The position numbers and the translations under genes are program-made. The notes beneath the pieces are model-generated. The model was not told where the DNA came from, made no database searches, and saw only the letters and a program-made list of their open reading frames with translations. Of a stretch of 64,000 bases of DNA, positions 1-64,000 are shown piece after piece. Numbering within the stretch: the first letter of the stretch is position 1; every line of letters begins with the position of its first letter. Origin of the DNA: Limnohabitans sp. WS1 (GTDB lineage: Bacteria > Pseudomonadota > Gammaproteobacteria > Burkholderiales > Burkholderiaceae_C); contig NZ_NERU01000001.1 of assembly GCF_003063265.1 (NCBI RefSeq), forward strand, positions 62,001 through 126,000, read 5' to 3'.

Positions 1-140
1 CCGTCACGGGCAAAGGCGTGCCGGCGCTTGCCGTGGAGCGTGCCATTACCATGAGCCATGACAAATATTGCTCAGCCAGCATCATGCTGGGCAAAACAGC
101 CGAAATCACCACCAGTTTTGAAGTGATCGAAGCCGATTGA
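1..140 (+). CDS. OsmC/Ohr-family protein, C-terminal fragment
   Basis: Only the last 45 codons are present; the frame begins at base 3 and stops with TGA at 138-140. The peptide contains KYCSASIMLGKTAEITTSF, which resembles the C-terminal end of OsmC-like (YhfA-type) proteins and includes their conserved second Cys. OsmC/Ohr proteins are small cytoplasmic thiol enzymes that reduce organic hydroperoxides, though the YhfA branch is poorly characterised. The gene converges on coq7, with a REP array between them. The family call rests on a short tail and is moderately sure. Confidence 0.6.
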   Translation, partial: VTGKGVPALAVERAITMSHDKYCSASIMLGKTAEITTSFEVIEAD

Positions 141-175
141 CGCCGGACAACACTGCAGGCAGGGCCTTGGCTTTT

Positions 176-200
176 TGTAGGAGCGACGCCCTCGTCGCGA
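176..200 (+). repeat. Single REP-like hairpin
   Basis: GTAG foot followed by the stem GCGACG-CCCT-CGTCGC, 36 bp after the OsmC-like stop. It belongs to the same family as the arrays elsewhere in the window but uses the GCGACG/CGTCGC stem variant also seen at 24782-25020. It could act as a 3' mRNA-stabilising or terminating hairpin for the upstream gene; that role is inferred. Confidence 0.6.
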
Positions 201-304
201 AACCCCCACATTCCACAAGCCTCGCCTTGCAAGTGAGCTTGCTCACTGTTGATCCGGACCTGTGAAGTTTGAAGTGAACAACTTCTCTTGAGCACCGTGA
301 TCTG

Positions 305-1018
305 TGTGGGAGCCCCGCCCTCGGGGCGATGGGTGATGGTCCGTGAGGCTCTATCGCGGCGAGGGCACCGCTCCCACAAAAAGCGTTATTGCAAACTTCA
401 TCGGGCTGGATCAAAAGGCTCAGCGATCAGCCCCACAATCCCTGTGGGAGCCCCGCCCTCGGGGCGATGGGTGGTGGTTCGTGAGGCTCTATCGCGGCGA
501 AGGCGCGGCTTCCATAAAAAGCGTTCGTGCAAACTTCATCGGGCTGGATCAAAAGGCTCAGCGATCAGCCCCACAAAAAGCGTTCTTGCAAACTTCATCG
601 GGCTGGATCAAAAGGCTCTGCGATCAGCCCCACAAACCCTGTGGGAGCCCCGCCCTCGGGGCGATGGGTGGTGGTCCGTGAGGCTCTATCGCGGCGAGGG
701 CGCCGCTCCCACAAAAAGCGTTCGTGCAAACTTCATCGGGCTGGATCAAAAGGCTCAGCGATCAGCCCCACAATCCTTGTGGGAGCCCCGCCCTCGGGGC
801 GATGGGTGGTGGTCCGTGAGGCTCTATCGCGGCGAGGGCTCCGCTCATACAAAAAGCGTTCTTGCAAACTTCATCGGGCTGGATCAAAAGGCTCAGCGAT
901 CAGCCCCACAATCCCTGTGGGAGCCTCGCCCTCGGGGCGATGGGTGGTGGTCCGCGAGGCTCTATCGCGGCGAGGGCGCTGCTCCCACAAAAAGCGTTCG
1001 TGCAAACTTCATCGGGCC
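305..1018. repeat. Tandem BIME/REP array, about five 138-bp units
   Basis: TGTGGGAGCCCC-type units begin at 305, 443, 640, 778 and 916, giving steps of 138, 197, 138 and 138 bp. The 197 step is 138 plus a 59-bp partial copy. Each unit holds two opposed hairpins: GCCCCG-CCCT-CGGGGC on one side and GCGGCG-AGGG-CGCCGC on the other. A spacer rich in AAAAAGCGTT and CTTCATCGGGCTGG follows. This is the layout of a bacterial interspersed mosaic element. The array fills the 3'-3' gap between the OsmC-like gene and coq7, and nothing else was seen in this stretch. Open frames cross it in all three phases because the unit lacks stops, so it is not called coding. Confidence 0.85.
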
Positions 1019-1056
1019 GAATCTGCCTCAAGGAAGCGCTCTGTTCATGCCCAGCG

Positions 1057-1683
1057 TCAGACCCGGTAGGCGATGGTGGTCATCAGTTTGGCGGCCACTT
1101 TCATCGCTGATTTGACAGGGGCGGGCAGTTCCACCGCGCCAGACTTCATGGCCATCTGGGCGTGTGCTATTTCATCGGCCTTCATTTGAGCCACAACGGC
1201 GCGTGATGCCGTGTCTGCAGCGGGCAGTTTGTCCATGTGGCTTTGCAAATGGGCTTCGACTTGACGTTCAGTTTCAACAACAAAACCCAGGCTGATCTTG
1301 TCGCCGCCCAATTTGCCGGCTGCATAGCCAATGGCAAACGAGCCCGCGTACCAAAGTGGGTTCAAGAGTGAGGGGCGGTCGTTCAGCTCGTCGAGCCGTT
1401 GACGGGTCCAGGCCAAGTGGTCGGTTTCTTCTCGGCTCGCTTCTGACAGTTTGGCTTGGAGTGCCGGGTCGTGGCTGGCCAAGGATTGCCCGGTGTACAG
1501 CGCTTGGGCGCACACCTCGCCCACATGGTTGATGCGCATCAGGGCGGCGGCCTCGCGTCGTTCGCTTTCGCTCAGCTCCAAGGTGGCCATGCCTTGGTGG
1601 GGCATGGGGCGGCTGGACCGTGCAGGCGAGCACAAGGTGCGCAAAGCGCTGTCGGCGGCCAAAATCAAAGGTGTCAAAGGCAT
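1057..1683 (-). CDS. coq7: 2-polyprenyl-3-methyl-6-methoxy-1,4-benzoquinol monooxygenase (Coq7/UbiM-type)
   Basis: Predicted 208-aa di-iron hydroxylase of ubiquinone biosynthesis (the C6 hydroxylation of demethoxyubiquinol), acting at the inner membrane. The ferritin-like iron ligands are visible in order: E56 (HVGEVCAQ), E86-x-x-H89 (EETDH), E138 (VVETE) and E171-x-x-H174 (DEIAH). Length and the ending LMTTIAYRV fit betaproteobacterial Coq7. The start at 1683 gives the usual N-terminus with [12 protein letters not shown]; later Met codons would remove it. The gene stands alone on this strand, with a REP array 39 bp past its stop and the porin leader region upstream. Confidence 0.93.
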
Positions 1684-1800
1684 TGGATGAGTGTAATCAA
1701 TGCCGCCTGGGTCCGCACACTCGAGATCCGGCCGCTCAGGGCCGAGGGTCTGAGCACGTTGATGATTTTCATGTGAAGCTTGCGAGATGTACTAAAAGTG

Positions 1801-1816
1801 ATTGAATTTGTTCAAT
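1801..1816. promoter_or_regulatory. Inverted repeat upstream of porin / coq7
   Basis: Perfect inverted repeat ATTGAA-TTTG-TTCAAT in the 350-bp gap between the divergent coq7 and porin genes. The surroundings are AT-rich compared with the genes. It is a plausible operator for a dimeric regulator, but no family can be named from the sequence. Confidence 0.35.
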
Positions 1817-1875
1817 AAAGCGTTCAATTTCAAAAAATCGAAACTCGCTGAATCTGTGGTGTGTTGTTGGGTTGC

Positions 1876-1898
1876 AACGAAAAGACCTTTTCTTCGTT
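1876..1898 (+). other. Stem-loop in porin leader
   Basis: Imperfect palindrome AACGAAAAG-ACC-TTTTCTTCGTT lying 136 bp before the porin start codon. It could fold in a long 5' leader. Porin mRNAs often carry regulatory leaders, but no promoter was fixed, so transcription of this stem is an inference. The rest of the 1684-2033 gap shows no open reading frame of interest. Confidence 0.3.
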
Positions 1899-2033
1899 AA
1901 TTTTCTTGGAGAAGCGAGAAGGCTCTGGTGCAATAGATGCAACCTTCCAGATATGGAGGTTGGCTCAGGGTCTCAACAGGTGATGGACACCTTTCTGATT
2001 CGGGGCCCTTGTTTAACCTTGGAGAAACTTGCA

Positions 2034-3050
2034 ATGAAAAAATCTCTGATTGCTCTGGCTGTTTTGACAGCTTCTGGCATTTCTTTCGCTCAATCTTCCG
2101 TGACTTTGTTCGGCGTGGTTGACCTTGGCTACACACAGTCCAAAACTGGTGCTGCAAAGACATCTTCCATGACCGATTCCGGTCAGGCATCTAGCCGCAT
2201 CGGCTTCCGCGGTGTTGAAGACTTGGGCGGTGGCTTGAAGGCTTCTTTCTGGCTCGAAGCTGGTACCAACCCTGACAACGGAACTGGCGACGCTACCAAC
2301 AACAACAACCAGTCTGCTTCAGCTGTCACTGCTCCGCGTGCTGGCACACAAGGTCTGACATTCAACCGCCGTTCCACCGTGAGCCTGGAAGGCTCTTTCG
2401 GTGAAGTGCGTTTGGGCCGTGATTACACGCCTCAGTTCTGGAACCATACATTCTTTGATCCGTTTGGCACAAACGGTTCAGGCTCCAACGTTACTGGCGC
2501 CGCCTACGGTGATGCCCGTAACTTTACTGGCGTGCGTGCTTCCAACAGCGTTGGTTATTTGTCGCCTAAGTTCAGTGGCTTGCAAGTTCAACTTCAAACT
2601 TACATGGGTGAAGTTGCGTCACCTGCCGCCAAAGCTGGCAACGGTACTGCTCTCCGCGTGACTTACGATGCAGGTCCTTTGAGCTTGGCCGTTGCTGATA
2701 GTAAAACAACGACTGGTGCTGGTACCGATTGGAAAGCCACTAACTTCGCTGCTTCCTACAACTTGGGCGTTGCCAAAGTCATGATGATGTCTTCTACAGA
2801 CAAAATCACTGGTGAAGCTGACATGGAAGGCTACCTCGTTGGCGTGACTGCACCCTTGGGTGCTGGCGTTGTCAAGTTTGCCATGTCGAACATCAAGCAG
2901 GGCACTACTGTCGATTCCGACAAAACAGCCATCGGTTATGTGTACAGCCTGAGCAAGCGTACAGCGCTTTACACAACTTTCGCCACCACCAAGCCTATGA
3001 CTGGTGACAAGACAACAGGTTTCGATCTGGGTGTGACCCACTCTTTCTGA
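2034..3050 (+). CDS. Gram-negative porin (Omp32/Porin_4 type)
   Basis: Predicted 338-aa outer-membrane trimeric beta-barrel porin for small anionic solutes. The start at 2034 (MKKSLIALAVL) is preceded by GGAG at 2021-2024 and gives a classic signal peptide cleaved after SFA-Q. The frame is open further upstream, but that extension would bury the signal peptide. The mature protein begins QSSVTLFGVVDLGY, carries the SSRIGFRGVEDLGGGLKA strand typical of this family, and ends in F (THSF), the C-terminal aromatic needed for BAM-dependent assembly. An intrinsic terminator follows at once. A paralogue lies at 15400-16416. Confidence 0.93.
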   Translation: MKKSLIALAVLTASGISFAQSSVTLFGVVDLGYTQSKTGAAKTSSMTDSGQASSRIGFRGVEDLGGGLKASFWLEAGTNPDNGTGDATNNNNQSASAVTAPRAGTQGLTFNRRSTVSLEGSFGEVRLGRDYTPQFWNHTFFDPFGTNGSGSNVTGAAYGDARNFTGVRASNSVGYLSPKFSGLQVQLQTYMGEVASPAAKAGNGTALRVTYDAGPLSLAVADSKTTTGAGTDWKATNFAASYNLGVAKVMMMSSTDKITGEADMEGYLVGVTAPLGAGVVKFAMSNIKQGTTVDSDKTAIGYVYSLSKRTALYTTFATTKPMTGDKTTGFDLGVTHSF

Positions 3051-3090
3051 TCCCCTGCTGTCGTCAGACAGCTTGAGATTTCGAAGAAAT

Positions 3091-3125
3091 AAAAAACCCA
3101 CCGTGGCAACGCGGTGGGTTTTTTT
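3091..3125 (+). terminator. Rho-independent terminator of porin
   Basis: Stem AACCCACCG...CGGTGGGTT with A-run before and T-run after, 41 bp past the porin stop. The stem is nearly the same as that of the second porin terminator at 15328-15362. Confidence 0.9.
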
Positions 3126-3137
3126 GTTGTACTTGAT

Positions 3138-3266
3138 TGATCCGGCCCGATGAGGTTTACAAGAACGCATTTTTTGTAGGAGCGGTGCCCTCGCCGCGAT
3201 AGAGCCTCGCAGACAACCACCCACCATCCACCAGCCATCGCCCCGAGGGCGGGGCTCCCACAAGGA
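3138..3266. repeat. Single BIME unit (reverse orientation)
   Basis: One copy of the 138-bp-type unit of 305-1018, inverted: GATCCGGCCCGATGAGGTT, then GTAGGAGCGGTGCCCTCGCCGC, then GCCCCGAGGGCGGGGC. A partial spacer echo (CAGGGCCGGATCAAAAG) follows near 3306. It lies between the convergent porin and Bug genes; nothing else is seen in 3126-3366. Confidence 0.75.
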
Positions 3267-3366
3267 TCACTGTGCCCAGGAAGAGCAGCTCACTTCAAAC
3301 ATCACAGGGCCGGATCAAAAGTGTGAAGCGTTCACCCGGAAGGACTCTGCAATAGTCCCCCCCCTT

Positions 3367-4338
3367 TTACTGAAGCGCAATCCCCGCCTTCTGGATCACG
3401 TCGGTCCAGCGGCGGATGTCGTTGTCCAGCAGTTGGGCCAGTTGTGCGGGGGTGCTGGCTTTGGCTTGGACGTTCAGGGCGGCCAGTTTGCCCGCCACTT
3501 CGGGGGTGTTCAGCACGCGGGTGATGTCGGCGTTCAGCCGCTCCAGCAGGGCTTTGGGGGTTTTTGCGGGGGCGGCCAAGGCGTTCCACGACGACACCTG
3601 AAATGCACTCAGGCCCGCCAGTTCGCGCACAGCGGGGATGCCCGGAAAGTCGGCCGCGCGTTGCTCGCCCATGACGGCCAGCAGGCGCAGGGATTTGGCC
3701 TGGATGTGGGGCTTCAAAGGCCCCAAAATTTCGACCGCTGCGTCGATTTGACCGCCCCGCAAGGCGTTCAGCACCGCAGGCGTGCCGTTGTAGGGAATGG
3801 TTTGCACTGCCCACTGGGCCTGGCTGCGAAAGAGCTCGGCGGCCAGGTGCTGGGTGCTGCCTGTCTGAATCGTGCCCAGGTTGAGCTGGCCAGGGTGGGC
3901 GCGGCCAAAGGCCAGCAGGTCGGCCAGGGTTTTGTGGGGCGAGTTCTCGGGCACCACCACCGCCATGTCAAACAAGCCCAGCAGGGACACCGGCGCAAAG
4001 TCGGTGCGGGGGTTGAAGGGCTGTGTTTTGAACAAACCGGCACTCACGGCGGTGGCGTTGGACATGAGCAGCAGGGTGTGGCCATCGGGCTCGGCCCGGG
4101 TCACCAGTTCGCCCGCCACCATGCCCCCTGCGCCGGGCCGGTTGTCCACCACCACGGGCTGACCCCAGGCCTGCGCCAGGGCTTGGCCCACGGTGCGGGC
4201 CGTCAGATCGGCGACACCGCCCGGGCCAAAGGGCACGATGATGCGCACAGGTTTTGACGGAAAAGGCGTTTGCGCTAAAACCCCCACCCAGGGCGTGGCG
4301 CACAAAGCGGCTTGCAAGAGCTGGCGTCGGTGAATCAT
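3367..4338 (-). CDS. Bug/TctC-family tripartite tricarboxylate transporter receptor
   Basis: Predicted 323-aa periplasmic solute-binding protein. The N-terminus MIHRRQLLQAALCATPWVGVLAQ is a signal peptide with twin Arg. The core shows the Bug signatures RIIVPFGPGGVADLTAR near the start and VVDNRPGAGGMVAGELV after it, which form the carboxylate-binding loops. No membrane partners are adjacent, which is usual for the many orphan Bug proteins of Burkholderiales; the ligand cannot be read from sequence. The start at 4338 was chosen because it places the signal peptide at the N-terminus; an earlier in-frame Met at 4386 would overlap the divergent gene. Confidence 0.88.
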   Translation of the reverse strand: MIHRRQLLQAALCATPWVGVLAQTPFPSKPVRIIVPFGPGGVADLTARTVGQALAQAWGQPVVVDNRPGAGGMVAGELVTRAEPDGHTLLLMSNATAVSAGLFKTQPFNPRTDFAPVSLLGLFDMAVVVPENSPHKTLADLLAFGRAHPGQLNLGTIQTGSTQHLAAELFRSQAQWAVQTIPYNGTPAVLNALRGGQIDAAVEILGPLKPHIQAKSLRLLAVMGEQRAADFPGIPAVRELAGLSAFQVSSWNALAAPAKTPKALLERLNADITRVLNTPEVAGKLAALNVQAKASTPAQLAQLLDNDIRRWTDVIQKAGIALQ

Positions 4339-4377
4339 GGCTGGGAAACTTTCAAATTGATCAATGGCGGGTTCAAC

Positions 4378-5154
4378 ATGGTGCAAAGGTTTCGAATGGG
4401 GCGCAGCGCATTTTGGCTGGGGTGTTCATTGTGGCTGCTCTGGATGTCACAGTTGACGGGGTGCGCTTTTTGGCCGCCGTCTGATGACCCCGCGCCACAG
4501 GCTCAACAAGCGGTGCCACAAGACTTGCCCTTGCAGTTTTCGGCGCAAGACAAGTCGCGCTGGGAGGCCATGACCCTGCCCGGCAAGTTGAGGACCCTGT
4601 TCACACTGGAGCGGCGCGGAGACAAAGCGGCGCTGCAAGCGCAAGCCAAGGCGTCGGCCAGCATGCTGCGCCAGCGGCTGAACATCGCGCCAGACAAGCT
4701 GGGCAGCTTGCAGTTTGAGTGGCAAGTGGAGCAGTTGATTGCCGGGGCCGACATGAGCCAGCGTGAGACCGAGGATTCGCCCGTGCGCCTGATTTTGGTG
4801 TTTGAGGGCGACCGCAGCCGGTTTTCGGCCAAAAACGCCTTGCTCAGCGAGTTGACGCACGGATTGACGGGCGAGCCCTTGCCCTATGCCACCTTGATGT
4901 ATGTGTGGTGCAATGCCTGCCCGCCGGAGTCGGTCATCGTCAACCCCCGCACCGACCGGGTGCGCAAACTGGCCGTGGAGTCGGGGCCGACCCATTTGGG
5001 GCAGTGGCGTTCATACCGCCGCGATGTCAAGGCCGATTTTGAAAAGGCCTTTGGCGAGCCGCCCGGGGCTTTGTTGGGGCTGGCCATCATGACCGACACC
5101 GACAACACCCGCAGCTCAGCCCGCGCTTGGTATGGCGCGATTCGCTTGGATTGA
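4378..5154 (+). CDS. DUF3047 domain lipoprotein
   Basis: Predicted 258-aa exported protein. The N-terminal hydrophobic segment ends in the lipobox LTGC, so it is probably a lipoprotein of the cell envelope. The C-terminal two-thirds matches the DUF3047 pattern as remembered: LQFEWQVEQLIAGAD, a VRLILVFEGD strand, PYATLMYVW, NPRTDRVRKLAVESG, and near the end GLAIMTDTDNT with small acidic turns. The biochemical role of DUF3047 is unknown. It is divergent from the Bug gene with only 39 bp between the chosen starts. The frame extends 66 bp upstream, but that would hide the lipoprotein signal. Confidence 0.75.
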   Translation: MVQRFRMGRSAFWLGCSLWLLWMSQLTGCAFWPPSDDPAPQAQQAVPQDLPLQFSAQDKSRWEAMTLPGKLRTLFTLERRGDKAALQAQAKASASMLRQRLNIAPDKLGSLQFEWQVEQLIAGADMSQRETEDSPVRLILVFEGDRSRFSAKNALLSELTHGLTGEPLPYATLMYVWCNACPPESVIVNPRTDRVRKLAVESGPTHLGQWRSYRRDVKADFEKAFGEPPGALLGLAIMTDTDNTRSSARAWYGAIRLD

Positions 5155-5266
5155 ATGCACCAGTCTTGTGCGCGACAGGACATTTGGGGGAATTCCCTGC
5201 CCTGTCAGCTGGCTTGAATGTTGCATACTCATCAGTTACCCAACTTTTTGTCACCGAGGTATTTTG

Positions 5267-6874
5267 ATGAACAAGATGAGCCCCGTCGCCATGCTGCCCA
5301 GCGCCCTGACCGCTTCTTTGGTATTGGCCGGTGTGATGACCGCCGGTCAGGTGCAGGCCAAGCCTTTTAAATGGACCAGCGCCAGCGACATCCCCACGCT
5401 CGACATCCATTCGCAAAACAACGCTTTGGGCAACGGCGTGCACGCCGCCATCTTTGACTCGCTGGTCTACTACAACAGCAAAACTTTCAAGATCGAGCCC
5501 CGCTTGGCCACCTCTTGGCGCGAAGTGTCGCCCACGCAATACCGTTTCAACTTGCGCAAGGGTGTGAAGTTCAGCGACGGCTCGGCCCTGACGGCGGATG
5601 ACGTCGTGTTCTCGCTGGACCGTGCCCGCGCCAAAACCTCCAACTTCAACGTCTACACCCAGGGCATGAGCCGCATCGTCAAGGTCGACGCCAACACGGT
5701 GGACATCATCTTGAGCGGCCCCAATCCAGTGGTCCTGAACCAGATGACCGAGCTGCGCATCATGAGCAAAGCCTGGGCCGAAAAGAACAAATCGGTGGAG
5801 CCCAAGGACGCCAAGACCAAGGAAGAAAACTTTGCCCACCGCAACGCCATGGGCAGCGGCCCTTACATGGTCAAAGACTGGCAGCCTGACCAAAAGTTGA
5901 CGCTGGTGAAAAACCCCAACTGGTGGGGCTGGTCTGAAGCTGCCACCAACGTGACCGAAATCATCTACACACCCATCAAGAACGAAGCCACACGCGCTGC
6001 CGCCTTGTTGTCGGGCGAGATCGACTTTGTGCTGGACCCCAGCCCACAAGACTTGGGCCGCATGCGCAACAACGCCAACCTCAAGGTGGTCGACGGCATT
6101 GAAAACCGCACCATCTTTTTGGGCATGGACCAGCACCGCGATGAGCTGCCCGGCTCCAGCGTCAAGGGCAAAAACCCCCTCAAGGACGTGAAGGTGCGCA
6201 AGGCGCTGTACCAGGCCATCGACATGGACACCATCCACCGCGTGACCATGCGCGGCCTGTCGCAAAACACGGGCGCTTTGGTGGCCCCACAGGTCAACGG
6301 CTGGACGAAGGCTGTAGACACCCGTTTCCCCTATTCGCTGGACGCGTCCAAAAAGCTGTTGACCGAAGCCGGTTACCCCAACGGCTTTGAGGTGGACTTT
6401 GCCTGCCCCAACAACCGCTACATCAACGACGAAGAAATTTGCCAGGCCATCACCGCCATGTGGGCCAAGGTGGGCATCAAAGCCAAGCTGCGCACCCAGC
6501 CGCTGGTGACCTACTTCCCCATGATCCAGCGCTACGAAGCCAGCATCTACATGCTGGGCTGGGGCGTGCCGACCTTTGACGCGCTGTACAGCCTGCAGTC
6601 GCTCACCCGCTCGGTGGGCACGGGTGGCGACGGCAACTACAACGTGGGCCGCTACAGCAACCCGCGCATGGACTACATCGTGGACCGCGTAAAAACCGAG
6701 ACCGACTTGCCCGTGCGTGACCGCCTGCTGACCGAAGCTTTGCAGTTGTCCAACGACACGGTCTCTCACATTCCGCTGCACAACCAGGTCATCCCCTGGG
6801 CCATGAAGAAAAACGTGGAGGTGGTCCATCGTCCCGATAACCGCCTCGACTGGACACTGATCAAGGTCAACTGA
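5267..6874 (+). CDS. ABC transporter substrate-binding protein, family 5 (peptide/opine type), first copy
   Basis: Predicted 535-aa periplasmic receptor opening a peptide-type ABC importer operon. The signal peptide spans about residues 1-31 (ending VQAKPF). Family 5 signatures include LRKGVKFSDGSALTADDVVFS near residue 110 and the strongly conserved KDVKVRKALYQAIDMDTI around 310. GAGG at 5256-5259 supports the start at 5267. The stop overlaps the permease start (TGATG). A second family-5 receptor lies at 9136 in the same operon and shares long blocks with this one, so they are probably paralogues with different ligands. The substrate is unknown. Confidence 0.9.
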   Translation: MNKMSPVAMLPSALTASLVLAGVMTAGQVQAKPFKWTSASDIPTLDIHSQNNALGNGVHAAIFDSLVYYNSKTFKIEPRLATSWREVSPTQYRFNLRKGVKFSDGSALTADDVVFSLDRARAKTSNFNVYTQGMSRIVKVDANTVDIILSGPNPVVLNQMTELRIMSKAWAEKNKSVEPKDAKTKEENFAHRNAMGSGPYMVKDWQPDQKLTLVKNPNWWGWSEAATNVTEIIYTPIKNEATRAAALLSGEIDFVLDPSPQDLGRMRNNANLKVVDGIENRTIFLGMDQHRDELPGSSVKGKNPLKDVKVRKALYQAIDMDTIHRVTMRGLSQNTGALVAPQVNGWTKAVDTRFPYSLDASKKLLTEAGYPNGFEVDFACPNNRYINDEEICQAITAMWAKVGIKAKLRTQPLVTYFPMIQRYEASIYMLGWGVPTFDALYSLQSLTRSVGTGGDGNYNVGRYSNPRMDYIVDRVKTETDLPVRDRLLTEALQLSNDTVSHIPLHNQVIPWAMKKNVEVVHRPDNRLDWTLIKVN

Positions 6875-7854
6875 TGCTCGCCTTCATCTTGCAACGGCTG
6901 ATTCAGGCCGTGATCGTGATGGTCACGGTCGCTTTCATCGCCTTCTTGCTGTTCCAGTACGTGGGTGACCCGGTGGTCTTCTTGCTGGGGCAAGACGCCA
7001 CCAAAGAGCAGATCGACCTGTTGCGGGCCGATCTGGGCCTGGACCAGCCGTTCTTTGTGCAGTTCGGCCACTTTTTGTACAACGCCGTGCAAGGTGAGTT
7101 TGGACTGAGCCTGCGCCAAGGTGCCAAGGTCTCGCGCCTGATCGCCGAGCGTTTGCCCGCCACGTTGGAGCTGGCCATGGTGGCTGCCTCTTTGGCCTTG
7201 GTCATTGGCATTCCGATGGGGGTCTACGCGGCCTTGCGCCGGGGCACCTGGGCCAGCCAGCTCATCATGACGGTGTCGCTGCTGGGGGTGTCGCTGCCCA
7301 CCTTCCTGATCGGCATTTTGTTGATCCTGGTGTTTGCGGTGATGCTCGGCTGGTTCCCCAGCTTTGGTCGGGGTGATGTGGTGCAGATGGGTTGGTGGTC
7401 GAGCGGATTGATGACGGCCAAGGGCTGGCACCACATCGTGCTGCCAGCCGTGACGCTGGCGATTTTTCAGCTCACGCTGATCATGCGCTTGGTGCGGGCC
7501 GAGATGCTGGAGGTGCTGCGCACCGACTACATCAAGTTCGCCCGGGCTCGCGGCTTGTCCAACCGCGCCATCCATTTTGGCCATGCGCTCAAGAACACCC
7601 TGGTGCCCGTGCTCACCATCACCGGTTTGCAGCTGGGCGGCCTGATCGCATTCGCCATCATCACCGAGACGGTGTTTCAGTGGCCTGGCATGGGCCTGCT
7701 GTTCATCCAAGCGGTGACCTTTGCCGACATCCCGGTCATGGCCGCCTATTTGTGCCTGATCGCGTTGATCTTTGTGGTCATCAACCTGATCGTGGACTTG
7801 CTCTACTTTGTGGTGGACCCGCGCCTGCGCGTGGGCAAGCCCGGAGGCCATTGA
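6874..7854 (+). CDS. ABC transporter permease, DppB/OppB type
   Basis: Predicted 326-aa inner-membrane permease with a start-proximal TM segment and about five more, the DppB architecture. The EAA-type cytoplasmic loop is visible as YIKFARARGLSNRAIHFGHALKN around residue 220-245, the contact site for the ATPases. Its start overlaps the receptor stop by one base and its stop is two bases before the M20 gene, so translation is probably coupled. It pairs with the DppC-type permease at 10720. Confidence 0.93.
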   Translation: MLAFILQRLIQAVIVMVTVAFIAFLLFQYVGDPVVFLLGQDATKEQIDLLRADLGLDQPFFVQFGHFLYNAVQGEFGLSLRQGAKVSRLIAERLPATLELAMVAASLALVIGIPMGVYAALRRGTWASQLIMTVSLLGVSLPTFLIGILLILVFAVMLGWFPSFGRGDVVQMGWWSSGLMTAKGWHHIVLPAVTLAIFQLTLIMRLVRAEMLEVLRTDYIKFARARGLSNRAIHFGHALKNTLVPVLTITGLQLGGLIAFAIITETVFQWPGMGLLFIQAVTFADIPVMAAYLCLIALIFVVINLIVDLLYFVVDPRLRVGKPGGH

Positions 7855-7856
7855 AC

Positions 7857-9092
7857 ATGGGCGCTTCTTTGCAATCGGTTTTGGGGCGGGGCGCTGCGTT
7901 TGCACGCATCGCTCAGTTCCACCCCGAACTCACCGCCTTCAGGCGCGACCTGCATGCCCACCCCGAGCTGGGCTTTGAAGAGGTCTACACCTCGGGCCGC
8001 GTGGCCGACATGCTCAAAGTCTGTGGTGTGGACAGCATCCACACGGGCATTGGCAAAACCGGCGTGGTGGCTTTGGTTCACGGCCAAGGCCGATCGGCGG
8101 CCAACCCGGGCCGCATGATCGGTCTCAGGGCCGACATGGACGCGCTGCCACTGACCGAGCACAACGAATGCACCTGGAAGTCGGGCACGCCCGGCCTGAT
8201 GCACGGTTGTGGCCACGACGGCCACACCGCCATGCTGATGGGCGCGGCGCGTTACCTGGCCGAAACCCGGCGCTTTGACGGCACAGCCGTGTTGATTTTT
8301 CAGCCGGGCGAAGAGGGCTACGCAGGCGCCCGCGCCATGATCGAGGATGGTTTGTTCGAGCGATTTCCGTGTGAACAGGTCTATGCCCAGCACAACTCCC
8401 CCGAGACGCCCTTGGGTGTGATCGGCATCACCCCCGGCCCCATGCAAGCGGCGGTGGACCGCATCGAGATCCGCATCATCGGCAAAGGTGGACACGGTGC
8501 CCGTCCGCACCAGGGTGTGGACCCGGTGCTGGTGGCCGGGCACATCATCACGGCCGCGCAAAGCGTGGTCTCGCGCAACCTGTCGGCGTTTGACCAAGCG
8601 GTCATCAGCATCTGCTCGATGCAAGCGGGCCACCCCGGTGCCATGAGCGTGATCCCGGGCGAGGCCACTTTGGTGGGCACGGTGCGCACTTACAGCGAGC
8701 GGGTGCAAGACCAGATCGAAGACCGTCTGCGGTCTTTGTGCACGGGCATTGCCCAAGGCTTTGGGGCCTCGGCCGAATTGACCTACGAGCGCGTCTACCC
8801 CGCCACCGTGAACACCGTGCCCGAAGCGCAGTTTGCCTGCGACGTGGCTGCGGCTTTGGTGGGCGAAGACAAGGTCTGGCGCGACATGCTGCCCAGCATG
8901 GGCGGCGAAGATTTCTCTTTCATGCTGCAGGCCAAACCCGGCGCTTACATCCGCATCGGCCAAGGCCTGCCACACGGCCCGGGTCCACACCCGTTGCACA
9001 ACAGCCGCTACGACTTCAACGACGACATCTTGCCGCTGGGTGCGGCCCTGCACGCCAGTTTGGTGGAGCAGGCGCTGCCCTTGGCGGCATGA
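7857..9092 (+). CDS. M20 family amidohydrolase / metallopeptidase (hippuricase-like)
   Basis: Predicted 411-aa cytoplasmic zinc-type hydrolase of the M20D group (aminoacylases, hippuricase, IAA-amino acid hydrolases). Metal and catalytic motifs in order: FRRDLHAHPELGFEE (29-42), GLRADMDALP (89-98), MHGCGHDGHTAML (115-127, with C118, H120, D121) and FQPGEEGYAGA (148-158, with E152/E153). It sits between the first permease and the second receptor with two-base spacing, so it probably cleaves an imported N-acyl amino acid or peptide-like substrate. That link is an inference from the operon. The start is set by the permease junction; the frame extends further upstream inside the permease gene. 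Confidence 0.9.
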   Translation: MGASLQSVLGRGAAFARIAQFHPELTAFRRDLHAHPELGFEEVYTSGRVADMLKVCGVDSIHTGIGKTGVVALVHGQGRSAANPGRMIGLRADMDALPLTEHNECTWKSGTPGLMHGCGHDGHTAMLMGAARYLAETRRFDGTAVLIFQPGEEGYAGARAMIEDGLFERFPCEQVYAQHNSPETPLGVIGITPGPMQAAVDRIEIRIIGKGGHGARPHQGVDPVLVAGHIITAAQSVVSRNLSAFDQAVISICSMQAGHPGAMSVIPGEATLVGTVRTYSERVQDQIEDRLRSLCTGIAQGFGASAELTYERVYPATVNTVPEAQFACDVAAALVGEDKVWRDMLPSMGGEDFSFMLQAKPGAYIRIGQGLPHGPGPHPLHNSRYDFNDDILPLGAALHASLVEQALPLAA

Positions 9093-9135
9093 TGCTTCGA
9101 TGTGATTGACAACATTCTTTCAAAAGGAAAACTCC

Positions 9136-10716
9136 ATGGCTTTCAAACTCAATCCTTTCGTGGCCACTTTGGCCGCAGCGCTGGCCTTGTCCGCGGTTTC
9201 GGCCTCGGCCGTGACCCTGCGCGTGGGCAATCAAGGCGACGCCTTGTCCATGGACCCGCATTCGCTCAACGAGTCTTTGCAAATTTCGGTGGTCGAAAAC
9301 GTCTACGAGACCTTGGTCTCACGCGACGCCAACTACAAACTCACGCCCTTGCTGGCCACCAGCTGGAAGCAAACATCGCCCACCGTGTGGCGTTTTGAGT
9401 TGCGCAAAGGCGTCAAATTCCATGACGGCACGCCCTTCACCGCTGACGACGTGATCTTCAGCTACGAGCGTGCCAAGGGCGACGGCTCGGACATGAAGAG
9501 CTATGTGGGCCAGTTCAAAGAGATCAAAAAGATCAACGATCACACCATCGACATCATCACCAACGCGCCATTCCCCATCGTGCCCGAGTTGATCACGCAC
9601 TGGGCCATCATGAGCAAGAAGTGGTGTGAAGACAACCAGGCCACCAAGCCGGTGGACCGGCGCAAAGGCATTGAAAACGCCGCCTCTTTCCGTGCCAACG
9701 GCACCGGTCCTTTCCGTGTGCGTGAGCGTCAGCCCAGCGTGCGCACCACCTTCACGCGCAACGGCAACTACTGGGGCAAGATTCCCGGCAACGTGGACGA
9801 GGTCATCTTCAGCGTGATTGGCAACGACGCCACCCGCGTGGCGGCCATGATGTCGGGCGAACTCGATGTGATGGAGCCCGTGCCGGTGCAAGACGTGGAG
9901 CGTTTGAAAGCCAACGACAAACTCAAGGTGCTGCAAGGCCCTGAGCTGCGTGCCATTTTCCTGGGCATGGACCAAAAACGTGACGAGTTGCTGTTCTCGA
10001 ACGTGAAGGGCAAAAACCCCTTCAAGGACGTCCGCGTGCGCAAGGCCTTCTACCAGGCCATCGACATCGAGACCATCAAGAGCCGTGTGATGCGCGGCGC
10101 GGCCACGCCTTTGGCGCTGATGTACCCCCCACAAGTCAATGGCTTCCCCGCCGATCTGGCCAAGCGTCTGCCTTATGACGTGGAAGCCTCCAAGAAACTG
10201 CTGGCCGAGGCGGGTTACCCCAACGGTTTCGAAGTCAAGATGAACTGCCCGAACGACCGCTATGTGAACGACGCCGAGATTTGCCAGGCCGTGGCCGCCA
10301 ACTTGGCCAAGGTGGGGGTCAAGATCAACCTGGAAGCCGAGACCAAGGGCACTTACTTCCCCAAGATTTTGAGCCGCAACACCAGCTTTTACATGCTGGG
10401 CTGGACCGCCAGCACGGTGGACGCGCACAACGTCATGTACCCCATCTTGTCCACCCCCGGTGACGGTGGTCGCGGCCAGTTCAACCTGGGCTCTTACAGC
10501 AACCCCAAGGTGGACGAGTTGACGGACAAAGTGGCGTCTGAAACCGATCAGAAAAAGCGCAACGAGATGATCCGCGAAGCCATGAAGATCCACCAGGATG
10601 ACATCGGCCATTTGCCTTTGCACCAGCAAGCGCTGAACTGGGCGGCCAAGAAAAACATCGAGCTGGTGCAGTTTCCGGACAACGGCATGGCTTGGAAATT
10701 CATCACAGTGAAGTAA
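9136..10716 (+). CDS. ABC transporter substrate-binding protein, family 5, second copy
   Basis: Predicted 526-aa periplasmic receptor with a signal peptide ending in VSASA-V near residue 24. AAGGA at 9124-9128 supports the start at 9136 over an in-frame ATG ten codons earlier. It shares blocks with the receptor at 5267, for example GMDQKRDEL and KDVRVRKAFYQAIDIETI, but differs in the ligand pocket region. It follows the M20 gene and is three bases before the DppC-type permease. Two receptors may widen the range of ligands delivered to one permease pair. Confidence 0.9.
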   Translation: MAFKLNPFVATLAAALALSAVSASAVTLRVGNQGDALSMDPHSLNESLQISVVENVYETLVSRDANYKLTPLLATSWKQTSPTVWRFELRKGVKFHDGTPFTADDVIFSYERAKGDGSDMKSYVGQFKEIKKINDHTIDIITNAPFPIVPELITHWAIMSKKWCEDNQATKPVDRRKGIENAASFRANGTGPFRVRERQPSVRTTFTRNGNYWGKIPGNVDEVIFSVIGNDATRVAAMMSGELDVMEPVPVQDVERLKANDKLKVLQGPELRAIFLGMDQKRDELLFSNVKGKNPFKDVRVRKAFYQAIDIETIKSRVMRGAATPLALMYPPQVNGFPADLAKRLPYDVEASKKLLAEAGYPNGFEVKMNCPNDRYVNDAEICQAVAANLAKVGVKINLEAETKGTYFPKILSRNTSFYMLGWTASTVDAHNVMYPILSTPGDGGRGQFNLGSYSNPKVDELTDKVASETDQKKRNEMIREAMKIHQDDIGHLPLHQQALNWAAKKNIELVQFPDNGMAWKFITVK

Positions 10717-10719
10717 TCC

Positions 10720-11628
10720 ATGAACGCCCTGAAACGTTGGCTGCAAAGCGACGTTGGTTACAGCTTCCGCCAATCGCCCACGGCGATGGTGGCTGCTGCC
10801 ATCGCCTTCGTCTGTCTTTTTTGTTCGGTTTTTGCTGGCTGGGTCTCGCCCACCAACCCCTTTGACCTGGCCACGCTGGAGTTGAGCGACGCCCGCTTGC
10901 CGCCAGCTTGGATGGAGGGGGGCTCCAGCAAGTTCCTGCTGGGCTCCGACGATCAGGGGCGCGACATTTTGTCGGCCCTGATCTACGGCTCGCGCATCTC
11001 CTTGGTGGTGGGCCTGGCCTCGGTGATTTTGTCGGTGGCCGTGGGTGTGGGTTTGGGCTTGCTGGCCGGCTTCAAAGGCGGCTGGATCGACGCTTTGTTG
11101 ATGCGTTTGTGCGATGTGATGCTGTCGTTTCCAGCCATCTTGGTGGCATTGTTGATCGCCGGGGTGGGGCGTGCCCTGTTCCCCAATGCCAATGAGTCGC
11201 TGGCCTTTGGCGTGTTGATCATCTCGATCTCGCTCACGGGTTGGGTGCAATACGCCCGCACAGTGCGTGGCACGACCCTGGTCGAGCGCAACAAGGAATA
11301 CGTGCAGGCCGCGCGTGTGACGGGTGTGCCCTCGCTGCGCATCATGGTCAAGCATGTGCTGCCCAACGTGATGGGCCCCGTCATGGTGCTGGCCACCATC
11401 CAGGTGGCCACGGCCATCATCACCGAGGCGACGCTGTCGTTCCTGGGTGTGGGTGCACCGCCCACCTCGCCATCGCTGGGCACGCTCATTCGCGTGGGCA
11501 ACGATTATTTGTTTTCGGGTGAGTGGTGGATCACGATTTTCCCGGGCCTGATGCTGGTGCTGATCGCCCTGTCGGTCAACTTACTGGGTGACTGGTTGCG
11601 CGACGCGCTGAATCCGAGATTGCGATGA
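10720..11628 (+). CDS. ABC transporter permease, DppC/OppC type
   Basis: Predicted 302-aa inner-membrane permease. An N-terminal cytoplasmic segment with a first TM (about 25-45) precedes a periplasmic loop carrying LLGSDDQGRDILSALIYGSR, the DppC/OppC hallmark. The EAA loop is YVQAARVTGVPSLRIMVKHVLPN near 195-217. It starts three bases after the second receptor and overlaps the first ATPase gene by four bases (ATGA), so it belongs to the same operon. Confidence 0.93.
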   Translation: MNALKRWLQSDVGYSFRQSPTAMVAAAIAFVCLFCSVFAGWVSPTNPFDLATLELSDARLPPAWMEGGSSKFLLGSDDQGRDILSALIYGSRISLVVGLASVILSVAVGVGLGLLAGFKGGWIDALLMRLCDVMLSFPAILVALLIAGVGRALFPNANESLAFGVLIISISLTGWVQYARTVRGTTLVERNKEYVQAARVTGVPSLRIMVKHVLPNVMGPVMVLATIQVATAIITEATLSFLGVGAPPTSPSLGTLIRVGNDYLFSGEWWITIFPGLMLVLIALSVNLLGDWLRDALNPRLR

Positions 11629-12593
11629 GTCTTTTACAAGTCAAAAACCTGGTGGTGGAATTCCCCAGCCGCCACGGCACGCTGCGTGCGCTGGACGATA
11701 TTTCTTTCGACATCGCCCCCGGTGAAATTCTGGGCGTGGTGGGCGAGTCCGGTGCGGGCAAGTCGCTCACGGGCGCGGCCATCATTGGCCTGCTGGAGCC
11801 GCCGGGCCAAGTGGCCGGGGGGCAGATTTTGCTCGAAGGCCAGCGCATCGACCACCTGAACAACGACCAAATGCGCCACATCCGGGGCCGCAAGATCGGC
11901 GCGATTTTTCAGGACCCGCTGACCTCGCTCAACCCGCTGTATTCCATCGGACGGCAGCTGACCGAAACCATTTTGGCCCACCTGCCGGTGACGCCCCAAG
12001 AAGCGCGGCAACGTGCCATCCAGCTGCTCAAGGACACCGGCATTTCGGCCGCCGAAGAGCGCATCGACCACTACCCGCACCAGTTTTCGGGCGGCATGCG
12101 CCAGCGTGTGGTGATTGCTTTGGCCCTGGCGGCCGAGCCGCAACTCATCGTGGCCGACGAGCCGACCACGGCGCTCGATGTGTCCATTCAGGCGCAGATC
12201 ATCAGCTTGCTCAAAAAGGTCTGCAAAGACCGTGGCGCTGCAGTGATGCTGATCACGCATGACATGGGCGTGATCGCCGAGACCTGTGACCGCGTGGCCG
12301 TGTTATACGCCGGGCGAGTGGCCGAAATCGGCCCAGTGCACCAGGTCATCAACCACCCGGCCCACCCTTACACCGCAGGCCTGATGGCCTCGATCCCCGA
12401 CATGGACAGTGACCGCGAACGCCTGAACCAAATTGACGGCGCCATGCCCCGCCTGAACGCCATCCCGCAAGGCTGCGCCTTCAACCCGCGCTGCCCCAAA
12501 GCCTTTGACCGCTGCCGCCAAGACCGACCCAATTTGGTCCAAGCGGGCGTGACCCAGGCCGCTTGCTGGCTGCACGACGGGAGCGCGGCATGA
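11625..12593 (+). CDS. ABC transporter ATP-binding protein, DppD/OppD type
   Basis: Predicted 322-aa ATPase. Walker A is GESGAGKS at 40-47, the signature is FSGGMRQRV near 150, and Walker B is [12 protein letters not shown] just after. The C-terminal oligopeptide-type extension carries the Cys pattern (GCAFNPRC... DRCRQDRP...) typical of DppD/OppD. It overlaps the genes on both sides by four bases, so stoichiometric coupled translation is likely. Confidence 0.94.
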
Positions 12594-13585
12594 GCGAGAA
12601 AAAAACACAGCCTTTGGTCGTGGCGCACGACCTGGCCAAGACCTTTGACGTCTCCGCCCCCTGGCTCAACCGTGTGATCGAGCGCAAGCCGCGCCAACTG
12701 CTCAACGCCGTGGACGGCGTGAGTTTTGAGATCGAACGCGGCAAAACACTCGCCTTGGTGGGCGAGTCGGGTTGCGGCAAAAGCACGGTGGCCCGTTTGT
12801 TAGTGGGCCTGTACGAGCCCACACGCGGCGGTTTGACCTTTGACGGGCAAGACGCGCACGCCGCTTTCAAATCGAACGATGCCAAGGCCATGCGCCAGCG
12901 CATCCAGATGATTTTCCAGGACCCCTATGCCAGCCTCAACCCGCGCTGGACGGTGGACAACATCATTGGCGAGCCGCTCAAAGAGCACGGCTTGATCAGC
13001 GATGCCGAAGAGCTCAAAGCCCGTGTGGCCGAGTTGCTCAAGTCGGTGGGCTTGTCGCCGCTCGACATGGTCAAGTACCCGCACCAGTTCTCGGGTGGTC
13101 AGCGCCAGCGCATCTCGATCGCCCGCGCTTTGGCCACCGCGCCGGAATTTTTGGTGTGTGACGAGCCGACCTCCGCGCTCGACGTGAGTGTGCAGGCGCA
13201 GGTGCTCAACATCATGAAGGACCTGCAGCGCGAGCGCGGTCTGACGTATCTGTTCATCAGCCACAACCTGGCCGTGGTGCGCCATGTGAGTGACCAGGTG
13301 GGCGTGATGTATTTGGGCCGTCTGGTGGAGTTGGCCGACAAACACACGCTGTTTGGCAACCCGCAGCACCCCTACACCAAGATGCTACTGGACGCGATTC
13401 CGAAGATGCACGACACCGGCCGCGCCCGCACCCCGGTGCAAGGCGAGGTGCCCAACCCGCTCAACCCGCCGAGCGGCTGCACCTTCCACCCCCGCTGCCC
13501 GCAAGCCACCGACATCTGCCGCGCCGAGCGTCCGCCATTGCGTGACTTCAAAGGCATCAAGATCGCTTGTCACGCGGTGGTGTGA
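12590..13585 (+). CDS. ABC transporter ATP-binding protein, DppF/OppF type
   Basis: Predicted 331-aa second ATPase of the importer. Walker A is GESGCGKS near residue 60, the signature is FSGGQRQRI near 170, Walker B is FLVCDEPTSALD, and the C-terminal oligopeptide domain has GCTFHPRCPQATDICRAERP. The ATG at 12590 overlaps the previous stop as ATGA; an upstream in-frame start would lie inside dppD. It is the last gene of the 5267-13585 operon. No terminator is obvious before hipB. Confidence 0.94.
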   Translation: MSEKKTQPLVVAHDLAKTFDVSAPWLNRVIERKPRQLLNAVDGVSFEIERGKTLALVGESGCGKSTVARLLVGLYEPTRGGLTFDGQDAHAAFKSNDAKAMRQRIQMIFQDPYASLNPRWTVDNIIGEPLKEHGLISDAEELKARVAELLKSVGLSPLDMVKYPHQFSGGQRQRISIARALATAPEFLVCDEPTSALDVSVQAQVLNIMKDLQRERGLTYLFISHNLAVVRHVSDQVGVMYLGRLVELADKHTLFGNPQHPYTKMLLDAIPKMHDTGRARTPVQGEVPNPLNPPSGCTFHPRCPQATDICRAERPPLRDFKGIKIACHAVV

Positions 13586-13625
13586 TCATTTGGAGATAGG
13601 AACAAGGTCTTTAAAGATTAAAATA

Positions 13626-13661
13626 TCAGTCATTCAATGAATTTAATCGGTCAATGACTGA
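13626..13661. promoter_or_regulatory. Candidate HipB operator over hipB start codon
   Basis: Perfect 9-bp inverted repeat TCAGTCATT (13626-13634) and AATGACTGA (13653-13661) separated by 18 bp. The second arm contains the hipB ATG at 13654. A short palindrome, TCATT-C-AATGA, nests at 13630-13640. The position fits autoregulation by a HipB-type repressor and could block both transcription and translation. The E. coli HipB operator has a different sequence, so this is inferred from symmetry and location. Confidence 0.6.
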
Positions 13662-13989
13662 ATTTTTAGACTTTGGATTCTCCACGTCTGAAGAAATCGC
13701 ACTGGTTTTGGCGCAGCGCTTGAAAAGCCTGAGGGTTCAAAAAGATATTCCTCAAGCCGACTTGGCGCAGCGCATGGGCGTGTCTCGCAGCACGCTCAAC
13801 ACGCTCGAAAATACCGGTAAGGGTTCGGTCATCTCCTGGATCAAACTGGTGCAGTGCCTGGGCCAAGAAGGGCAATTGCAGCCGCTTTTCAAACCCGTGA
13901 CGGCTTCCATCGCCGATATGGTGAAACAACAACAACCCACCCGTCGGCGCGTCACCCGAAATCGCACTCGGCCCGTGGTCAAGCGATGA
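13654..13989 (+). CDS. hipB: HipB-like XRE-family antitoxin
   Basis: Predicted 111-aa DNA-binding antitoxin. A Cro/C1-type HTH covers roughly residues 17-70 (LAQRLKSLRVQKDIPQADLAQ, then MGVSRSTLNTLE as the recognition helix). The tail is basic (PTRRRVTRNRTRPVVKR). Its stop overlaps the hipA start by four bases, the usual antitoxin-first order of type II hipBA modules. No good ribosome site precedes the ATG, and the start codon lies in the inverted repeat described at 13626-13661. The antitoxin role is inferred from the pairing with HipA. Confidence 0.85.
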   Translation: MTEFLDFGFSTSEEIALVLAQRLKSLRVQKDIPQADLAQRMGVSRSTLNTLENTGKGSVISWIKLVQCLGQEGQLQPLFKPVTASIADMVKQQQPTRRRVTRNRTRPVVKR

Positions 13990-15215
13990 AAACAGTACAG
14001 GTTCGCTACCAAGGCTGGGGGGAAAATTGGCCACTGGGCACCTTGGCTGACAACGGTCAGCAACTGCTGTTTGAATACTCACCTCAAGCCTTGGCTGAAG
14101 GCGTGTCTTTGTCCCCGCGGCATTTGCCTTTGCAAAAGCAGGCCATGGGTCATTTCCCGTCGCATCAATGGCGCCTTCCAGGATTGTTTGCAGACTCTTT
14201 GCCCGATGGCTGGGGCATGCTGCTCATGGACAGGTTATTTCGAAAGCAAGGTCTTCGGCCAGAACAGTTGTCACCCCTGGACCGATTGAGTTTCATTGGC
14301 CAACGCGGCATGGGTGCGCTCACTTACCAGCCTGATTCACAGGGTGATGTCTTGCAGGGTACGGTGGATCTGGTGGCGCTGGCCCATGAAACGGCTTTGG
14401 TCTTGCAGGGCGCAGACACAGAAACCCTGCAGCGCTTGGCCTTGTTGGGTGGCTCTCCACAGGGTGCCCGGCCCAAAGTGCTCGTGTTCTTCGATCCAGC
14501 GATGGCCCGCATCAGCACAGCACCCATGCCTGCAGGGTCGGGCTGGTTGGTCAAGTTTCAGGCCTTGGGCGAACACAAAGAAGTCTGTGCCATTGAGGCG
14601 TTTTATGCCCAACTGGCCAGAGCTTGTGGTTTGGATATGCCCGAGACACATGTGTTTGATTTGAATGCCAAACAGGCCGCACTGGGCATTGAGCGCTTCG
14701 ATCTGGTGCAAGGCCAGCGTGTGCCGATCCATTCTTTGGCTGCTTTCTTGCACGCCGACTTCAGAATTCCTTATGCGGTGGACTACACGACTTTTTTACG
14801 CGCCACTCGAATGATCACTCGGGATGAACGTGAGGTGCAAAAAGCATTTGAGCGAGCGGTGTTCAATGTGCTTTTTCACAACCGGGATGACCATGCCAAA
14901 AACCTGGCTTACCGCATGGATGCGCAAAGGCACTGGAAGCTTGCCCCGTGCTTTGACCTGACGTACAGCGAAGGCCCCGGCGGTGAGCACCAAATGGACG
15001 TTTGCGGCGAAGGCCTGCACATCACCCGCAGTCATGTGATGAAGTTGGCGCAGCAAGGCGGCATCGACGCAAGGTGGGCAGGGCACAGGCTGGACGCCAT
15101 GCTGGCCGTGACAGATCAATGGGCTTCGCTTGTCGAATCGTTTGATATCCGTCGAGCGACACGCCAGAAAATGCACCATGAAGTGATTTGCCAGCGCGAA
15201 GCCTTGATGCGCTGA
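13986..15215 (+). CDS. hipA: HipA-like Ser/Thr kinase toxin
   Basis: Predicted 409-aa HipA-family protein kinase. In E. coli HipA inactivates glutamyl-tRNA synthetase by phosphorylation and induces persistence; the target here is unknown. Visible parts: a Gly-rich loop GGSPQGARPK at 155-164, probable ATP-binding K190 (WLVKF), the catalytic loop NRDDHAKN at 299-306 with D301, and FDLTYS at 323-328 with D324 as the metal ligand. The length is near the usual 410-440 aa and no key residue is missing, so it looks active. The upstream frame is open but lies inside hipB. The shared terminator with the second porin follows. Confidence 0.88.
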   Translation: MKTVQVRYQGWGENWPLGTLADNGQQLLFEYSPQALAEGVSLSPRHLPLQKQAMGHFPSHQWRLPGLFADSLPDGWGMLLMDRLFRKQGLRPEQLSPLDRLSFIGQRGMGALTYQPDSQGDVLQGTVDLVALAHETALVLQGADTETLQRLALLGGSPQGARPKVLVFFDPAMARISTAPMPAGSGWLVKFQALGEHKEVCAIEAFYAQLARACGLDMPETHVFDLNAKQAALGIERFDLVQGQRVPIHSLAAFLHADFRIPYAVDYTTFLRATRMITRDEREVQKAFERAVFNVLFHNRDDHAKNLAYRMDAQRHWKLAPCFDLTYSEGPGGEHQMDVCGEGLHITRSHVMKLAQQGGIDARWAGHRLDAMLAVTDQWASLVESFDIRRATRQKMHHEVICQREALMR

Positions 15216-15327
15216 GCCAAGTGCATGAAACTCAGAGCACACAGGCCTGAGCTTCTTTCGATCTCTTTGCAAGTATGGGGTCACAACTTCAGAATTTGAT
15301 GGCGTCAGAAAATGTAACGAGGTCAAT

Positions 15328-15362
15328 AAAAAAACCCACCGTGTTGCCACGGTGGGTTTTTT
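15328..15362. terminator. Bidirectional terminator, hipA / porin 2
   Basis: Perfect stem AAAACCCACCGTG-TTGC-CACGGTGGGTTTT with A and T runs on both sides, placed between the convergent hipA and porin genes. The stem resembles the terminator of the first porin (3091-3125). Confidence 0.9.
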
Positions 15363-15399
15363 GACTTCAATCGGTCAACTGGCTTGCGCCAGCGTTCGA

Positions 15400-16416
15400 T
15401 CAGAAGGAGTGCTTGACACCGAAGTCATAGCCAGTGGACTTGGCGTTGGCAGCAGTCACAGAACCGTTCAAAGCGACAGCAGCGCCGCCTTTGTTCTTGA
15501 CCGAAGCGTATGTAGCGTACAAGTCTGTGCGCTTGCTCAGGCTGTAAACATAACCGAGGGCAAACTGGTTGCTCTTGGCGTCGCCCTGTGCTGTGCTGGA
15601 CATGGCCACGCGGACAGTACCAGCACCCACGGGGGCTGTGGCACCAAACAAACCACCTTTGATGTCTTTAGCACCGTCAATTTTGGTTTTATTGGTTTGA
15701 GCAAACAACTTGGCAACGCCCAAGTCATAAGAGCCGCCGATGTTGGAGGTCTTGTTTTTGACGTTCAGACCAGTTTTGGTGCTGGAAGAAGCCAAAGCCA
15801 CGCTCAATGGGCCGTTGTCATAAGACACACGGAAGGCATTGCCGTCGCCAGCCTTGGCAGCGTCTGTCGAAGCGTTTTCGCCCATGTAAGCCTGAGCCCA
15901 GACTTTCACGCCGCTGAACGAAGGCGACAGGTAACCAATGCTGTTGGAAGCACGAACGCCCGTCACACCACCTTTGTTGAAGGCAATGTTGGTGCCCACG
16001 CCGTTGGTGCCAAACGGATCGTAAGCGGTTTCAGTCCAGAACTGGGGCGTGTAGTCACGGCCCAAACGCACTTCACCGAAGTTGCCTTCCACGCTGACGG
16101 TGGAGCGGCGGTTGAAAGTCAGACCTTGGTTGCGTGCGTTGAGCACTGGGTCGGTTGCACCTGCAGCTTGGTTGTTGTTGTTGGTGCCAGCACCAGAGCC
16201 GTCGTCGTTGTTCACGCCAGCTTCGAGCCAGAAGGAAGCCTTCAAGCCACCGCCCAAGTCTTCCACGCCGCGGAAACCGATGCGGCTGCTGTTGTAACCC
16301 GAGTTCTTCAATTGGGTTTTGCTGCTCACAGTGCCAGTGCCTTTGGCATAGGCTGCGTCAACCACGCCGAACAGAGTCACGGAAGATTGTGCGAAAGCGC
16401 CAGTAGCAGCTGCCAA
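15400..16416 (-). CDS. Gram-negative porin, 5' end apparently lost
   Basis: Predicted about 338-aa paralogue of the porin at 2034, with the same QSSVTLFGVVDAAY start of the mature protein, SSRIGFRGVEDLGGG, and a C-terminal Phe (VKHSF). The signal peptide is damaged. Codons for ALATLAAATGAFA align with ALAVLTASGISFA of the paralogue, but the seven preceding codons expected to read MKKSLI(A) are replaced by AT-rich sequence with no ATG back to an in-frame TAG. Only a TTG at 16416 could start translation, and it would leave about nine residues of signal. The join is near 16429, next to a divergent recombinase gene. It may be a pseudogene or need an unrecognised start. Confidence 0.75.
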   Translation of the reverse strand: MAAATGAFAQSSVTLFGVVDAAYAKGTGTVSSKTQLKNSGYNSSRIGFRGVEDLGGGLKASFWLEAGVNNDDGSGAGTNNNNQAAGATDPVLNARNQGLTFNRRSTVSVEGNFGEVRLGRDYTPQFWTETAYDPFGTNGVGTNIAFNKGGVTGVRASNSIGYLSPSFSGVKVWAQAYMGENASTDAAKAGDGNAFRVSYDNGPLSVALASSSTKTGLNVKNKTSNIGGSYDLGVAKLFAQTNKTKIDGAKDIKGGLFGATAPVGAGTVRVAMSSTAQGDAKSNQFALGYVYSLSKRTDLYATYASVKNKGGAAVALNGSVTAANAKSTGYDFGVKHSF

Positions 16417-16462
16417 TGTAGCCAGAGCAGTTAGATTGTTTAATTTATTTGCGAATAAAGAG

Positions 16463-16497
16463 TTAGTTTTGAATTTGTCACTCTATACTTCTCTAGC
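16463..16497 (+). promoter_or_regulatory. Candidate promoter for the recombinase gene
   Basis: The 68-bp segment 16430-16497 is strikingly AT-rich. It contains TATACT at 16484-16489, eight bases before the ATG at 16498, with only a weak upstream match (TTAGTT at 16463). If this is the -10 box, transcription would begin at or next to the start codon and give a leaderless mRNA. No Shine-Dalgarno sequence is visible, which agrees. Confidence 0.35.
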
Positions 16498-17970
16498 ATG
16501 ACCGTTCGGCCTTTACTTGCCTCTTTGTGCGCCAGTCTGGATGACTTTTTGGCCCAGCCCCTGAACACCGTGGCGGTGTCCGGGGCGTCGGCCGTGGCCA
16601 TCCTGGATGCCAACCAGCCGGTGTTTTATGTGGTCAGTCCGGCGTTTTGGCAGCAAATGACCGATTTGGGCCAGGCTGCACCCGCCCAAGGTCTGCGCAA
16701 ACCCGGACAGCCCCGACGCCCGGCACCGGCGGCCAGGTCAGATCCGGGATTTGACGCGCACGACGAGGACCTGGATGAAGACTTGGGCGATGAAGAAGAT
16801 GGCGACGAAGGCGGCTCGGGCCATGGTGGTGACGAACCCCGACCTGCAGGGCATGCCCGGCAGGGCGCGGCCACACCAGCAAGCAAATCGCGAAAAGCCG
16901 GGTACGGGTCTGGCGATGTGGCGGGCTCGGTGCTGACCCAAGGGGCCATGCGTTTCAACCGTTTTGACGCTTTGGCCGACCAGCTGATGGACCTGGAAAA
17001 CCAGCGCGTCAAGCGCGGTGAGCTGAGCGCCGCCTCGGTGGGAATTTTGAAAAACCGGCTCGACGCGCATGTGTTGCCGTATTTCAAATACATCCCGCCC
17101 TCTCAGGTCACGCCCATGATGATGGACGCCTTTGTGCAGCGCTTGACCGACAGCCACCTGAGCTCGACCACGGTATCGCAATACCTGGTGGTGGTGCGCA
17201 AACTGCTCAAGCTGGCGATTCGCCATGGGTTTTTGCGCGAGATCCCCGAGCTGCCCTCTATTAAGGTGGCCAACCGGCCCCGCTCGATGCTGAGCCTGCG
17301 CGAATACGCCGCGGTGGTGCGCACGGCCCACCGTTTGTCCAGAAAAGGCGACAAGGCCCCCGAGGTCAAGGCGTCCACCGGCTACCGCGAACGCTTTTGG
17401 GTGCAGCCGCGCCACCTGACTTTGCCCCCAGACATGGCCTGGGCCATCCGCTTCATGGTCAACAGCTTTGTGCGCCCCGGCGACTTGCGCCAACTCAAGC
17501 ACAAGCATGTGCAGGTGGTGCGGGGCACAAGTGTGTATTTGCGCATGACCTTGCCCCAAACCAAAAAGCACGATGCCCCCATGGTGACCTTGCGCCCGGC
17601 GGTGCAGGTCTACGAGTCGGCTTTGGCCCAGGCGCGTTTGGACGGCTTTGGCCAACCCGACGACTACGTGTTTTTGCCCGCAGAAAACGACCGCAATTAC
17701 GCATTGGCGGTGCTGGGCTTTTGGTTCAAGTGGGTGATGCGCGAGGCGGGTGTGCCCTCGGAAGACGTGATGGGCCGCCTGCGCACGCTGTACTGTTTGC
17801 GCCACACGTCCATCATGTTCAGGCTGCTGTATGGGCAAGGCATTGACATGCTGACCTTGGCCCGCAATGCCCGTACCTCGGTGCAAATGATCGAGCGCTT
17901 TTACGCCTCGGCGCTCGATGGCGAGATGAACGTGGCCATGCTGCAAAGCCGGCGCACGTCCAAGTCTTGA
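16498..17970 (+). CDS. Tyrosine recombinase/integrase with Phd/YefM-like N-terminal domain
   Basis: Predicted 490-aa protein. Residues about 15-58 (AVSGASAVAILDANQPVFY and a following SPAFWQQM) resemble the core of Phd/YefM/StbD antitoxins (PVAVLNxNxPAFYxVP...). An acidic linker at about 82-114 follows, then a helical core-binding region (about 150-255) and a tyrosine-recombinase catalytic region. The catalytic Arg residues R326 (VRPGDL) and R435 (CLRHTS) and Tyr Y469 (ERFYAS) are present. The position of the box II His holds Y432 and that of the second His/Trp holds N457. Such changes occur in diverged recombinases, so activity is uncertain. It stands alone beside a porin missing its 5' end; no att site was recognised. 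Confidence 0.75.
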   Translation: MTVRPLLASLCASLDDFLAQPLNTVAVSGASAVAILDANQPVFYVVSPAFWQQMTDLGQAAPAQGLRKPGQPRRPAPAARSDPGFDAHDEDLDEDLGDEEDGDEGGSGHGGDEPRPAGHARQGAATPASKSRKAGYGSGDVAGSVLTQGAMRFNRFDALADQLMDLENQRVKRGELSAASVGILKNRLDAHVLPYFKYIPPSQVTPMMMDAFVQRLTDSHLSSTTVSQYLVVVRKLLKLAIRHGFLREIPELPSIKVANRPRSMLSLREYAAVVRTAHRLSRKGDKAPEVKASTGYRERFWVQPRHLTLPPDMAWAIRFMVNSFVRPGDLRQLKHKHVQVVRGTSVYLRMTLPQTKKHDAPMVTLRPAVQVYESALAQARLDGFGQPDDYVFLPAENDRNYALAVLGFWFKWVMREAGVPSEDVMGRLRTLYCLRHTSIMFRLLYGQGIDMLTLARNARTSVQMIERFYASALDGEMNVAMLQSRRTSKS

Positions 17971-18006
17971 ATGGCCTGCTGCTCAGGCCCGCGCCCTCGG
18001 TTCGGG

Positions 18007-19008
18007 TCAGCCGGGTTTGATCTGACCCTTGATGACCACATCTTTCCAGCGGGCCTGTTCTTTGGCGATGAAGGCAGCATATTCGCTGGACGGGCCGCCT
18101 CCGGGGATGGCGCTTTCGGCGGCGTATTTGGCCATCACTTCGGGTGATTTCATGACCTTGGCGCATTCTTGCTGGAGTTTCAGCAAGATTTCCGGTGGGG
18201 TGCCCGCCCGCGCCGTGATGCCGTACCACTGCACAGTCTCAAAATCTTTGAGCCCGCTCTCGGCCACGGTGGGCACGTCGGGCAACACCGGGATGCGTTC
18301 GGTCGTGCCCGTGGCCAGGCAGCGCAAAGCGCCGCTCTTGATGTGGGGCAGCAGGGCCGGGGTGCCGGCCGAGAACAGCTGAATGCGGCCAGCGAGCACA
18401 TCATTCAGGGCCGGACCCGTGCCTCGGTAAGGGATGTGGGTGATGAACATGCCCGTGGCCAGCTTGAGGGCTTCCATGGCCAAGTGGCCTGCGCTGGCGT
18501 TGCCGGCCGAGGCGTAGTTGAGTTGGCCGGGACGGGCCTTGACGTAAGCAATCAGCGATTTGAGGTCGGTCACGGGCACGTCTTTGTGCACCACAAACAA
18601 ACTGGGCACGCGCGACAACAGGGTCACGGGCACAAAGTCTTTGTTCACGTCGTAGCCGCTGTCGGGGTAGATCAGGGGGTTGACCGCCATCAGGCCGATG
18701 TGGCTCATGACGATGGTGTAGCCGTCGGCTGGGGTGCGCATCATCTCTTGCATGGCGGGCACGCCGCCGCCGCCGCCTTTGTTGTCGATGATGAAGGACA
18801 CGCCCATTTGTTTGGTCAATTCGGCCGCGATGGTGCGGGCCACGATGCTGGAGGTGCCGCCCGGTGCAAAGGGCACGATCCAGCGGATGGGTTTGTTGGG
18901 CCAAGCCGATTGGGCGTGGCCGCTGATGCCGGTGGCGGCCAAACCGGCTGCACCCATCCATTTGAGGTAGTCGCGGCGGGGCAGTGTGGGGTTGTTCTGT
19001 TCGTTCAT
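18007..19008 (-). CDS. Bug/TctC-family receptor linked to TctA
   Basis: Predicted 333-aa periplasmic binding protein with a twin-arginine-like leader (PRRDYLKWMGAAGLAATG). The Bug motifs are IRWIVPFAPGGTSSIVAR and FIIDNKGGGGGVPAMQE. The start at 19008 is preceded by AGGGAG; an earlier Met at 19032 lies upstream of that ribosome site. It is on the same strand as tctA, 77 bp after its stop, so it may be co-transcribed and could supply ligand to TctAB, especially if tctC is broken. This partnership is inferred from position. Confidence 0.88.
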   Translation of the reverse strand: MNEQNNPTLPRRDYLKWMGAAGLAATGISGHAQSAWPNKPIRWIVPFAPGGTSSIVARTIAAELTKQMGVSFIIDNKGGGGGVPAMQEMMRTPADGYTIVMSHIGLMAVNPLIYPDSGYDVNKDFVPVTLLSRVPSLFVVHKDVPVTDLKSLIAYVKARPGQLNYASAGNASAGHLAMEALKLATGMFITHIPYRGTGPALNDVLAGRIQLFSAGTPALLPHIKSGALRCLATGTTERIPVLPDVPTVAESGLKDFETVQWYGITARAGTPPEILLKLQQECAKVMKSPEVMAKYAAESAIPGGGPSSEYAAFIAKEQARWKDVVIKGQIKPG

Positions 19009-19085
19009 GTCATTTGTCTCCCTAAAAATCATGGGTGCTGCATCACACCAAAAAGGTGCTGTGTTTCAAAGAGGGAAACCACGCA

Positions 19086-20582
19086 TCAAGACGTGGCTGG
19101 GCGGCGAAACTGTCGCCAAAGTGTCGGGGCCACCAACAACAAAGCCGCCACCAGCATCAAGCCGCCCGACAAAGGCCGCGTGAAGAAGGTGGACCAGTCG
19201 CCTTGGCTGATGGTGAGCGCCTGGCGCATGGATTGTTCGCCCAGGGGGGCCAAAATCAAGCCCACGATCAGCGGTGCGGCCGGAAAGTCAAAGCGCCGCA
19301 TGATGTAGCCCAGCAAGCCAAACACAAACAGCAAGCCCACGTTGAACACCGAGTTGCCTGCGCCGTACACGCCCGCAGTCGAGATGACGATGATGCCCGC
19401 ATACAGCCAAGGCGGTGGGATTTTGAGCAGCTTGACCCACAGGCTGACCAGCGGCAAGTTGAGCACCAGCAAGATCACATTGCCGATGTAGAGGCTGGCG
19501 ATCAGCGTCCACACCAGGCTGCCTTGTTGGCTGAAGAGTTGCGGACCGGTCTGGATGCCGTAGCCCTCAAAGGCCGACAGCATGATGGCGGCGGTGGCCG
19601 AGGTGGGAATGCCCAGGGTGAGCAGCGGCATCAACACCCCCGCAGCGGCAGCGTTGTTGGCCGCTTCAGGCCCGGCCACACCTTCGATGGCGCCGTGGCC
19701 AAATTCTTCGGGGTGCTTGGAGAGTTTTTTCTCGGTGTAGTACGACAGCAGCGTGGGCAGTTCGGCCCCGCCAGCGGGCATGGCGCCGATGGGAAAGCCA
19801 AAGAAAGCGCCACGGAACCAGGCTTTCCACGAACGCGCCCAGTCTTGTTTGCTCATCCACAGGCTGCCCGAGAGTTTCATGACTTCGCCGCCTTTGGACT
19901 CGCGCCCTTGCCAAGCCAGGTACAGCGCCTCGCCCACGGCAAACAGGCCCACTGCGGCCACGGTCACCTCGATGCCGTCGAGCAATTCGGGGCGGCCAAA
20001 GGTGAAGCGGGGCTGGCCGGTTTGCAGGTCCACACCCACCATGCCCAAGAGCAAACCCAGGCCGAGTGCCACCAGGCCGCGCAGCATGGAGTTGCCCAGC
20101 ACGGCCGACACGGCCACCACCGACAAGACCATGAGGCTGAAGTATTCGGCCGGGCCAAAAGCCAGAGCCGCTTCGACCACCCAAGGGGCCACAAAAGTCA
20201 GGGCCAGCGTGCCAATGGTGCCGGCCACAAAGCTGCCGATGGCTGCGGTAGCCAGCGCTTGGCCCGCACGGCCGCGTCGGGCCATTTTGTTGCCTTCCAG
20301 CGCGGTGACCACTGCCGCTGATTCGCCCGGGGTGTTGAGCAAGATGGAGGTGGTCGACCCCCCATAGGCTGCGCCGTAATAAATGCCTGCGAACATGACG
20401 AACATGCTGGTGGCGGGCACATGGTAGGTCAGGGGCAAAAGCAAGGCGATGGTCAGCGCTGGGCCAATGCCGGGCAGCACGCCGACCAGCGTGCCGACAA
20501 AGCAGCCCACAAAGCCCCACATCAAGGTGGTGGGTTGCAAGGCAATGGCAAAGCCACCCATCAGGGCGTCAAAAGCTTCCAT
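19086..20582 (-). CDS. tctA: Tripartite tricarboxylate transporter large membrane subunit TctA
   Basis: Predicted 498-aa integral membrane protein with about 11-12 hydrophobic segments, the usual TctA length. Signature regions include [21 protein letters not shown] (about 30-50), [20 protein letters not shown] (about 68-87) and, after the middle, [19 protein letters not shown]. It forms the secondary transporter with TctB and a periplasmic receptor. The start at 20582 lies 54 bp before the four-unit REP array that separates it from tctB, so its expression probably depends on reading through that array or on a promoter inside it. Confidence 0.94.
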
Positions 20583-20635
20583 GGCAAATCCGATCTATAT
20601 ACATTGTGTGTTGAGTGCAGGGCGTTGATGTCCCC

Positions 20636-20983
20636 TGTAGGAGCGGCGCCCTCGCCGCGATGAACCCTCGCAGACCACTGCCCATCGCCCCGAGGGCGGG
20701 GCTCCCACAAGGGGAAGTCCCCTGTAGGAGCGGTGCCCTCGCCGCGATGAACCCTCGCAGACCACTGCCCATCGCCCCGAGGGCGGGGCTCCCACAAGGG
20801 GAAGACCCCTGTAGGATCGGCGCCCTCGCCGCGATGAACCCTCGCAGACCACTGCCCATCGCCCCGAGGGCGGGGCTCCTACAAAGGGAAGACCCCTGTA
20901 GGCGCGGCGCCCTCGCCGCGATGAACCCTCGCAGACCACTGCCCATCGCCCCGAGGGCGGGGCTCCTACAAAGGGAAGTCCCC
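20636..20983. repeat. Tandem REP array, four 87-bp units, within the tct operon
   Basis: TGTAGG starts recur at 20636, 20723, 20810 and 20897, and a truncated fifth TGT at 20984, giving an exact 87-bp period. Each unit has the stem GCGGCG-CCCT-CGCCGC and, opposed, GCCCCG-AGGG-CGGGGC, joined by CCTCGCAGACCACTGCCC. It fills the 420-bp gap between tctB and tctA, two genes that normally abut. The hairpins may set differential expression of tctCB against tctA. Confidence 0.88.
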
Positions 20984-21002
20984 TGTCGTGCGGAACGCTC
21001 TC

Positions 21003-21467
21003 TCAAATCAACCAAGGCAGAGCAGGTCCCAAACCAACACCCAACAGCTGCGCAAACACAAACCAGAAAGTGCTGGCAATGGCGGCGCAGATCAGGGCCG
21101 ATTTGAGGCCCAAAGGCGCATCAAACGAGCGGGCCACGCCCATGCCGCACAGCGTGCCGGGAATGACAAAGCCCAAGGGAATGACCAGCACGATGAAGGC
21201 CACACCACCGCCCAGCAAACTGAGCACGCGGGTGTTGGCACCAGGCAGGGCCGATTGGTCCGGCGCTTGGCTTTCGTCGGTTTGGCGGCCGCGCCAGGCG
21301 CTCACGCCGTACAACACGGCAAAAACACTCAGCGCCGCCACGATCACGCCGGGTGCCAGCACAGGCCCCACGGTCATCTGCATCATGGATTCAGGAATGA
21401 CCGTGACCTGCCAAGCAGCCACTCCGCACAGGGCGATCAGCAAAAGGGCCACGCGAAAAGGCGTCAT
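21003..21467 (-). CDS. tctB: Tripartite tricarboxylate transporter small membrane subunit TctB
   Basis: Predicted 154-aa membrane protein with four hydrophobic segments (about 5-22, 33-57, 83-105 and 122-148), typical of TctB. It partners TctA in proton/sodium-coupled carboxylate uptake. Its ATG overlaps the TGA that ends the second reading frame of tctC (ATGA), which is the canonical tctCB junction and supports the tctC frameshift call. The next gene, tctA, is separated by the REP array at 20636-20983. Confidence 0.88.
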   Translation of the reverse strand: MTPFRVALLLIALCGVAAWQVTVIPESMMQMTVGPVLAPGVIVAALSVFAVLYGVSAWRGRQTDESQAPDQSALPGANTRVLSLLGGGVAFIVLVIPLGFVIPGTLCGMGVARSFDAPLGLKSALICAAIASTFWFVFAQLLGVGLGPALPWLI

Positions 21468-22437
21468 GCCAGGCCCAGTTCTTTCATCAGGATTTCTTTC
21501 TCGGCGATGTCCTTGGCCAGGTCGCGCTCAAACGGGCGCTCGGTCATGAAGGCGTCGGTCCACTTGCGTGTTTCCAACTCTTGCTTCCACTGCGCAGACG
21601 CGTTGAGTTTGGTCACGAAATCGATCATGGCTTCGCGCTGGGCGTCCGAGATGCCGGGGGGGCAAACACGCCACGCCAGTTGGACTCGGTCACGTTCACA
21701 CCCAACTCGCTCAATGTGGGCACGTTCACGCCGGGAATGCGGCGCTTGCCGGACACCGCCAGCGGAATCATGCGGCCGGCCTTGATCTGTTCTTCAAATT
21801 CAGAGTAGCCCGAAATACCGGCCGACACCTGGCCGCCCAAGATGGCCGCGTTGGCGGGGCCGCCACCTGCAAACGCCACATAAGCGGCTTCGCGTGGGTT
21901 TTTGCCCAAGGCTTTGATCAACATGCCCAAAATCAGGTGATCGGTGCCGCCCGCGCTGCCGCCCGCGACCGACACGGCCTTGGGGTTGGCCTTGATGGCG
22001 GCTTCGAGCTCTTTCCAGGTTTTGATCTTGCCGCTGGCAGGCACCACGATCACGCCAGCTTCTTCGGTCAGGCGGGCAATCGGGGTCACGTTCTTGATGG
22101 TCACGGGGCTCTTGTTGGCAATGCCCGCACCGATCATGACCGAGCCGCCGACCATCAGGCTGTTGCCCTGGCCTTTGCGCTGGTTCACGTAACGGGGCAG
22201 ACCCACCATGCCGCCTGCGCCGCCGACGTTTTCAAACTGCATGGTGCCCACCAGGCCAGCGGCTTTGGCGGCGCGTTCGATGGCGCGGGCTGTGCCGTCC
22301 CAGCCGCCACCAGGGGCTGCGGGCACGAACATGTTGATGCTGGCGATCAGGGGCTTGGCTTGCGCCCAAGCGGGCAAGGCCATGGATGCGCCAGCGGCAG
22401 CGCCGAGGGCCAGAAAGTCGCGTTTGGAAAGGGTCAT
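21464..22437 (-). pseudogene. tctC: TctC periplasmic receptor, frameshifted at a G7/C7 run
   Basis: The first frame runs from 22437 and encodes 270 residues: signal peptide (MTLSKRDFLALGAAAGASMA...), FVPAAPGGGWDGTARAIE and VGGAGGMVGLPRYV receptor loops, then NWRGVFAPP, after which it turns into unrelated residues and stops at 21625. At 21656-21662 the plus strand has seven G. One extra base would restore GISDAQREAMIDFV and continue to ELGLA and a TGA at 21464, overlapping the tctB start in the standard way. The repaired product would be 324 aa, the normal TctC length. This is either a sequencing error in a homopolymer, a real inactivation, or slippage-based phase variation. Confidence 0.85.
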
Positions 22438-22539
22438 GCGGGTCTCCTGTGTGAAAATGAAATGTCGTTTCTGCTGGGTGTCAGCCTTGGCCAGGCCCTG
22501 TGCAGATGCGTTGATTTTGGTGTGCTGCTGGCGGTGAAA

Positions 22540-22557
22540 CTGTCAAACAGCTGTCAA
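22540..22557. promoter_or_regulatory. Candidate TctD binding site (direct repeat)
   Basis: CTGTCAA occurs at 22540-22546 and again at 22551-22557, an 11-bp phase, in the 150-bp gap between the divergent tctC and tctD. OmpR-family response regulators usually bind direct repeats spaced about one helical turn, so TctD could bind here to control both directions. This is inferred from spacing only. Confidence 0.45.
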
Positions 22558-22587
22558 TTGCGTTCAGTGAAAACCCTCGAAACCCCC

Positions 22588-23310
22588 ATGACCCCCCGAA
22601 TCTTGTTGGTGGAAGATACGCCCGACATTGCCCTGTGGCTGGGCACGGCTTTGCGTCAAGGGGGCATGGCGGTCGAATTTGCCACCGATGGCCATGAAGC
22701 CGACCGCTGCCTGCAGACGGGCCATGGTTTTGATGCGGTCTTGCTCGATTTGCAGCTGCCCGGGCAAGACGGCCTGAGCGTGTTGCAGGCCTTGCGGGCG
22801 CGGGGCGACACGGTGCCAGTGTTGATTTTGACGGCGCGGGCCAGCGTGCCCGACCGGGTGCTGGGCCTGAACATGGGGGCCGACGACTATTTGCCCAAGC
22901 CTTTTGATTTGAGTGAACTCGAAGCCCGCTTGCAGGTCTTGTTGCGCCGCCAAGGCCGCACCAAAACCAGCGCCTTGCGCTGGGGCCCGCTGGAGATGCA
23001 GCCCGACACCAGCGAGGTGCAGCTGCACGGCCAGCCGCTGGCGCTGACCCAGCGCGAGGCGGCGGCGCTGCGCGTGTTGCTGGCTTCGCCCCAGCGCACC
23101 GTGAGCAAAGAGCAGCTGCACGCCGAGGTGTTTGCCGACGAGTCTGCCGGGTTGGATGCGGTGGAGGTGCTGATTTACCGCTTGCGCAAAAAGCTCGAAT
23201 CGGCCGCGCTGGTGCCCGGCGCAGGGGCCGGTGTGGCGATCACCACCTTTCGCGGCATGGGTTACATGCTGACCCAGGCGGTCAAGCACTCACAGGCCCC
23301 GACGCCATGA
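22588..23310 (+). CDS. tctD: Response regulator, OmpR family (TctD-like)
   Basis: Predicted 240-aa regulator. The receiver domain occupies about 1-115 with acidic E9/D10, phospho-acceptor D54 (VLLDLQLPG) and conserved Lys in LPKPFD. A winged-helix output domain covers about 125-230 (ALTQREAAALRVLL ... VEVLIYRLRKKLE ... GMGYML). It is divergent from tctC and ten bases before the kinase gene. In related systems TctDE activates tricarboxylate transport genes. The ATG at 22588 was chosen because it begins the receiver fold exactly; a GTG at 22567 is possible. Confidence 0.92.
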   Translation: MTPRILLVEDTPDIALWLGTALRQGGMAVEFATDGHEADRCLQTGHGFDAVLLDLQLPGQDGLSVLQALRARGDTVPVLILTARASVPDRVLGLNMGADDYLPKPFDLSELEARLQVLLRRQGRTKTSALRWGPLEMQPDTSEVQLHGQPLALTQREAAALRVLLASPQRTVSKEQLHAEVFADESAGLDAVEVLIYRLRKKLESAALVPGAGAGVAITTFRGMGYMLTQAVKHSQAPTP

Positions 23311-23320
23311 GCGCTTTTTC

Positions 23321-24751
23321 ATGAGCGATTCCCCGCAGGTTTGGGCGCCTTCTGCCACGTCCTTGCGCAGGCGCTTGCTCAGCTGGATCTTGTTGCCGCT
23401 GGCCGGCCTGATTGGCATCAACGCCTGGGTGGGCTATGGCAATGCGGTGCAGGCGGCCAATGAGGCCTACGACCGGTCTTTGTATTTGGCCGCCCGTACC
23501 TTGGCCGAAGAGCTGGAGTGGCGCGAGGGCCGCCTGCAGCTGGATGTGACCAAGGCGGCCGGTTATCTGTTTGAAAACCACACCGGCTCGCGCTTGTTTT
23601 ACAAAATCACCTCACCCGGTGGCCAGTGGCTGGCGGGCGTGGCCGCCGTGCCCGATGTGCCTGCCCGTGCCCAGTCGGCGGTCAAGTTTTTTGCGCTGGT
23701 GCAGTTTGACGATGGCCAATACCTGAGCCAGCCGGTGCGTCTGGCGCAGCTCATGCATGTGGTGGAGGCCGATGCGGGGGGGGCTGGGGCCAAAGCCATG
23801 GAGCCGTTGGTCAAGATCACCGTGGCCGAGACCATGGAGGCTCGCCAGCAACTGATTGAACACATTTTGTGGGACACCTTGGGCAGCCAAGGCTTGCTGC
23901 TGTTGGCCGCCGCGTTGCTGGTGGTGTGGGGCGTGCAGCGCGGCATTCGCCCACTGGAGGCGTTTCGGCAGCAACTGGCCCAAAAAGCCGATGACGATTT
24001 TTCACCCATTGAGCCGCCGGATTTGCCGCGCGAGCTGCGCCCCTTGATCGAGACTCTGAACAGTTATCTGGCGCGTTTGGGGCGTTTGATCGACATCCGC
24101 AAACGCTTTTTGGACAACGCCGCACACCAATTGCGCACGCCGCTCACCGCCCTCAAAACCCAGCTGACCTTGGTACAGCGCAGCACAGAGCCTGAACAGG
24201 TCCAGACTTTGGTGGGGGCGGCACACCAGACCACCGACGATGCGGTGCGCCTGACCGAGCAGTTGCTGGCCATGACGCGGGTCGAGCATGCCCGCGAAAT
24301 GCACAGCCCACAGCGTGTGGATTTGGTGGATTTGGCCCGGCGGGTGACACAAGAGCATTTGCTTCGCGCCCACCAGTCGGGCGACGATTTGGGTTTGGAG
24401 TTGCAAGCGGACAGCAGTGACGTGCAGGGCGTGGATTTGTTGCTGCACGAAGCACTGAGCAACCTGATCGACAACGCCATGCACCACAGCCCGGTGGGTA
24501 CACACATCACGGTGCGTGTGGGGCCCGCTTGGGTCGAGGTGGTGGACGATGGGCCGGGCATTGCGCCTGCGCATCAGGCCCATGTGTTTGAACGCTTTTA
24601 CCGCGCCGCACCCTCAGGCGTGCCGGGCAGTGGTTTGGGCTTGGCCATTGTCAAAGAAATCGCCAGCCAACAAGGTGCACAAGTCGGTTTGCAAAGCCCT
24701 GTGGCAGACGGGCGTGGCACCGCCATTCGCTTGAGCTGGCCACTTGCCTGA
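23321..24751 (+). CDS. tctE: Sensor histidine kinase (TctE-like)
   Basis: Predicted 476-aa inner-membrane kinase. TM1 is about 18-37 and TM2 about 189-206, flanking a periplasmic sensor region of about 150 residues of the TctE type. A dimerisation/phosphoacceptor helix carries NAAHQLRTPLTAL with H269. ATP-binding motifs follow: N box HEALSNLIDNAMHHSP, G1 DDGPGI and G2 GSGLGLAIVKE. It follows tctD by ten bases, so the two form an operon. It probably senses an external carboxylate. A REP array starts 30 bp after the stop. Confidence 0.92.
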   Translation: MSDSPQVWAPSATSLRRRLLSWILLPLAGLIGINAWVGYGNAVQAANEAYDRSLYLAARTLAEELEWREGRLQLDVTKAAGYLFENHTGSRLFYKITSPGGQWLAGVAAVPDVPARAQSAVKFFALVQFDDGQYLSQPVRLAQLMHVVEADAGGAGAKAMEPLVKITVAETMEARQQLIEHILWDTLGSQGLLLLAAALLVVWGVQRGIRPLEAFRQQLAQKADDDFSPIEPPDLPRELRPLIETLNSYLARLGRLIDIRKRFLDNAAHQLRTPLTALKTQLTLVQRSTEPEQVQTLVGAAHQTTDDAVRLTEQLLAMTRVEHAREMHSPQRVDLVDLARRVTQEHLLRAHQSGDDLGLELQADSSDVQGVDLLLHEALSNLIDNAMHHSPVGTHITVRVGPAWVEVVDDGPGIAPAHQAHVFERFYRAAPSGVPGSGLGLAIVKEIASQQGAQVGLQSPVADGRGTAIRLSWPLA

Positions 24752-24781
24752 GCAGGCTCAATCTAACTGCTTAACCCCCCC

Positions 24782-25020
24782 GTAGGAGCGACGCCCTCGT
24801 CGCGATCACCCTCGCAGACCACCACCCATCGCCCCGAGGGCGGGGCTCCCACAAAACCAGGAGCTCCCACAAAACGCTTTTCCCCGTAGGAGCGACGCCC
24901 TCGTCGCGATCACCCTCGCAGACCACCACCCATCGCCCCAAGGGTGGGGCTCCCACAAAACCAGGAGCTCCCACAAAACGCTTTTCCCCTGTAGGAGCGA
25001 CGCCCCCGTCGCGATGAACC
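24782..25020. repeat. Tandem REP array, 104/105-bp period
   Basis: GTAGGAGCGACG starts at 24782, 24886 and 24991. Two complete units and a third, truncated one all use the GCGACG-CCCT-CGTCGC stem, followed by GCCCCGAGGGCGGGGC (or GCCCCAAGGGTGGGGC in unit two) and the locus-specific spacer ACCAGGAGCTCCCACAAAAC. The unit-two stem has matched changes on both sides (G to A with C to T), which keeps pairing. It lies between the convergent tctE and hexR. Confidence 0.85.
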
Positions 25021-25037
25021 CTTGCCGACAGGAACCT

Positions 25038-25883
25038 TCAGGTGTAACGCTTGCTGCTCAGATTTTTCTTCATGTCGCGCAGCACGGGTTGCAATTCTTC
25101 GCCGATGCGCAGGGCCACGGTGGTGGCCAAAATATCGATGATCAGCAGGTGCAACAAACGCGAGACCATGGGGCTGTATTTGTCGTAGCCCTCGGGGTGG
25201 TCGGCCGTCAGGTGGATGTGCCCGGCGCTGGCCAGGGGCGAGCCGCTGGCGGTGATGACGATGGTGGTGGCGCCTTGTTTTTTGGCGATGTCGCAGGCGT
25301 CCATCAGGTCGCGGGTGCGGCCGGAGTTGGAGATGATGACGGCACAGTCGCCGGGGCGCAGCATGGAGGCGCTCATGACCTGCATGTGGCCGTCGCTGTA
25401 GGCGATGGCGTTGACGCCCAGGCGGAAGAATTTGTGCTGCGCGTCTTGCGCCACGATGCCGGAGTTGCCCACGCCATAAAACTCGATGCGGCGGTTGGTT
25501 TTTTGCGTGGAGGCCAGGGCTTGTGCGGCGTGTTCCAGCGCGAATGAGCTGGCATCGTTGCGGTATTTCAAGAACGCCGCCACGGTGTTGTCGATCACCT
25601 TGACGGCGATGTCGCTGGTTTTGTCGTCCGCGTCCACGCTGCGGTGGATGAAGGGCACGCCTTCGCTCACGCTGCCAGCGAGTTTGAGTTTGAAGTCGGA
25701 CAGGCCGTCATAGCCCATGCTGCGGCAAAAGCGCACCACCGTGGGTTTGCTCACATGCGAGCGGTCGGCCAATTCGGTGACGGGCAAGTTTGCAAAGGCC
25801 CGAGGGTCGGCCAGCACGAGCTTGCCCACACGTTGCTCGGCGGGGGCCAAAGAGGGCAAAGAGGCTTTGATTCGGTCGAGCAT
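25038..25883 (-). CDS. hexR: RpiR/HexR-type transcriptional regulator
   Basis: Predicted 281-aa repressor of sugar catabolism. An N-terminal RpiR HTH spans about 1-77 (LADRSHVSKPTVVRFCRSMGY as the recognition region). A SIS sugar-phosphate isomerase-like domain spans about 125-255 (VGNSGIVAQDAQHKF, IISNSGRTRDLMDA), where KDPG binds in characterised HexR. It lies next to zwf, tal and pgi, the typical HexR targets. A REP array separates it from zwf on the same strand. The name rests on family resemblance plus context. Confidence 0.88.
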   Translation of the reverse strand: MLDRIKASLPSLAPAEQRVGKLVLADPRAFANLPVTELADRSHVSKPTVVRFCRSMGYDGLSDFKLKLAGSVSEGVPFIHRSVDADDKTSDIAVKVIDNTVAAFLKYRNDASSFALEHAAQALASTQKTNRRIEFYGVGNSGIVAQDAQHKFFRLGVNAIAYSDGHMQVMSASMLRPGDCAVIISNSGRTRDLMDACDIAKKQGATTIVITASGSPLASAGHIHLTADHPEGYDKYSPMVSRLLHLLIIDILATTVALRIGEELQPVLRDMKKNLSSKRYT

Positions 25884-25954
25884 CGGGTGTTTCCTATCAA
25901 GTCGGCAGCTTGGTGTGTGAAGTTACAGGCAGTAGCTTGGTTTTGAGGTGCAGG

Positions 25955-26180
25955 TGTGCGGGGCTATCGCGGCGGGGGCGCCGCTCCTACAGGGGGGCAA
26001 GTGCGCGTTTGTAGGAGCCCCGCCCTCGGGGCGATGGTTGGTGGTGTGCGGGGCTATCGCGGCGAGGGCGCCGCGCCTGCAGGGGGGCAAGTGCGCGTTT
26101 GTAGGAGCCCCGCCCTCGGGGCGATGGTTGGTGGTGTGTGGGGCTATCGCGGCGGGGGCGCCGCGCCTGCAGGGGGGGCG
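25955..26180. repeat. Tandem REP array, 90-bp period
   Basis: GGGCTATCGC recurs at 25961, 26051 and 26141, an exact 90-bp period. Units alternate GCGGCG-(A/G)GGG-CGCCGC and GCCCCG-CCCT-CGGGGC, with a spacer GGGGGGCAAGTGCGCGTTTG seen only here. It lies between the zwf stop and the hexR start. Nothing else was seen in 25884-26188. Confidence 0.85.
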
Positions 26181-26188
26181 TGCGGGCA

Positions 26189-27652
26189 TCAGATTTCTTC
26201 AGACCAGCAATGGCCGTCACGGGCGATCATGGCGCTCGATGCACTGGGGCCCCAGGTGCCTGCGGCGTAAGGGCGTGGGCCGGTGGTGTCGTCTTGCCAG
26301 TGCTGCAGGATCGGTTCGACCCAGCGCCAGGCTTCTTCTTGTTCGTCGCTGCGCACAAACAGGTTCAGGCGGCCATCGAGCACATCGAGCAGCAGGCGTT
26401 CGTAGGCGCCCACGCGCTGGTTGCCAAAGCGTTTGTCAAAGTCCAGGTCCAGGTGCACCGGGCTCAGGGTGGCACCGCCGCTGCCTTGGCCGCGTTTGCT
26501 TTGGCCTTGGGCAAACAGGTGCAGCTCCAGCCCGTCTTTGGGTTGCAGGTGGATGACGAGTTTATTGACCTGGCCCACCGGGCTTTTGAAAATTTCGTGG
26601 GGCGTGGGGCGGAAGTTGATTTCGATGTGCGCCTCGCGAGCGGCCATGCGTTTGCCGGTGCGGATGTAAAACGGCACGCCCGCCCAGCGCCAGTTGGCGA
26701 TTTCGGTGCGCAGGGCCACAAAGGTTTCGGTGCTGCTTTGCGGGTTGACGCCTGTTTCGTCGCGGTAGCCCGGCACAGACTGTCCGAACACGTTGCCCGC
26801 GCTGTATTGGCCGCGGATGACGTGTTGGCTCAGCGTCTCGGGCGTCCAGCGTTTCAGGGCCCGCAGCACCTTGAGTTTTTCGTCGCGAATCGCGTCGGCG
26901 TGTGCGTTGATGGGCGGCTCCATGGCGATGGCACACAGCAGTTGCAGGGCGTGGTTTTGCACCATGTCGCGCAGCGCACCCGTGGTCTCATAAAAGCCGC
27001 CGCGCTTTTCCACACCCAGCTCCTCGGCCATGGTGATCTGGATGTTGGCGATGTGCTCGCGCCGCCACAGGGGTTCAAACAGGGCGTTGCCAAAGCGCAT
27101 GGCAAACAGGTTTTGCACCGCCGGCTTGCCCAGGTAGTGGTCAATCCGGAAAATTTGCTGTTCTTTGAACACCTTTCCCACCGCGGTGTTGATGCTGCGG
27201 TTGGAGGCGAGGTCATGGCCCAGGGGCTTTTCCAGCACGATGCGGGTCTTGGGGGTGTTCAGCCCGTGGGCGGCGAGTTGTTCGCACACGGTGGTGAACA
27301 AGCTGGGGGCGGTGGACAGGTACATCACCACGTTGTCGGTCTCGCGCTCGGCCAGGCGGGCCGACAGGGCGGCGTAGGCCTCGGCTTGCGACAAGTCCAT
27401 GCGCACGTAGCACAGCAGGGCGGCAAAGCGGGCGAACTCTTCGGGTTTGGGGCGCTTGTCGCCTTCGACTTGTTCAAAGCGCGACTGGATTTGCTGGCGG
27501 TATTGCTCGTCCGTCAGGTCGTCGCGGCCCACGCCGATGATGCGGCCGCCTTCGGGTAAGGTGTCGTGTCGGAAAGCCTGAAACAGGGCGGGCATGAGTT
27601 TGCGCCAAACCAGATCGCCCGTGCCACCGAAAAAAACCAGATCAAAAGCCAT
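26189..27652 (-). CDS. zwf: Glucose-6-phosphate 1-dehydrogenase
   Basis: Predicted 487-aa cytoplasmic enzyme oxidising glucose 6-phosphate with NADP to 6-phosphogluconolactone, the entry to the pentose phosphate and Entner-Doudoroff routes. The Rossmann motif FFGGTGDLVWRKLMPALF is at 8-25. The active-site segment RIDHYLGKPAVQN lies near 175 with its catalytic Lys and His. Length matches the family. It diverges from tal across a 196-bp region with an inverted repeat that may be an operator. Confidence 0.95.
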   Translation of the reverse strand: MAFDLVFFGGTGDLVWRKLMPALFQAFRHDTLPEGGRIIGVGRDDLTDEQYRQQIQSRFEQVEGDKRPKPEEFARFAALLCYVRMDLSQAEAYAALSARLAERETDNVVMYLSTAPSLFTTVCEQLAAHGLNTPKTRIVLEKPLGHDLASNRSINTAVGKVFKEQQIFRIDHYLGKPAVQNLFAMRFGNALFEPLWRREHIANIQITMAEELGVEKRGGFYETTGALRDMVQNHALQLLCAIAMEPPINAHADAIRDEKLKVLRALKRWTPETLSQHVIRGQYSAGNVFGQSVPGYRDETGVNPQSSTETFVALRTEIANWRWAGVPFYIRTGKRMAAREAHIEINFRPTPHEIFKSPVGQVNKLVIHLQPKDGLELHLFAQGQSKRGQGSGGATLSPVHLDLDFDKRFGNQRVGAYERLLLDVLDGRLNLFVRSDEQEEAWRWVEPILQHWQDDTTGPRPYAAGTWGPSASSAMIARDGHCWSEEI

Positions 27653-27662
27653 GATGTTCTAG

Positions 27663-27694
27663 AGTTACATGAAAAATTGTTTTGTAATGTAACT
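27663..27694. promoter_or_regulatory. Candidate operator between zwf and tal
   Basis: Perfect 8-bp inverted repeat AGTTACAT (27663-27670) and ATGTAACT (27687-27694), 16 bp apart, beginning 11 bp upstream of the zwf start. Half-sites contain TTACA/TGTAA, as in known HexR boxes, but in the outward order, so assignment to HexR is only a possibility. The rest of 27695-27848 shows no clear element. Confidence 0.45.
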
Positions 27695-27848
27695 TTGTTT
27701 CACGGATAATTCAAGCACTTTGCATTTTTTGCTCAGGCCCATGGCTTGGCTGGCGCTGCGTGTGGAGGGGCAGACCCCTTTGACTGCAGACCACGCTGGC
27801 CGCACAGGCCTTTGACCCTTGTTTGGCACTCTTGAAACCCACCTGACC

Positions 27849-28796
27849 ATGAACCAACTCGACGCCCTCAAACAATTTACCACCGTGGTGGCCGACACCG
27901 GCGACTTCAAGCAATTGGCGCAGTTTCAGCCGCAAGACGCGACCACCAACCCGTCCTTGATTTTGAAGGCCGTGCAAAAGCCCGAATACGCCCCCTTGCT
28001 GGCCGAAGCAGTGGCCGCCCACCGTGGCCAGCCGCTGGACGTGGTGATGGACCACTTGCTGGTGCGCTTTGGCTGCGAAATTTTGAAGACCATTCCCGGC
28101 CGCGTGTCGACCGAGGTCGATGCCCGTTTGAGCTTTGACACCGCCGCCACCGTGGCGCGTGCGCGTCGCATCATGGCGCTGTTCGAGGCGCAGGGCATTC
28201 CGCGTGATCGCGTGCTGATCAAAATCGCTTCGACCTGGGAAGGCATTCAGGCCGCAGCCGAGCTGGAGCGCGAGGGTATCCGCTGCAACCTGACGCTGCT
28301 GTTCGCGTTTTGTCAGGCGGTGGCGTGTGGCCAGGCCAAGGTGCAGCTGATCTCGCCTTTTGTGGGCCGCATCTACGACTGGTACAAAAAGTCCGCAGGC
28401 GCTGCGTGGGACGAAGCGGCCAAGTCGGGCGCCAACGACCCCGGCGTGCAGTCGGTGCGGGCCATCTTCAACCACTACAAAAAGCACGGCATTGCCACCG
28501 AGGTGATGGGTGCGTCGTTCCGCAACATTGGCCAGATCACGGCGCTGGCCGGTTGCGATTTGCTGACCATCAGCCCCGAGTTGTTGGCGCAACTGGCCGC
28601 GACCGAGGTCCCGCTGAGCCAGGCGCTGGACGCTGCAGCCGCGCAGGCCATGGATTTGCCTGCTGTGAGCTATGACGAAGCTTCTTTCCGCTTGGCGCTC
28701 AATGAAGACGCCATGGCCACCGAAAAGCTGGCCGAGGGCATTCGTGCGTTTTGCGTCGATGCGGTCAAGCTTGAAGAATTGATGAAGAAAGCCTGA
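27849..28796 (+). CDS. tal: Transaldolase
   Basis: Predicted 315-aa cytoplasmic transaldolase of the TalB class, moving a dihydroxyacetone unit between sugar phosphates in the non-oxidative pentose phosphate pathway. The start [18 protein letters not shown] matches TalB N-termini; a frame extension upstream is unlikely. [12 protein letters not shown] is near 30-41. The Schiff-base Lys is in [13 protein letters not shown] near 132, and [17 protein letters not shown] is near 225. It lies 152 bp before pgi on the same strand and diverges from zwf. Confidence 0.95.
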
Positions 28797-28810
28797 CATC
28801 CCGTGTGACT

Positions 28811-28893
28811 TTGTAGGTCGGCACCTTCAGGTCCGACATGTGTAGGCTTGGTGCAGGTTCACGTCGGGGCTGAAGTCGCCGACCTGCAACTAT
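28811..28893. repeat. Second-family REP pair (GTAGGTCGG type)
   Basis: TTGTAGGTCGGC begins at 28811 and its inverse GCCGACCTGCAA ends near 28890. The inner arm holds ACCTTCAGGT. It is a BIME-like inverted pair of a REP family distinct from the GTAGGAGC family, also present at 62614-62745. It lies in the tal-pgi gap, which otherwise holds nothing recognisable. Confidence 0.65.
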
Positions 28894-28948
28894 TTGGAAA
28901 ACGTTGTCGATGCTTGCTCTGCAAGCGATCCATTCACTGAAAGATCCT

Positions 28949-30481
28949 ATGCGTTGTGACTTGACCCCCGCCTGGAAAAACCTGCAACACCATGCGCAGG
29001 GCTTTGCTGGTTTTGATTTGCGCACGGCTTTTGCGACCGATGCGTACCGTGCGGATGCGTTGAGCCAGGCAGCCCCTTATGTGTTTGCCGACTTGTCGAA
29101 AAACCACACCGACGCTGCCACCGAAGCACTGCTGATCGAGCTGGCCAGGCAAACTGGTTTGGCCTCGCACCGCGACGCCATGTTCCGTGGGGAGCCCATC
29201 AACAACACCGAGGGCCGTGCCGTGATGCATTGGCTCTTGCGCCAACCCGAAGGCTCGCTCTCGGGTGATTTGGCCGCGCCCTTGCAACAAGTGCACGACA
29301 CCCTCAAGCCCATGTTGGCGTATGCCGAGCAGGTGCGCGCCGATGTGCAGATCACCGATGTGGTGAACATCGGCATTGGTGGCTCGGACCTGGGGCCGCA
29401 AATGGCGGTGCTGGCCTTGCAAGACTTCGTGATCCCGGGCAAGCGTTTTCACTTTGTGTCGAATGTGGACGGTCATGAACTGGCTGGCGTGCTCAAAGGC
29501 TTGAAGGCCGAGAACACGCTGTTCCTGATCGCCTCCAAAACCTTCACCACCATCGAGACCATGACCAACGCCCGCTCGGCGCTGGCTTGGTTCCAGGGCC
29601 AGGGCGGAGTCGATGTGTCGCGCCATTTTGCGGCGCTGACCACCAATGTGGCCGCTGCGGCCGAGATGGGCACCACCACCACCTTCGGTTTTTGGGACTG
29701 GGTGGGCGGGCGTTATTCGGTGTGGTCGGCCATTGGCTTGCCGGTGGCGATTGCCATCGGAGCGCAGGGTTTCAGGGACCTGCTGGCCGGGGCGCATGCG
29801 ATGGACCAGCATTTTCAGACCGCGCCACTGGAGGCCAACTTGCCGGTGCGGCTGGGCTTGCTTGACGTTTGGTACCGCAACTTTTTGAGCTACACCAGCC
29901 GAAGCATTGCGCCCTATCACAGCGCCTTGCGGCGAGTGCCAGCTTATTTGCAGCAGCTGGAGATGGAGAGCAACGGCAAGCGCGTGGACCGCAACGGGCA
30001 TGCTTTGACCTATGGCACCTCACCCGTGCTGTGGGGCGAGCCGGGCACCAATGGGCAGCACGCCTACTTTCAGATGTTGCACCAGGGCACGGATGTGGTG
30101 CCGCTGGAATTCATCGCCGTGAAAAAGCCCACGCACAGCCTGAAAGACCACCACGAGCTGCTGCTGGCCAATGTGATCGCACAGGCACAGGCGCTCATGC
30201 TGGGCCAGGCCGACGAGGGTGGTCACAAGCACTTTCCCGGCAACCGGCCCAGCAGCTTCTTGCTGCTGGACGAACTCACGCCCGCCAGCCTGGGCGCACT
30301 GATTGCCTTGCAGGAGCACCGCGTGTTTGTGAGTGGCGCGGTCTGGGGCATCAACAGCTTCGACCAGTGGGGGGTGGAGCTGGGCAAAGTGCTGGCCAAA
30401 GACATCCATGCCCGCATCGTGTCGGGCGACGTCAACGGACTGGATGCATCCACTGCGGCCTTGTTGAACAAGGTGCGTTGA
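28949..30481 (+). CDS. pgi: Glucose-6-phosphate isomerase
   Basis: Predicted 510-aa cytoplasmic enzyme interconverting glucose and fructose 6-phosphates. Phosphate-binding and active-site segments are present: VVNIGIGGSDLGPQMA near 140, ASKTFTTIETMTNA near 195, MESNGKRVDRNG near 340, and EPGTNGQHAYFQMLHQGT near 366 with the catalytic Glu/His region. The start MRCDLTPAWKNL at 28949 agrees with betaproteobacterial Pgi; in-frame ATG codons further up (28910) are possible but would add an atypical leader. REP hairpins follow the stop. Confidence 0.95.
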   Translation: MRCDLTPAWKNLQHHAQGFAGFDLRTAFATDAYRADALSQAAPYVFADLSKNHTDAATEALLIELARQTGLASHRDAMFRGEPINNTEGRAVMHWLLRQPEGSLSGDLAAPLQQVHDTLKPMLAYAEQVRADVQITDVVNIGIGGSDLGPQMAVLALQDFVIPGKRFHFVSNVDGHELAGVLKGLKAENTLFLIASKTFTTIETMTNARSALAWFQGQGGVDVSRHFAALTTNVAAAAEMGTTTTFGFWDWVGGRYSVWSAIGLPVAIAIGAQGFRDLLAGAHAMDQHFQTAPLEANLPVRLGLLDVWYRNFLSYTSRSIAPYHSALRRVPAYLQQLEMESNGKRVDRNGHALTYGTSPVLWGEPGTNGQHAYFQMLHQGTDVVPLEFIAVKKPTHSLKDHHELLLANVIAQAQALMLGQADEGGHKHFPGNRPSSFLLLDELTPASLGALIALQEHRVFVSGAVWGINSFDQWGVELGKVLAKDIHARIVSGDVNGLDASTAALLNKVR

Positions 30482-30563
30482 CAAAGCGTATCCATGGCAG
30501 CGCTGTTGCCATGAGTCAGCTTTTGTGCAGGAGCGGCGCCCTCAATGCAATGGATTGTTTTTT

Positions 30564-30720
30564 GTAGGAGCGGCACCCTCGCCGCGATGGATCGTTTTTT
30601 GTAGGAGCGGCGCCCTCGCCGCGATGACGCCTCGCAGACCCCCCTCCTCGCACAGGCAGAGGGTCCCCACACCGTTGGCATGGCTGGCCACTGAGCCCAA
30701 AACAGGCCTTTCGCTTCAAA
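30564..30720. repeat. Left copy of a 155-bp direct repeat containing two REP hairpins
   Basis: Two GTAGGAGCGG hairpins (30564, 30601) are followed by a degenerate arm with TCCTCGCACAGGCAGAGG and a tail reaching CTTCAAA at 30720. The same string occurs at 32371-32525 in the same orientation with roughly 11 differences by eye (about 93 percent). The two copies bracket the cupredoxin gene and the small His/Cys protein. A degenerate hairpin lies just before it at about 30527. The rest of 30482-30798 holds nothing else recognised. Confidence 0.8.
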
Positions 30721-30798
30721 CCGCGCAGGGCCGACAAGCGCCTGCACCGAAGCGGACACATGTCGGAACTCAAGCGACCGGCCCACCGGGCCGCTGGC

Positions 30799-31773
30799 TC
30801 AATGTTTGTGCGAGCTGTGGTCGTGTGGGTCAGCCGGTTTGCTTGGCGCAGTGGGTGTGGCCAGCACTTGCAAAGTGCCCCGCATGCCCGCTTCGTAGTG
30901 CCCGGGAATGAGGCAGGCCATTTGCAAGCGCGTGGCTTGGTCAAAGCTCACCACCAACTCGCCGGTTTGCCCGGCTGCCACACGAATGGCGGCCCCTGTG
31001 CCGTGCGGGTGATCGCTGCCATGGGCCGACCCTTGTGCTGCCGCTTGTTTCATCGCCTCGGCGTGAGCGCGTATGTCCTCGTCGCTGCCCAGCACCATTT
31101 CATGCGCTGTGCGGCCCGAATTGGTGACGACAAAACGGATGGTTTCTCCGGCGTGCACGTCAATCTGACTGGGTGTGAAACGCATGGTGTCATCCATGTT
31201 GACCGTGATGCTGCGACTGACCACTTGCGCGATGACCCCGGCCTTGAGGGAGGCACCATGGTGGTCGTCTGTTGCAGCGGTCTCGCCGTGGCTGTGCCCT
31301 GTGACTGCCAAGTCGGGGTGGCGTTCCAGCCACTGCCAAGCGGCCCCACTGCCGGCTGAGACGGCCATGCCAACCACCAGCACATACACCGTGGCCGCCC
31401 GTGGCCAGTGGCGGGGCGCACTCAGTCCCAGAGCCAGTACCGAGATGAAAAAGCCCAGCGGCACCACCCAGGCGCTGCGTGCGGGCGAGTCCGGAAAGTG
31501 CTGCAAACCGCCCGTGAAAAAGCCCAGGCCAATCGAGAGCAAAGTGCCCAGCACCAAGGTCTGCAGCAAACCCGAGCTTGGTGTGTCATCCGAGTCTGCA
31601 TTCAGCCGGTGCTCGAGCCAAGCGCCCAGCACAAACAGCACGATGCCAATGGCAGCGGTCCACAGTGAGCGTGTGCCGCTGAAAAAGCCGTGGTTCACGG
31701 CGCCCGAAATGAAGCTGATGCCCGAATACTTGAGCAGCATCGCCCCGTGGTGTTGTTGAAAAGAAGAAGTCAT
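30799..31773 (-). CDS. Membrane protein with C-terminal cupredoxin domain
   Basis: Predicted 324-aa protein. Residues about 15-145 form four to five membrane segments with no recognised family. Residues about 185-305 form a plastocyanin-like domain whose type-1 copper ligands are readable: H224 (RTAHEMVLGS), C287, H292 and M297 (MACLIPGHYEAGM). His-rich stretches occur at 160-172, 251-257 and at the C-terminus (DPHDHSSHKH). AAGGA lies before the start at 31773. The cupredoxin part resembles periplasmic copper-resistance cupredoxins. It shares a strand with the small His/Cys protein upstream, and both lie between direct repeats. A copper-handling role is inferred. Confidence 0.8.
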   Translation of the reverse strand: MTSSFQQHHGAMLLKYSGISFISGAVNHGFFSGTRSLWTAAIGIVLFVLGAWLEHRLNADSDDTPSSGLLQTLVLGTLLSIGLGFFTGGLQHFPDSPARSAWVVPLGFFISVLALGLSAPRHWPRAATVYVLVVGMAVSAGSGAAWQWLERHPDLAVTGHSHGETAATDDHHGASLKAGVIAQVVSRSITVNMDDTMRFTPSQIDVHAGETIRFVVTNSGRTAHEMVLGSDEDIRAHAEAMKQAAAQGSAHGSDHPHGTGAAIRVAAGQTGELVVSFDQATRLQMACLIPGHYEAGMRGTLQVLATPTAPSKPADPHDHSSHKH

Positions 31774-31865
31774 GCGTCCATCCTTGCGCGGCTAATGCTC
31801 GCGCGTTTTGATCGGTCTGCTGCACGGGTCCAGGCCCGCGCAGCGCGTGAAAAGAGGTGGAGCGT

Positions 31866-32285
31866 TCAGGGGATGGGCGGGCGCAACACAGGGCGCAGGT
31901 TCGCGCTTTGCCAGTCCTGTCGCGGGCTGGTGGGGTGCGCGGCATGTGCACGGTGCAGTGCCATGCAGGGCTCACTGTCCAAACCGACGGCGCAGCAATG
32001 GTGACAGTCGATGGGGTTTCCAGAAGGGCCGTCTGTGTCCACTTCAGTGGGGTGGAGCGGGTGCCCCTTGACTTCAAGGTGACGGGTCGCGTGTCCGTGG
32101 CATTCGGGCAAAGTGGCCAGAGGCACTGCGTGGTGAACTGTGGGGGATGTAGTGCGGTCTGTTGTGGTCGAGACTTCGCTCACAGTGGGCTCAGCCCATG
32201 ACCATTGAATGGGCATGGCCATGACCGAGCCCAGGCTCATTTTGAGCACCATCAGCCAGATCAACCACCCAGAGCAAGAACGCAT
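31866..32285 (-). CDS. Small exported His/Cys-rich protein, possible copper-related
   Basis: Predicted 139-aa protein with an N-terminal hydrophobic signal-like stretch (WLIWLMVLKMSLGSVMAMP). The middle is rich in metal-type ligands: ECHGHATRH, then DCHHCCAVGL and CMALHRAHAAH. The end, ANLRPVLRPPIP, resembles the Arg-Pro-rich ends of CopL/DUF2946-like small proteins, but no family can be assigned firmly. It lies 92 bp upstream of the cupredoxin gene on the same strand. The opposite strand is also open here, but lacks a signal peptide and sensible composition. Confidence 0.55.
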   Translation of the reverse strand: MRSCSGWLIWLMVLKMSLGSVMAMPIQWSWAEPTVSEVSTTTDRTTSPTVHHAVPLATLPECHGHATRHLEVKGHPLHPTEVDTDGPSGNPIDCHHCCAVGLDSEPCMALHRAHAAHPTSPRQDWQSANLRPVLRPPIP

Positions 32286-32370
32286 CCAGTCATCTTATCG
32301 GTAGTCGCAACAGGCAAGCGGCCCAACATCCAAAAAGCCCCGCAAGCCGTTCACCTTGGGTGGTTTTTGT

Positions 32371-32525
32371 GTAGAAGCGGTGCCCTCGCCGCGATGGATT
32401 TTTTTGTAGGAGCGGCGCCCTCGCCGCGATGATGCCTCGCAGACCCGCCTCCTCGCACAGGCAGAGGGTCCCCACACCGTTGGCATGGCTGGCCGCTGAG
32501 CCCAGCACAGGCCTTTCACTTCAAA
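32371..32525. repeat. Right copy of the 155-bp direct repeat with REP hairpins
   Basis: It holds the same order as the left copy at 30564: a REP variant (GTAGAAGCGG) at 32371, GTAGGAGCGG at 32406, the CTCCTCGCACAGGCAGAGGG segment, and a tail ending CTTCAAA at 32525. It lies in the divergent gap between the small His/Cys gene and the DUF411 gene. After it, CTGGGCTGGATCGATGG echoes the spacer of the 138-bp array. No promoter was resolved in 32286-32627. Confidence 0.8.
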
Positions 32526-32627
32526 TCTCACTGGGCTGGATCGATGGCTTGAATTTGCCTGTCGGATTCCGGGCCATTTTGATGTGGGCATGATCGGCTT
32601 CATCACCTTCCAAGATGGGGGCTCACC

Positions 32628-33392
32628 ATGAGCAATTCACACATCAAAGCCATGCCCAGACGCCAATGGCTTGCAACTGCAGCCGTGTTGGCCGTTACGG
32701 GTTTTCATCGCACAGCACTGGCGCAAGCCACCACCATGCAAGTCTGGAAAGACCCCAACTGCGGCTGTTGCCAGTTGTGGGTGGAACACCTGCAGGCCAG
32801 TGGCTTCAAGGTCGAGGTGCGCGATGTGGGCAACACCGCCGCCCGCAAGCGCTTGGGCATGCCCGAGCAACTCGGCTCCTGCCACACCGCCAGCGTGGGC
32901 GGTTATGTCATTGAGGGCCATGTGCCTGCCGCCGACATCCACCGTCTCTTGAAAGAGCGGCCAGTGGCGCTGGGTTTGTCGGTGCCCGGCATGCCCATTG
33001 GCAGCCCGGGCATGGATGGCCCCGAATACAAGGGCCGCAAAGACGCCTATGACGTGCTGCTGGTGCAAAAAGACGGCAGCAGCAAAAGTTTTCAACGCTA
33101 CCCCGGGCTGCGCCGCATGGCCCAGCGTGAGGGCCTGCAGCGCGTGAATGATGACGCCGCAGCGCTGCCTTGGGCCACGGCCGAGGTGCGGCACATCGAC
33201 AAGGCCGCAGGCAAGGTGGCGCTCAAACACGGCGAGATCAAAAACCTGGACATGCCGCCCATGAGCATGGTGTTCCAAATCCAAAACCCCAGCCAACTCA
33301 ACGGTCTGCATGTCGGCCAGAAAGTCCGCTTTCAGGCGGTGCAGGGCCAAGGCGCGTACTGGGTGTTGAAGATCGAGGCATCTGCCCTGTGA
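32628..33392 (+). CDS. DUF411-CusF fusion, predicted periplasmic copper protein
   Basis: Predicted 254-aa exported protein. A twin-arginine leader (PRRQWLATAAVLAVTG) ends near ALA-Q at 33. Residues about 37-165 are DUF411: WKDPNCGCC with C45, C47 and C48, then GSCHTASVGGYVIEGHVP with C85/H86, and AIGLSVPGMP-like GLSVPGMPIGSPGMD. Residues about 184-250 resemble CusF: EVRHIDKAAGKVALKHGEI with H201, then MPPMSMVF with M209, M212 and M214, and GLHVGQKVRF. CusF binds Cu(I)/Ag(I) through His and Met. The two domains usually occur separately. A GGGG precedes the start; MPRRQWL at 32652 is an alternative. Confidence 0.85.
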   Translation: MSNSHIKAMPRRQWLATAAVLAVTGFHRTALAQATTMQVWKDPNCGCCQLWVEHLQASGFKVEVRDVGNTAARKRLGMPEQLGSCHTASVGGYVIEGHVPAADIHRLLKERPVALGLSVPGMPIGSPGMDGPEYKGRKDAYDVLLVQKDGSSKSFQRYPGLRRMAQREGLQRVNDDAAALPWATAEVRHIDKAAGKVALKHGEIKNLDMPPMSMVFQIQNPSQLNGLHVGQKVRFQAVQGQGAYWVLKIEASAL

Positions 33393-33433
33393 GTCTTTGA
33401 TTCGGACCCCTGAAGTTAGCAGGCGCCCTCGCC

Positions 33434-33460
33434 TGTAGGCGCGGCACCCTCGCCGCGATC
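33434..33460. repeat. Single REP-like hairpin
   Basis: TGTAGGCGCGGCACCCTCGC with the CGCGGC-type stem variant, then GCGATCAAGCCTCGCAGACC, matches the arms of the array units but lacks a good opposed hairpin. It lies between the convergent DUF411-CusF gene and groEL, just before the terminator. Confidence 0.6.
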
Positions 33461-33531
33461 AAGCCTCGCAGACCAACACCGATCCCCCAGGCGGAAGCTG
33501 CCGTCCGGCGCAGACCTTGATCCGTCGTCAC

Positions 33532-33571
33532 GAAAAAAAGCCCCGCAAGGCTTTTACCTTGCGGGGCTTTG
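33532..33571. terminator. Intrinsic terminator between DUF411-CusF and groEL
   Basis: Perfect 14-bp stem AAAGCCCCGCAAGG (33537-33550) and CCTTGCGGGGCTTT (33557-33570) with an A-run at its left, so it serves groEL from the right and may act in both directions. Confidence 0.88.
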
Positions 33572-33619
33572 TGGTTGGCCGGGTGAGGGCGCAAGCCCTC
33601 AGTCCAGACAGCGGGGCAA

Positions 33620-35290
<1,671 letters not shown>

Positions 35291-35350
35291 TTAATCAGTT
35301 GAGGACAGAGCGAACGGGCGCTTCGCGCGTCGTTCGGTCTGTCCCGCAAA

Positions 35351-35638
35351 TCACTCGACCACTGCGAACAGGTCTTCTTCTTTCATGACCAGCAGCTCGT
35401 CGCCAGCCACCTTGACGGTCTGGCCGCTGTACTTGCCGAACAACACGCGGTCGCCGACTTTGACGCTCAGGGCTTTGGTCTCGCCTTTGTCGTTGGTCTT
35501 GCCTGGGCCGACGGCCAGGACTTCACCTTGATCGGGCTTTTCAGCAGCCGAGTCGGGGATCACGATGCCCGAGGCTGTTTTGGTTTCGCTTTCGATACGC
35601 TTGACGATCACGCGATCGCCCAAAGGACGCAGTTTCAT
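35351..35638 (-). CDS. groES: Co-chaperonin GroES
   Basis: Predicted 95-aa Hsp10 that caps GroEL. It begins [16 protein letters not shown], has the mobile loop around [15 protein letters not shown] (residues 17-31), GEVLAVGPG, and ends in [15 protein letters not shown] strong AGGAG ribosome site lies six bases before the ATG at 35638. It is first in the operon with groEL. Confidence 0.98.
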
Positions 35639-35719
35639 GGAATCTCCTGGATTTGAAACAAGGGTTGAAAAACAAAAGCACCAAAGGGGTGCAGCTGAAA
35701 TCTGAGGAGAGGGGTGTTG

Positions 35720-35746
35720 TTAGCACTCATCCCCATCGAGTGCTAA
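35720..35746. promoter_or_regulatory. CIRCE operator (HrcA site)
   Basis: Exact consensus TTAGCACTC-N9-GAGTGCTAA in the leader of groES. HrcA binds this repeat and represses groESL until heat shock. The CIRCE arm abuts the predicted -10 box of the promoter at 35746-35774, so bound HrcA would block polymerase. Confidence 0.95.
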
Positions 35747-35774
35747 TGATAAGGCCATTTCGGTGCATTTCAAG
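35746..35774 (-). promoter_or_regulatory. Candidate sigma-32 promoter of groESL
   Basis: On the minus strand CTTGAAA (35774-35768) is followed after 13 bp by CCTTATCAT (35754-35746), close to the heat-shock sigma consensus CTTGAAA and CCCCATnT. It lies directly upstream of CIRCE. Together they suggest dual control: activation by sigma-32 and repression by HrcA, known from several proteobacteria. Confidence 0.65.
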
Positions 35775-35796
35775 AGGCAGGGTTTTCCGGGAGGCG

Positions 35797-36393
35797 TCAA
35801 TGGGTTGGCTTTCGGCTCTCGTGTGCATGGTGGGGGCTGAGCAAATACCCGTCGACCAGATCGGTGCTGATGTCGCCTTCAAACAAGCTCAGGTGTGGCG
35901 CTTGGTGCAAGGTGCTGCTGTCGGGCAGGCAGGTGCAGTTGTAAATGACGATGTGTGCTTGCTGCATGCGGGCGTTTTGCAGATGCATGGCCGAGGTGTG
36001 CAGCCAGGGAATCCGGGCGTCCATGAAGAAGGCGTCCACATTTTGTGTGATGTCGATCAGGTCCAGTGGGTGGGTCATGACCTTGATGTGGGGCCAGTGC
36101 GCCAAGGTGTCCAAGGCCTGTGAGATGTGTTCACCGTCGTGCAAAACGCACACCAGCGAGCGGTCCGGGTGCGCCTCGGGCAGGGGGTAGAGCAGGTTGA
36201 AGCCTTGGCCTTTGCAATAGTCGACGACCGATTCGGACAGGATGCGGCGATGGCCACCATGGGTGACGAAGGCCTTGAAGACCCCGCTTTGCACCATGCG
36301 CTGAACCGTGCCCACCGACAAGCCCAGGGTTTTGGCCGCTTGGCTGGTGCTGACATAAATTTGTGGATTTTGGGGGTTGTGTGGATTTTTCAT
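35797..36393 (-). CDS. HTH (excisionase/MerR-like) protein with receiver-like C-terminus
   Basis: Predicted 198-aa protein. Residues 11-50 form an excisionase-type winged HTH (YVSTSQAAKTLGLSVGTVQR, then GVFKAFVTHGGHRRI). Residues about 78-185 alternate hydrophobic strands and helices in receiver order: SLVCVLHD, VMTHPLDL, DAFFMDARIPW (D125 at the phospho-acceptor position), HIVIYNC and LSLFEGD, but no conserved Lys is clear. It may be a degenerate receiver with an N-terminal HTH. It lies upstream of groES on the same strand, with the CIRCE promoter between. Function is unknown. Confidence 0.7.
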   Translation of the reverse strand: MKNPHNPQNPQIYVSTSQAAKTLGLSVGTVQRMVQSGVFKAFVTHGGHRRILSESVVDYCKGQGFNLLYPLPEAHPDRSLVCVLHDGEHISQALDTLAHWPHIKVMTHPLDLIDITQNVDAFFMDARIPWLHTSAMHLQNARMQQAHIVIYNCTCLPDSSTLHQAPHLSLFEGDISTDLVDGYLLSPHHAHESRKPTH

Positions 36394-36578
36394 CGTGGGG
36401 TGCTCGCTTGGATAGGCTTGGGTGTCTTGGGCTTTTTGAGGGTCTTGGCATGGTAGAACGCGCTCGAAGTCTCAGGGTTTCCCAGAACAGGTAGTGCCCA
36501 TCACACAAACCGGTAAGCGCCTGGCCGGTGTTGCGGTGGTACTGTGGGTTTTGGAGTTCAAGGCAAAATCAGGGTCTT

Positions 36579-37409
36579 ATGCTTCGTTGGTTCAGATTTT
36601 TTTCACATTGGCCTTTGTGGGCCTTGCATGTCCTGGGTGTGGCGGGCGGTTGGCTGGCCTGGCTTTTTTCGCCCACTTACCGCCGTCGCATGGGGGCCAA
36701 TGCCCGTCAAGCGGGGCTGGGTTGGCGCACCTTGGTGGGGGCGGTGGGGCAGGCCGGGCGCATGTCGGCCGAGTTGCCGCGTTTGTGGCTGGGCCAAACG
36801 CCTTCGGTGGTTTGGGCCGATGCGCAGGCCGCGGCCGATGCTTATGCTTTGGGGCAAGGGGTGTTGTTTCTCACGCCCCACATGGGCTGCTTTGAAATCA
36901 CGGCCCAGGCCTTGGCCACGCGGTTTGGTGCGCAATATGGGCCTTTGACGGTGCTCTACCGCCCGGCCAGGCAAGCGGCTTTAGGCGAAGTGATGGCCTT
37001 GGCCCGAAACCGCCCGGGTTTGCAGGCGGTGCCCACCAATTTGTCGGGGGTGCGCCAAATGATCAAAGCTTTGCGGGCTGGGCAAGCGGTGGGCTTGTTG
37101 CCCGACCAAGTACCGCCCGAGGGCATGGGCGTTTGGGCGCCGTTTTTTGGCAAACCCGCTTACACCATGACTTTGGCGGCCCGTCTGGCTTTGCAAACCG
37201 GGGCCAAAGTGGTCTTGATTTGGGGGGAGCGTTTGTCGTGGGGGCGGGGTTATCGGCTGCACACCCAGGCCCTGGACCAGGCCTTGTCAAACGATCTGGA
37301 GGCCGCTGTGGTGCAGATCAACCAAGCCATGGAGACGATGATTTTGGCTTGCCCTCAGCAGTATTTGTGGGGCTATGCCCGTTACAAAACCCCTCGCCAG
37401 GAGGCTTGA
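36579..37409 (+). CDS. LpxL/HtrB-family lipid A biosynthesis acyltransferase, first copy
   Basis: Predicted 276-aa inner-membrane acyltransferase that adds a secondary acyl chain to lipid A precursors. An N-terminal membrane anchor (about 5-30) precedes the catalytic HxxxxE motif HMGCFE near residue 108, and LLPDQVPPEGMGVWAPFFGKP near 175. AGGG at 36571-36574 supports the start at 36579; the frame opens earlier without a ribosome site. It overlaps the next acyltransferase gene by one base (TGATG), so the two are co-translated. Acyl specificity cannot be read. Confidence 0.88.
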   Translation: MLRWFRFFSHWPLWALHVLGVAGGWLAWLFSPTYRRRMGANARQAGLGWRTLVGAVGQAGRMSAELPRLWLGQTPSVVWADAQAAADAYALGQGVLFLTPHMGCFEITAQALATRFGAQYGPLTVLYRPARQAALGEVMALARNRPGLQAVPTNLSGVRQMIKALRAGQAVGLLPDQVPPEGMGVWAPFFGKPAYTMTLAARLALQTGAKVVLIWGERLSWGRGYRLHTQALDQALSNDLEAAVVQINQAMETMILACPQQYLWGYARYKTPRQEA

Positions 37410-38296
37410 TGTCGCAGTTGCTGTTGGTGTTCATGCGCCTTCTTGCGCCTTTGCCCTTGTCTTGGGTCCGAGCCTTGGGGTGGGTTTTGGGCCATGCGCT
37501 GTATGCCTTGGCGCACGAAAGAAGACACATTGTTCAGGTCAATTTGGGCCTGTGTTTTCCGCATTTGAGCGGTGCAAAGCGCACCCGCATGGCTCGCCAG
37601 CATGTGGTTCGGGTCATGCAGGCCTTGCTGGACCGGTCTTGGTTGTGGCATGGCTCGATGGCGCAGTTGCGTCGGCGTTTGACAGTATTGGGCGACGTGT
37701 CGCCACTGCAAGGGGATTCGGCGGTGGTCATGCTGGCGCCGCATTTTGTGGGGTTGGATGCAGGTGGTACCGCGCTCACCATGCTGGGGGGCGTGCGAAT
37801 GGCCAGCATTTATGTGCCCCAAAGCGCTTTGGCTTTGGACGATTGGGTGCGCGATGGGCGCAACCGTTCGGGGGCTGTGGCTTTGTATTTCAGGCACGGG
37901 GGCGTCAAGCCCATCGTGTCTGGCTTGCGCCAGGGCGACAAGCTGTATTTGTTGCCCGACATGGATTTTGGGCGTCAAGAGTCCTTGTTTGTGCCCTTTT
38001 TTGGCGTGCAAACGGCCACTGTGCCTTCGTTGTCGCGCTTTGCCCGCTTGGGCCGGGCGCAGGTGCTGTCGGTGGTCACGCGCATGACGGCTTCGGGCTA
38101 CAGCACCGAGATCGGACCGGTTTGGGCAGATTTTCCCAGCAGCGATGTGCAGGCTGACACCTTGCGCATGAACCAGGCGTTGGAGTCATTGATCCGCACC
38201 ATGCCCGAGCAGTATTACTGGGTGCACAAACGGTTCAAAACCCGGCCCGAGGGCGAGCCTGGGGTTTATGACGGTGTCGGCGTCAAAAAGGCCTGA
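37409..38296 (+). CDS. LpxL/HtrB-family acyltransferase, second copy
   Basis: Predicted 295-aa acyltransferase with an N-terminal hydrophobic anchor. The catalytic motif is HFVGLD near residue 113, with Asp in the acidic position, and LYLLPDMDFGRQESLFVPFFG near 180-200. AGGAGG at 37400-37405 precedes the ATG at 37409. It shares fold motifs with the upstream copy but little exact sequence, so they probably add different chains. Its 3' end overlaps the convergent hydrolase gene by 31 bp. Confidence 0.88.
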   Translation: MSQLLLVFMRLLAPLPLSWVRALGWVLGHALYALAHERRHIVQVNLGLCFPHLSGAKRTRMARQHVVRVMQALLDRSWLWHGSMAQLRRRLTVLGDVSPLQGDSAVVMLAPHFVGLDAGGTALTMLGGVRMASIYVPQSALALDDWVRDGRNRSGAVALYFRHGGVKPIVSGLRQGDKLYLLPDMDFGRQESLFVPFFGVQTATVPSLSRFARLGRAQVLSVVTRMTASGYSTEIGPVWADFPSSDVQADTLRMNQALESLIRTMPEQYYWVHKRFKTRPEGEPGVYDGVGVKKA

Positions 38297-39222
38297 ATTT
38301 CGCCGATCACGCGTGCGGTTTGCTCATGCACCACCCAGTGGGTGGCGTGCTCGATGGGCACCAGCTTCAAGTCGTTGATGTGCTCGTTCAGACCTTCGGT
38401 CAGGCAGGGCAGCAGGGCCACATCATTTTGTGCCCACAGCACCAAGGTGGGCACCGTGATGCGCATGGCTTCGGGCGGTATTTGAACGGCCGAGGCCCCC
38501 GGGTCGGTGGCCGTGGGTGGGCGCAGGGGCGAGGCGCGGTAGTAATTGAGGCCGCCCTGCAGGCCGTGCTGCCAAACGGATCGGTATTTCTCCCGAACCT
38601 GTGAATTGAGCCAGTGGGCTTGGTCGGGTGGACTGGGCCGAGCGGTGAGGGATTGGAGGCTGTGGTCTTGTCCGTCCAAGAAGCCAAACAGGCGCTCAAA
38701 ATCATGGGCCGCCAATTGTTCGGCGGCATCGTCCTGCACCAAAAAGTTCATGTAAGCACTGGCGGCTTGCTGCTCTGGGTTGTCTTGCAAGGCCTTGAGC
38801 AATGGGCCGGGGTGGGGCGAGTTGATGATGACCAACTGGCGCAGGCGCTCGGGTTGTTGGTTGGCCAGGTTCCAGGCCACGGCTCCGCCCCAGTCGTGGG
38901 CGATCAGGGCAGCCAGTGGGGCGGAGCCGCATTCGTGCGCGATCAGGGCCAAGATGTCTTGCACCAGGTGTTTGGCGCGGTAAGCCTTGACGTCCTGTGG
39001 TGCACTGGAGCGTTCATAGCCCCGCAAATTGGGGGCCACGCAGCGATAGCTCCCGTTTTCAGGCAGAGCAAAGAACGCCATCAAGGGGTCCCAAACCCAG
39101 GCACCTTCGGGAAAGCCGTGCAAAAACAGCAACACCGGACGACCCGACTCGCCAAAAGCGCGACAACTGAGCGTGATGCCATGGGGCAGCTCTTGCTGCC
39201 AAGTTTGTAAATCTGGGGGCAC
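38266..39222 (-). CDS. Alpha/beta hydrolase, epoxide hydrolase-like
   Basis: Predicted 318-aa soluble hydrolase. Oxyanion motif HGFPEGAWVWD is at 35-45 (the HGxP form). The nucleophile elbow is AHDWGG with Asp D110, the acidic member is in LWAQND near 268, and His is in HATHWV near 296. An Asp nucleophile with HGxP fits epoxide hydrolases and haloalkane dehalogenases rather than esterases. The substrate is unknown. It converges on the acyltransferase gene and overlaps its end. Confidence 0.82.
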   Translation of the reverse strand: MPPDLQTWQQELPHGITLSCRAFGESGRPVLLFLHGFPEGAWVWDPLMAFFALPENGSYRCVAPNLRGYERSSAPQDVKAYRAKHLVQDILALIAHECGSAPLAALIAHDWGGAVAWNLANQQPERLRQLVIINSPHPGPLLKALQDNPEQQAASAYMNFLVQDDAAEQLAAHDFERLFGFLDGQDHSLQSLTARPSPPDQAHWLNSQVREKYRSVWQHGLQGGLNYYRASPLRPPTATDPGASAVQIPPEAMRITVPTLVLWAQNDVALLPCLTEGLNEHINDLKLVPIEHATHWVVHEQTARVIGEIQAFLTPTPS

Positions 39223-39273
39223 TGCAGGTCACTCCTTGAGGGACGGTGATGCAGAGCTGTCACCAGCGCCGCC

Positions 39274-40095
39274 TCACTCGTCCAGGGCTTCGGGTTCTTC
39301 TTCGATGGGCGCAGGGGGCTTGGGGGCGAGCACTTCGCCTTGGGCGGGATGCGTCCAGTCCCACAGCAGCTTGGCGACATCGTCCACGCCTTGTTTTTTC
39401 AAGGCAGAAAAGAGTTTCACTTCCCCGCCACCGGCTTGCAGTCGCGCAATCGACAGGGCCTTGGCTTGCTCGGCGCGGGTCAGTTTGTCGGCTTTGGTCA
39501 GGATGATCAAAAACTTCAAGCCCTCTTCGACACGGGGGCGGATCACTTCGAGCAAGATGTCATCGAGTTCGGTCAGCCCGTGGCGCGGGTCGCACATCAT
39601 GACGATGCCTTTGAGGTTCTCGCGGCTGACCAGGTAATTGGCCATGACTTGTTGCCAGCGCAGCTTGTCCATTTTGGCGACGGCCGCATAGCCATAGCCG
39701 GGCAAATCCGCCAGCACCGCATCGGTGACGCCCTGTTTGCCCAGTGCAAACAGGTTGATGTGCTGGGTGCGCCCTGGCTTTTTGGAGGCAAAAGCCAGCT
39801 GTTTTTTTTGCGTCAAGGTGTTGATGCAGGTGCTCTTGCCGGCGTTGGAGCGGCCCACAAAAGCAATTTCAGGGGTGTCCATGGCGGGCAGGTGGTGCAG
39901 CTGTGCGGCGGTGGTCAAAAACCGGGCAGTGTGCATCCAGCCCATGGGGGTGACCTGGTGGGGTGCGGCAGGCGAGGTGGCGTCGGTGCTCGCTGCAGCC
40001 TCGCTGACCGAGGGGGCTGTGGGACGGGTGGTCCGGGCGGCCAACCGCTTGGCTGGGGTTCTGGCGGGGGCGCGAACGTGGGGGCGGGAGCTCAT
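39274..40095 (-). CDS. engB: Ribosome biogenesis GTPase EngB/YsxC with N-terminal extension
   Basis: Predicted 273-aa GTPase for large-subunit assembly. G1 is GRSNAGKS (81-88), switch region GRTQHIN, G3 DLPGYG near 125, and G4 TKAD near 205. The first 50 residues are Ala/Pro/Thr/Arg-rich and not part of the fold; typical EngB starts close to MGWMHTARFL, so translation may begin at Met51 (39945). The C-terminal tail is Pro/Glu-rich. It diverges from the cytochrome c4 gene. Confidence 0.92.
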   Translation of the reverse strand: MSSRPHVRAPARTPAKRLAARTTRPTAPSVSEAAASTDATSPAAPHQVTPMGWMHTARFLTTAAQLHHLPAMDTPEIAFVGRSNAGKSTCINTLTQKKQLAFASKKPGRTQHINLFALGKQGVTDAVLADLPGYGYAAVAKMDKLRWQQVMANYLVSRENLKGIVMMCDPRHGLTELDDILLEVIRPRVEEGLKFLIILTKADKLTRAEQAKALSIARLQAGGGEVKLFSALKKQGVDDVAKLLWDWTHPAQGEVLAPKPPAPIEEEPEALDE

Positions 40096-40182
40096 AAATC
40101 AGGGATACCTCAGGTCGTCAGGAAACTGACGCGGACCTCATTGTAGAATCCTTGAGTTTTGCGCCAACTCTTGGATCACGCC

Positions 40183-40815
40183 ATGAAGTCGATTTCCTCT
40201 TTCCTGATCACTGTTTTGTCGGCCTCTTTGATGGCCGGTTCTGTTTTGGCCGCCGACCCGGCACCCAAAGCTGCCAAGCCCGATTTGGCCAAAGGTGAAG
40301 CCATTTACACAGCTGCTTGTGTGGCCTGTCACGCAGCCGACGGCAACTCTGGCACACCGGTCAACCCCAAGTTGGCCCAGCAGCACCCCGAATACCTGAT
40401 GAAGCAATTGGCCGAATTCAAATCCGGCAAACGCGCCAACGCTGTCATGAGCGGCATGGTGGCGGGTTTGAGCAGCGACGACATGCGCAACATCAGTTAT
40501 TGGCTGGCCTCCAAACAAGCCAAACCTGGCTTTGCCAAAGAAAAAGACACGGTGGCATGGGGTGAGCGCATCTACCGTGGCGGCATTCCTGACCGTCAGA
40601 TCGCCGCTTGCGCCAGCTGCCATTCGCCCAACGGGGCCGGCATGCCATCGCAATACCCCCGTTTGTCGGGTCAGCATGCCGAATACACCGCTTCGCAGTT
40701 GGTGCAGTTCCGTGAAGGCGTTCGCAAGAACAATGTGCAAATGACCCAAGTGGCCGCCAAGATGAACGACCGCGAAATCAAGGCGGTGTCCGACTACATT
40801 GCCGGTTTGCGCTGA
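40183..40815 (+). CDS. Cytochrome c4-type diheme protein
   Basis: Predicted 210-aa periplasmic cytochrome with signal peptide ending VLAA-D near 24. Two haem-binding sites are visible, CVACH at 46-50 and CASCH at 143-147, each with a downstream Met (for example MSGM at 89-92). The two halves form the cytochrome c4 duplicate fold. It probably transfers electrons to terminal oxidases. It precedes the resB-ccsA cytochrome c maturation genes, which fits. The start at 40183 is preferred over an in-frame start eight codons earlier, as it begins the signal peptide. Confidence 0.92.
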   Translation: MKSISSFLITVLSASLMAGSVLAADPAPKAAKPDLAKGEAIYTAACVACHAADGNSGTPVNPKLAQQHPEYLMKQLAEFKSGKRANAVMSGMVAGLSSDDMRNISYWLASKQAKPGFAKEKDTVAWGERIYRGGIPDRQIAACASCHSPNGAGMPSQYPRLSGQHAEYTASQLVQFREGVRKNNVQMTQVAAKMNDREIKAVSDYIAGLR

Positions 40816-40935
40816 GGTTCTTGCCGGGAGATGACCCGGGTGTGTGTCGCTTTTGCCCTGTGGACTTCAGGGGGTTTTAGGGCCTGAATCACATCATTGG
40901 GGCACAATTAAGAACCGGCTGATATGACATGCACC

Positions 40936-40965
40936 AAGGCCGGTTTTCCGGCCTTGAACGTTTTT
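40936..40965 (+). terminator. Intrinsic terminator after cytochrome c4
   Basis: Perfect stem AAGGCCGG-TTTT-CCGGCCTT followed by GAACG and five T. It would end the cytochrome transcript and separate it from resB, so resB needs its own promoter or readthrough. Confidence 0.7.
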
Positions 40966-41015
40966 GGCGGGCTCTGTCCCGCCATTTCCTTGTCTGCTTC
41001 ATTTTGATACACCCC

Positions 41016-43142
41016 ATGACGACTGTTGCACCCCGCCTTGAATCCGAGCGCGGCTCGCCCCGAGGGCAGGCCGTGATCGAGTTGCTGTCGTCCATGCGGT
41101 TTGCCATTTCTTTGTTGACGATCATCTGCATTGCTTCGGTGATTGGCACGGTGCTCAAACAAAACGAGCCCAGCAACAACTACGTCAACCAGTTCGGCCC
41201 CTTTTGGGCCGAAGTGTTCACCACCCTCAAGCTCAACACGGTTTACAGCGCTTGGTGGTTTTTGCTGATTCTGGCCTTTTTGGTCATCAGCACCAGCCTG
41301 TGCATTGCCCGCAACACGCCCAAAATCCTGGTAGACCTTAAAAACTACAAGGAAAACATCCGCGAACAAAGCCTCAAGGCGTTTCACAACAAGGCCGAAG
41401 GCTCGCTCAACGAGTTGCCCCAAGCTGCCGCCCATCGTTTAGGGGCCTTGCTGGCCACGGGGGGCTGGAAAGTCAAACTGCAAGAGCGAGACACCCCGGC
41501 GGGCAAGGGGTGGATGTTGGCGGCCAAGGCCGGTGCAGCCAACAAAATCGGCTACATCGCGGCGCATTCGGCCATTGTGTTGGTGTGTGTCGGGGGCTTG
41601 CTGGACGGCGACCTGATGGTCCGTGCCCAGATGTGGTTTGGTGGCAAGGAAATTTACAACGGCGGCGGCCTGATTGCCGATGTGCCCGCGCAGCACCGAC
41701 TGTCTGAACGCAATCCGGCTTTTCGGGGCAATTTGCTGGTGGCTGAAGACACGGCCTCGGGTACGGCCATCCTGAACCAGTCCAATGGCATTTTGTTGCA
41801 GGATCTGCCCTTTGTGATTGAGCTCAAAAAGTTCATTGTGGAGTACTACTCGACCGGCATGCCCAAGTTGTTTGCCAGCGACATCATCATCCACGACAAA
41901 GCCACGGGCGAGAAACAAGAAGCGCGTGTCGAGGTCAATCACCCGGCCAGCTTCAAGGGCATCAACATTTACCAGTCCAGTTTTGACGATGGGGGCTCCA
42001 CGGTCAAATTGCAAGCCGTGCCCATGTCAGCGGCGACCCGCCCCTTTGAGGTGGAAGGCACCATTGGCAGCAGCACCGATCTGAGCAACGGGACTGAAAA
42101 ATTGAGCCTGGAGTTCACCGGCTTGCGTGTCATCAACGTGGAAAACCTGTCGGGTGGTCAAGGACCCAATGGCCAAGCGGTGGATGTGCGCAAAGTCGAC
42201 TTGGGCAGTGCGATTGAGCAGCGACTGGGGGCTGGTCACAAAACCACCCAAACCAAGTCTTTGCAGAACGTGGGTCCCAGTGTGAGTTACAAGCTGCGTG
42301 ACGCCGCTGGCCAAGCTCGCGAGTACAACAACTACATGTTGCCGGTGGATGCGGGCGATGGTGTGCCCGTGTTTTTGCTGGGCATGCGCGAAGTGCCCAG
42401 CGAGCCCTACCGCTATTTGCGTCCACCCGCCGATGAGAATGGCGAATTGCTGGGCTTCATTCGCTTGCGGGCGGCTTTGGACACGCCCGAGTTGCGCAAC
42501 CGCGCAGTGCAGCGATATGCCAGCAAAGCCGTGGACCCCAAACGCCCTGAGTTGACCCAGCAACTGGCCGATTCGGCGGCCCGTGCCTTGGGCCTGTTTG
42601 CTGGTTTGGAGAAAGTCAACGGCAAGTCGTCTTCGGGTTTGCAGGCCTTGGCCGATTTCCTGGAAAGCAATGTGCCGCAAGACGAGCGTGCCCGGGCGGG
42701 TGAGATGTTTGTGCGCATCCTGAACGGGGCCTTGTTTGAGCTCGATGCCGTGGCACGCGAACAAGCGGGAGCTAAGTCGATGCCTGAAGACAAGGTGCAA
42801 GGATTCATGTCGCAGGCCGTGCTGGCTTTGTCCGATGCGCCTCTTTATCCAGCACCCATGACCTTCTTGCTCAAAGATTTCAAGCAGGTCCAAGCCAGCG
42901 TTTTTCAGGTGGCGAGAGCCCCAGGCCAGTCGATCGTTTACTTGGGCTGTGCCCTTTTGATTTTGGGTATTTTTGCAATGTTGTATGTTCGTGACCGACG
43001 CTTGTGGGTGTGGCTGTCACCCCATGGCGATGGCACCCATGCGACGATGGCTTTGTCATCCAACCGCAAGACGATGGATGTTGACCGCGAATTTGACCAA
43101 TTGACCACCCGCTTGTTGGGTCGTTCCGAGAAAAAATCATGA
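41016..43142 (+). CDS. resB: ResB-like cytochrome c biogenesis protein (System II)
   Basis: Predicted 708-aa membrane protein. Hydrophobic segments lie at about 30-50, 85-105, 185-205 and 630-655, with a large periplasmic region between. It contains SSMRFAISLLTIICIASVIG and YVNQFGPFWAEVFTTL typical of ResB/Ccs1. With CcsA it forms the System II haem lyase. The ATG at 41016 has no clear ribosome site; an earlier in-frame start at 40929 would cross the terminator hairpin. It overlaps ccsA by four bases. Confidence 0.92.
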   Translation: MTTVAPRLESERGSPRGQAVIELLSSMRFAISLLTIICIASVIGTVLKQNEPSNNYVNQFGPFWAEVFTTLKLNTVYSAWWFLLILAFLVISTSLCIARNTPKILVDLKNYKENIREQSLKAFHNKAEGSLNELPQAAAHRLGALLATGGWKVKLQERDTPAGKGWMLAAKAGAANKIGYIAAHSAIVLVCVGGLLDGDLMVRAQMWFGGKEIYNGGGLIADVPAQHRLSERNPAFRGNLLVAEDTASGTAILNQSNGILLQDLPFVIELKKFIVEYYSTGMPKLFASDIIIHDKATGEKQEARVEVNHPASFKGINIYQSSFDDGGSTVKLQAVPMSAATRPFEVEGTIGSSTDLSNGTEKLSLEFTGLRVINVENLSGGQGPNGQAVDVRKVDLGSAIEQRLGAGHKTTQTKSLQNVGPSVSYKLRDAAGQAREYNNYMLPVDAGDGVPVFLLGMREVPSEPYRYLRPPADENGELLGFIRLRAALDTPELRNRAVQRYASKAVDPKRPELTQQLADSAARALGLFAGLEKVNGKSSSGLQALADFLESNVPQDERARAGEMFVRILNGALFELDAVAREQAGAKSMPEDKVQGFMSQAVLALSDAPLYPAPMTFLLKDFKQVQASVFQVARAPGQSIVYLGCALLILGIFAMLYVRDRRLWVWLSPHGDGTHATMALSSNRKTMDVDREFDQLTTRLLGRSEKKS

Positions 43143-44449
43143 CCACTGTCACCTTGAATCCCGGTTATTTTTCGACGCGCTCTGCCCTGGACTGGGGTTT
43201 TGCTTTGCTGGCCTTGCTGGGCACGGTCTTTGCATTTTTGCGCTACCAGCCGTCGATGGATGTTTACGAGCAAGCCATTTTGTTGTTCAGCTGGCCTGCT
43301 GTGGTGTGGCTGGCCTGGTTCTGGCGGCCCTTGCGCACGCTGATGCTGGTGGTGACCGGCCTGTCCTTGTTTGCCATTTACCTGTACCAAGGTGATTTGG
43401 CTCGGGCTGAGCAGGTGTTCTTTTTGAAATACTTTTTGTCCAGCCAGTCGGCCATCTTGTGGATGAGCATGGTGTTTTTCATCAGCACCGTTTTTTACTG
43501 GGCTGGGGTCTTTGTCCGCGGTCAAAGTGACTCCTTGGAGTCCTTGGGGTCGCGCATGGCTTGGGTGGCCGTGGCATTGGCCTTGATTGGCACCTTGGTG
43601 CGTTGGTACGAAAGCCATCAGTTAGGCCCAGACATTGGTCACATTCCTGTCAGCAACTTGTACGAAGTGTTCGTGATGTTTTGCTGGATGACAGCTGCTT
43701 TTTACCTGTATTACGAAGCCCAATACAAAACACGCGCATTGGGGGCTTTTGTCATGCTGGTGGTCAGCGCCGCCGTGGGATTTTTGCTGTGGTACACCTT
43801 GGTGCGTGAGGCGCACGCCATTCAACCTTTGGTGCCTGCCCTCAAAAGCTGGTGGATGAAGCTGCATGTGCCCGCGAACTTCATTGGTTATGGCACCTTC
43901 GCCTTGGCGGCGATGGTCGCTTTTGCCTACCTGATCAAACAACAGGCGACCGAAACAAGTTGGTACAAGCTGGCACCATTGTGGGTGCTGGGCATTGTGT
44001 TGTGCTTTGAGCCGGTGGTGTTTCGCAAGGCACCAACCGAGGAGGGCAGCGGCTATTGGATGGTGTATTTCGGCATTTCGGCCTTGATCGTGGCGGGGAT
44101 TTTGGCTGGGCGTCGTCGCATTGCTGAGCGTTTGCCGTCTTTCGAGATCTTGGACGATGTGATGTACAAGTCCATCGCCGTGGGCTTTGCCTTTTTCACC
44201 ATTGCCACTGTGCTGGGGGCTTTGTGGGCTGCTGAGGCTTGGGGGGGTTACTGGAGCTGGGACCCTAAAGAAACCTGGGCCTTGATCGTTTGGTTGAACT
44301 ATGCAGCGTGGCTGCACATGCGGCTCATGAAGGGTTTGCGCGGCACGGTTGCCGCTTGGTGGGCCTTGGTCGGTTTGGGCATCACCACATTTGCCTTTTT
44401 GGGCGTCAACATGTTTCTGAGCGGTTTGCACAGCTACGGCACCCTGTGA
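43139..44449 (+). CDS. ccsA: Cytochrome c haem lyase subunit CcsA/CcsB (ResC-like)
   Basis: Predicted 436-aa integral membrane protein with about 10-11 TM segments. The tryptophan-rich WWD haem-binding motif is WGGYWSWDPKETWALIVW at about 368-385, with a conserved His in LHM just after and another in KLHVPANFIGY near 245. It moves haem to the periplasm for attachment to apocytochromes together with ResB. It overlaps resB by ATGA. It ends 18 bp before the convergent receiver gene. Confidence 0.95.
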   Translation: MTTVTLNPGYFSTRSALDWGFALLALLGTVFAFLRYQPSMDVYEQAILLFSWPAVVWLAWFWRPLRTLMLVVTGLSLFAIYLYQGDLARAEQVFFLKYFLSSQSAILWMSMVFFISTVFYWAGVFVRGQSDSLESLGSRMAWVAVALALIGTLVRWYESHQLGPDIGHIPVSNLYEVFVMFCWMTAAFYLYYEAQYKTRALGAFVMLVVSAAVGFLLWYTLVREAHAIQPLVPALKSWWMKLHVPANFIGYGTFALAAMVAFAYLIKQQATETSWYKLAPLWVLGIVLCFEPVVFRKAPTEEGSGYWMVYFGISALIVAGILAGRRRIAERLPSFEILDDVMYKSIAVGFAFFTIATVLGALWAAEAWGGYWSWDPKETWALIVWLNYAAWLHMRLMKGLRGTVAAWWALVGLGITTFAFLGVNMFLSGLHSYGTL

Positions 44450-44467
44450 TGCCAGAGTCGGCTTGAC

Positions 44468-44863
44468 TCAGGTTGGCTTGTTGCTGACCTGAATTTGTTT
44501 TTCCAGGCCCGCTTCGATGGCCTTCAACAACTCCATGGTGTGAAAAGGCTTGGACAGGAAGGCGATGGCGTCAGAGCGCTGAGCAGCCTGCGTTTCATGG
44601 GGCAGGCTTTCTCCGCTCATGAAAATCACGGGAATGTCATCGCCCGTTTCCCTCAAGCGAATTTGCAGTTCAATGCCTGACATTTGCGGCATGCGCACAT
44701 CGAGCAGCATGACCCGGGGGGCACTCGCTTTGGAGGATTTCAAATACGACGCGCCTCCGTCATGGGCTCTGACCTTGAAGCCATGCGACTCCAACACCAT
44801 CACCATCATTCGGCGCACGTCCTCGTCATCGTCGACGACTTCAATGAGGGCAGGAGGTGACAT
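44468..44863 (-). CDS. Stand-alone response regulator receiver
   Basis: Predicted 131-aa single-domain receiver of the FixJ/NarL-like type. D11-D12 at the acidic pocket, phospho-acceptor D55 (VMLLDVRMPQMSG), S83 (IFMSGES) and K105 (FLSKPF) are all present, so it should be phosphorylatable. There is no output domain and no kinase next to it; it may signal by protein contact. It lies between ccsA and the divergent msrP gene. Confidence 0.88.
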   Translation of the reverse strand: MSPPALIEVVDDDEDVRRMMVMVLESHGFKVRAHDGGASYLKSSKASAPRVMLLDVRMPQMSGIELQIRLRETGDDIPVIFMSGESLPHETQAAQRSDAIAFLSKPFHTMELLKAIEAGLEKQIQVSNKPT

Positions 44864-45060
44864 AGGGATAGAGGATAACTAAAAATCAATTTTAGCGAAA
44901 TAAAGATTCAATTTTTTTGACTTGTTGGTTTTTGATTATTCATGTTTGGCGAAAGTGATGGACTGGAAAAGTCAGGGCAGAAGGCTTTTGAGGCAGTAGG
45001 CTGCACAAGGTGACGATACCGTTCAAAATCAAGCAATCGCTTCATTTCTTCGGCAAGATC

Positions 45061-46056
45061 ATGCTCATCATAAATTCAGATAACGGTTTTCAACACCCTG
45101 TAGCCAGCGAGATCACACCAGTTGATGTTTATCGCTCGCGCCGCGAGGTGGTGCGAAACATGGCACTGGGCACAGCGGGGCTGGCTCTGGCCGGTTGGGG
45201 GCAGCGCGAGGCCCATGCGCAAACGGCGCGGCCTGGCAAGTTGTCAGTTTTTGCCGCCGGCAAGTCCGCAGTGCTGGGGGCCAACACCATGGAGAAACCC
45301 ACTCCGTATGAGGATGCCAGCACCTACAACAACTTTTACGAATTTGGCACCGACAAGGCCGATCCAGCCAAGCGTGCCCATACCCTCATCACCGACCCAT
45401 GGAGTGTGGACATCGAGGGCCTGGTCAAGAAGCCGGGTCGTGTTTCGCTGGAAGAGCTTATGAAGTGGGGAGCCATGGAAGAGCGCATTTACCGATTGCG
45501 CTGCGTGGAAGGCTGGTCGATGGTGATTCCATGGGTGGGCTATTCACTGGCCGACCTCATTCGGCGTGTGGAGCCCTTGCCAGGGGCCAAATTTGTGGAA
45601 TTTGTCACACAGGCCGACCCCAAGACCATGCCGGGTTTACGCTCTAGCGTGCTGGATTGGCCCTATGTGGAAGGCCTGCGCTTGGATGAGGCCATGCACC
45701 CGCTGACCTTGCTGGCCTTTGGCATGTATGGCGAAGTCTTGCCCAAGCAAAACGGCGCACCGCTGCGCCTGGTCGTGCCTTGGAAATACGGTTTCAAGAG
45801 CGGCAAGAGCCTGGTCAAAATCCGATTCACCGACAAACAACCCGTGTCTTCGTGGGAAAAGGCAGCGCGTCAAGAGTATGGGTTTTATTCCAATGTGAAC
45901 CCGCTGGTGGACCACCCCCGCTGGAGCCAGGCCACCGAACGCCGGATTGGCGAAGACGGCCTGTTGGCCAAAAAACGCAAAACGCTCATGTTCAATGGCT
46001 ATGAGCCGCAGGTTGGTCAGCTCTACGCCGGCATGGATTTGAAGAAATTTTTCTGA
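45061..46056 (+). CDS. msrP: Protein-methionine-sulfoxide reductase catalytic subunit MsrP
   Basis: Predicted 331-aa periplasmic molybdoenzyme (YedY) repairing oxidised Met in envelope proteins. The Tat-type leader has [20 protein letters not shown] at 26-45. Cys C148 in [15 protein letters not shown] is the molybdenum ligand. The end GMDLKKFF fits the family. The start at 45061 ([10 protein letters not shown]) agrees with family N-termini; the frame opens at a GTG 51 bp earlier. It overlaps msrQ by one base (TGATG). Confidence 0.94.
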
Positions 46057-46661
46057 TGACCATGAGGGCTGCATTGCGCCACCCTGCGGCCTGGTGGGCG
46101 CTGCTGTGGGTAGGGCTGATGCCCCTGGCCTGGCTGGTGTTGCAGACGCTGCAAGACCAGTTGGGCCCCAACCCCGCCGAAGCCTTGATCCGCGCCACAG
46201 GCGATTGGACCCTGCGCAGCCTCTGTGTGGTGTTGGCCGTGAGCCCTTTGCGCACCTGGCTGGGCTGGCCCGAACTGCTGCGCTTTCGGCGCATGCTGGG
46301 TTTGCTGGTGTTTGCTTATGCCAGCCTGCATCTGCTGTGCTACGCCTGGTTTGACATGGGATTTGACCTGGCCGACACCTTGCAAGACCTCTTCAAGCGC
46401 CCCTTCATCTGGCTGGGTTTCAGTGCCTTTGTGATCTTGCTGGCGCTGGCCGCCACCTCTTTCAACCGTGCTGTGCGATGGCTGGGCGGTAGGCGTTGGC
46501 AGCTGCTGCATCGGGGCGTTTATGCGGTGGCCGTGCTGGCCGTGATGCACTTTTGGTGGATGCGCGCGGGCAAACAGGACTTTGATGAGGTGCTGGTCTA
46601 CGCGGGCATTTTGGCGGTTTTGCTGGGCTGGCGCGTGCTGCGTTTTGCACGGCGAGCCTGA
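46056..46661 (+). CDS. msrQ: MsrQ haem-binding membrane subunit
   Basis: Predicted 201-aa inner-membrane b-type cytochrome (YedZ) that passes quinone electrons to MsrP. It has about six TM segments; haem-type His residues lie in YASLHLLCY near 91 and in LLHRGVYAVAVLAVMHFWWM near 150-169. It follows msrP with a one-base overlap. A GC-rich hairpin at 46677-46702 follows. A start two codons later (46062) is equally possible. Confidence 0.92.
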   Translation: MTMRAALRHPAAWWALLWVGLMPLAWLVLQTLQDQLGPNPAEALIRATGDWTLRSLCVVLAVSPLRTWLGWPELLRFRRMLGLLVFAYASLHLLCYAWFDMGFDLADTLQDLFKRPFIWLGFSAFVILLALAATSFNRAVRWLGGRRWQLLHRGVYAVAVLAVMHFWWMRAGKQDFDEVLVYAGILAVLLGWRVLRFARRA

Positions 46662-46676
46662 GTGCGCCATCGGACG

Positions 46677-46702
46677 CTGTACAGCCGGTTCAGGCTGCAC
46701 AG
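46677..46702. terminator. Possible terminator hairpin between msrQ and lysA
   Basis: CTGTACAGCC-GGTTCA-GGCTGCACAG forms a 10-bp stem with one mismatch between the convergent msrQ and lysA. There is no T-run, so it may be a weak or Rho-assisted site. Confidence 0.35.
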
Positions 46703-46708
46703 GGCATT

Positions 46709-47992
46709 TCAGACCAGCTGCTCCAGCGCAAAGGTGTCAAACGCCGATTCGCGCTGGCGAATCAGGTGGGCCTGTGTGCCATCGACCAGGATTTCGGCAG
46801 CGCGGCCCCGCGTGTTGTAGTTGCTGGCCATGCTCATGCAGTACGCGCCTGCCGACAGCACGGCGAGCGCATCACCCGCTTGCACCAGCATCTGACGGTC
46901 GCGGCCGATCCAGTCGCCGCTTTCGCACACGGGGCCAACCACGTCATAGACTTCGCCATCACCTGAGCGTGGCGTCACCGGCACGATCTGGTGGAAGGCC
47001 TGGTACATGGCCGGGCGGGGCAGATCGTTCATGGCGGCGTCGACGATGCAAAAGTTCTTTTGCTCGCCGGGCTTCAGATACAGCACTTCGGTCAGGCAAA
47101 CGCCCGCATTGCCCACCAGTGAGCGGCCGGGTTCGATCATGAGCTGGCGCTGGCCGTAGCCGCGTGCATCCAGCTTGGCCAGCAGCTGCGCCCACAGCGC
47201 ATCGGCCTCAGGCGGGGTGTCGCCGTTGTAGTTGATGCCCAGGCCGCCGCCAAAGTCGATGTGGTGGATGGGGATGCCCGCTGATTCGACCTCGGCCACC
47301 AGGTCCAGCACGCGGTCCATGGCGTCCAGATAGGGCGTGCTGTCGGTGATTTGCGAGCCGATGTGGCAGTCGATGCCCACCACCTTCAGGCCGGGCAGGC
47401 TGGCCGCGTGGCGGTATGCCCGCAGCGCGTCTTCGTGGGCGATGCCGAATTTGTTGCCTTTGAGGCCGGTTGAGATGTAGGGGTGGGTTTTGGGGTCCAC
47501 ATTGGGGTTGACGCGCAGGCTGACCGGGGCTTGTTTGCCCAGGCCCATGGCCACGTCACTCAGCACATCGAGTTCGGCTTCGCTTTCGACGTTGAAGCAG
47601 CCAATGCCCACTTGAAGGGCCTGCTTCATTTCGGCGCGGGTCTTGCCCACGCCAGAAAAGATCACCTTGGCCGGGTCGCCGCCCGCAGCCAGCACGCGCG
47701 CCAGCTCGCCGCCCGAGACGATGTCAAAGCCGCAACCGGCATCGGCAAACACCTGCAAGATGGCCAGGCTGGAGTTGGCCTTCATGGCGTAGCAAATTTG
47801 CGCCTGACGTCCGGCAAAACCGCGCTGGTAGGCGGCCAAGGCCGAGAGCATGGCGGCTTTGGAGTACACAAACAAGGGCGTGCCGTGTTCACGGGCCAGC
47901 TCAGACAGGCGCACGCCTTCCACATGCAGCTGGTCGCCCAGAAAAGCGATGTGGGGTTGGCCGGGCAAAGTAGCGTTGATGGGGGTGTTCAT
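46709..47992 (-). CDS. lysA: Diaminopimelate decarboxylase
   Basis: Predicted 427-aa PLP enzyme making L-lysine from meso-diaminopimelate. PLP Lys K71 is in CYAMKANSS, the glycine loop is DFGGGLGI near 248, and the segment EPGRSLVGNAG near 290 and CESGDWIGRDR near 356 give the phosphate and active-site Cys/Glu. Length matches LysA. It lies 57 bp after lptM on the same strand, the lptM-lysA arrangement common in proteobacteria. Confidence 0.95.
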   Translation of the reverse strand: MNTPINATLPGQPHIAFLGDQLHVEGVRLSELAREHGTPLFVYSKAAMLSALAAYQRGFAGRQAQICYAMKANSSLAILQVFADAGCGFDIVSGGELARVLAAGGDPAKVIFSGVGKTRAEMKQALQVGIGCFNVESEAELDVLSDVAMGLGKQAPVSLRVNPNVDPKTHPYISTGLKGNKFGIAHEDALRAYRHAASLPGLKVVGIDCHIGSQITDSTPYLDAMDRVLDLVAEVESAGIPIHHIDFGGGLGINYNGDTPPEADALWAQLLAKLDARGYGQRQLMIEPGRSLVGNAGVCLTEVLYLKPGEQKNFCIVDAAMNDLPRPAMYQAFHQIVPVTPRSGDGEVYDVVGPVCESGDWIGRDRQMLVQAGDALAVLSAGAYCMSMASNYNTRGRAAEILVDGTQAHLIRQRESAFDTFALEQLV

Positions 47993-48049
47993 GGCGCAGG
48001 CGTGGGGCAGTGTGAAGATGGACGGGGTGGTGGCCGGTCAGAGTTTGAT

Positions 48050-48301
48050 TCAGCGCACAGGTGAGGCAGGTGTTGGCAAGGCCGGGGCGGGGGCAGGTGG
48101 AGATGATGTCGCAGGTGCTTGCCCAGAGGGTCCGGGTGTGACGGTGTGCCAGGGGTTCAAGCTTTGGGGCAAGCTTGCACGGCCCGCCGACTCCGGTGCA
48201 GTGGGCAAAAACAAAGGGCCTTTTTGCCCGCAGGCGCTCAGCACAGCCGCACCGCCAACAAGGACATGCAGCATGACTAGAATCTTCATTACCTTCAACA
48301 T
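48050..48301 (-). CDS. lptM: LptM-type small lipoprotein (YifL)
   Basis: Predicted 83-aa lipoprotein. The lipobox LSAC is followed by GQKGPLFLP, the diagnostic segment of YifL/LptM, which helps LptD maturation in E. coli. The rest is Pro/Ala/Ser-rich and low complexity. Two starts are possible: 48301 (used) or 48289, which gives a 20-residue signal peptide. The long open frame upstream overlaps cyaY on the other strand and was ignored. It is just upstream of lysA, as in other proteobacteria. Confidence 0.82.
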
Positions 48302-48313
48302 CCTGCGATTGTA

Positions 48314-48643
48314 ATGACCGACCTTGAATTCATGGACCAAGCCGAGCGCCTTTTGAGTGGCATAGAGCAATCTTGCGATCGGCTGAACGACGACACGGAT
48401 GCCGATGTGGACAACCAGCGCGTGGGCGGCATGGTCACCCTCACTTTTCCAAACCGCAGCCAGATCGTGGTCAACCTGCAAAAGCCGCTGCATGAGGTGT
48501 GGTTGGCCGCGCGTTGCGGCGGTTTTCATTACCGCTTTGATGGCGCTCAGTGGATGGACACCAAGGGCCAAGGGGAGTTTTGGGACAGCTTGTCACGCTA
48601 CGCCAGTGAGCAAGCGGGGCTGCCTTTGAAATTTGCCGCTTGA
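48314..48643 (+). CDS. cyaY: Frataxin homologue CyaY
   Basis: Predicted 109-aa iron-binding protein that regulates Fe-S cluster assembly on IscS. The acidic first helix ([16 protein letters not shown] ... DDTDADVD) and the beta-sheet segment [18 protein letters not shown], ending at [11 protein letters not shown], are frataxin-like. It diverges from lptM with only 12 bp between the start codons, so the promoters of one or both must lie inside the other gene. Confidence 0.92.
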
Positions 48644-48678
48644 GGGCTGTCTAAGCCCTTTGGCGGTGTCCGATGTCG

Positions 48679-48710
48679 GGCCATGGCAGGCCTGACGGCT
48701 TGCCGTGGCC
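48679..48710. terminator. Strong hairpin between cyaY and mrcA
   Basis: GGCCATGGCA and TGCCGTGGCC pair over ten positions with one G-T wobble; the 12-base loop also holds GCC/GGC. It lies between the 3' ends of the convergent cyaY and mrcA. There is no T-run, so it is a candidate terminator or mRNA-end hairpin. Confidence 0.4.
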
Positions 48711-48715
48711 TGGGG

Positions 48716-51106
48716 TCAGTTTCTGAAGAGGTCGAGAATCCGGTTTCTTTCTTCAGCGGGTGGCAAGGATGCCGGTGTTTTGGGGGTCGATTCCGTATTG
48801 GTGCCCAGTGAGTTGACGCCGCCACCCCGTGCGTATTCATCGTAAAGCCATTCGCCGCCGATGTTCACCAGGCCCTCGGGAGCCATGGGTTCAGCTTGGG
48901 GCAAAGTGCGCAGGGCTGTCTCCATGAAATTGATCCACACAGGCAGACTCAAGCCACCACCGGTTTCACGGTCGCCCAGCTTTCTGGGGGTGTCGTACCC
49001 AATCCAGACCACAGCAGCCAATTGTGGATGGTAGCCCGCGAACCACGCGTCCATGGCATCGTTGGTGGTGCCTGTTTTGCCGTAAATGTCGCTGCGATGG
49101 AGGGTGGCTTGTGCTTTGGCCGCCGTTCCTGAGCGGGTAACTTCCTGCAGCAAACTGGTCATCACGTAAGCGTTGCGTGACGAGATGGCGTGGGGCGTGT
49201 CAGGCGTGATGGCTTGTGGTGGGCTGTCCACCAAAATACGGTCTTTGTAATCGGTGATGCGGGTGATCAGGTGCGGTTGTACACGGTAGCCGCCATTGGC
49301 AAACACGGAGTAGCCCGTGGCCATTTGCATCACGGTGACCGAGCCGGCCCCCAGTGCCATGGTGAGGTAGGGGGGGTGCTTTTCGGCATCAAAACCAAAA
49401 CGACTGACCCATTCTTGGGCGTTGCGTGCACCCACTGATTGCAGCACACGGATGGACACCATGTTTTTGGACTTGGCCAAGCCTTTGCGCAAGCTCATGG
49501 GGCCGTCAAAGGTGCCGTCGTAGTTTTTGGGCTCCCAAGGTTGGCCACCGGTGACGCCACCATCAAAAAACAAGGGCGCATCGTTGACAACCGTGGCTGG
49601 CGTGAACCCTTTTTCGAGGGCCGCAGAGTAAATGAAGGGCTTGAAACTGGAGCCCGGTTGACGCCAAGCTTGGGTGACGTGGTTGAACTTGTTTTTGGTG
49701 AAGTCAAAGCCACCCACCAGCGCCCGAATGGAGCCGTTTTGTGGGGTCACGGCCACAAAAGCGCCTTCGACTTCAGGCAGCTGCGTGATCTCCCAGCCCC
49801 CTTTGGCCATTTGCACAATGCGGATGACCGCACCTTTGCGGATTTGTTTGGCCGCCGGGGCTTTGTCGGCCAAACCCGATTGAACGGGTTTGAGTCCATC
49901 GCCCGTGATGGTGATCTGTTCACCGTTTTGGCGGATGACCACCACTTTTTTGGCCGACGCTTCCAGCACCACCGCAGACATGACGTCACCGTTGTCTGGA
50001 TGGTCGTCCAAAACATCGTCGATGGCCTCTTCGGCCTTTTTGGGGTCGCTGGGCAGGTCGATGAATTTTTCCGGGCCCCGGTAGATTTGACGTCGCTCAA
50101 AGTCCATGAGGCCTTGGCGCAGGGCCCTGTAGGCGGCCATTTGCTCACCCGATTGGATGGTGGTGTAAACGTTCAAGCCCCGGGTGTAGGTGTCTTGTCC
50201 GTATTGGGCAAAAACCATCTGGCGCACGGTTTCTGCCACATGTTCGGCGTGCAAAATTTTCTTGTCACCCGAGGACCGCAATTTCAGGGGCTCGGCTTTG
50301 GCTCGCAAGGCTTGCGATGCCGTGATGAAGCCGTTTTCTTCCATGCGCTCAATGATGTAGAGCTGCCGAGAGCGTGCGCGTTTGGGGTTGTTGATCGGGT
50401 TGAGTGCAGAGGGCGCTTTGGGCAAACCTGCCAGCATGGCCGCTTCGGCAATGGTGATGTCCTTGAGGGGCTTGCCGAAATAAGTTTCGCTGGCGGACGC
50501 AAATCCATAGGCCCGATGGCCCAGGAAAATCTGGTTCATGTAGATTTCCAGAATTTGGTCTTTGCTCAGCAGGTGTTCGAGTTTGTAAGTCAGCAAAATT
50601 TCGTAAATTTTGCGGGTGAAGGTTTTTTCGGATGACAGGTACACGTTGCGTGCGACCTGCATGGTGATGGTGGATGCGCCCTGACTTTTGGCGCGTCCAA
50701 TGTTGGCGATGCCCGCTCGCAAAATGCCCAGATAGTCCACGCCCCCGTGCTCATAAAACCGGCTGTCTTCAATGGCCAAGACGGCGTCTTTCATGACGCG
50801 GGGTATGTCCTTGATGGGGGTCAGGTTGCGGCGTTCTTCGCCAAATTCGCCAATCAGCTGACCGTCCGCGGTCAGCACGCGAAGCGGCAACTTGGGTTTG
50901 TATTCGGCCAGATCGGAAATGTCCGGCAAATTCGGGTAGGCCACCACCATGGCCACCCCCACGACCATCAGCAAGCAAAACAACGCCGCTGAGGCCAGGG
51001 TGGCAACCCAAATGGCCAATTGAGCGAGCCAAGCAAACAGGCTCTTGGAGCCTTTGTTTGGGCCGGCCTTGGTGGAGGAGGGCTGGTGTGAGTCGGTGGT
51101 GGGCAT
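48716..51106 (-). CDS. mrcA: Penicillin-binding protein 1A
   Basis: Predicted 796-aa bifunctional peptidoglycan synthase. A short cytoplasmic N-terminus and TM (about 25-55) precede the GT51 transglycosylase domain (EDSRFYEHGGVDYLGI with catalytic Glu, then KSQGASTITMQVARN). The transpeptidase domain shows SSFKP near residue 487, SKN near 545 and GKTGTTNDAMDAW near 685, the three penicillin-binding motifs. It diverges from the pil operon, the usual mrcA-pilM arrangement. Confidence 0.95.
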   Translation of the reverse strand: MPTTDSHQPSSTKAGPNKGSKSLFAWLAQLAIWVATLASAALFCLLMVVGVAMVVAYPNLPDISDLAEYKPKLPLRVLTADGQLIGEFGEERRNLTPIKDIPRVMKDAVLAIEDSRFYEHGGVDYLGILRAGIANIGRAKSQGASTITMQVARNVYLSSEKTFTRKIYEILLTYKLEHLLSKDQILEIYMNQIFLGHRAYGFASASETYFGKPLKDITIAEAAMLAGLPKAPSALNPINNPKRARSRQLYIIERMEENGFITASQALRAKAEPLKLRSSGDKKILHAEHVAETVRQMVFAQYGQDTYTRGLNVYTTIQSGEQMAAYRALRQGLMDFERRQIYRGPEKFIDLPSDPKKAEEAIDDVLDDHPDNGDVMSAVVLEASAKKVVVIRQNGEQITITGDGLKPVQSGLADKAPAAKQIRKGAVIRIVQMAKGGWEITQLPEVEGAFVAVTPQNGSIRALVGGFDFTKNKFNHVTQAWRQPGSSFKPFIYSAALEKGFTPATVVNDAPLFFDGGVTGGQPWEPKNYDGTFDGPMSLRKGLAKSKNMVSIRVLQSVGARNAQEWVSRFGFDAEKHPPYLTMALGAGSVTVMQMATGYSVFANGGYRVQPHLITRITDYKDRILVDSPPQAITPDTPHAISSRNAYVMTSLLQEVTRSGTAAKAQATLHRSDIYGKTGTTNDAMDAWFAGYHPQLAAVVWIGYDTPRKLGDRETGGGLSLPVWINFMETALRTLPQAEPMAPEGLVNIGGEWLYDEYARGGGVNSLGTNTESTPKTPASLPPAEERNRILDLFRN

Positions 51107-51148
51107 GAAAGATTGGAGGCTTGCCCAGCGGGTTGCCGAACTGAGCGC

Positions 51149-51154
51149 ATTATA
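51149..51154 (-). promoter_or_regulatory. Candidate -10 box of mrcA
   Basis: TATAAT on the minus strand, 43 bp upstream of the mrcA start. No good -35 match is seen at 16-18 bp. The remaining gap to pilM (51155-51291) is AT-rich with no clear element. Confidence 0.4.
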
Positions 51155-51291
51155 AAAATCTCTGGTCCCAGGTGTGGATGGGTTGTTTGATTTGTGCGTA
51201 CTTTTATTTTAAAAAAACAAGCTTGAACTTGTGATTCATGTTACAAAAGCTTCATTGACGCAACTTTTGAGGCTTTGAGCCGAGGAAATTC

Positions 51292-52035
51292 ATGCAAGCC
51301 TGGTCCATGTTTTGGCGAGGGATGTCGGTGAGACCCGTAAGGCAGGCCTGGGGTTTGGCCAGCCATGGGCCGTCTTGGAGCTTGGTGGGTTTGAACTTGC
51401 TCACGCCTGAGTTGATCAGTGTTCACACCAGTATTCAATGGTCTCCCTCCCAAGACGAGACTGTCTGGCCGGGTTTGGGCAAGTGTTTGCGTGAAGCCGG
51501 AGCGCTGCGTGGGCGGCAACAGCACCGGGTGAGCATGGCGCTGTCGAGTGAGCAGTGTGTTTCAGGGGTGTTGGAGCTACCCGCTCATCTGGTCGCCGAC
51601 GAATGGGCCACCGAAGTCCAGTTGGAGGTCTCGCAATTGCTGGGCAAGCCCGCCGATGAAGTTCATTTTGATTTTTATCCTGAAATCCAAACCCACGAAG
51701 CTGTCCAGCGAGTCCATTGGGTGGGCTGCACGCAATCGCAAATAGACGACTACAAAATTTGCACACGAGCGGCCGGGTGGCAGCTCGAGAGTGTCGAGCC
51801 TGCCGTGTTGGCCGCACAAAGGGCGGTTGCCGCTTTGCAAGGCGGCATGGGCAGTGTGTTGACCCAGTCCACACAAGATTGGCAATTTCGCGTGCAATCC
51901 GTCAAAGAGTTGGCGGCACAGATGCAGGGGCACCCGCTGGATTTGATGGCCGAACCAGGACTGCATCAAGCCATGAAAACAGAGGCAGGGGCGCGACTGA
52001 TGGCGGCGGGTTTGGCCTTGAGGGTGTGGTTGTGA
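51292..52035 (+). CDS. pilM: PilM-like type IV pilus assembly protein, short form
   Basis: Predicted 247-aa protein in the pilM position. It has actin-like strand fragments (SWSLVGLNLL; RVSMALSSEQCVSGVLELP) and EVHFDFYP, but it is about 100 residues shorter than the usual 350-aa PilM, with no clear C-terminal ATP-binding half. GAGGAA before 51292 supports the start. The stop overlaps the next start (TGATG). The call rests mainly on gene order between mrcA and a secretin. Confidence 0.7.
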   Translation: MQAWSMFWRGMSVRPVRQAWGLASHGPSWSLVGLNLLTPELISVHTSIQWSPSQDETVWPGLGKCLREAGALRGRQQHRVSMALSSEQCVSGVLELPAHLVADEWATEVQLEVSQLLGKPADEVHFDFYPEIQTHEAVQRVHWVGCTQSQIDDYKICTRAAGWQLESVEPAVLAAQRAVAALQGGMGSVLTQSTQDWQFRVQSVKELAAQMQGHPLDLMAEPGLHQAMKTEAGARLMAAGLALRVWL

Positions 52036-52673
52036 TGGCCGCCTTGAATTTGCTCAATTACCCCGGTTTGGACCGGCAACGCAGACGATTTCATCGGCGA
52101 TGGACCTTGGCTGCGGGCGTTGCAACAGGGAGCTTGGTGGGCTTTTTGCTGCTGCATTGGAGTGATTCATACAGGCTGTTTTTGCAGCAAGAGCAGCAGC
52201 GCCTGAATGCCCACGTCAGCGCACAAAAACTGCAACAGCAAGCGGCCAATCAATCGAAACTTCAGCAAGGCCAAGGGCAACTGCAGTTGCAGCACTTGCA
52301 ACAGGTGGCAAAGCAGCACAAGGCATGGGAGGCATTGAATCGCGCCTTGCAACAAGAGGCTGCCCAGGGTGGATTGCAATTGTTGAGTTTGCAGTTGACC
52401 TCCGATCGTCTGGAGTTGCAGGGCCGAGCCAAAGACCTCAACAGCATGAACCAATCCAGAGAGCGGCTGTCGCAACAATTGCCTTGGGTCTTGAGCTTGA
52501 CCCGGGCCCAGTTTGTCGCCGATGGGCTTGGCTCCAACCCGAGTCCAGTGCTGCCCGACCGTTCGGCTGCCGTGGAGTTTGTCTGGCACGCCGATGGGCT
52601 GGGGCTGGGGGCCCGGTATGAAAAACCCGGTGCTGCTTCGCCCTCAGGCTCCCCGGAAAAGGCTTCGCCATGA
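52035..52673 (+). CDS. pilN: PilN-like type IV pilus inner-membrane protein
   Basis: Predicted 212-aa bitopic membrane protein: short cytoplasmic segment with NLLNYPGLDRQRRRFHRRW (the PilN cytoplasmic motif that binds PilM is of the INLLP type), one TM at about 25-42, then a Gln-rich coiled-coil (about 45-110) and a ferredoxin-like domain. It overlaps the previous and next genes by one and four bases. Confidence 0.75.
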   Translation: MAALNLLNYPGLDRQRRRFHRRWTLAAGVATGSLVGFLLLHWSDSYRLFLQQEQQRLNAHVSAQKLQQQAANQSKLQQGQGQLQLQHLQQVAKQHKAWEALNRALQQEAAQGGLQLLSLQLTSDRLELQGRAKDLNSMNQSRERLSQQLPWVLSLTRAQFVADGLGSNPSPVLPDRSAAVEFVWHADGLGLGARYEKPGAASPSGSPEKASP

Positions 52674-53701
52674 GGGCCATGGCGCAGCATTCCAGCTCAT
52701 TGCAAAGTATCCGGTCTCAGTCATGGACAGGGCTTTGGCAGCTTTGGCGATCTGAAGGCCCCAGTTGGCTGCAAAGACAAGCTCGGCGGATCTACCGGCG
52801 GTGGGTGTATGCCTGTACGGCTTTTTTTGCGGTGCTGTTGGTGATGGGGCTTTGGCAGGCCGAAACTTTGGAAGAACTCTGGCAAGCCCAGGGTGTGTTG
52901 GCCGATTTGCGTGTTCAGGTGGCGACGCAGCCTCGTGACTTGCCTGGAGCGTCAGACTCGGCAAAGGGGGAGGCGGCCCAGGCGCTGTCACAGAGCTTGG
53001 CCCATTTGCCGGGCGTGTCGTCGCGGTCACTGCTTTGGCCTGCTTTGCAACAAAGCTTTGAGCGCCACCGTTTGGAGCTGTTGTCCCTGCAACCTGTGAG
53101 TGACAAAGTGGCCGCGCCCTTGTCCAGTCAGGCCGTGGCCTTGCGTTTGAGGGGGCGCTTTGACGATTGGGGACGTGCCTGGACCGCCTTGAGTGAAGGC
53201 ATGCCCGTGTGGACGATGGAGCGTTTGCGCATCACCCCACAAGCCCATGCGCCGTGGGTCGACATCGACGTGCTCTTGCGTGTTTGGTTGCGTGCAGACC
53301 AGGATGGGGACAAGGCATGGCGAGGACAAACCGTATCCAACACGGTGAGCACTCAGGGACCGGCCCTGTTTTTTCATGGTGCGCCCGCGGGTTCTGAGAT
53401 GGTCATGGCGCTTGCGCCTGCAGGACTCGACGGTGCATTGGCAGCGCCACAAACCGCAGCGGTGGATTCGCCTGATCCCAAGCACTGGCCCATGGCAGGG
53501 GTGCGATTGTTGGGCGTATGGCATGGGCCGCAGACCGTCCACGCGATATTGGCGTTCGGGCCGCATTGGGTCAGCGCTCAGGTGGGGCATCGCGTGAGCC
53601 AGGAGGGTCACCGCTTGGTGGCCATTGGCGATCAGGCGGTGAGCTTGCGTGCAGGTCTGGAACCCGTCAGGGTGTTGACTTTTGATAAGGCCTTCAAATG
53701 A
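52670..53701 (+). CDS. PilO/PilP-like protein, possible fusion
   Basis: Predicted 343-aa membrane protein. One TM at about 45-63 is followed by coil and a PilO-like alpha/beta region (about 75-205). The last about 70 residues (GVRLLGVWHGPQTVHAILAF ... VGHRVSQEGHRLVAIGDQAV) look like the beta-domain of PilP. Because no separate pilP exists before pilQ, PilO and PilP roles may be joined here. It overlaps pilQ by four bases. The fold assignment is tentative. Confidence 0.65.
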   Translation: MRAMAQHSSSLQSIRSQSWTGLWQLWRSEGPSWLQRQARRIYRRWVYACTAFFAVLLVMGLWQAETLEELWQAQGVLADLRVQVATQPRDLPGASDSAKGEAAQALSQSLAHLPGVSSRSLLWPALQQSFERHRLELLSLQPVSDKVAAPLSSQAVALRLRGRFDDWGRAWTALSEGMPVWTMERLRITPQAHAPWVDIDVLLRVWLRADQDGDKAWRGQTVSNTVSTQGPALFFHGAPAGSEMVMALAPAGLDGALAAPQTAAVDSPDPKHWPMAGVRLLGVWHGPQTVHAILAFGPHWVSAQVGHRVSQEGHRLVAIGDQAVSLRAGLEPVRVLTFDKAFK

Positions 53702-55116
53702 AACAGATGGTTCAGCGTTTGACGGTGTCTGCCATTTTTTTGTGCACGGTGGGGACAATGGGGGCTTGGGGGGCGGAAGTCAGACCCGATGTTGAGCGAT
53801 CAGCGTCTTCCGGCGGTGTGGCGTCCCCAATGCAAACGATCAGTTTGAATTTTCAGAACATCGACATCAAGACCTTGCTCCAGGTGTTTGCCGATTTCAC
53901 AGGCCTGAATTTGATTGCCACCGACAGCGTCAGTGGCCAAGTGACCGTGCGCTTGACCGAAGTCCCCTGGCCTCAAGCCTTGCAAATTGTGCTGCAGTCC
54001 AAGGGTCTGGCTTCGCGGCAAGAGGGCCGAGTGCTGTGGGTCGCACCGCAAGAAGAATGGGCCTTGCGCGAGAAAAAACAACTCGAAGCACAAGCCGCCC
54101 TGGAGGCCGTCAGCCCCCTTCAATTGATGACCGTGCGTTTGCAATATGCCCGCGCTAGCGAGGTGGCCCAGCGTTTGCAAGGAGGGGGACTTGCACCGGG
54201 CGGCAGTGGGGGGCGTTGGCTCAGCAGTCGGGGCAGCGTCTTGTCGGAGCCTCGCACCAATCAGTTGTTTGTGTCTGATTTGCCCGCCCGTTTGGCCGAT
54301 GTGCAAACGCTGCTGGCGCAGTTGGATGTGCCGGTCAGGCAAGTCCTGATCGAGGCCCGAATTGTCGAGGCGGATGACCAGTTTGGTCAGTCATTGGGCA
54401 TCAGGTTGGGTGCCGGTCTGGCGGTGCCTTTGCGCGTGAACAACCGCAGCAACACCTTGGCCCTGGGGGCCACCAACTCGGCCACCGGGGCGGGGGTGGT
54501 GACCGGGAATCAGGTGAATTTTCCGGCCGGGTCGGCTGGGCAGACCCTGAATACGCCCGCCAATTTTGCCGTGTCACTTTTTAACGCTGCGGCAGACCGT
54601 TTCATTAATGTGGAAATTTCAGCTTTGGAAGCCGATGGTCGTGGCAAGGTGGTCTCGCGCCCCAGGGTGGTGACGGCCGATCAAACCAAGGCCCTGATCG
54701 AGCAGGGCACCGAATTGCCCTACCAAACGGCTTCGGCCAGTGGTGCCACATCGATCACCTTTCGCAAGGCCAATTTGAAGCTCGAGGTCACGCCGCAAAT
54801 CACCCCAGACGGGTCTGTGGTGCTGGATGTCGATGTCAACCGAGACAGTGTGGGGCAAATCACGCCCGCTGGGTATGCGATCAACACCAAGCACGTCAAA
54901 ACTCAGGTGCGTGTAGAAGATGGCGGTACCGTGGTGCTGGGGGGCATTTACGAAGAAACAGACCGCAACAATGAGTCCAAAGTGCCCGGTTTGGGCGATG
55001 TGCCCGGCTTGGGTTGGTTGTTCAAGAACCGAGATCAGGCACAGCGCAAAAGCGAGTTGCTGATTTTCTTGACGCCTCGGGTCATGGCCGATGACCCGGC
55101 GCTGACCCCACCTTGA
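53698..55116 (+). CDS. pilQ: Type IV pilus/competence secretin PilQ, compact form
   Basis: Predicted 472-aa outer-membrane secretin. The signal peptide ends about residue 26. STN/N0-type domain at about 47-117 ([21 protein letters not shown]), N1-like region about 140-215, and secretin domain about 220-470 ending [17 protein letters not shown] and [12 protein letters not shown]. It lacks the N-terminal AMIN domains of the usual 700-aa PilQ. It probably forms the pore for pili or DNA uptake. It is the last gene of the pil operon, followed by aroK. Confidence 0.88.
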
Positions 55117-55243
55117 GTCGCACATTCCGCACAGACGTTCAGGCGTCTCAGTGTGGGCAATCGTTGGAATACACTTCAGGTTTATTCAAGAGGCGCTGGC
55201 TGGAGACCCTTGGTCAGCCCTGACTATCCTGTGCGAGATTTCA

Positions 55244-55786
55244 TTGAGCATCATCTTTGTGGGCCTTCCGGGCTCGGGTAAAACCACCATCGGTCGGCAT
55301 CTGTCACGTCGACTGGGCGTGCCCTTCGTCGATTCCGACCATGTGATTGAGCACCGACTGGGGTGTTCAATTCGGGAGTATTTCGAACACCAGGGCGAGG
55401 ACAGTTTTCGCGATGTCGAGCAACAAGTGATCGATGATTTGACGCTGTCTCATCAGGGGGTGATCGCAACCGGAGGCGGTGCGGTGTTGCGCGAAACCAA
55501 TCGCCGTCATTTGCATGCGCGGGGTCATGTGATCTATTTGCGGTCCACACCTGAAGATGTCTACCGGCGTGTGCGCCACGATACAGGGCGGCCCTTGTTG
55601 CAAGTCGATGACCCGTTGAGCCGCCTGAGGGCGCTGTTTGAAGCCCGCGACCCGCTTTACCGAGAAACGGCGCATTTTGTCCTGGAGACTGGACGCCCCT
55701 CGGTGGCCACACTGGTCAACATGATCATCATGCAGTTGGAGTTGGCTGGGCATTTGCCTGCCTCTGGTCTGGACCCTCAAGCCTGA
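55244..55786 (+). CDS. aroK: Shikimate kinase
   Basis: Predicted 180-aa kinase phosphorylating shikimate in the chorismate pathway. Walker A is GLPGSGKTT near 7-15, substrate-binding [11 protein letters not shown] near 32-42, and GGGAVLR near 79-85, with Arg-lid RHDTGRPLL near 117. The TTG at 55244 gives the family-typical start and length; a GTG at 55151 would add 31 atypical residues. The preceding pilQ-aroK order is canonical, but aroB does not follow, as a TetR gene occupies that place. Confidence 0.9.
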
Positions 55787-55910
55787 CTCAGAGCGACGGA
55801 TGTCAGACTTTTGAAGTGGGTCAGGCATTTGGGGTCCGGCTTTGGACGTCCCCCCATTGACCTTGGGTGAAACCTGATGTGGGGGACGGTTTTGAAAAAT
55901 GGTGCAAAAT

Positions 55911-55924
55911 AGAACGATCGTTCT
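55911..55924. promoter_or_regulatory. TetR-type operator
   Basis: Perfect 14-bp palindrome AGAACGATCGTTCT lying 11 bp before the TetR gene start, in an AT-rich patch. Its form and location fit autorepression by the TetR-family protein encoded next. Confidence 0.75.
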
Positions 55925-55935
55925 TTTTATGCCCC

Positions 55936-56634
55936 ATGACCGACCCCAAACACCCCCGCAAAACCACCCCTGCGCCCAGTGCAGAAACGGGCCGCCGCGT
56001 GCTGATCAAGGGCCAGCAAACCAAGACCGTGATCATTGATGCCGCTTTGGGTTTGGCCTCTCAAATTGGCCTGGAAGGATTGTCCATTGGTGCCGTGGCC
56101 GAAGTCACAGGCATGAGCAAATCGGGTGTGTTTGCGCATTTTGGCTCGCGTGAAGAGCTGCAAATTTCGGTGATTCGCGAATACCACGACCGTTTTGAGG
56201 CCGAAGTGTTTTACGCGGCCATGCAGCAGCCCCGTGGTGTGCCGCGGTTGCAGGCGCTTTTTGACAATTGGATGGTTCAGACCTCGGCTGAAATCGATTC
56301 GGGTTGCATTTACATCAGTGGAGCCGTGGAGTTTGACGACCGCACTGGGCCCGTGCGCGATGCCTTGGCCCGTTCGGTGGCCACATGGCAAACCGCCTTG
56401 CGCCGGGCTGTGGAGCTGGCACAAATTGAGGGACAGCTCAGCCGAGCGTCCGATGCCCATCAAATCGCTTTTGAAATCCACGGCCTGATTTTGGCCTTGC
56501 ATTACGAGGCTCGTTTTTTGCGTGATCCCAGCGCATCAGAGAGAGCGCGACGTGGTTTTCTGCACATTTTGGACCGCTATGCGAGCAACGCGCAGGCGGC
56601 GTCAGATCCCCAAGACCTGGTGGTCAAGCCTTGA
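55936..56634 (+). CDS. TetR/AcrR-family transcriptional regulator
   Basis: Predicted 232-aa regulator. The HTH is in residues about 30-75 (IIDAALGLASQIGLEGLSIG, AEVTGMSKSGVFAHFGSREEL), after a 25-residue basic/Pro leader. The C-terminal ligand domain is helical with YISGAVEFDDRTGPVRDAL. The ATG at 55936 follows the palindrome at 55911-55924; an earlier open frame would cross the operator. It precedes acyl-CoA dehydrogenase and enoyl-CoA hydratase genes on the same strand, so it may sense an acyl-CoA. That is inferred from context. Confidence 0.9.
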   Translation: MTDPKHPRKTTPAPSAETGRRVLIKGQQTKTVIIDAALGLASQIGLEGLSIGAVAEVTGMSKSGVFAHFGSREELQISVIREYHDRFEAEVFYAAMQQPRGVPRLQALFDNWMVQTSAEIDSGCIYISGAVEFDDRTGPVRDALARSVATWQTALRRAVELAQIEGQLSRASDAHQIAFEIHGLILALHYEARFLRDPSASERARRGFLHILDRYASNAQAASDPQDLVVKP

Positions 56635-56678
56635 GTTTGACTGTTTAGACACTTCACCCTTTTCAATCAGGAATACCC

Positions 56679-58490
56679 ATGCCCGTCTACAACCCCCCCC
56701 TGCGCGACATGCAGTTTGTCTTGCACGAATTGCTCAACGTGAGTGCCGAACTCAAGGCCTTGCCCAAGCACGCCGACACCGACGCCGACACCATCAACGC
56801 GGTGCTCGAAGAAGGCGGCAAATTCGCAGCCGAAGTTGTTTTTCCCTTGAACATTTCGGGCGACACCCAGGGCTGCCAGCTCAACCGCGACACACACGAG
56901 GTCAAAGCGCCCGACGGTTTCAAGGCCGCTTATGAGCAGTACGTGGCCGGTGGCTGGCCATCGCTGAGCTGCGATCCCGACTTCGGCGGCCAGGGCTTGC
57001 CCTTTGTGGTCAACCAGTGCTTTTACGAAATGCTCAACTCGTCCAACCAGGCTTGGACCATGTACCCGGGCTTGAGCCATGGCGCCTATGAGTGCCTGCA
57101 CGCCCACGGCACGGACGAGCAAAAAGCCCTGTATTTGCCCAAGATGACCAGCGGCGAGTGGACTGGCACCATGTGCCTGACCGAGCCGCATTGCGGCACC
57201 GATCTGGGGATGTTGCGCACCAAGGCCGAGCCACAGGCCGATGGCACCTACAAGCTGAGCGGTCAAAAGATTTTCATCAGCGCAGGCGAGCACGACCTGG
57301 CCCCCAACATCGTGCACTTGGTGCTGGCCCGTTTGCCCGACGCGCCCCCCGGCAGCAAAGGCATCAGCCTGTTCATCGTGCCCAAGTTCAATGTGGCCGC
57401 CGACGGCAGCATGGGCGAGCGCAATGGCATTTACTGTGGTGGCCTGGAGCACAAGATGGGCATCCACGGCAATGCCACTTGCCAAATGGTTTTGGACGGC
57501 GCGGTGGGCACCCTGGTGGGCCAACCGAACAAAGGCCTGGCTGCGATGTTCGTGATGATGAACGCCGCCCGTCTGGGTGTGGGTAACCAGTCGCTGGGTC
57601 TGACCGAAGTGGCTTACCAAAACGCGCTGGCCTATGCCAAAGACCGCGTGCAAATGCGCTCGCTCACCGGCGTCAAAGCCCCCGGCAAACCTGCCGACCC
57701 GATCATCGTGCACCCCGATGTCCGCCGCATGCTGATGACGGCCAAGGCCTATGCCGAAGGTGGCCGTGCCCTGGCCTGCTACTGCGCTTTGCTGCTGGAC
57801 AAAGAGATCAACCACCCCGATGAGGCCGTGCGTGCCGAGGCCGCCGAAGTCGTGGCCCTGCTCACACCCATCGTGAAAGCCTTCACCACCGACAACGCTT
57901 GGGAAGCCACATCGGCCTGCCAGCAGGTGTTTGGCGGCCACGGCTACATCAAGGAGTGGGGCATGGAGCAGTTTGTGCGCGACGCCCGCATCAACATGAT
58001 CTACGAAGGCACCAACACCATCCAGTCGCTCGACTTGCTGGGCCGCAAAGTGTTGGGCAACCAGGGTGCCACACTCAAAAAGTTCGGCAAACTGGTCGAG
58101 CAACTGGTCAAGGCCGAAATGGCCAACGAAGCCATGGGCGAGTTCATCAAGCCGCTGGCCGATCTGGGCCAAAAGCTCACGCAACTCACCGGCGAAGTCG
58201 GCATGAAAGCCATGAGCAATGCCGACGAAGTGGGTGCTGCTGCGGTGGACTATTTGCGCGTGGTGGGCCACCTGGTGCTGGGTTACTTCTGGGCCCGTTC
58301 GGCGCAGATCGCGCTGGCCAAACTGGCCGAAGCCGAAGAAGAGGCGCAGCGGCCCGATCCGTTCTACCAGGCCAAATTGCAGACCGCGCGGTTTTACTTC
58401 ACCCGCCTGATGCCCGAAACCTCGACACTGATGCGCCGCATCCGCGCGGGCAGCGATGTGTTGATGGACACCGACGCCGCGCTGGCCTGA
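56679..58490 (+). CDS. Acyl-CoA dehydrogenase, long form with C-terminal extension
   Basis: Predicted 603-aa FAD enzyme catalysing alpha,beta-dehydrogenation of acyl-CoA. It has MCLTEPHCGTDLGMLRTKA in the middle domain, ISAGEHD, VQMRSLTGVKA, QVFGGHGYIKEWG and IYEGTNTIQ; E443 in YEGTN is the likely catalytic base. At 603 aa with a C-terminal helical extension it matches the longer group that includes DmdC-like enzymes rather than 380-aa short-chain forms. It is followed by DUF2147 and enoyl-CoA hydratase genes with short gaps. Confidence 0.93.
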   Translation: MPVYNPPLRDMQFVLHELLNVSAELKALPKHADTDADTINAVLEEGGKFAAEVVFPLNISGDTQGCQLNRDTHEVKAPDGFKAAYEQYVAGGWPSLSCDPDFGGQGLPFVVNQCFYEMLNSSNQAWTMYPGLSHGAYECLHAHGTDEQKALYLPKMTSGEWTGTMCLTEPHCGTDLGMLRTKAEPQADGTYKLSGQKIFISAGEHDLAPNIVHLVLARLPDAPPGSKGISLFIVPKFNVAADGSMGERNGIYCGGLEHKMGIHGNATCQMVLDGAVGTLVGQPNKGLAAMFVMMNAARLGVGNQSLGLTEVAYQNALAYAKDRVQMRSLTGVKAPGKPADPIIVHPDVRRMLMTAKAYAEGGRALACYCALLLDKEINHPDEAVRAEAAEVVALLTPIVKAFTTDNAWEATSACQQVFGGHGYIKEWGMEQFVRDARINMIYEGTNTIQSLDLLGRKVLGNQGATLKKFGKLVEQLVKAEMANEAMGEFIKPLADLGQKLTQLTGEVGMKAMSNADEVGAAAVDYLRVVGHLVLGYFWARSAQIALAKLAEAEEEAQRPDPFYQAKLQTARFYFTRLMPETSTLMRRIRAGSDVLMDTDAALA

Positions 58491-58516
58491 GCCCACTTTC
58501 AAAAAGGGAGAACCCC

Positions 58517-58960
58517 ATGATCAAAAGCGCATTGACCTTGAGCTTGGGCTTGCTGAGCCTGGCCGCCCACGCCCAAATGAGCCCGGTGGGCCTGTGGCGC
58601 AGCATCGACGACGAGAGCAAGCAGCCCAAAGCCGAAATTCGCATCAGCCAAAACGCAGCAGGGGGCTTGTCGGGCGTGGTCGAACGGTCGCTGCAAAACA
58701 ACCCCAACACCGAGCCGAACTGCAACTTGTGCACCGATGACCGCAAAGACAAACCCAAAATCGGCATGGAAATCATCCGGGGCGGTCAACAAAGTGACGG
58801 CAAAGCGGTATGGGAGGGTGGGAAAATCCTCGATCCCGAGAACGGCAAAAACTACAGCCTGCGCCTGACCCCGATCGACGGCGGTAAAAAACTCGAAGTC
58901 CGGGGTTTCATCGGCGCGCCCATTTTGGGACGCACGCAAACCTGGATTCGGGTTCAGTGA
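58517..58960 (+). CDS. DUF2147 periplasmic protein
   Basis: Predicted 147-aa exported protein with signal peptide ending AHA-Q. The mature part has the DUF2147 pattern: SPVGLWRSIDDES, AEIRISQNAAGGLSG, CNLCTDDRKDKPKIGM, WEGGKILDPENGKNY and LEVRGFIGAPILGRTQTW. AAGGGAG precedes the start at 58517. The family role is unknown. It lies between fatty-acid oxidation genes, so it is probably in their transcript. Confidence 0.85.
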   Translation: MIKSALTLSLGLLSLAAHAQMSPVGLWRSIDDESKQPKAEIRISQNAAGGLSGVVERSLQNNPNTEPNCNLCTDDRKDKPKIGMEIIRGGQQSDGKAVWEGGKILDPENGKNYSLRLTPIDGGKKLEVRGFIGAPILGRTQTWIRVQ

Positions 58961-58997
58961 ACCGCCTCGCCCCATTCATTTGACCTCAAGGACCACC

Positions 58998-59762
58998 ATG
59001 TCTGACATCCTGACCCACACCGACGCGGGGGTGATGACCATCACCTTCAACCGCCTGGACAAGAAAAACTCCATCACCTCGTCCATGTACGCGGCCATGG
59101 CCGACGCGGTGGCCCAAGCCGCTGCCGATCCCGCCGTTCGGGTCGTGGTGTTTCAGGGGCACGAGAGCATCTTCAGCGCGGGCAACGACATCGGCGACTT
59201 TTTGAACCAGCCGCCTTCCACACAAGAGTCGCCCGTATTCCGTTTCCTGCGAGGCATTGCCACCTTCGAAAAGCCACTGCTCGCCGCTGTGGCAGGGCCT
59301 GCCGTGGGCATCGGCACCACCATGTTGTTCCATTGCGACCTGGTCTATGCCGGTGACAACGCGGCGTTCTCCATGCCTTTTGTCAACTTGGGTCTGTGCC
59401 CTGAGGCGGCTTCGAGCTTTCTCGCGCCGCGCATGTTTGGCTACCACCGCGCCGCCGAAGCCTTGTTGATGGGCGAGCCCTTTTTTGCCGAAGCCGCGCA
59501 AGAGGTTGGTCTGGTCAACCGCGTGGTGCCACCCACCGAAGTCAACGGCTACGCGCAGGCGCAGGCCCGGAAGTTGGCCGCCAAGCCGCTCACTTCACTC
59601 ATCGCCACCAAGCGCTTGATGAAGGGCGGCGATCAACAGGCCGTGCTGCAAAAGATGGACGAAGAAGGCCAAAGCTTTGGCCGCATGCTGCGTGAGCCCG
59701 CCGCCAAGGAGGCCTTTGGTGCGTTCATGGAAAAGCGCAAACCCGACTTTTCCAAACTTTGA
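58998..59762 (+). CDS. Enoyl-CoA hydratase/isomerase family protein
   Basis: Predicted 254-aa crotonase-fold enzyme. The oxyanion-hole segments are FSAGNDIGDF near 62-71 and AAVAGPAVGIGTTM near 102-115. The GLCPEAASS segment near 138-146 holds a Glu that could act in hydratase or isomerase chemistry, but the second usual Glu is not clear. AAGGA at 58988-58992 supports the start at 58998; an in-frame ATG lies six codons earlier. It is the likely partner of the acyl-CoA dehydrogenase in beta-oxidation. Confidence 0.9.
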   Translation: MSDILTHTDAGVMTITFNRLDKKNSITSSMYAAMADAVAQAAADPAVRVVVFQGHESIFSAGNDIGDFLNQPPSTQESPVFRFLRGIATFEKPLLAAVAGPAVGIGTTMLFHCDLVYAGDNAAFSMPFVNLGLCPEAASSFLAPRMFGYHRAAEALLMGEPFFAEAAQEVGLVNRVVPPTEVNGYAQAQARKLAAKPLTSLIATKRLMKGGDQQAVLQKMDEEGQSFGRMLREPAAKEAFGAFMEKRKPDFSKL

Positions 59763-59806
59763 AGGCTTGGGGCTGCTGAGCGCGGTTCTTCCCTAGAATC
59801 GCAGGC

Positions 59807-60289
59807 ATGCCCCACCGTTCACCTGACCCCATCGTTCTGGAACCCGAGTACATCGAAGGTTTTCGCCAGATCTACGAAGAAAAAATCGTCTTCAACAAAA
59901 CCTTGGGCTTGAAGCTCGTCAAGGTCACGCCAGACGGCGTGGAGGCCCGCATCGAGATGCGGCCTGAGTTGGTCGGGCACTTTGCCTACAACCGCATCCA
60001 TGGCGGCGTCATCAGCGCGGTGCTCGACGCCATTGGCAGCGCGGCCGTCATGGCGGCGTTGGCGGCCAAACACATGGACGAGCCACCCGCCAAGCGTCTG
60101 GAGCGCTTTGCCAAGCTGGGCACCATCGACTTGCGGGTGGACTACCTGCGCCCAGGCATTGGCGAGCACTTCACCATCACCGCCAACGCCTTGCGTGTGG
60201 GCTCGCGGGTGGGTTCATCGCGCATGGAGTTTTGTGGGCCTGACTGCACCTTGATGTCCACGGGTGCTGCGGCTTACATCGTGTCCTGA
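59807..60289 (+). CDS. Hotdog-fold thioesterase (PaaI/YigI-like)
   Basis: Predicted 160-aa cytoplasmic thioesterase family protein. The hotdog helix motif is RIHGGVISAVLDAIGSAAVM near 65-84, and the strand TIDLRVDYLRPG near 105-116 completes the fold. A TAGAAT box eight bases before the ATG suggests a very short leader. It is convergent with the YciA-like gene (15-bp gap). Confidence 0.82.
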   Translation: MPHRSPDPIVLEPEYIEGFRQIYEEKIVFNKTLGLKLVKVTPDGVEARIEMRPELVGHFAYNRIHGGVISAVLDAIGSAAVMAALAAKHMDEPPAKRLERFAKLGTIDLRVDYLRPGIGEHFTITANALRVGSRVGSSRMEFCGPDCTLMSTGAAAYIVS

Positions 60290-60304
60290 GCGCCACAAGC
60301 CGAA

Positions 60305-60715
60305 TCACTCCGCAGGCACGGGCCTGGGCTTGCCTTGGTCGTCCACTGCGACATAGGTCAGATTTGCTTCAGTGACCTTGATGTACTGGCCCTGCAACTG
60401 AAATCGTTCGGCAAACACCTCCACCTTGACGGTGACCGAGGTGCGGCCCACGCGCACGATGCGTGAGAAAAACGACAGGATGTCGCCCACCTTGACGGCC
60501 TGTTTGAAGATGAACTCGTTCACCGCCACGGTGACCATGCGCCCGCGTACACGCCGCGCGGGCAACACGGCTCCGGCCAAGTCGACCTGCGCCATGACCC
60601 AGCCGCCAAAAATATCGCCGCTCGCGTTGCAGTCGGCGGGCATGGGGATGACCTTGAGCACCAGCTCTTGGTCGGTGGGCAAAGACACGGTGTTGGGGCG
60701 TTGGGGTTCAGACAT
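60305..60715 (-). CDS. Acyl-CoA thioesterase (YciA-type)
   Basis: Predicted 136-aa hotdog acyl-CoA hydrolase. The motif PMPADCNASGDIFGGWVMAQVDLAG contains the catalytic Asn/Asp region and GG turn typical of YciA; split here as ADCNASGDIFGG and WVMAQVDLAG. VTVAVNEFIFKQAVKVGD follows. The ATG at 60715 was chosen; a GTG two codons earlier is possible. It diverges from the ABC exporter gene. Confidence 0.88.
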   Translation of the reverse strand: MSEPQRPNTVSLPTDQELVLKVIPMPADCNASGDIFGGWVMAQVDLAGAVLPARRVRGRMVTVAVNEFIFKQAVKVGDILSFFSRIVRVGRTSVTVKVEVFAERFQLQGQYIKVTEANLTYVAVDDQGKPRPVPAE

Positions 60716-60755
60716 GGGCACAATCGGTGGTTATCGTTGAACTGGATTGTCCTTT

Positions 60756-62600
60756 ATGCGCCACCACGGCGAACCTGCCGCCTCTGCTTCCCCCCATTCA
60801 CCCCAGACCGGCTCAGCTTCCGGCAAGGCCGCTCAGCAGCCTGCCGGGGGCGACTGGAAAACCTTGTCGCGCCTTTTGCCCTATTTGTGGCAATACAAAT
60901 GGCGCGTGGTCATTGCGCTCAGCCTCATGGTGTGCGCCAAGCTGGCCAATGTGAGCGTGCCCCTGCTGCTCAAGGAGCTGGTGGACGCCATGAGCCTCAA
61001 GCCCGGTGACCCTCAAGCGGTCTTGGTGGTACCGGTGGCCTTGTTGGTGGGGTACGGCGCTTTGCGCTTGCTGACATCCGCATTCACCGAATTGCGCGAG
61101 CTGGTGTTTGCCAAGGCCACACAAGGCGCTTCGCGCAGCATTGCCCTGCAGACTTTTGAGCATCTGCACGCTTTAAGCCTGCGTTTTCATTTGGCCAGGC
61201 AGACCGGAGGCATGACACGCGACATCGAGCGGGGCGTGCGCGGCATCGAGTCGTTGATTTCGTATTCGCTGTACAGCATCATCCCCACGCTGATCGAGGT
61301 GGGCTTGGTGCTGACCATTTTGGCGGTCAAGTTTGACGCCTGGTTCGCGGGCATCACCTTGGCAGCCTTGGCGTTTTATATTTTCTTCACCGTGCGCGTG
61401 ACCGAGTGGCGCACGCAGTTTCGCAAGCAGGCCAACGAGTTCGACTCGGCCGCGCACACCCGCGCCATCGACTCGCTCCTGAACTACGAAACCGTCAAGT
61501 ACTTTGGCAACGAGCGCTTTGAGGCGGGTCGTTACGACGAAAGCCTGGAGCGCCTGCGCCTGTCGCGCTTGAAGGCACAAACCTCTTTGTCGGTGCTCAA
61601 CACCGGTCAGCAGCTCATCATCGCCTCGGCCCTGGTGGCCATGCTTTGGCGGGCCACTGAAGGGGTGGTGGCCGGGCGCATGACCTTGGGTGACCTGGTC
61701 ATGATCAACGCCTTCATGATCCAGCTCTACATCCCGCTCAACTTTTTGGGTGTGCTGTACCGCGAGATCAAACAAAGCCTGACCGATCTGGACAAGATGT
61801 TTGTGCTGATGGACCGTGAGCGCGAAGTGGCCGATGCGCCCGCTGCGCCTGCGCTGGCTTTGCAGGGTGCGCCCGATGTGGTGTTTGACCGCGTGTCTTT
61901 TGCCTACGAAAGCGACCGCCCGATCCTGAAAGACATCAGCTTCACCATCCCGGCTGGCAAAACGGTGGCAGTAGTCGGGCCTTCGGGTTCGGGCAAGTCC
62001 ACGCTCGCGCGTTTGATGTTCCGCTTTTACGACGTGCAGAAAGGCTTCATTCGCATTGCCGGGCAGGACATCCGGCAGGTCACCCAAAACAGTGTGCGCC
62101 AAGCCTTGGGCATCGTGCCGCAAGACACGGTGCTGTTCAACGACAGCGTGGCTTACAACATCGCCTATGGCCGCCCGGGGGCGAGTCAGGCCGAGATCGA
62201 GGGTGCGGCGCGTTCGGCCCGCATCCACGACTTCATCGCCTCCACGCCCAAGGGTTACCAAACTTCGGTGGGCGAGCGGGGGCTGAAATTGTCGGGTGGC
62301 GAAAAGCAACGCGTGGCCATTGCCCGCACCTTGCTCAAGGACCCGCCGATATTGGTGTTTGACGAAGCCACTTCGGCGCTGGACTCCGCCAATGAACGTG
62401 CGATCCAATCCGAGCTGGCCAATGTGGCGCAAAACAAGACCACCTTGGTGATTGCCCACCGCTTGTCCACGGTGGTGGACGCACACGAGATTTTGGTGAT
62501 GGATGCGGGCCAGATCATTGAGCGCGGCAACCATGCCGAGCTGCTGGCCCAACAAGGCCGCTACGCCAGCATGTGGGCGATGCAGCAATCGGGCGAGTGA
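60756..62600 (+). CDS. ABC exporter, Atm1/HMT type (fused permease-ATPase)
   Basis: Predicted 614-aa half-transporter. Six TM segments span about 40-330. The ATPase has Walker A GPSGSGKST near 410, signature LSGGEKQRVAIAR near 510 and Walker B PILVFDEATSALD near 530, with the H-loop IAHRLST. FHLARQTGGMTRDIERG and NYETVKYFGNE are hallmarks of the Atm1 group, which exports glutathione-linked sulfur or metal compounds. The first 35 residues are Pro/Ser-rich. Confidence 0.9.
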   Translation: MRHHGEPAASASPHSPQTGSASGKAAQQPAGGDWKTLSRLLPYLWQYKWRVVIALSLMVCAKLANVSVPLLLKELVDAMSLKPGDPQAVLVVPVALLVGYGALRLLTSAFTELRELVFAKATQGASRSIALQTFEHLHALSLRFHLARQTGGMTRDIERGVRGIESLISYSLYSIIPTLIEVGLVLTILAVKFDAWFAGITLAALAFYIFFTVRVTEWRTQFRKQANEFDSAAHTRAIDSLLNYETVKYFGNERFEAGRYDESLERLRLSRLKAQTSLSVLNTGQQLIIASALVAMLWRATEGVVAGRMTLGDLVMINAFMIQLYIPLNFLGVLYREIKQSLTDLDKMFVLMDREREVADAPAAPALALQGAPDVVFDRVSFAYESDRPILKDISFTIPAGKTVAVVGPSGSGKSTLARLMFRFYDVQKGFIRIAGQDIRQVTQNSVRQALGIVPQDTVLFNDSVAYNIAYGRPGASQAEIEGAARSARIHDFIASTPKGYQTSVGERGLKLSGGEKQRVAIARTLLKDPPILVFDEATSALDSANERAIQSELANVAQNKTTLVIAHRLSTVVDAHEILVMDAGQIIERGNHAELLAQQGRYASMWAMQQSGE

Positions 62601-62613
62601 ACCCGGGTTCTCC

Positions 62614-62745
62614 TGTAGGTCGGACCTTCAGGTCCGACGTTGTGCACCACCACCTCTTGAAAATGTCGCTGCGCGAAAAGATGGCCGTGCGACCCTAAAG
62701 GCCCGACCTACGAGGGATGGTTTCGCAGGGCCTTCAGGTCCGACA
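62614..62745. repeat. Second-family REP cluster (GTAGGTCGG type)
   Basis: TGTAGGTCGGACC-TTC-AGGTCCGAC forms a 9-bp perfect stem at about 62614-62638. An inverted relative GGCCCGACCTAC is at 62700-62711 and a third half CCTTCAGGTCCGAC at 62731-62744. It shares its sequence with the tal-pgi element at 28811. It lies between the ABC exporter and paaE, which converge. Confidence 0.7.
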
Positions 62746-62790
62746 AGCAACGTTTTGCGCAGCGACCATGGCGGGCGTGCTGCGCGGATT

Positions 62791-63894
62791 TCAGCGTTCG
62801 TCGAAACTGATCACCACGCGTTCGCTGGTGGGGCGGGCTTGGCAAGACAGGATGAAGCCTTGTTCGACTTCGGGCTTTTCGAGGGTGAAGTTCTTCTCCA
62901 TCTCGGTCGTGCCTTCCATGACCTTGCAGCGGCAGGTGCAGCACACCCCGGCTTTGCACGAATAGGGCAGGTCCAGGCCCAGCGACAAGGCGATGTCCAG
63001 GATCTTCTCGTTGCGGTTCATCGGCATGTTGTAGGGCTTGCCGTCCAGCACCACGGTGAGTTGAACTTCGCCTTGTTCACGGGTGGCGGGGTGGCCCAAT
63101 ACGGCTTTGGCGCGGACCTCGGGGGCCAGGGCATCCAGCGTGGGTGAGCTGAATCGCTCGGTGCGGATGCGCTCGGCTTTGACACCAGCCGTCAGGAGTG
63201 CCTGCTCAGTGGCTTCGATCATGGCTTCCGGGCCGCACACAAACACCTCGTCCATGCTGCCCACAGGCAAGAAGGCGTCGATGATGGCCTGCACCTTGGC
63301 CGCGTCGATGCGCCCTTCCAGCAAAGGCACTTCTTGTGCCTGGCGCGAGAGCACATGGATCAAGGTCAGACGCGAGGGATAGCGGTCCTTCAGGTCTTGC
63401 AGCGCTTCGTTGAACATCACACTGTCCATGCGGCGGTTGCCATAGACCAAGGTGAACTTGCTCTCGGGTTGGTCTTCCAGGGTGCTGGCCAGGATGGACA
63501 GGATGGGCGTGATGCCCGAGCCTGCTGCAAAGCCCACGCGGTGAATGGCGCGGGGGCGCTGCACCACAAAACGGCCATCGGGCGGCATCACGCGCAAGGT
63601 GTCGCCTGCTTGGAGTTGGGTGGCGGCCCAGTTGGAGAACACGCCGCCTTCCACGGGGCGAATGCCCACTTCGAGCACGCCGTTCTTTTGCAGCTGGCTG
63701 CGGGCCGAGCTGATGGAGTAACTGCGGCGCACATCCGCGCCGTTGATGTCCGCACGCAAGGTCAGAAACTGGCCCGGCTGGAAGTCGAAGCTGCTGCGCA
63801 GATCGGCCGGCACGTTCAGCGTGATCGCCACGGCACCAGCCGCTTCGGGTGAAATGCGTGCGATCGGGAGGTCATGAAATCGGGGTGCGGACAT
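62791..63894 (-). CDS. paaE: Phenylacetyl-CoA epoxidase reductase subunit PaaE
   Basis: Predicted 367-aa flavoprotein reductase delivering electrons from NADPH to the PaaABC(D) di-iron epoxidase. FAD-binding RRSYSISSA near 55-63, NAD-binding GFAAGSGITPILSI near 120-133 and VCGPEAMI near 220 come first. A C-terminal plant-type [2Fe-2S] domain has CKAGVCCTCRCKV and a last Cys in FILSCQARP. It follows paaD on the same strand, the usual paaABCDE order. Confidence 0.95.
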   Translation of the reverse strand: MSAPRFHDLPIARISPEAAGAVAITLNVPADLRSSFDFQPGQFLTLRADINGADVRRSYSISSARSQLQKNGVLEVGIRPVEGGVFSNWAATQLQAGDTLRVMPPDGRFVVQRPRAIHRVGFAAGSGITPILSILASTLEDQPESKFTLVYGNRRMDSVMFNEALQDLKDRYPSRLTLIHVLSRQAQEVPLLEGRIDAAKVQAIIDAFLPVGSMDEVFVCGPEAMIEATEQALLTAGVKAERIRTERFSSPTLDALAPEVRAKAVLGHPATREQGEVQLTVVLDGKPYNMPMNRNEKILDIALSLGLDLPYSCKAGVCCTCRCKVMEGTTEMEKNFTLEKPEVEQGFILSCQARPTSERVVISFDER

Positions 63895-63918
63895 GGTGCT
63901 TCAGGGCGGCAAGGCCGC

Positions 63919-64000
63919 TCAGTAAGGTTTGAAGTAATCGAAGGGCTCCATGCAAGCCAGGCACCGGTAAAGGGCCTTGCAGGCGGTCGAGCCGAAATGG
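63919..64000 (-). CDS. paaD: Phenylacetate degradation protein PaaD, C-terminal fragment
   Basis: Only the last 27 codons are in the window, ending TGA at 63921-63919. They read HFGSTACKALYRCLACMEPF then DYFKPY, the diagnostic end of PaaD with its Cys pairs, a DUF59-type protein involved in maturing the PaaABC epoxidase. The gene continues beyond the window. It lies 24 bp upstream of paaE. Confidence 0.92.
   Translation of the reverse strand, partial: HFGSTACKALYRCLACMEPFDYFKPY

Follow-up and report, generated by a model that had tools for sequence, protein, structure and literature searches.

A candidate porin switch in Limnohabitans, with a tyrosine recombinase carrying a Phd/YefM-like N-terminus beside a startless porin

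Comparison of the window (the whole 64,000-nucleotide stretch of Limnohabitans sp. WS1 DNA that was analysed) with related genomes makes it likely, with considerable confidence, that the tyrosine recombinase encoded beside a startless porin, here called INT, is dedicated to a porin switch, in which it would invert the segment between two sites, E and S, and put a silent porin body behind a single start codon (Table 1). INT would recognise S, in the signal-peptide codons of the startless porin, and E, at the equivalent codons of the porin with a start, and would exchange strands within the 7-bp spacer TGCTCTG common to both, as a conservative inversion. Given the inverted sites, the intervening DNA would turn round, moving porin bodies A and B into each other's place behind the single leader (promoter, start codon and first codons), such that one porin would be made and the other stored intact. 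From sequence comparison we infer that INT catalyses the inversion, that the E leader carries the putative promoter, and that switching takes place within a single strain, where it may help cells to evade phages that use the porin as receptor or to alter permeability; porins form channels in the outer membrane and often act as phage receptors. The first-pass annotation had proposed a dedicated inversion recombinase at the porin 5' end, and comparison (the spacer repeat, the inverted partner site, the matching spacers and the inverted relatives) leaves that proposal largely right and refines it, the inversion partner of S being a second porin at 2034, 14.4 kb away.

Table 1. Coordinates of the features discussed, as positions in the window
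Feature	Position	Strand	Remarks
Expression site E	2019..2060	+	ribosome-binding region, ATG (2034) and first signal-peptide codons; spacer TGCTCTG at 2051-2057
Porin A, with start codon	2034..3050	+	PF13609 Porin_4 7.9e-57; 61% identical to porin B
Proposed invertible segment	2058..16422	.	14.4 kb between spacers; porin bodies A and B, ABC-transporter genes, HTH-HipA pair
HTH and HipA-like pair	13654..15215	+	inside the segment, adjoining porin B; missing here in many relatives
Silent porin B, divergent from INT	15403..16434	-	Porin_4 1.7e-59; intact frame, no start codon or MKKSLI leader
Silent-side site S, CAATCTAAC-TGCTCTG-GCTACATTG	16414..16438	-	inverted repeat in porin B signal-peptide codons; spacer 16423-16429
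S left flank / INT 5' region	16439..16497	.	putative; perhaps an operator or accessory site bound by the Phd-like domain
INT, tyrosine recombinase	16498..17970	+	490 aa, ATG start; catalytic set R326 K356 Y432 R435 N457 Y469
Phd/YefM/DnaT-type N-terminal domain of INT	16498..16677	+	residues 1-60; profile and fold matches

The two porins and the sites in their signal-peptide codons

When the window genome (G000; 4.6 Mb in 48 contigs) was searched for porin B matches, porin A was the sole other match. Porin A has a ribosome site, an ATG and the leader MKKSLIALA, and is taken as the expressed porin. The frame of porin B, followed upward from the mature N-terminus, runs through ALATLAAATGAFA, NNLT and further residues to a stop, and holds no in-frame ATG, GTG or TTG upstream of the core (codons 28 to 10 before the mature start were counted, the rest read from the sequence). 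Over codons 28 to 10, ATG is missing from 17 of the 18 INT-adjacent Limnohabitans porins, the exception being G024, and ATG, GTG and TTG are all missing from 13 of the 18; L206 has in-frame ATGs farther up, at codons -38 and -61. The corresponding count for class E, an ATG in 32/32, is circular, the class having been defined on its MKK leader, and was not used. Between the silent porins of G000, G044 and G048, dN is 0.034-0.058 and dS 0.26-0.29, a dN/dS of about 0.13-0.20 which indicates that the startless gene is under purifying selection. Porin B as a decayed gene is rejected on this ratio and on the intact frames, a refinement of the earlier description of a porin that had lost its 5' end. 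Only some members of the genus have the HTH-HipA pair at this place beside porin B.

The S arms are 9 bp each, with 7/9 positions complementary in the window and 9/9 in G018, and the spacer lies within the codons for ALA. Within the window the 25-bp site occurs once (0.00 expected by chance), and a repeat search of 15200-19100 alone did not show it. Across 60 genus genomes, TGCTCTGGCTACATTGGC with one mismatch allowed gave 24 matches in 22 genomes, and the reversed-pattern control gave 0; 15 of the matches lie beside INT and 4 in E leaders, 4 more are at further startless porins, and the remaining one, from G004, falls in an unrelated gene's signal peptide. Exactly one E leader occurs in each of 35 of the 60 genomes, with none found at up to 3 mismatches in the other 25; the E site of G035, missed by the E pattern, is present in the fetched sequence. 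Arm complementarity averages 6.8/9 over 17 INT-adjacent S sites vs 1.1/9 over 32 E sites, and the lack of palindromic arms at E is a point against a switch driven by INT. It may be speculated that weak E arms make for unequal binding, perhaps with help from the Phd-like domain acting at the S left flank just 5' of INT, a possible operator or accessory site for it. The silent site of L219 (Limnohabitans sp. T6-20) has one extra G in its core (GCTCTGGGCT), and an exchanged porin would therefore be out of frame there.

Where E and the INT-adjacent S lie on one contig they are inverted in 14/14 Limnohabitans genomes (G000, G011, G017, G018, G025, G030, G033, G035, G037, G044, G048, G049, G054 and G055), an arrangement common to many of the 14 by descent. 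Other startless porins vary in orientation to E: direct for the second one of G037 and for those beside INT2 in G035 and G002, inverted for the second one of G055. The spacers of E and S agree in 19 of the 20 genomes with both visible, pairs with one visible site having been left out beforehand (permutation p 2e-5, or 4/200,000, with kinship ignored), and the sole exception is G037, in which the INT-adjacent spacer differs from that of E. A switch by inversion calls for two inverted sites with an identical crossover region, which is what these two counts describe. Variants are held in common by E and S of one genome, namely CGCTCTG (G049), CGCCCTG (G017) and TGCTTTG (G047, G052), and may trace back to as few as two or three lineages. 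Where no INT orthologue is present, some genomes carry other E spacers, TGCCCTG (G007, G027) and TGCTATG (G028); however, G016, G023, G039 and G053 keep the usual E spacer with no INT orthologue, which speaks against the proposed role of INT.

In 9 species the porin body beside INT shares 28-51% identity with porin B, vs 94-98% for the adjacent TctA where present, the exceptions being G044 (95%) and G048 (91%), and a body can be silent in one species and expressed-type in another (the INT2-adjacent silent porin of G035 vs the E porin of G037, 90%). Both observations would be expected if the locus captured porin cassettes from other cells, with inversion as a side effect. Such capture leaves the startless state, the inverted partner site and the inverted middles of some relatives unexplained, and is regarded as extremely improbable next to inversion by INT between E and S. 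The porin at E (window 1870-3130) is a mosaic among G000, G044, G046 and G048, with leader and terminator nearly constant. Elsewhere in the window, chance open reading frames with repeated peptides at 288-1115, 20569-21106 and 25923-26556 hint at a recurrent GC-rich extragenic repeat between the genes there.

The recombinase, its N-terminal domain and its paralogues

INT matches Phage_int_SAM_5 (2.9e-5) and Phage_integrase (0.0075, the latter under the curated cut-off) in Pfam, and its core-binding domain matches that of lambda Int in structure (Z 13.3, rmsd 1.8, 98 residues); the full-length model is poor (pLDDT 55), catalytic domain included, and the fold comparison is that of the core-binding domain. 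Catalytic set and core-binding domain together mark INT as a tyrosine recombinase, with Tyr432 and Asn457 at the His positions. This agrees with the first-pass annotation, which had read a tyrosine recombinase with the Arg-Arg-Tyr set (R326, R435, Y469, all three present), the box II His as Tyr and the second His as Asn. The six residues listed in Table 1 are identical in 106/106 aligned INT sequences, an alignment in which some genomes are counted twice (as G handle and as named locus), and the replacement of both histidines, invariant throughout, is therefore a family trait and not specific to the window. The INT family may thus be described as tyrosine recombinases with both catalytic histidines replaced, to which the Limnohabitans members add a Phd-like N-terminus.

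That N-terminus had likewise been read as Phd/YefM-like, and profiles confined to residues 1-60 bear the reading out. Pfam gave no Phd domain in full-length INT or in residues 1-151. With residues 1-60 alone, PhdYeFM_antitox (PF02604) matches the window protein at E=0.14 and 19/20 aligned orthologues (best 2e-4), a permissive threshold of 1 being applied to all, while the NCBIfam DnaT profile matches 20/20 (best 8.8e-7) and PDB DnaT 9zbu matches the N-terminal 60 residues at 1.2e-4. Structure prediction, proposed earlier as a check, gave for residues 1-60 (pLDDT 82) the order strand, helix, helix, strand, strand, helix, and the best 36 Foldseek rows are all antitoxins or toxin-antitoxin complexes of the Phd/YefM/RelB kind, none reaching E 0.001; YefM 2a6q (prob 0.99) and Phd (prob 0.96) head them at E 0.08-0.09. 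On this predicted model, residues 1-60 have a Phd/YefM antitoxin fold. The domain is followed by the recombinase, with no toxin-binding tail, and the HipA-like toxin beyond porin B has its own HTH.

Among homologues the fusion was found, by eye, in Limnohabitans INTs and a few others (L229-L232, L234, L272), and is absent from Variovorax-type enzymes and INT2 paralogues, so that of the two features for which a survey had been suggested, neighbouring startless porins extend across genera and the fusion does not reach the Variovorax type. Variovorax-type enzymes without the domain still adjoin startless porins, and the domain, for which the first-pass annotation had suggested a possible self-regulating role, is therefore unnecessary for the association. 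Open frames of 88 aa akin to the INT N-terminus (34-36% identity) occur at G016:C215:2962-3111, G046:C261:1831-1980 and G029:C29:6185-6334, and are perhaps antitoxins or the detached domain.

Recent insertion of INT at the junction is rejected, the locus being conserved across the genus. Units with an INT paralogue (INT2), at L052 (G035:C7:104000-123990), L156 and L165 (G002:C81), are about 7 kb long, tandem in G035, and comprise a startless porin body, a small second tyrosine recombinase (Pfam 4.4e-28 in G002), a DUF6641 protein, sometimes a 520-aa orphan, and INT2. They lie in direct orientation with the expressed-type porin and look like integrative elements landing in porin signal-peptide codons. 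An INT2-like paralogue is also present in the window's own genome (L033, G000:C5:58439-59788), with an open frame, whose TGA is its end, and no porin seen alongside.

The INT2 units of G035 and G002, with their second recombinase, DUF6641 protein and startless porins direct to E, are what would be expected if INT itself belonged, as integrase, to a mobile element that had earlier entered a porin gene, taking or replacing its 3' part and leaving the startless porin as a split remnant. Against this origin, most of the INT-bearing species fetched have INT and porin in one conserved gene setting at the window locus, free of intervening element genes; purifying selection acts on the startless porin; and the orientation of E to the INT-adjacent S is inverted rather than direct in every genome of the pairing count. 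It is accordingly held to be very unlikely there, and a resident switch with INT as its recombinase is the reading preferred below.

Orientation of the segment between species

Each species being represented by one genome, the comparisons that follow are between species. Gene order places the middle segment forward in 24 and inverted in 6 (G008, G014, G024, G028, G047 and G054) of 30 assigned Limnohabitans genomes, so that both orientations, as an inversion switch entails, are seen across these species; G055 (complex, three sites), the outgroups and genomes cut by contig ends were left out of the count. On a 26-genome tree of six concatenated proteins, from which 4 of the 30 genomes with fewer than two genes were left out, orientation changes at least 5 times, and since 680 of 2000 label shuffles gave 5 or fewer changes, orientation is scattered on the tree. 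Between G054 and G018 the flanks are collinear and a 10.26-kb middle is inverted at 89% identity.

Inversion of this kind could also come about by RecA-dependent homologous recombination between the inverted porin paralogues, with INT a bystander, for example the leftover of an integrated element. The window porins share a 29-bp identical run and have similar terminators, the 3' ends of the E and S porins match over about 80-110 bp in G054 and G018, and the comparison of these two genomes would also fit a crossover placed 3' of the signal-peptide codons; moreover, INT is present in 4 of the 6 inverted genomes, with no orthologue seen in G008, an incomplete MAG, or in G028. What weighs against RecA is the sharpness of the boundary at the spacer. 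To its left, sites keep their class: tested E sites average 0.94-0.95 to other E, and tested S sites 0.39-0.61 to other S vs 0.17-0.30 to E (33-nt identity). To its right, sequence interchanges: in inverted G024, the 40 nt past the S spacer equal the E of forward G037 at 40/40, the 29 nt available past the S spacer of G038 match the E of G024 at 28, and the right halves in G011 (both sites) and G055 (E) are closest to, or equally close to, the other class. With the left side unrelated and the right side interchanging, the crossover must therefore fall within a few bases. The agreement of E and S spacers, and the startless porins that adjoin INT across genera, where arms vary by genus and the spacer stays, point the same way, and RecA-dependent inversion is considered unlikely.

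The preferred switch by INT also meets difficulties in the genus. The GCTACATTG half stays at S in inverted G054 and G014 and lies at E in forward G011, and between G054 and G018 the signal-peptide segments are unmoved despite the inverted middle. A pure two-site model coupling orientation to the GCTACATTG half is not supported by these three genomes, and the uncoupling would therefore need further exchanges or a third cassette; the extra startless cassettes of G010, G037 and G055 could be behind it. In addition, G044 and G048, the window's close relatives, have the same orientation and show a mosaic change in the E porin instead, which counts against the switch. A Limnohabitans-type locus also occurs on a contig titled Akkermansia muciniphila MAG (L209), a title that looks mislabelled.

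Relatives beyond Limnohabitans and known systems

A scan of named genomes gave 87 relatives, of which the best 80 were kept; they span Limnohabitans, Variovorax, Ramlibacter, Xenophilus and Pseudacidovorax. Loci of the Variovorax type have INT tail-to-tail with a porin, in which the site reads AGGGCAG(C/T)-TGCTCTG-GCTGCCCT, with new arms and an unchanged spacer; the left arms of Xenophilus and Pseudacidovorax differ from the Variovorax arms too. Among 32 parsed porins of this type (four loci had an unparsable piece), the 15 codons before the core are without ATG in 28 and without ATG, GTG and TTG in 26; L238-L240 have an ATG there with the usual leader missing, and L247 has a full MKKSL leader. 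One forward and one reverse site were found in 17 of 20 Variovorax-type genomes, such a pair with an extra site in 1, a single site in 1 and none in 1, and the pair is inverted in 18/20, with 1667-1784 bp between its members. This compact version places a segment of about 1.7 kb between two porins, which in L250 includes a leader with ATG and genes that we take to be OsmC-like and COQ7. The segment is matched in 33 of the 41 loci examined, 32 in one orientation (L275 irregular) and 1 inverted, and switching there would therefore be rare or one-sided; in the Ramlibacter MAG of L247 the segment is inverted (matched in two pieces) and the MKK leader stands on the INT-proximal porin.

The Variovorax-type segment would work in the same way as that of Salmonella Hin/fljB, in which a promoter-carrying segment is inverted by a serine recombinase with a crossover that is not known to lie in coding signal-peptide codons, whereas INT is a tyrosine recombinase and its crossover would fall within such codons. 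Dichelobacter nodosus Omp1 reportedly offers a Gram-negative case of site-specific inversion of outer-membrane protein genes and is similar in that respect; we know of no tyrosine recombinase of the INT family for it. No earlier description of a porin switch such as that proposed here was recognised among the papers listed from the open-licence literature searched.

By the relevant passages of PMC2268961, tyrosine recombinase inversion in the vsa/HvsR system of Mycoplasma pulmonis sets a promoter, ribosome site and 5' coding part before the silent 3' part of a surface protein, the constant moved part being the first 714 nt and the products lipoproteins of a wall-less bacterium. The present locus resembles it, as far as these passages go, in its tyrosine recombinase, in inversion and in the joining of a 5' end to a silent body, and silent genes without 5' coding end and start are found in both Limnohabitans and the Variovorax type (ATG missing in 17/18 and 28/32, respectively); it differs in that only about eight codons would be moved, in the Gram-negative porin, in the site and in the Phd-like domain on the recombinase. 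For the vpma/Xer1 system of Mycoplasma agalactiae, the same source describes phase-locked mutants and xer1 complementation (PMC2268961), and what it gives of that system includes a neighbouring tyrosine recombinase, one promoter and inversions, as here, but unlike the INT switch its sites lie in the untranslated leader, so that vpma genes keep their start codons. In Burkholderia, a possible phase-variation inversion at other genes is indicated in the part of PMC6307245 that concerns it. By analogy, the porin switch may be a new form of the vsa/HvsR-like principle, the recombinases being likened by arrangement and not by homology.

Should the switch be real, it would help explain why relatives have such divergent porins at this locus, cultures could be used to test whether abundant freshwater bacteria escape phages through their porins, and the startless, "pseudogene-like" porins of Comamonadaceae would gain a meaning. 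A broader reading, quite possible if held tentatively, is that one tyrosine recombinase family of the Comamonadaceae has its exchange point in the signal-peptide codons of a main porin, both for resident switches (the window, Variovorax) and for porin-bringing integrative elements (the INT2 units of Limnohabitans parvus and G002), which together would form an exchangeable porin pool, with arms evolving per lineage, the spacer fixed by its coding role, and porin-binding phages as the probable driving force. At L230, L231 and L232, a leaderless porin, INT and a porin with the MKKSL leader lie within about 5 kb.
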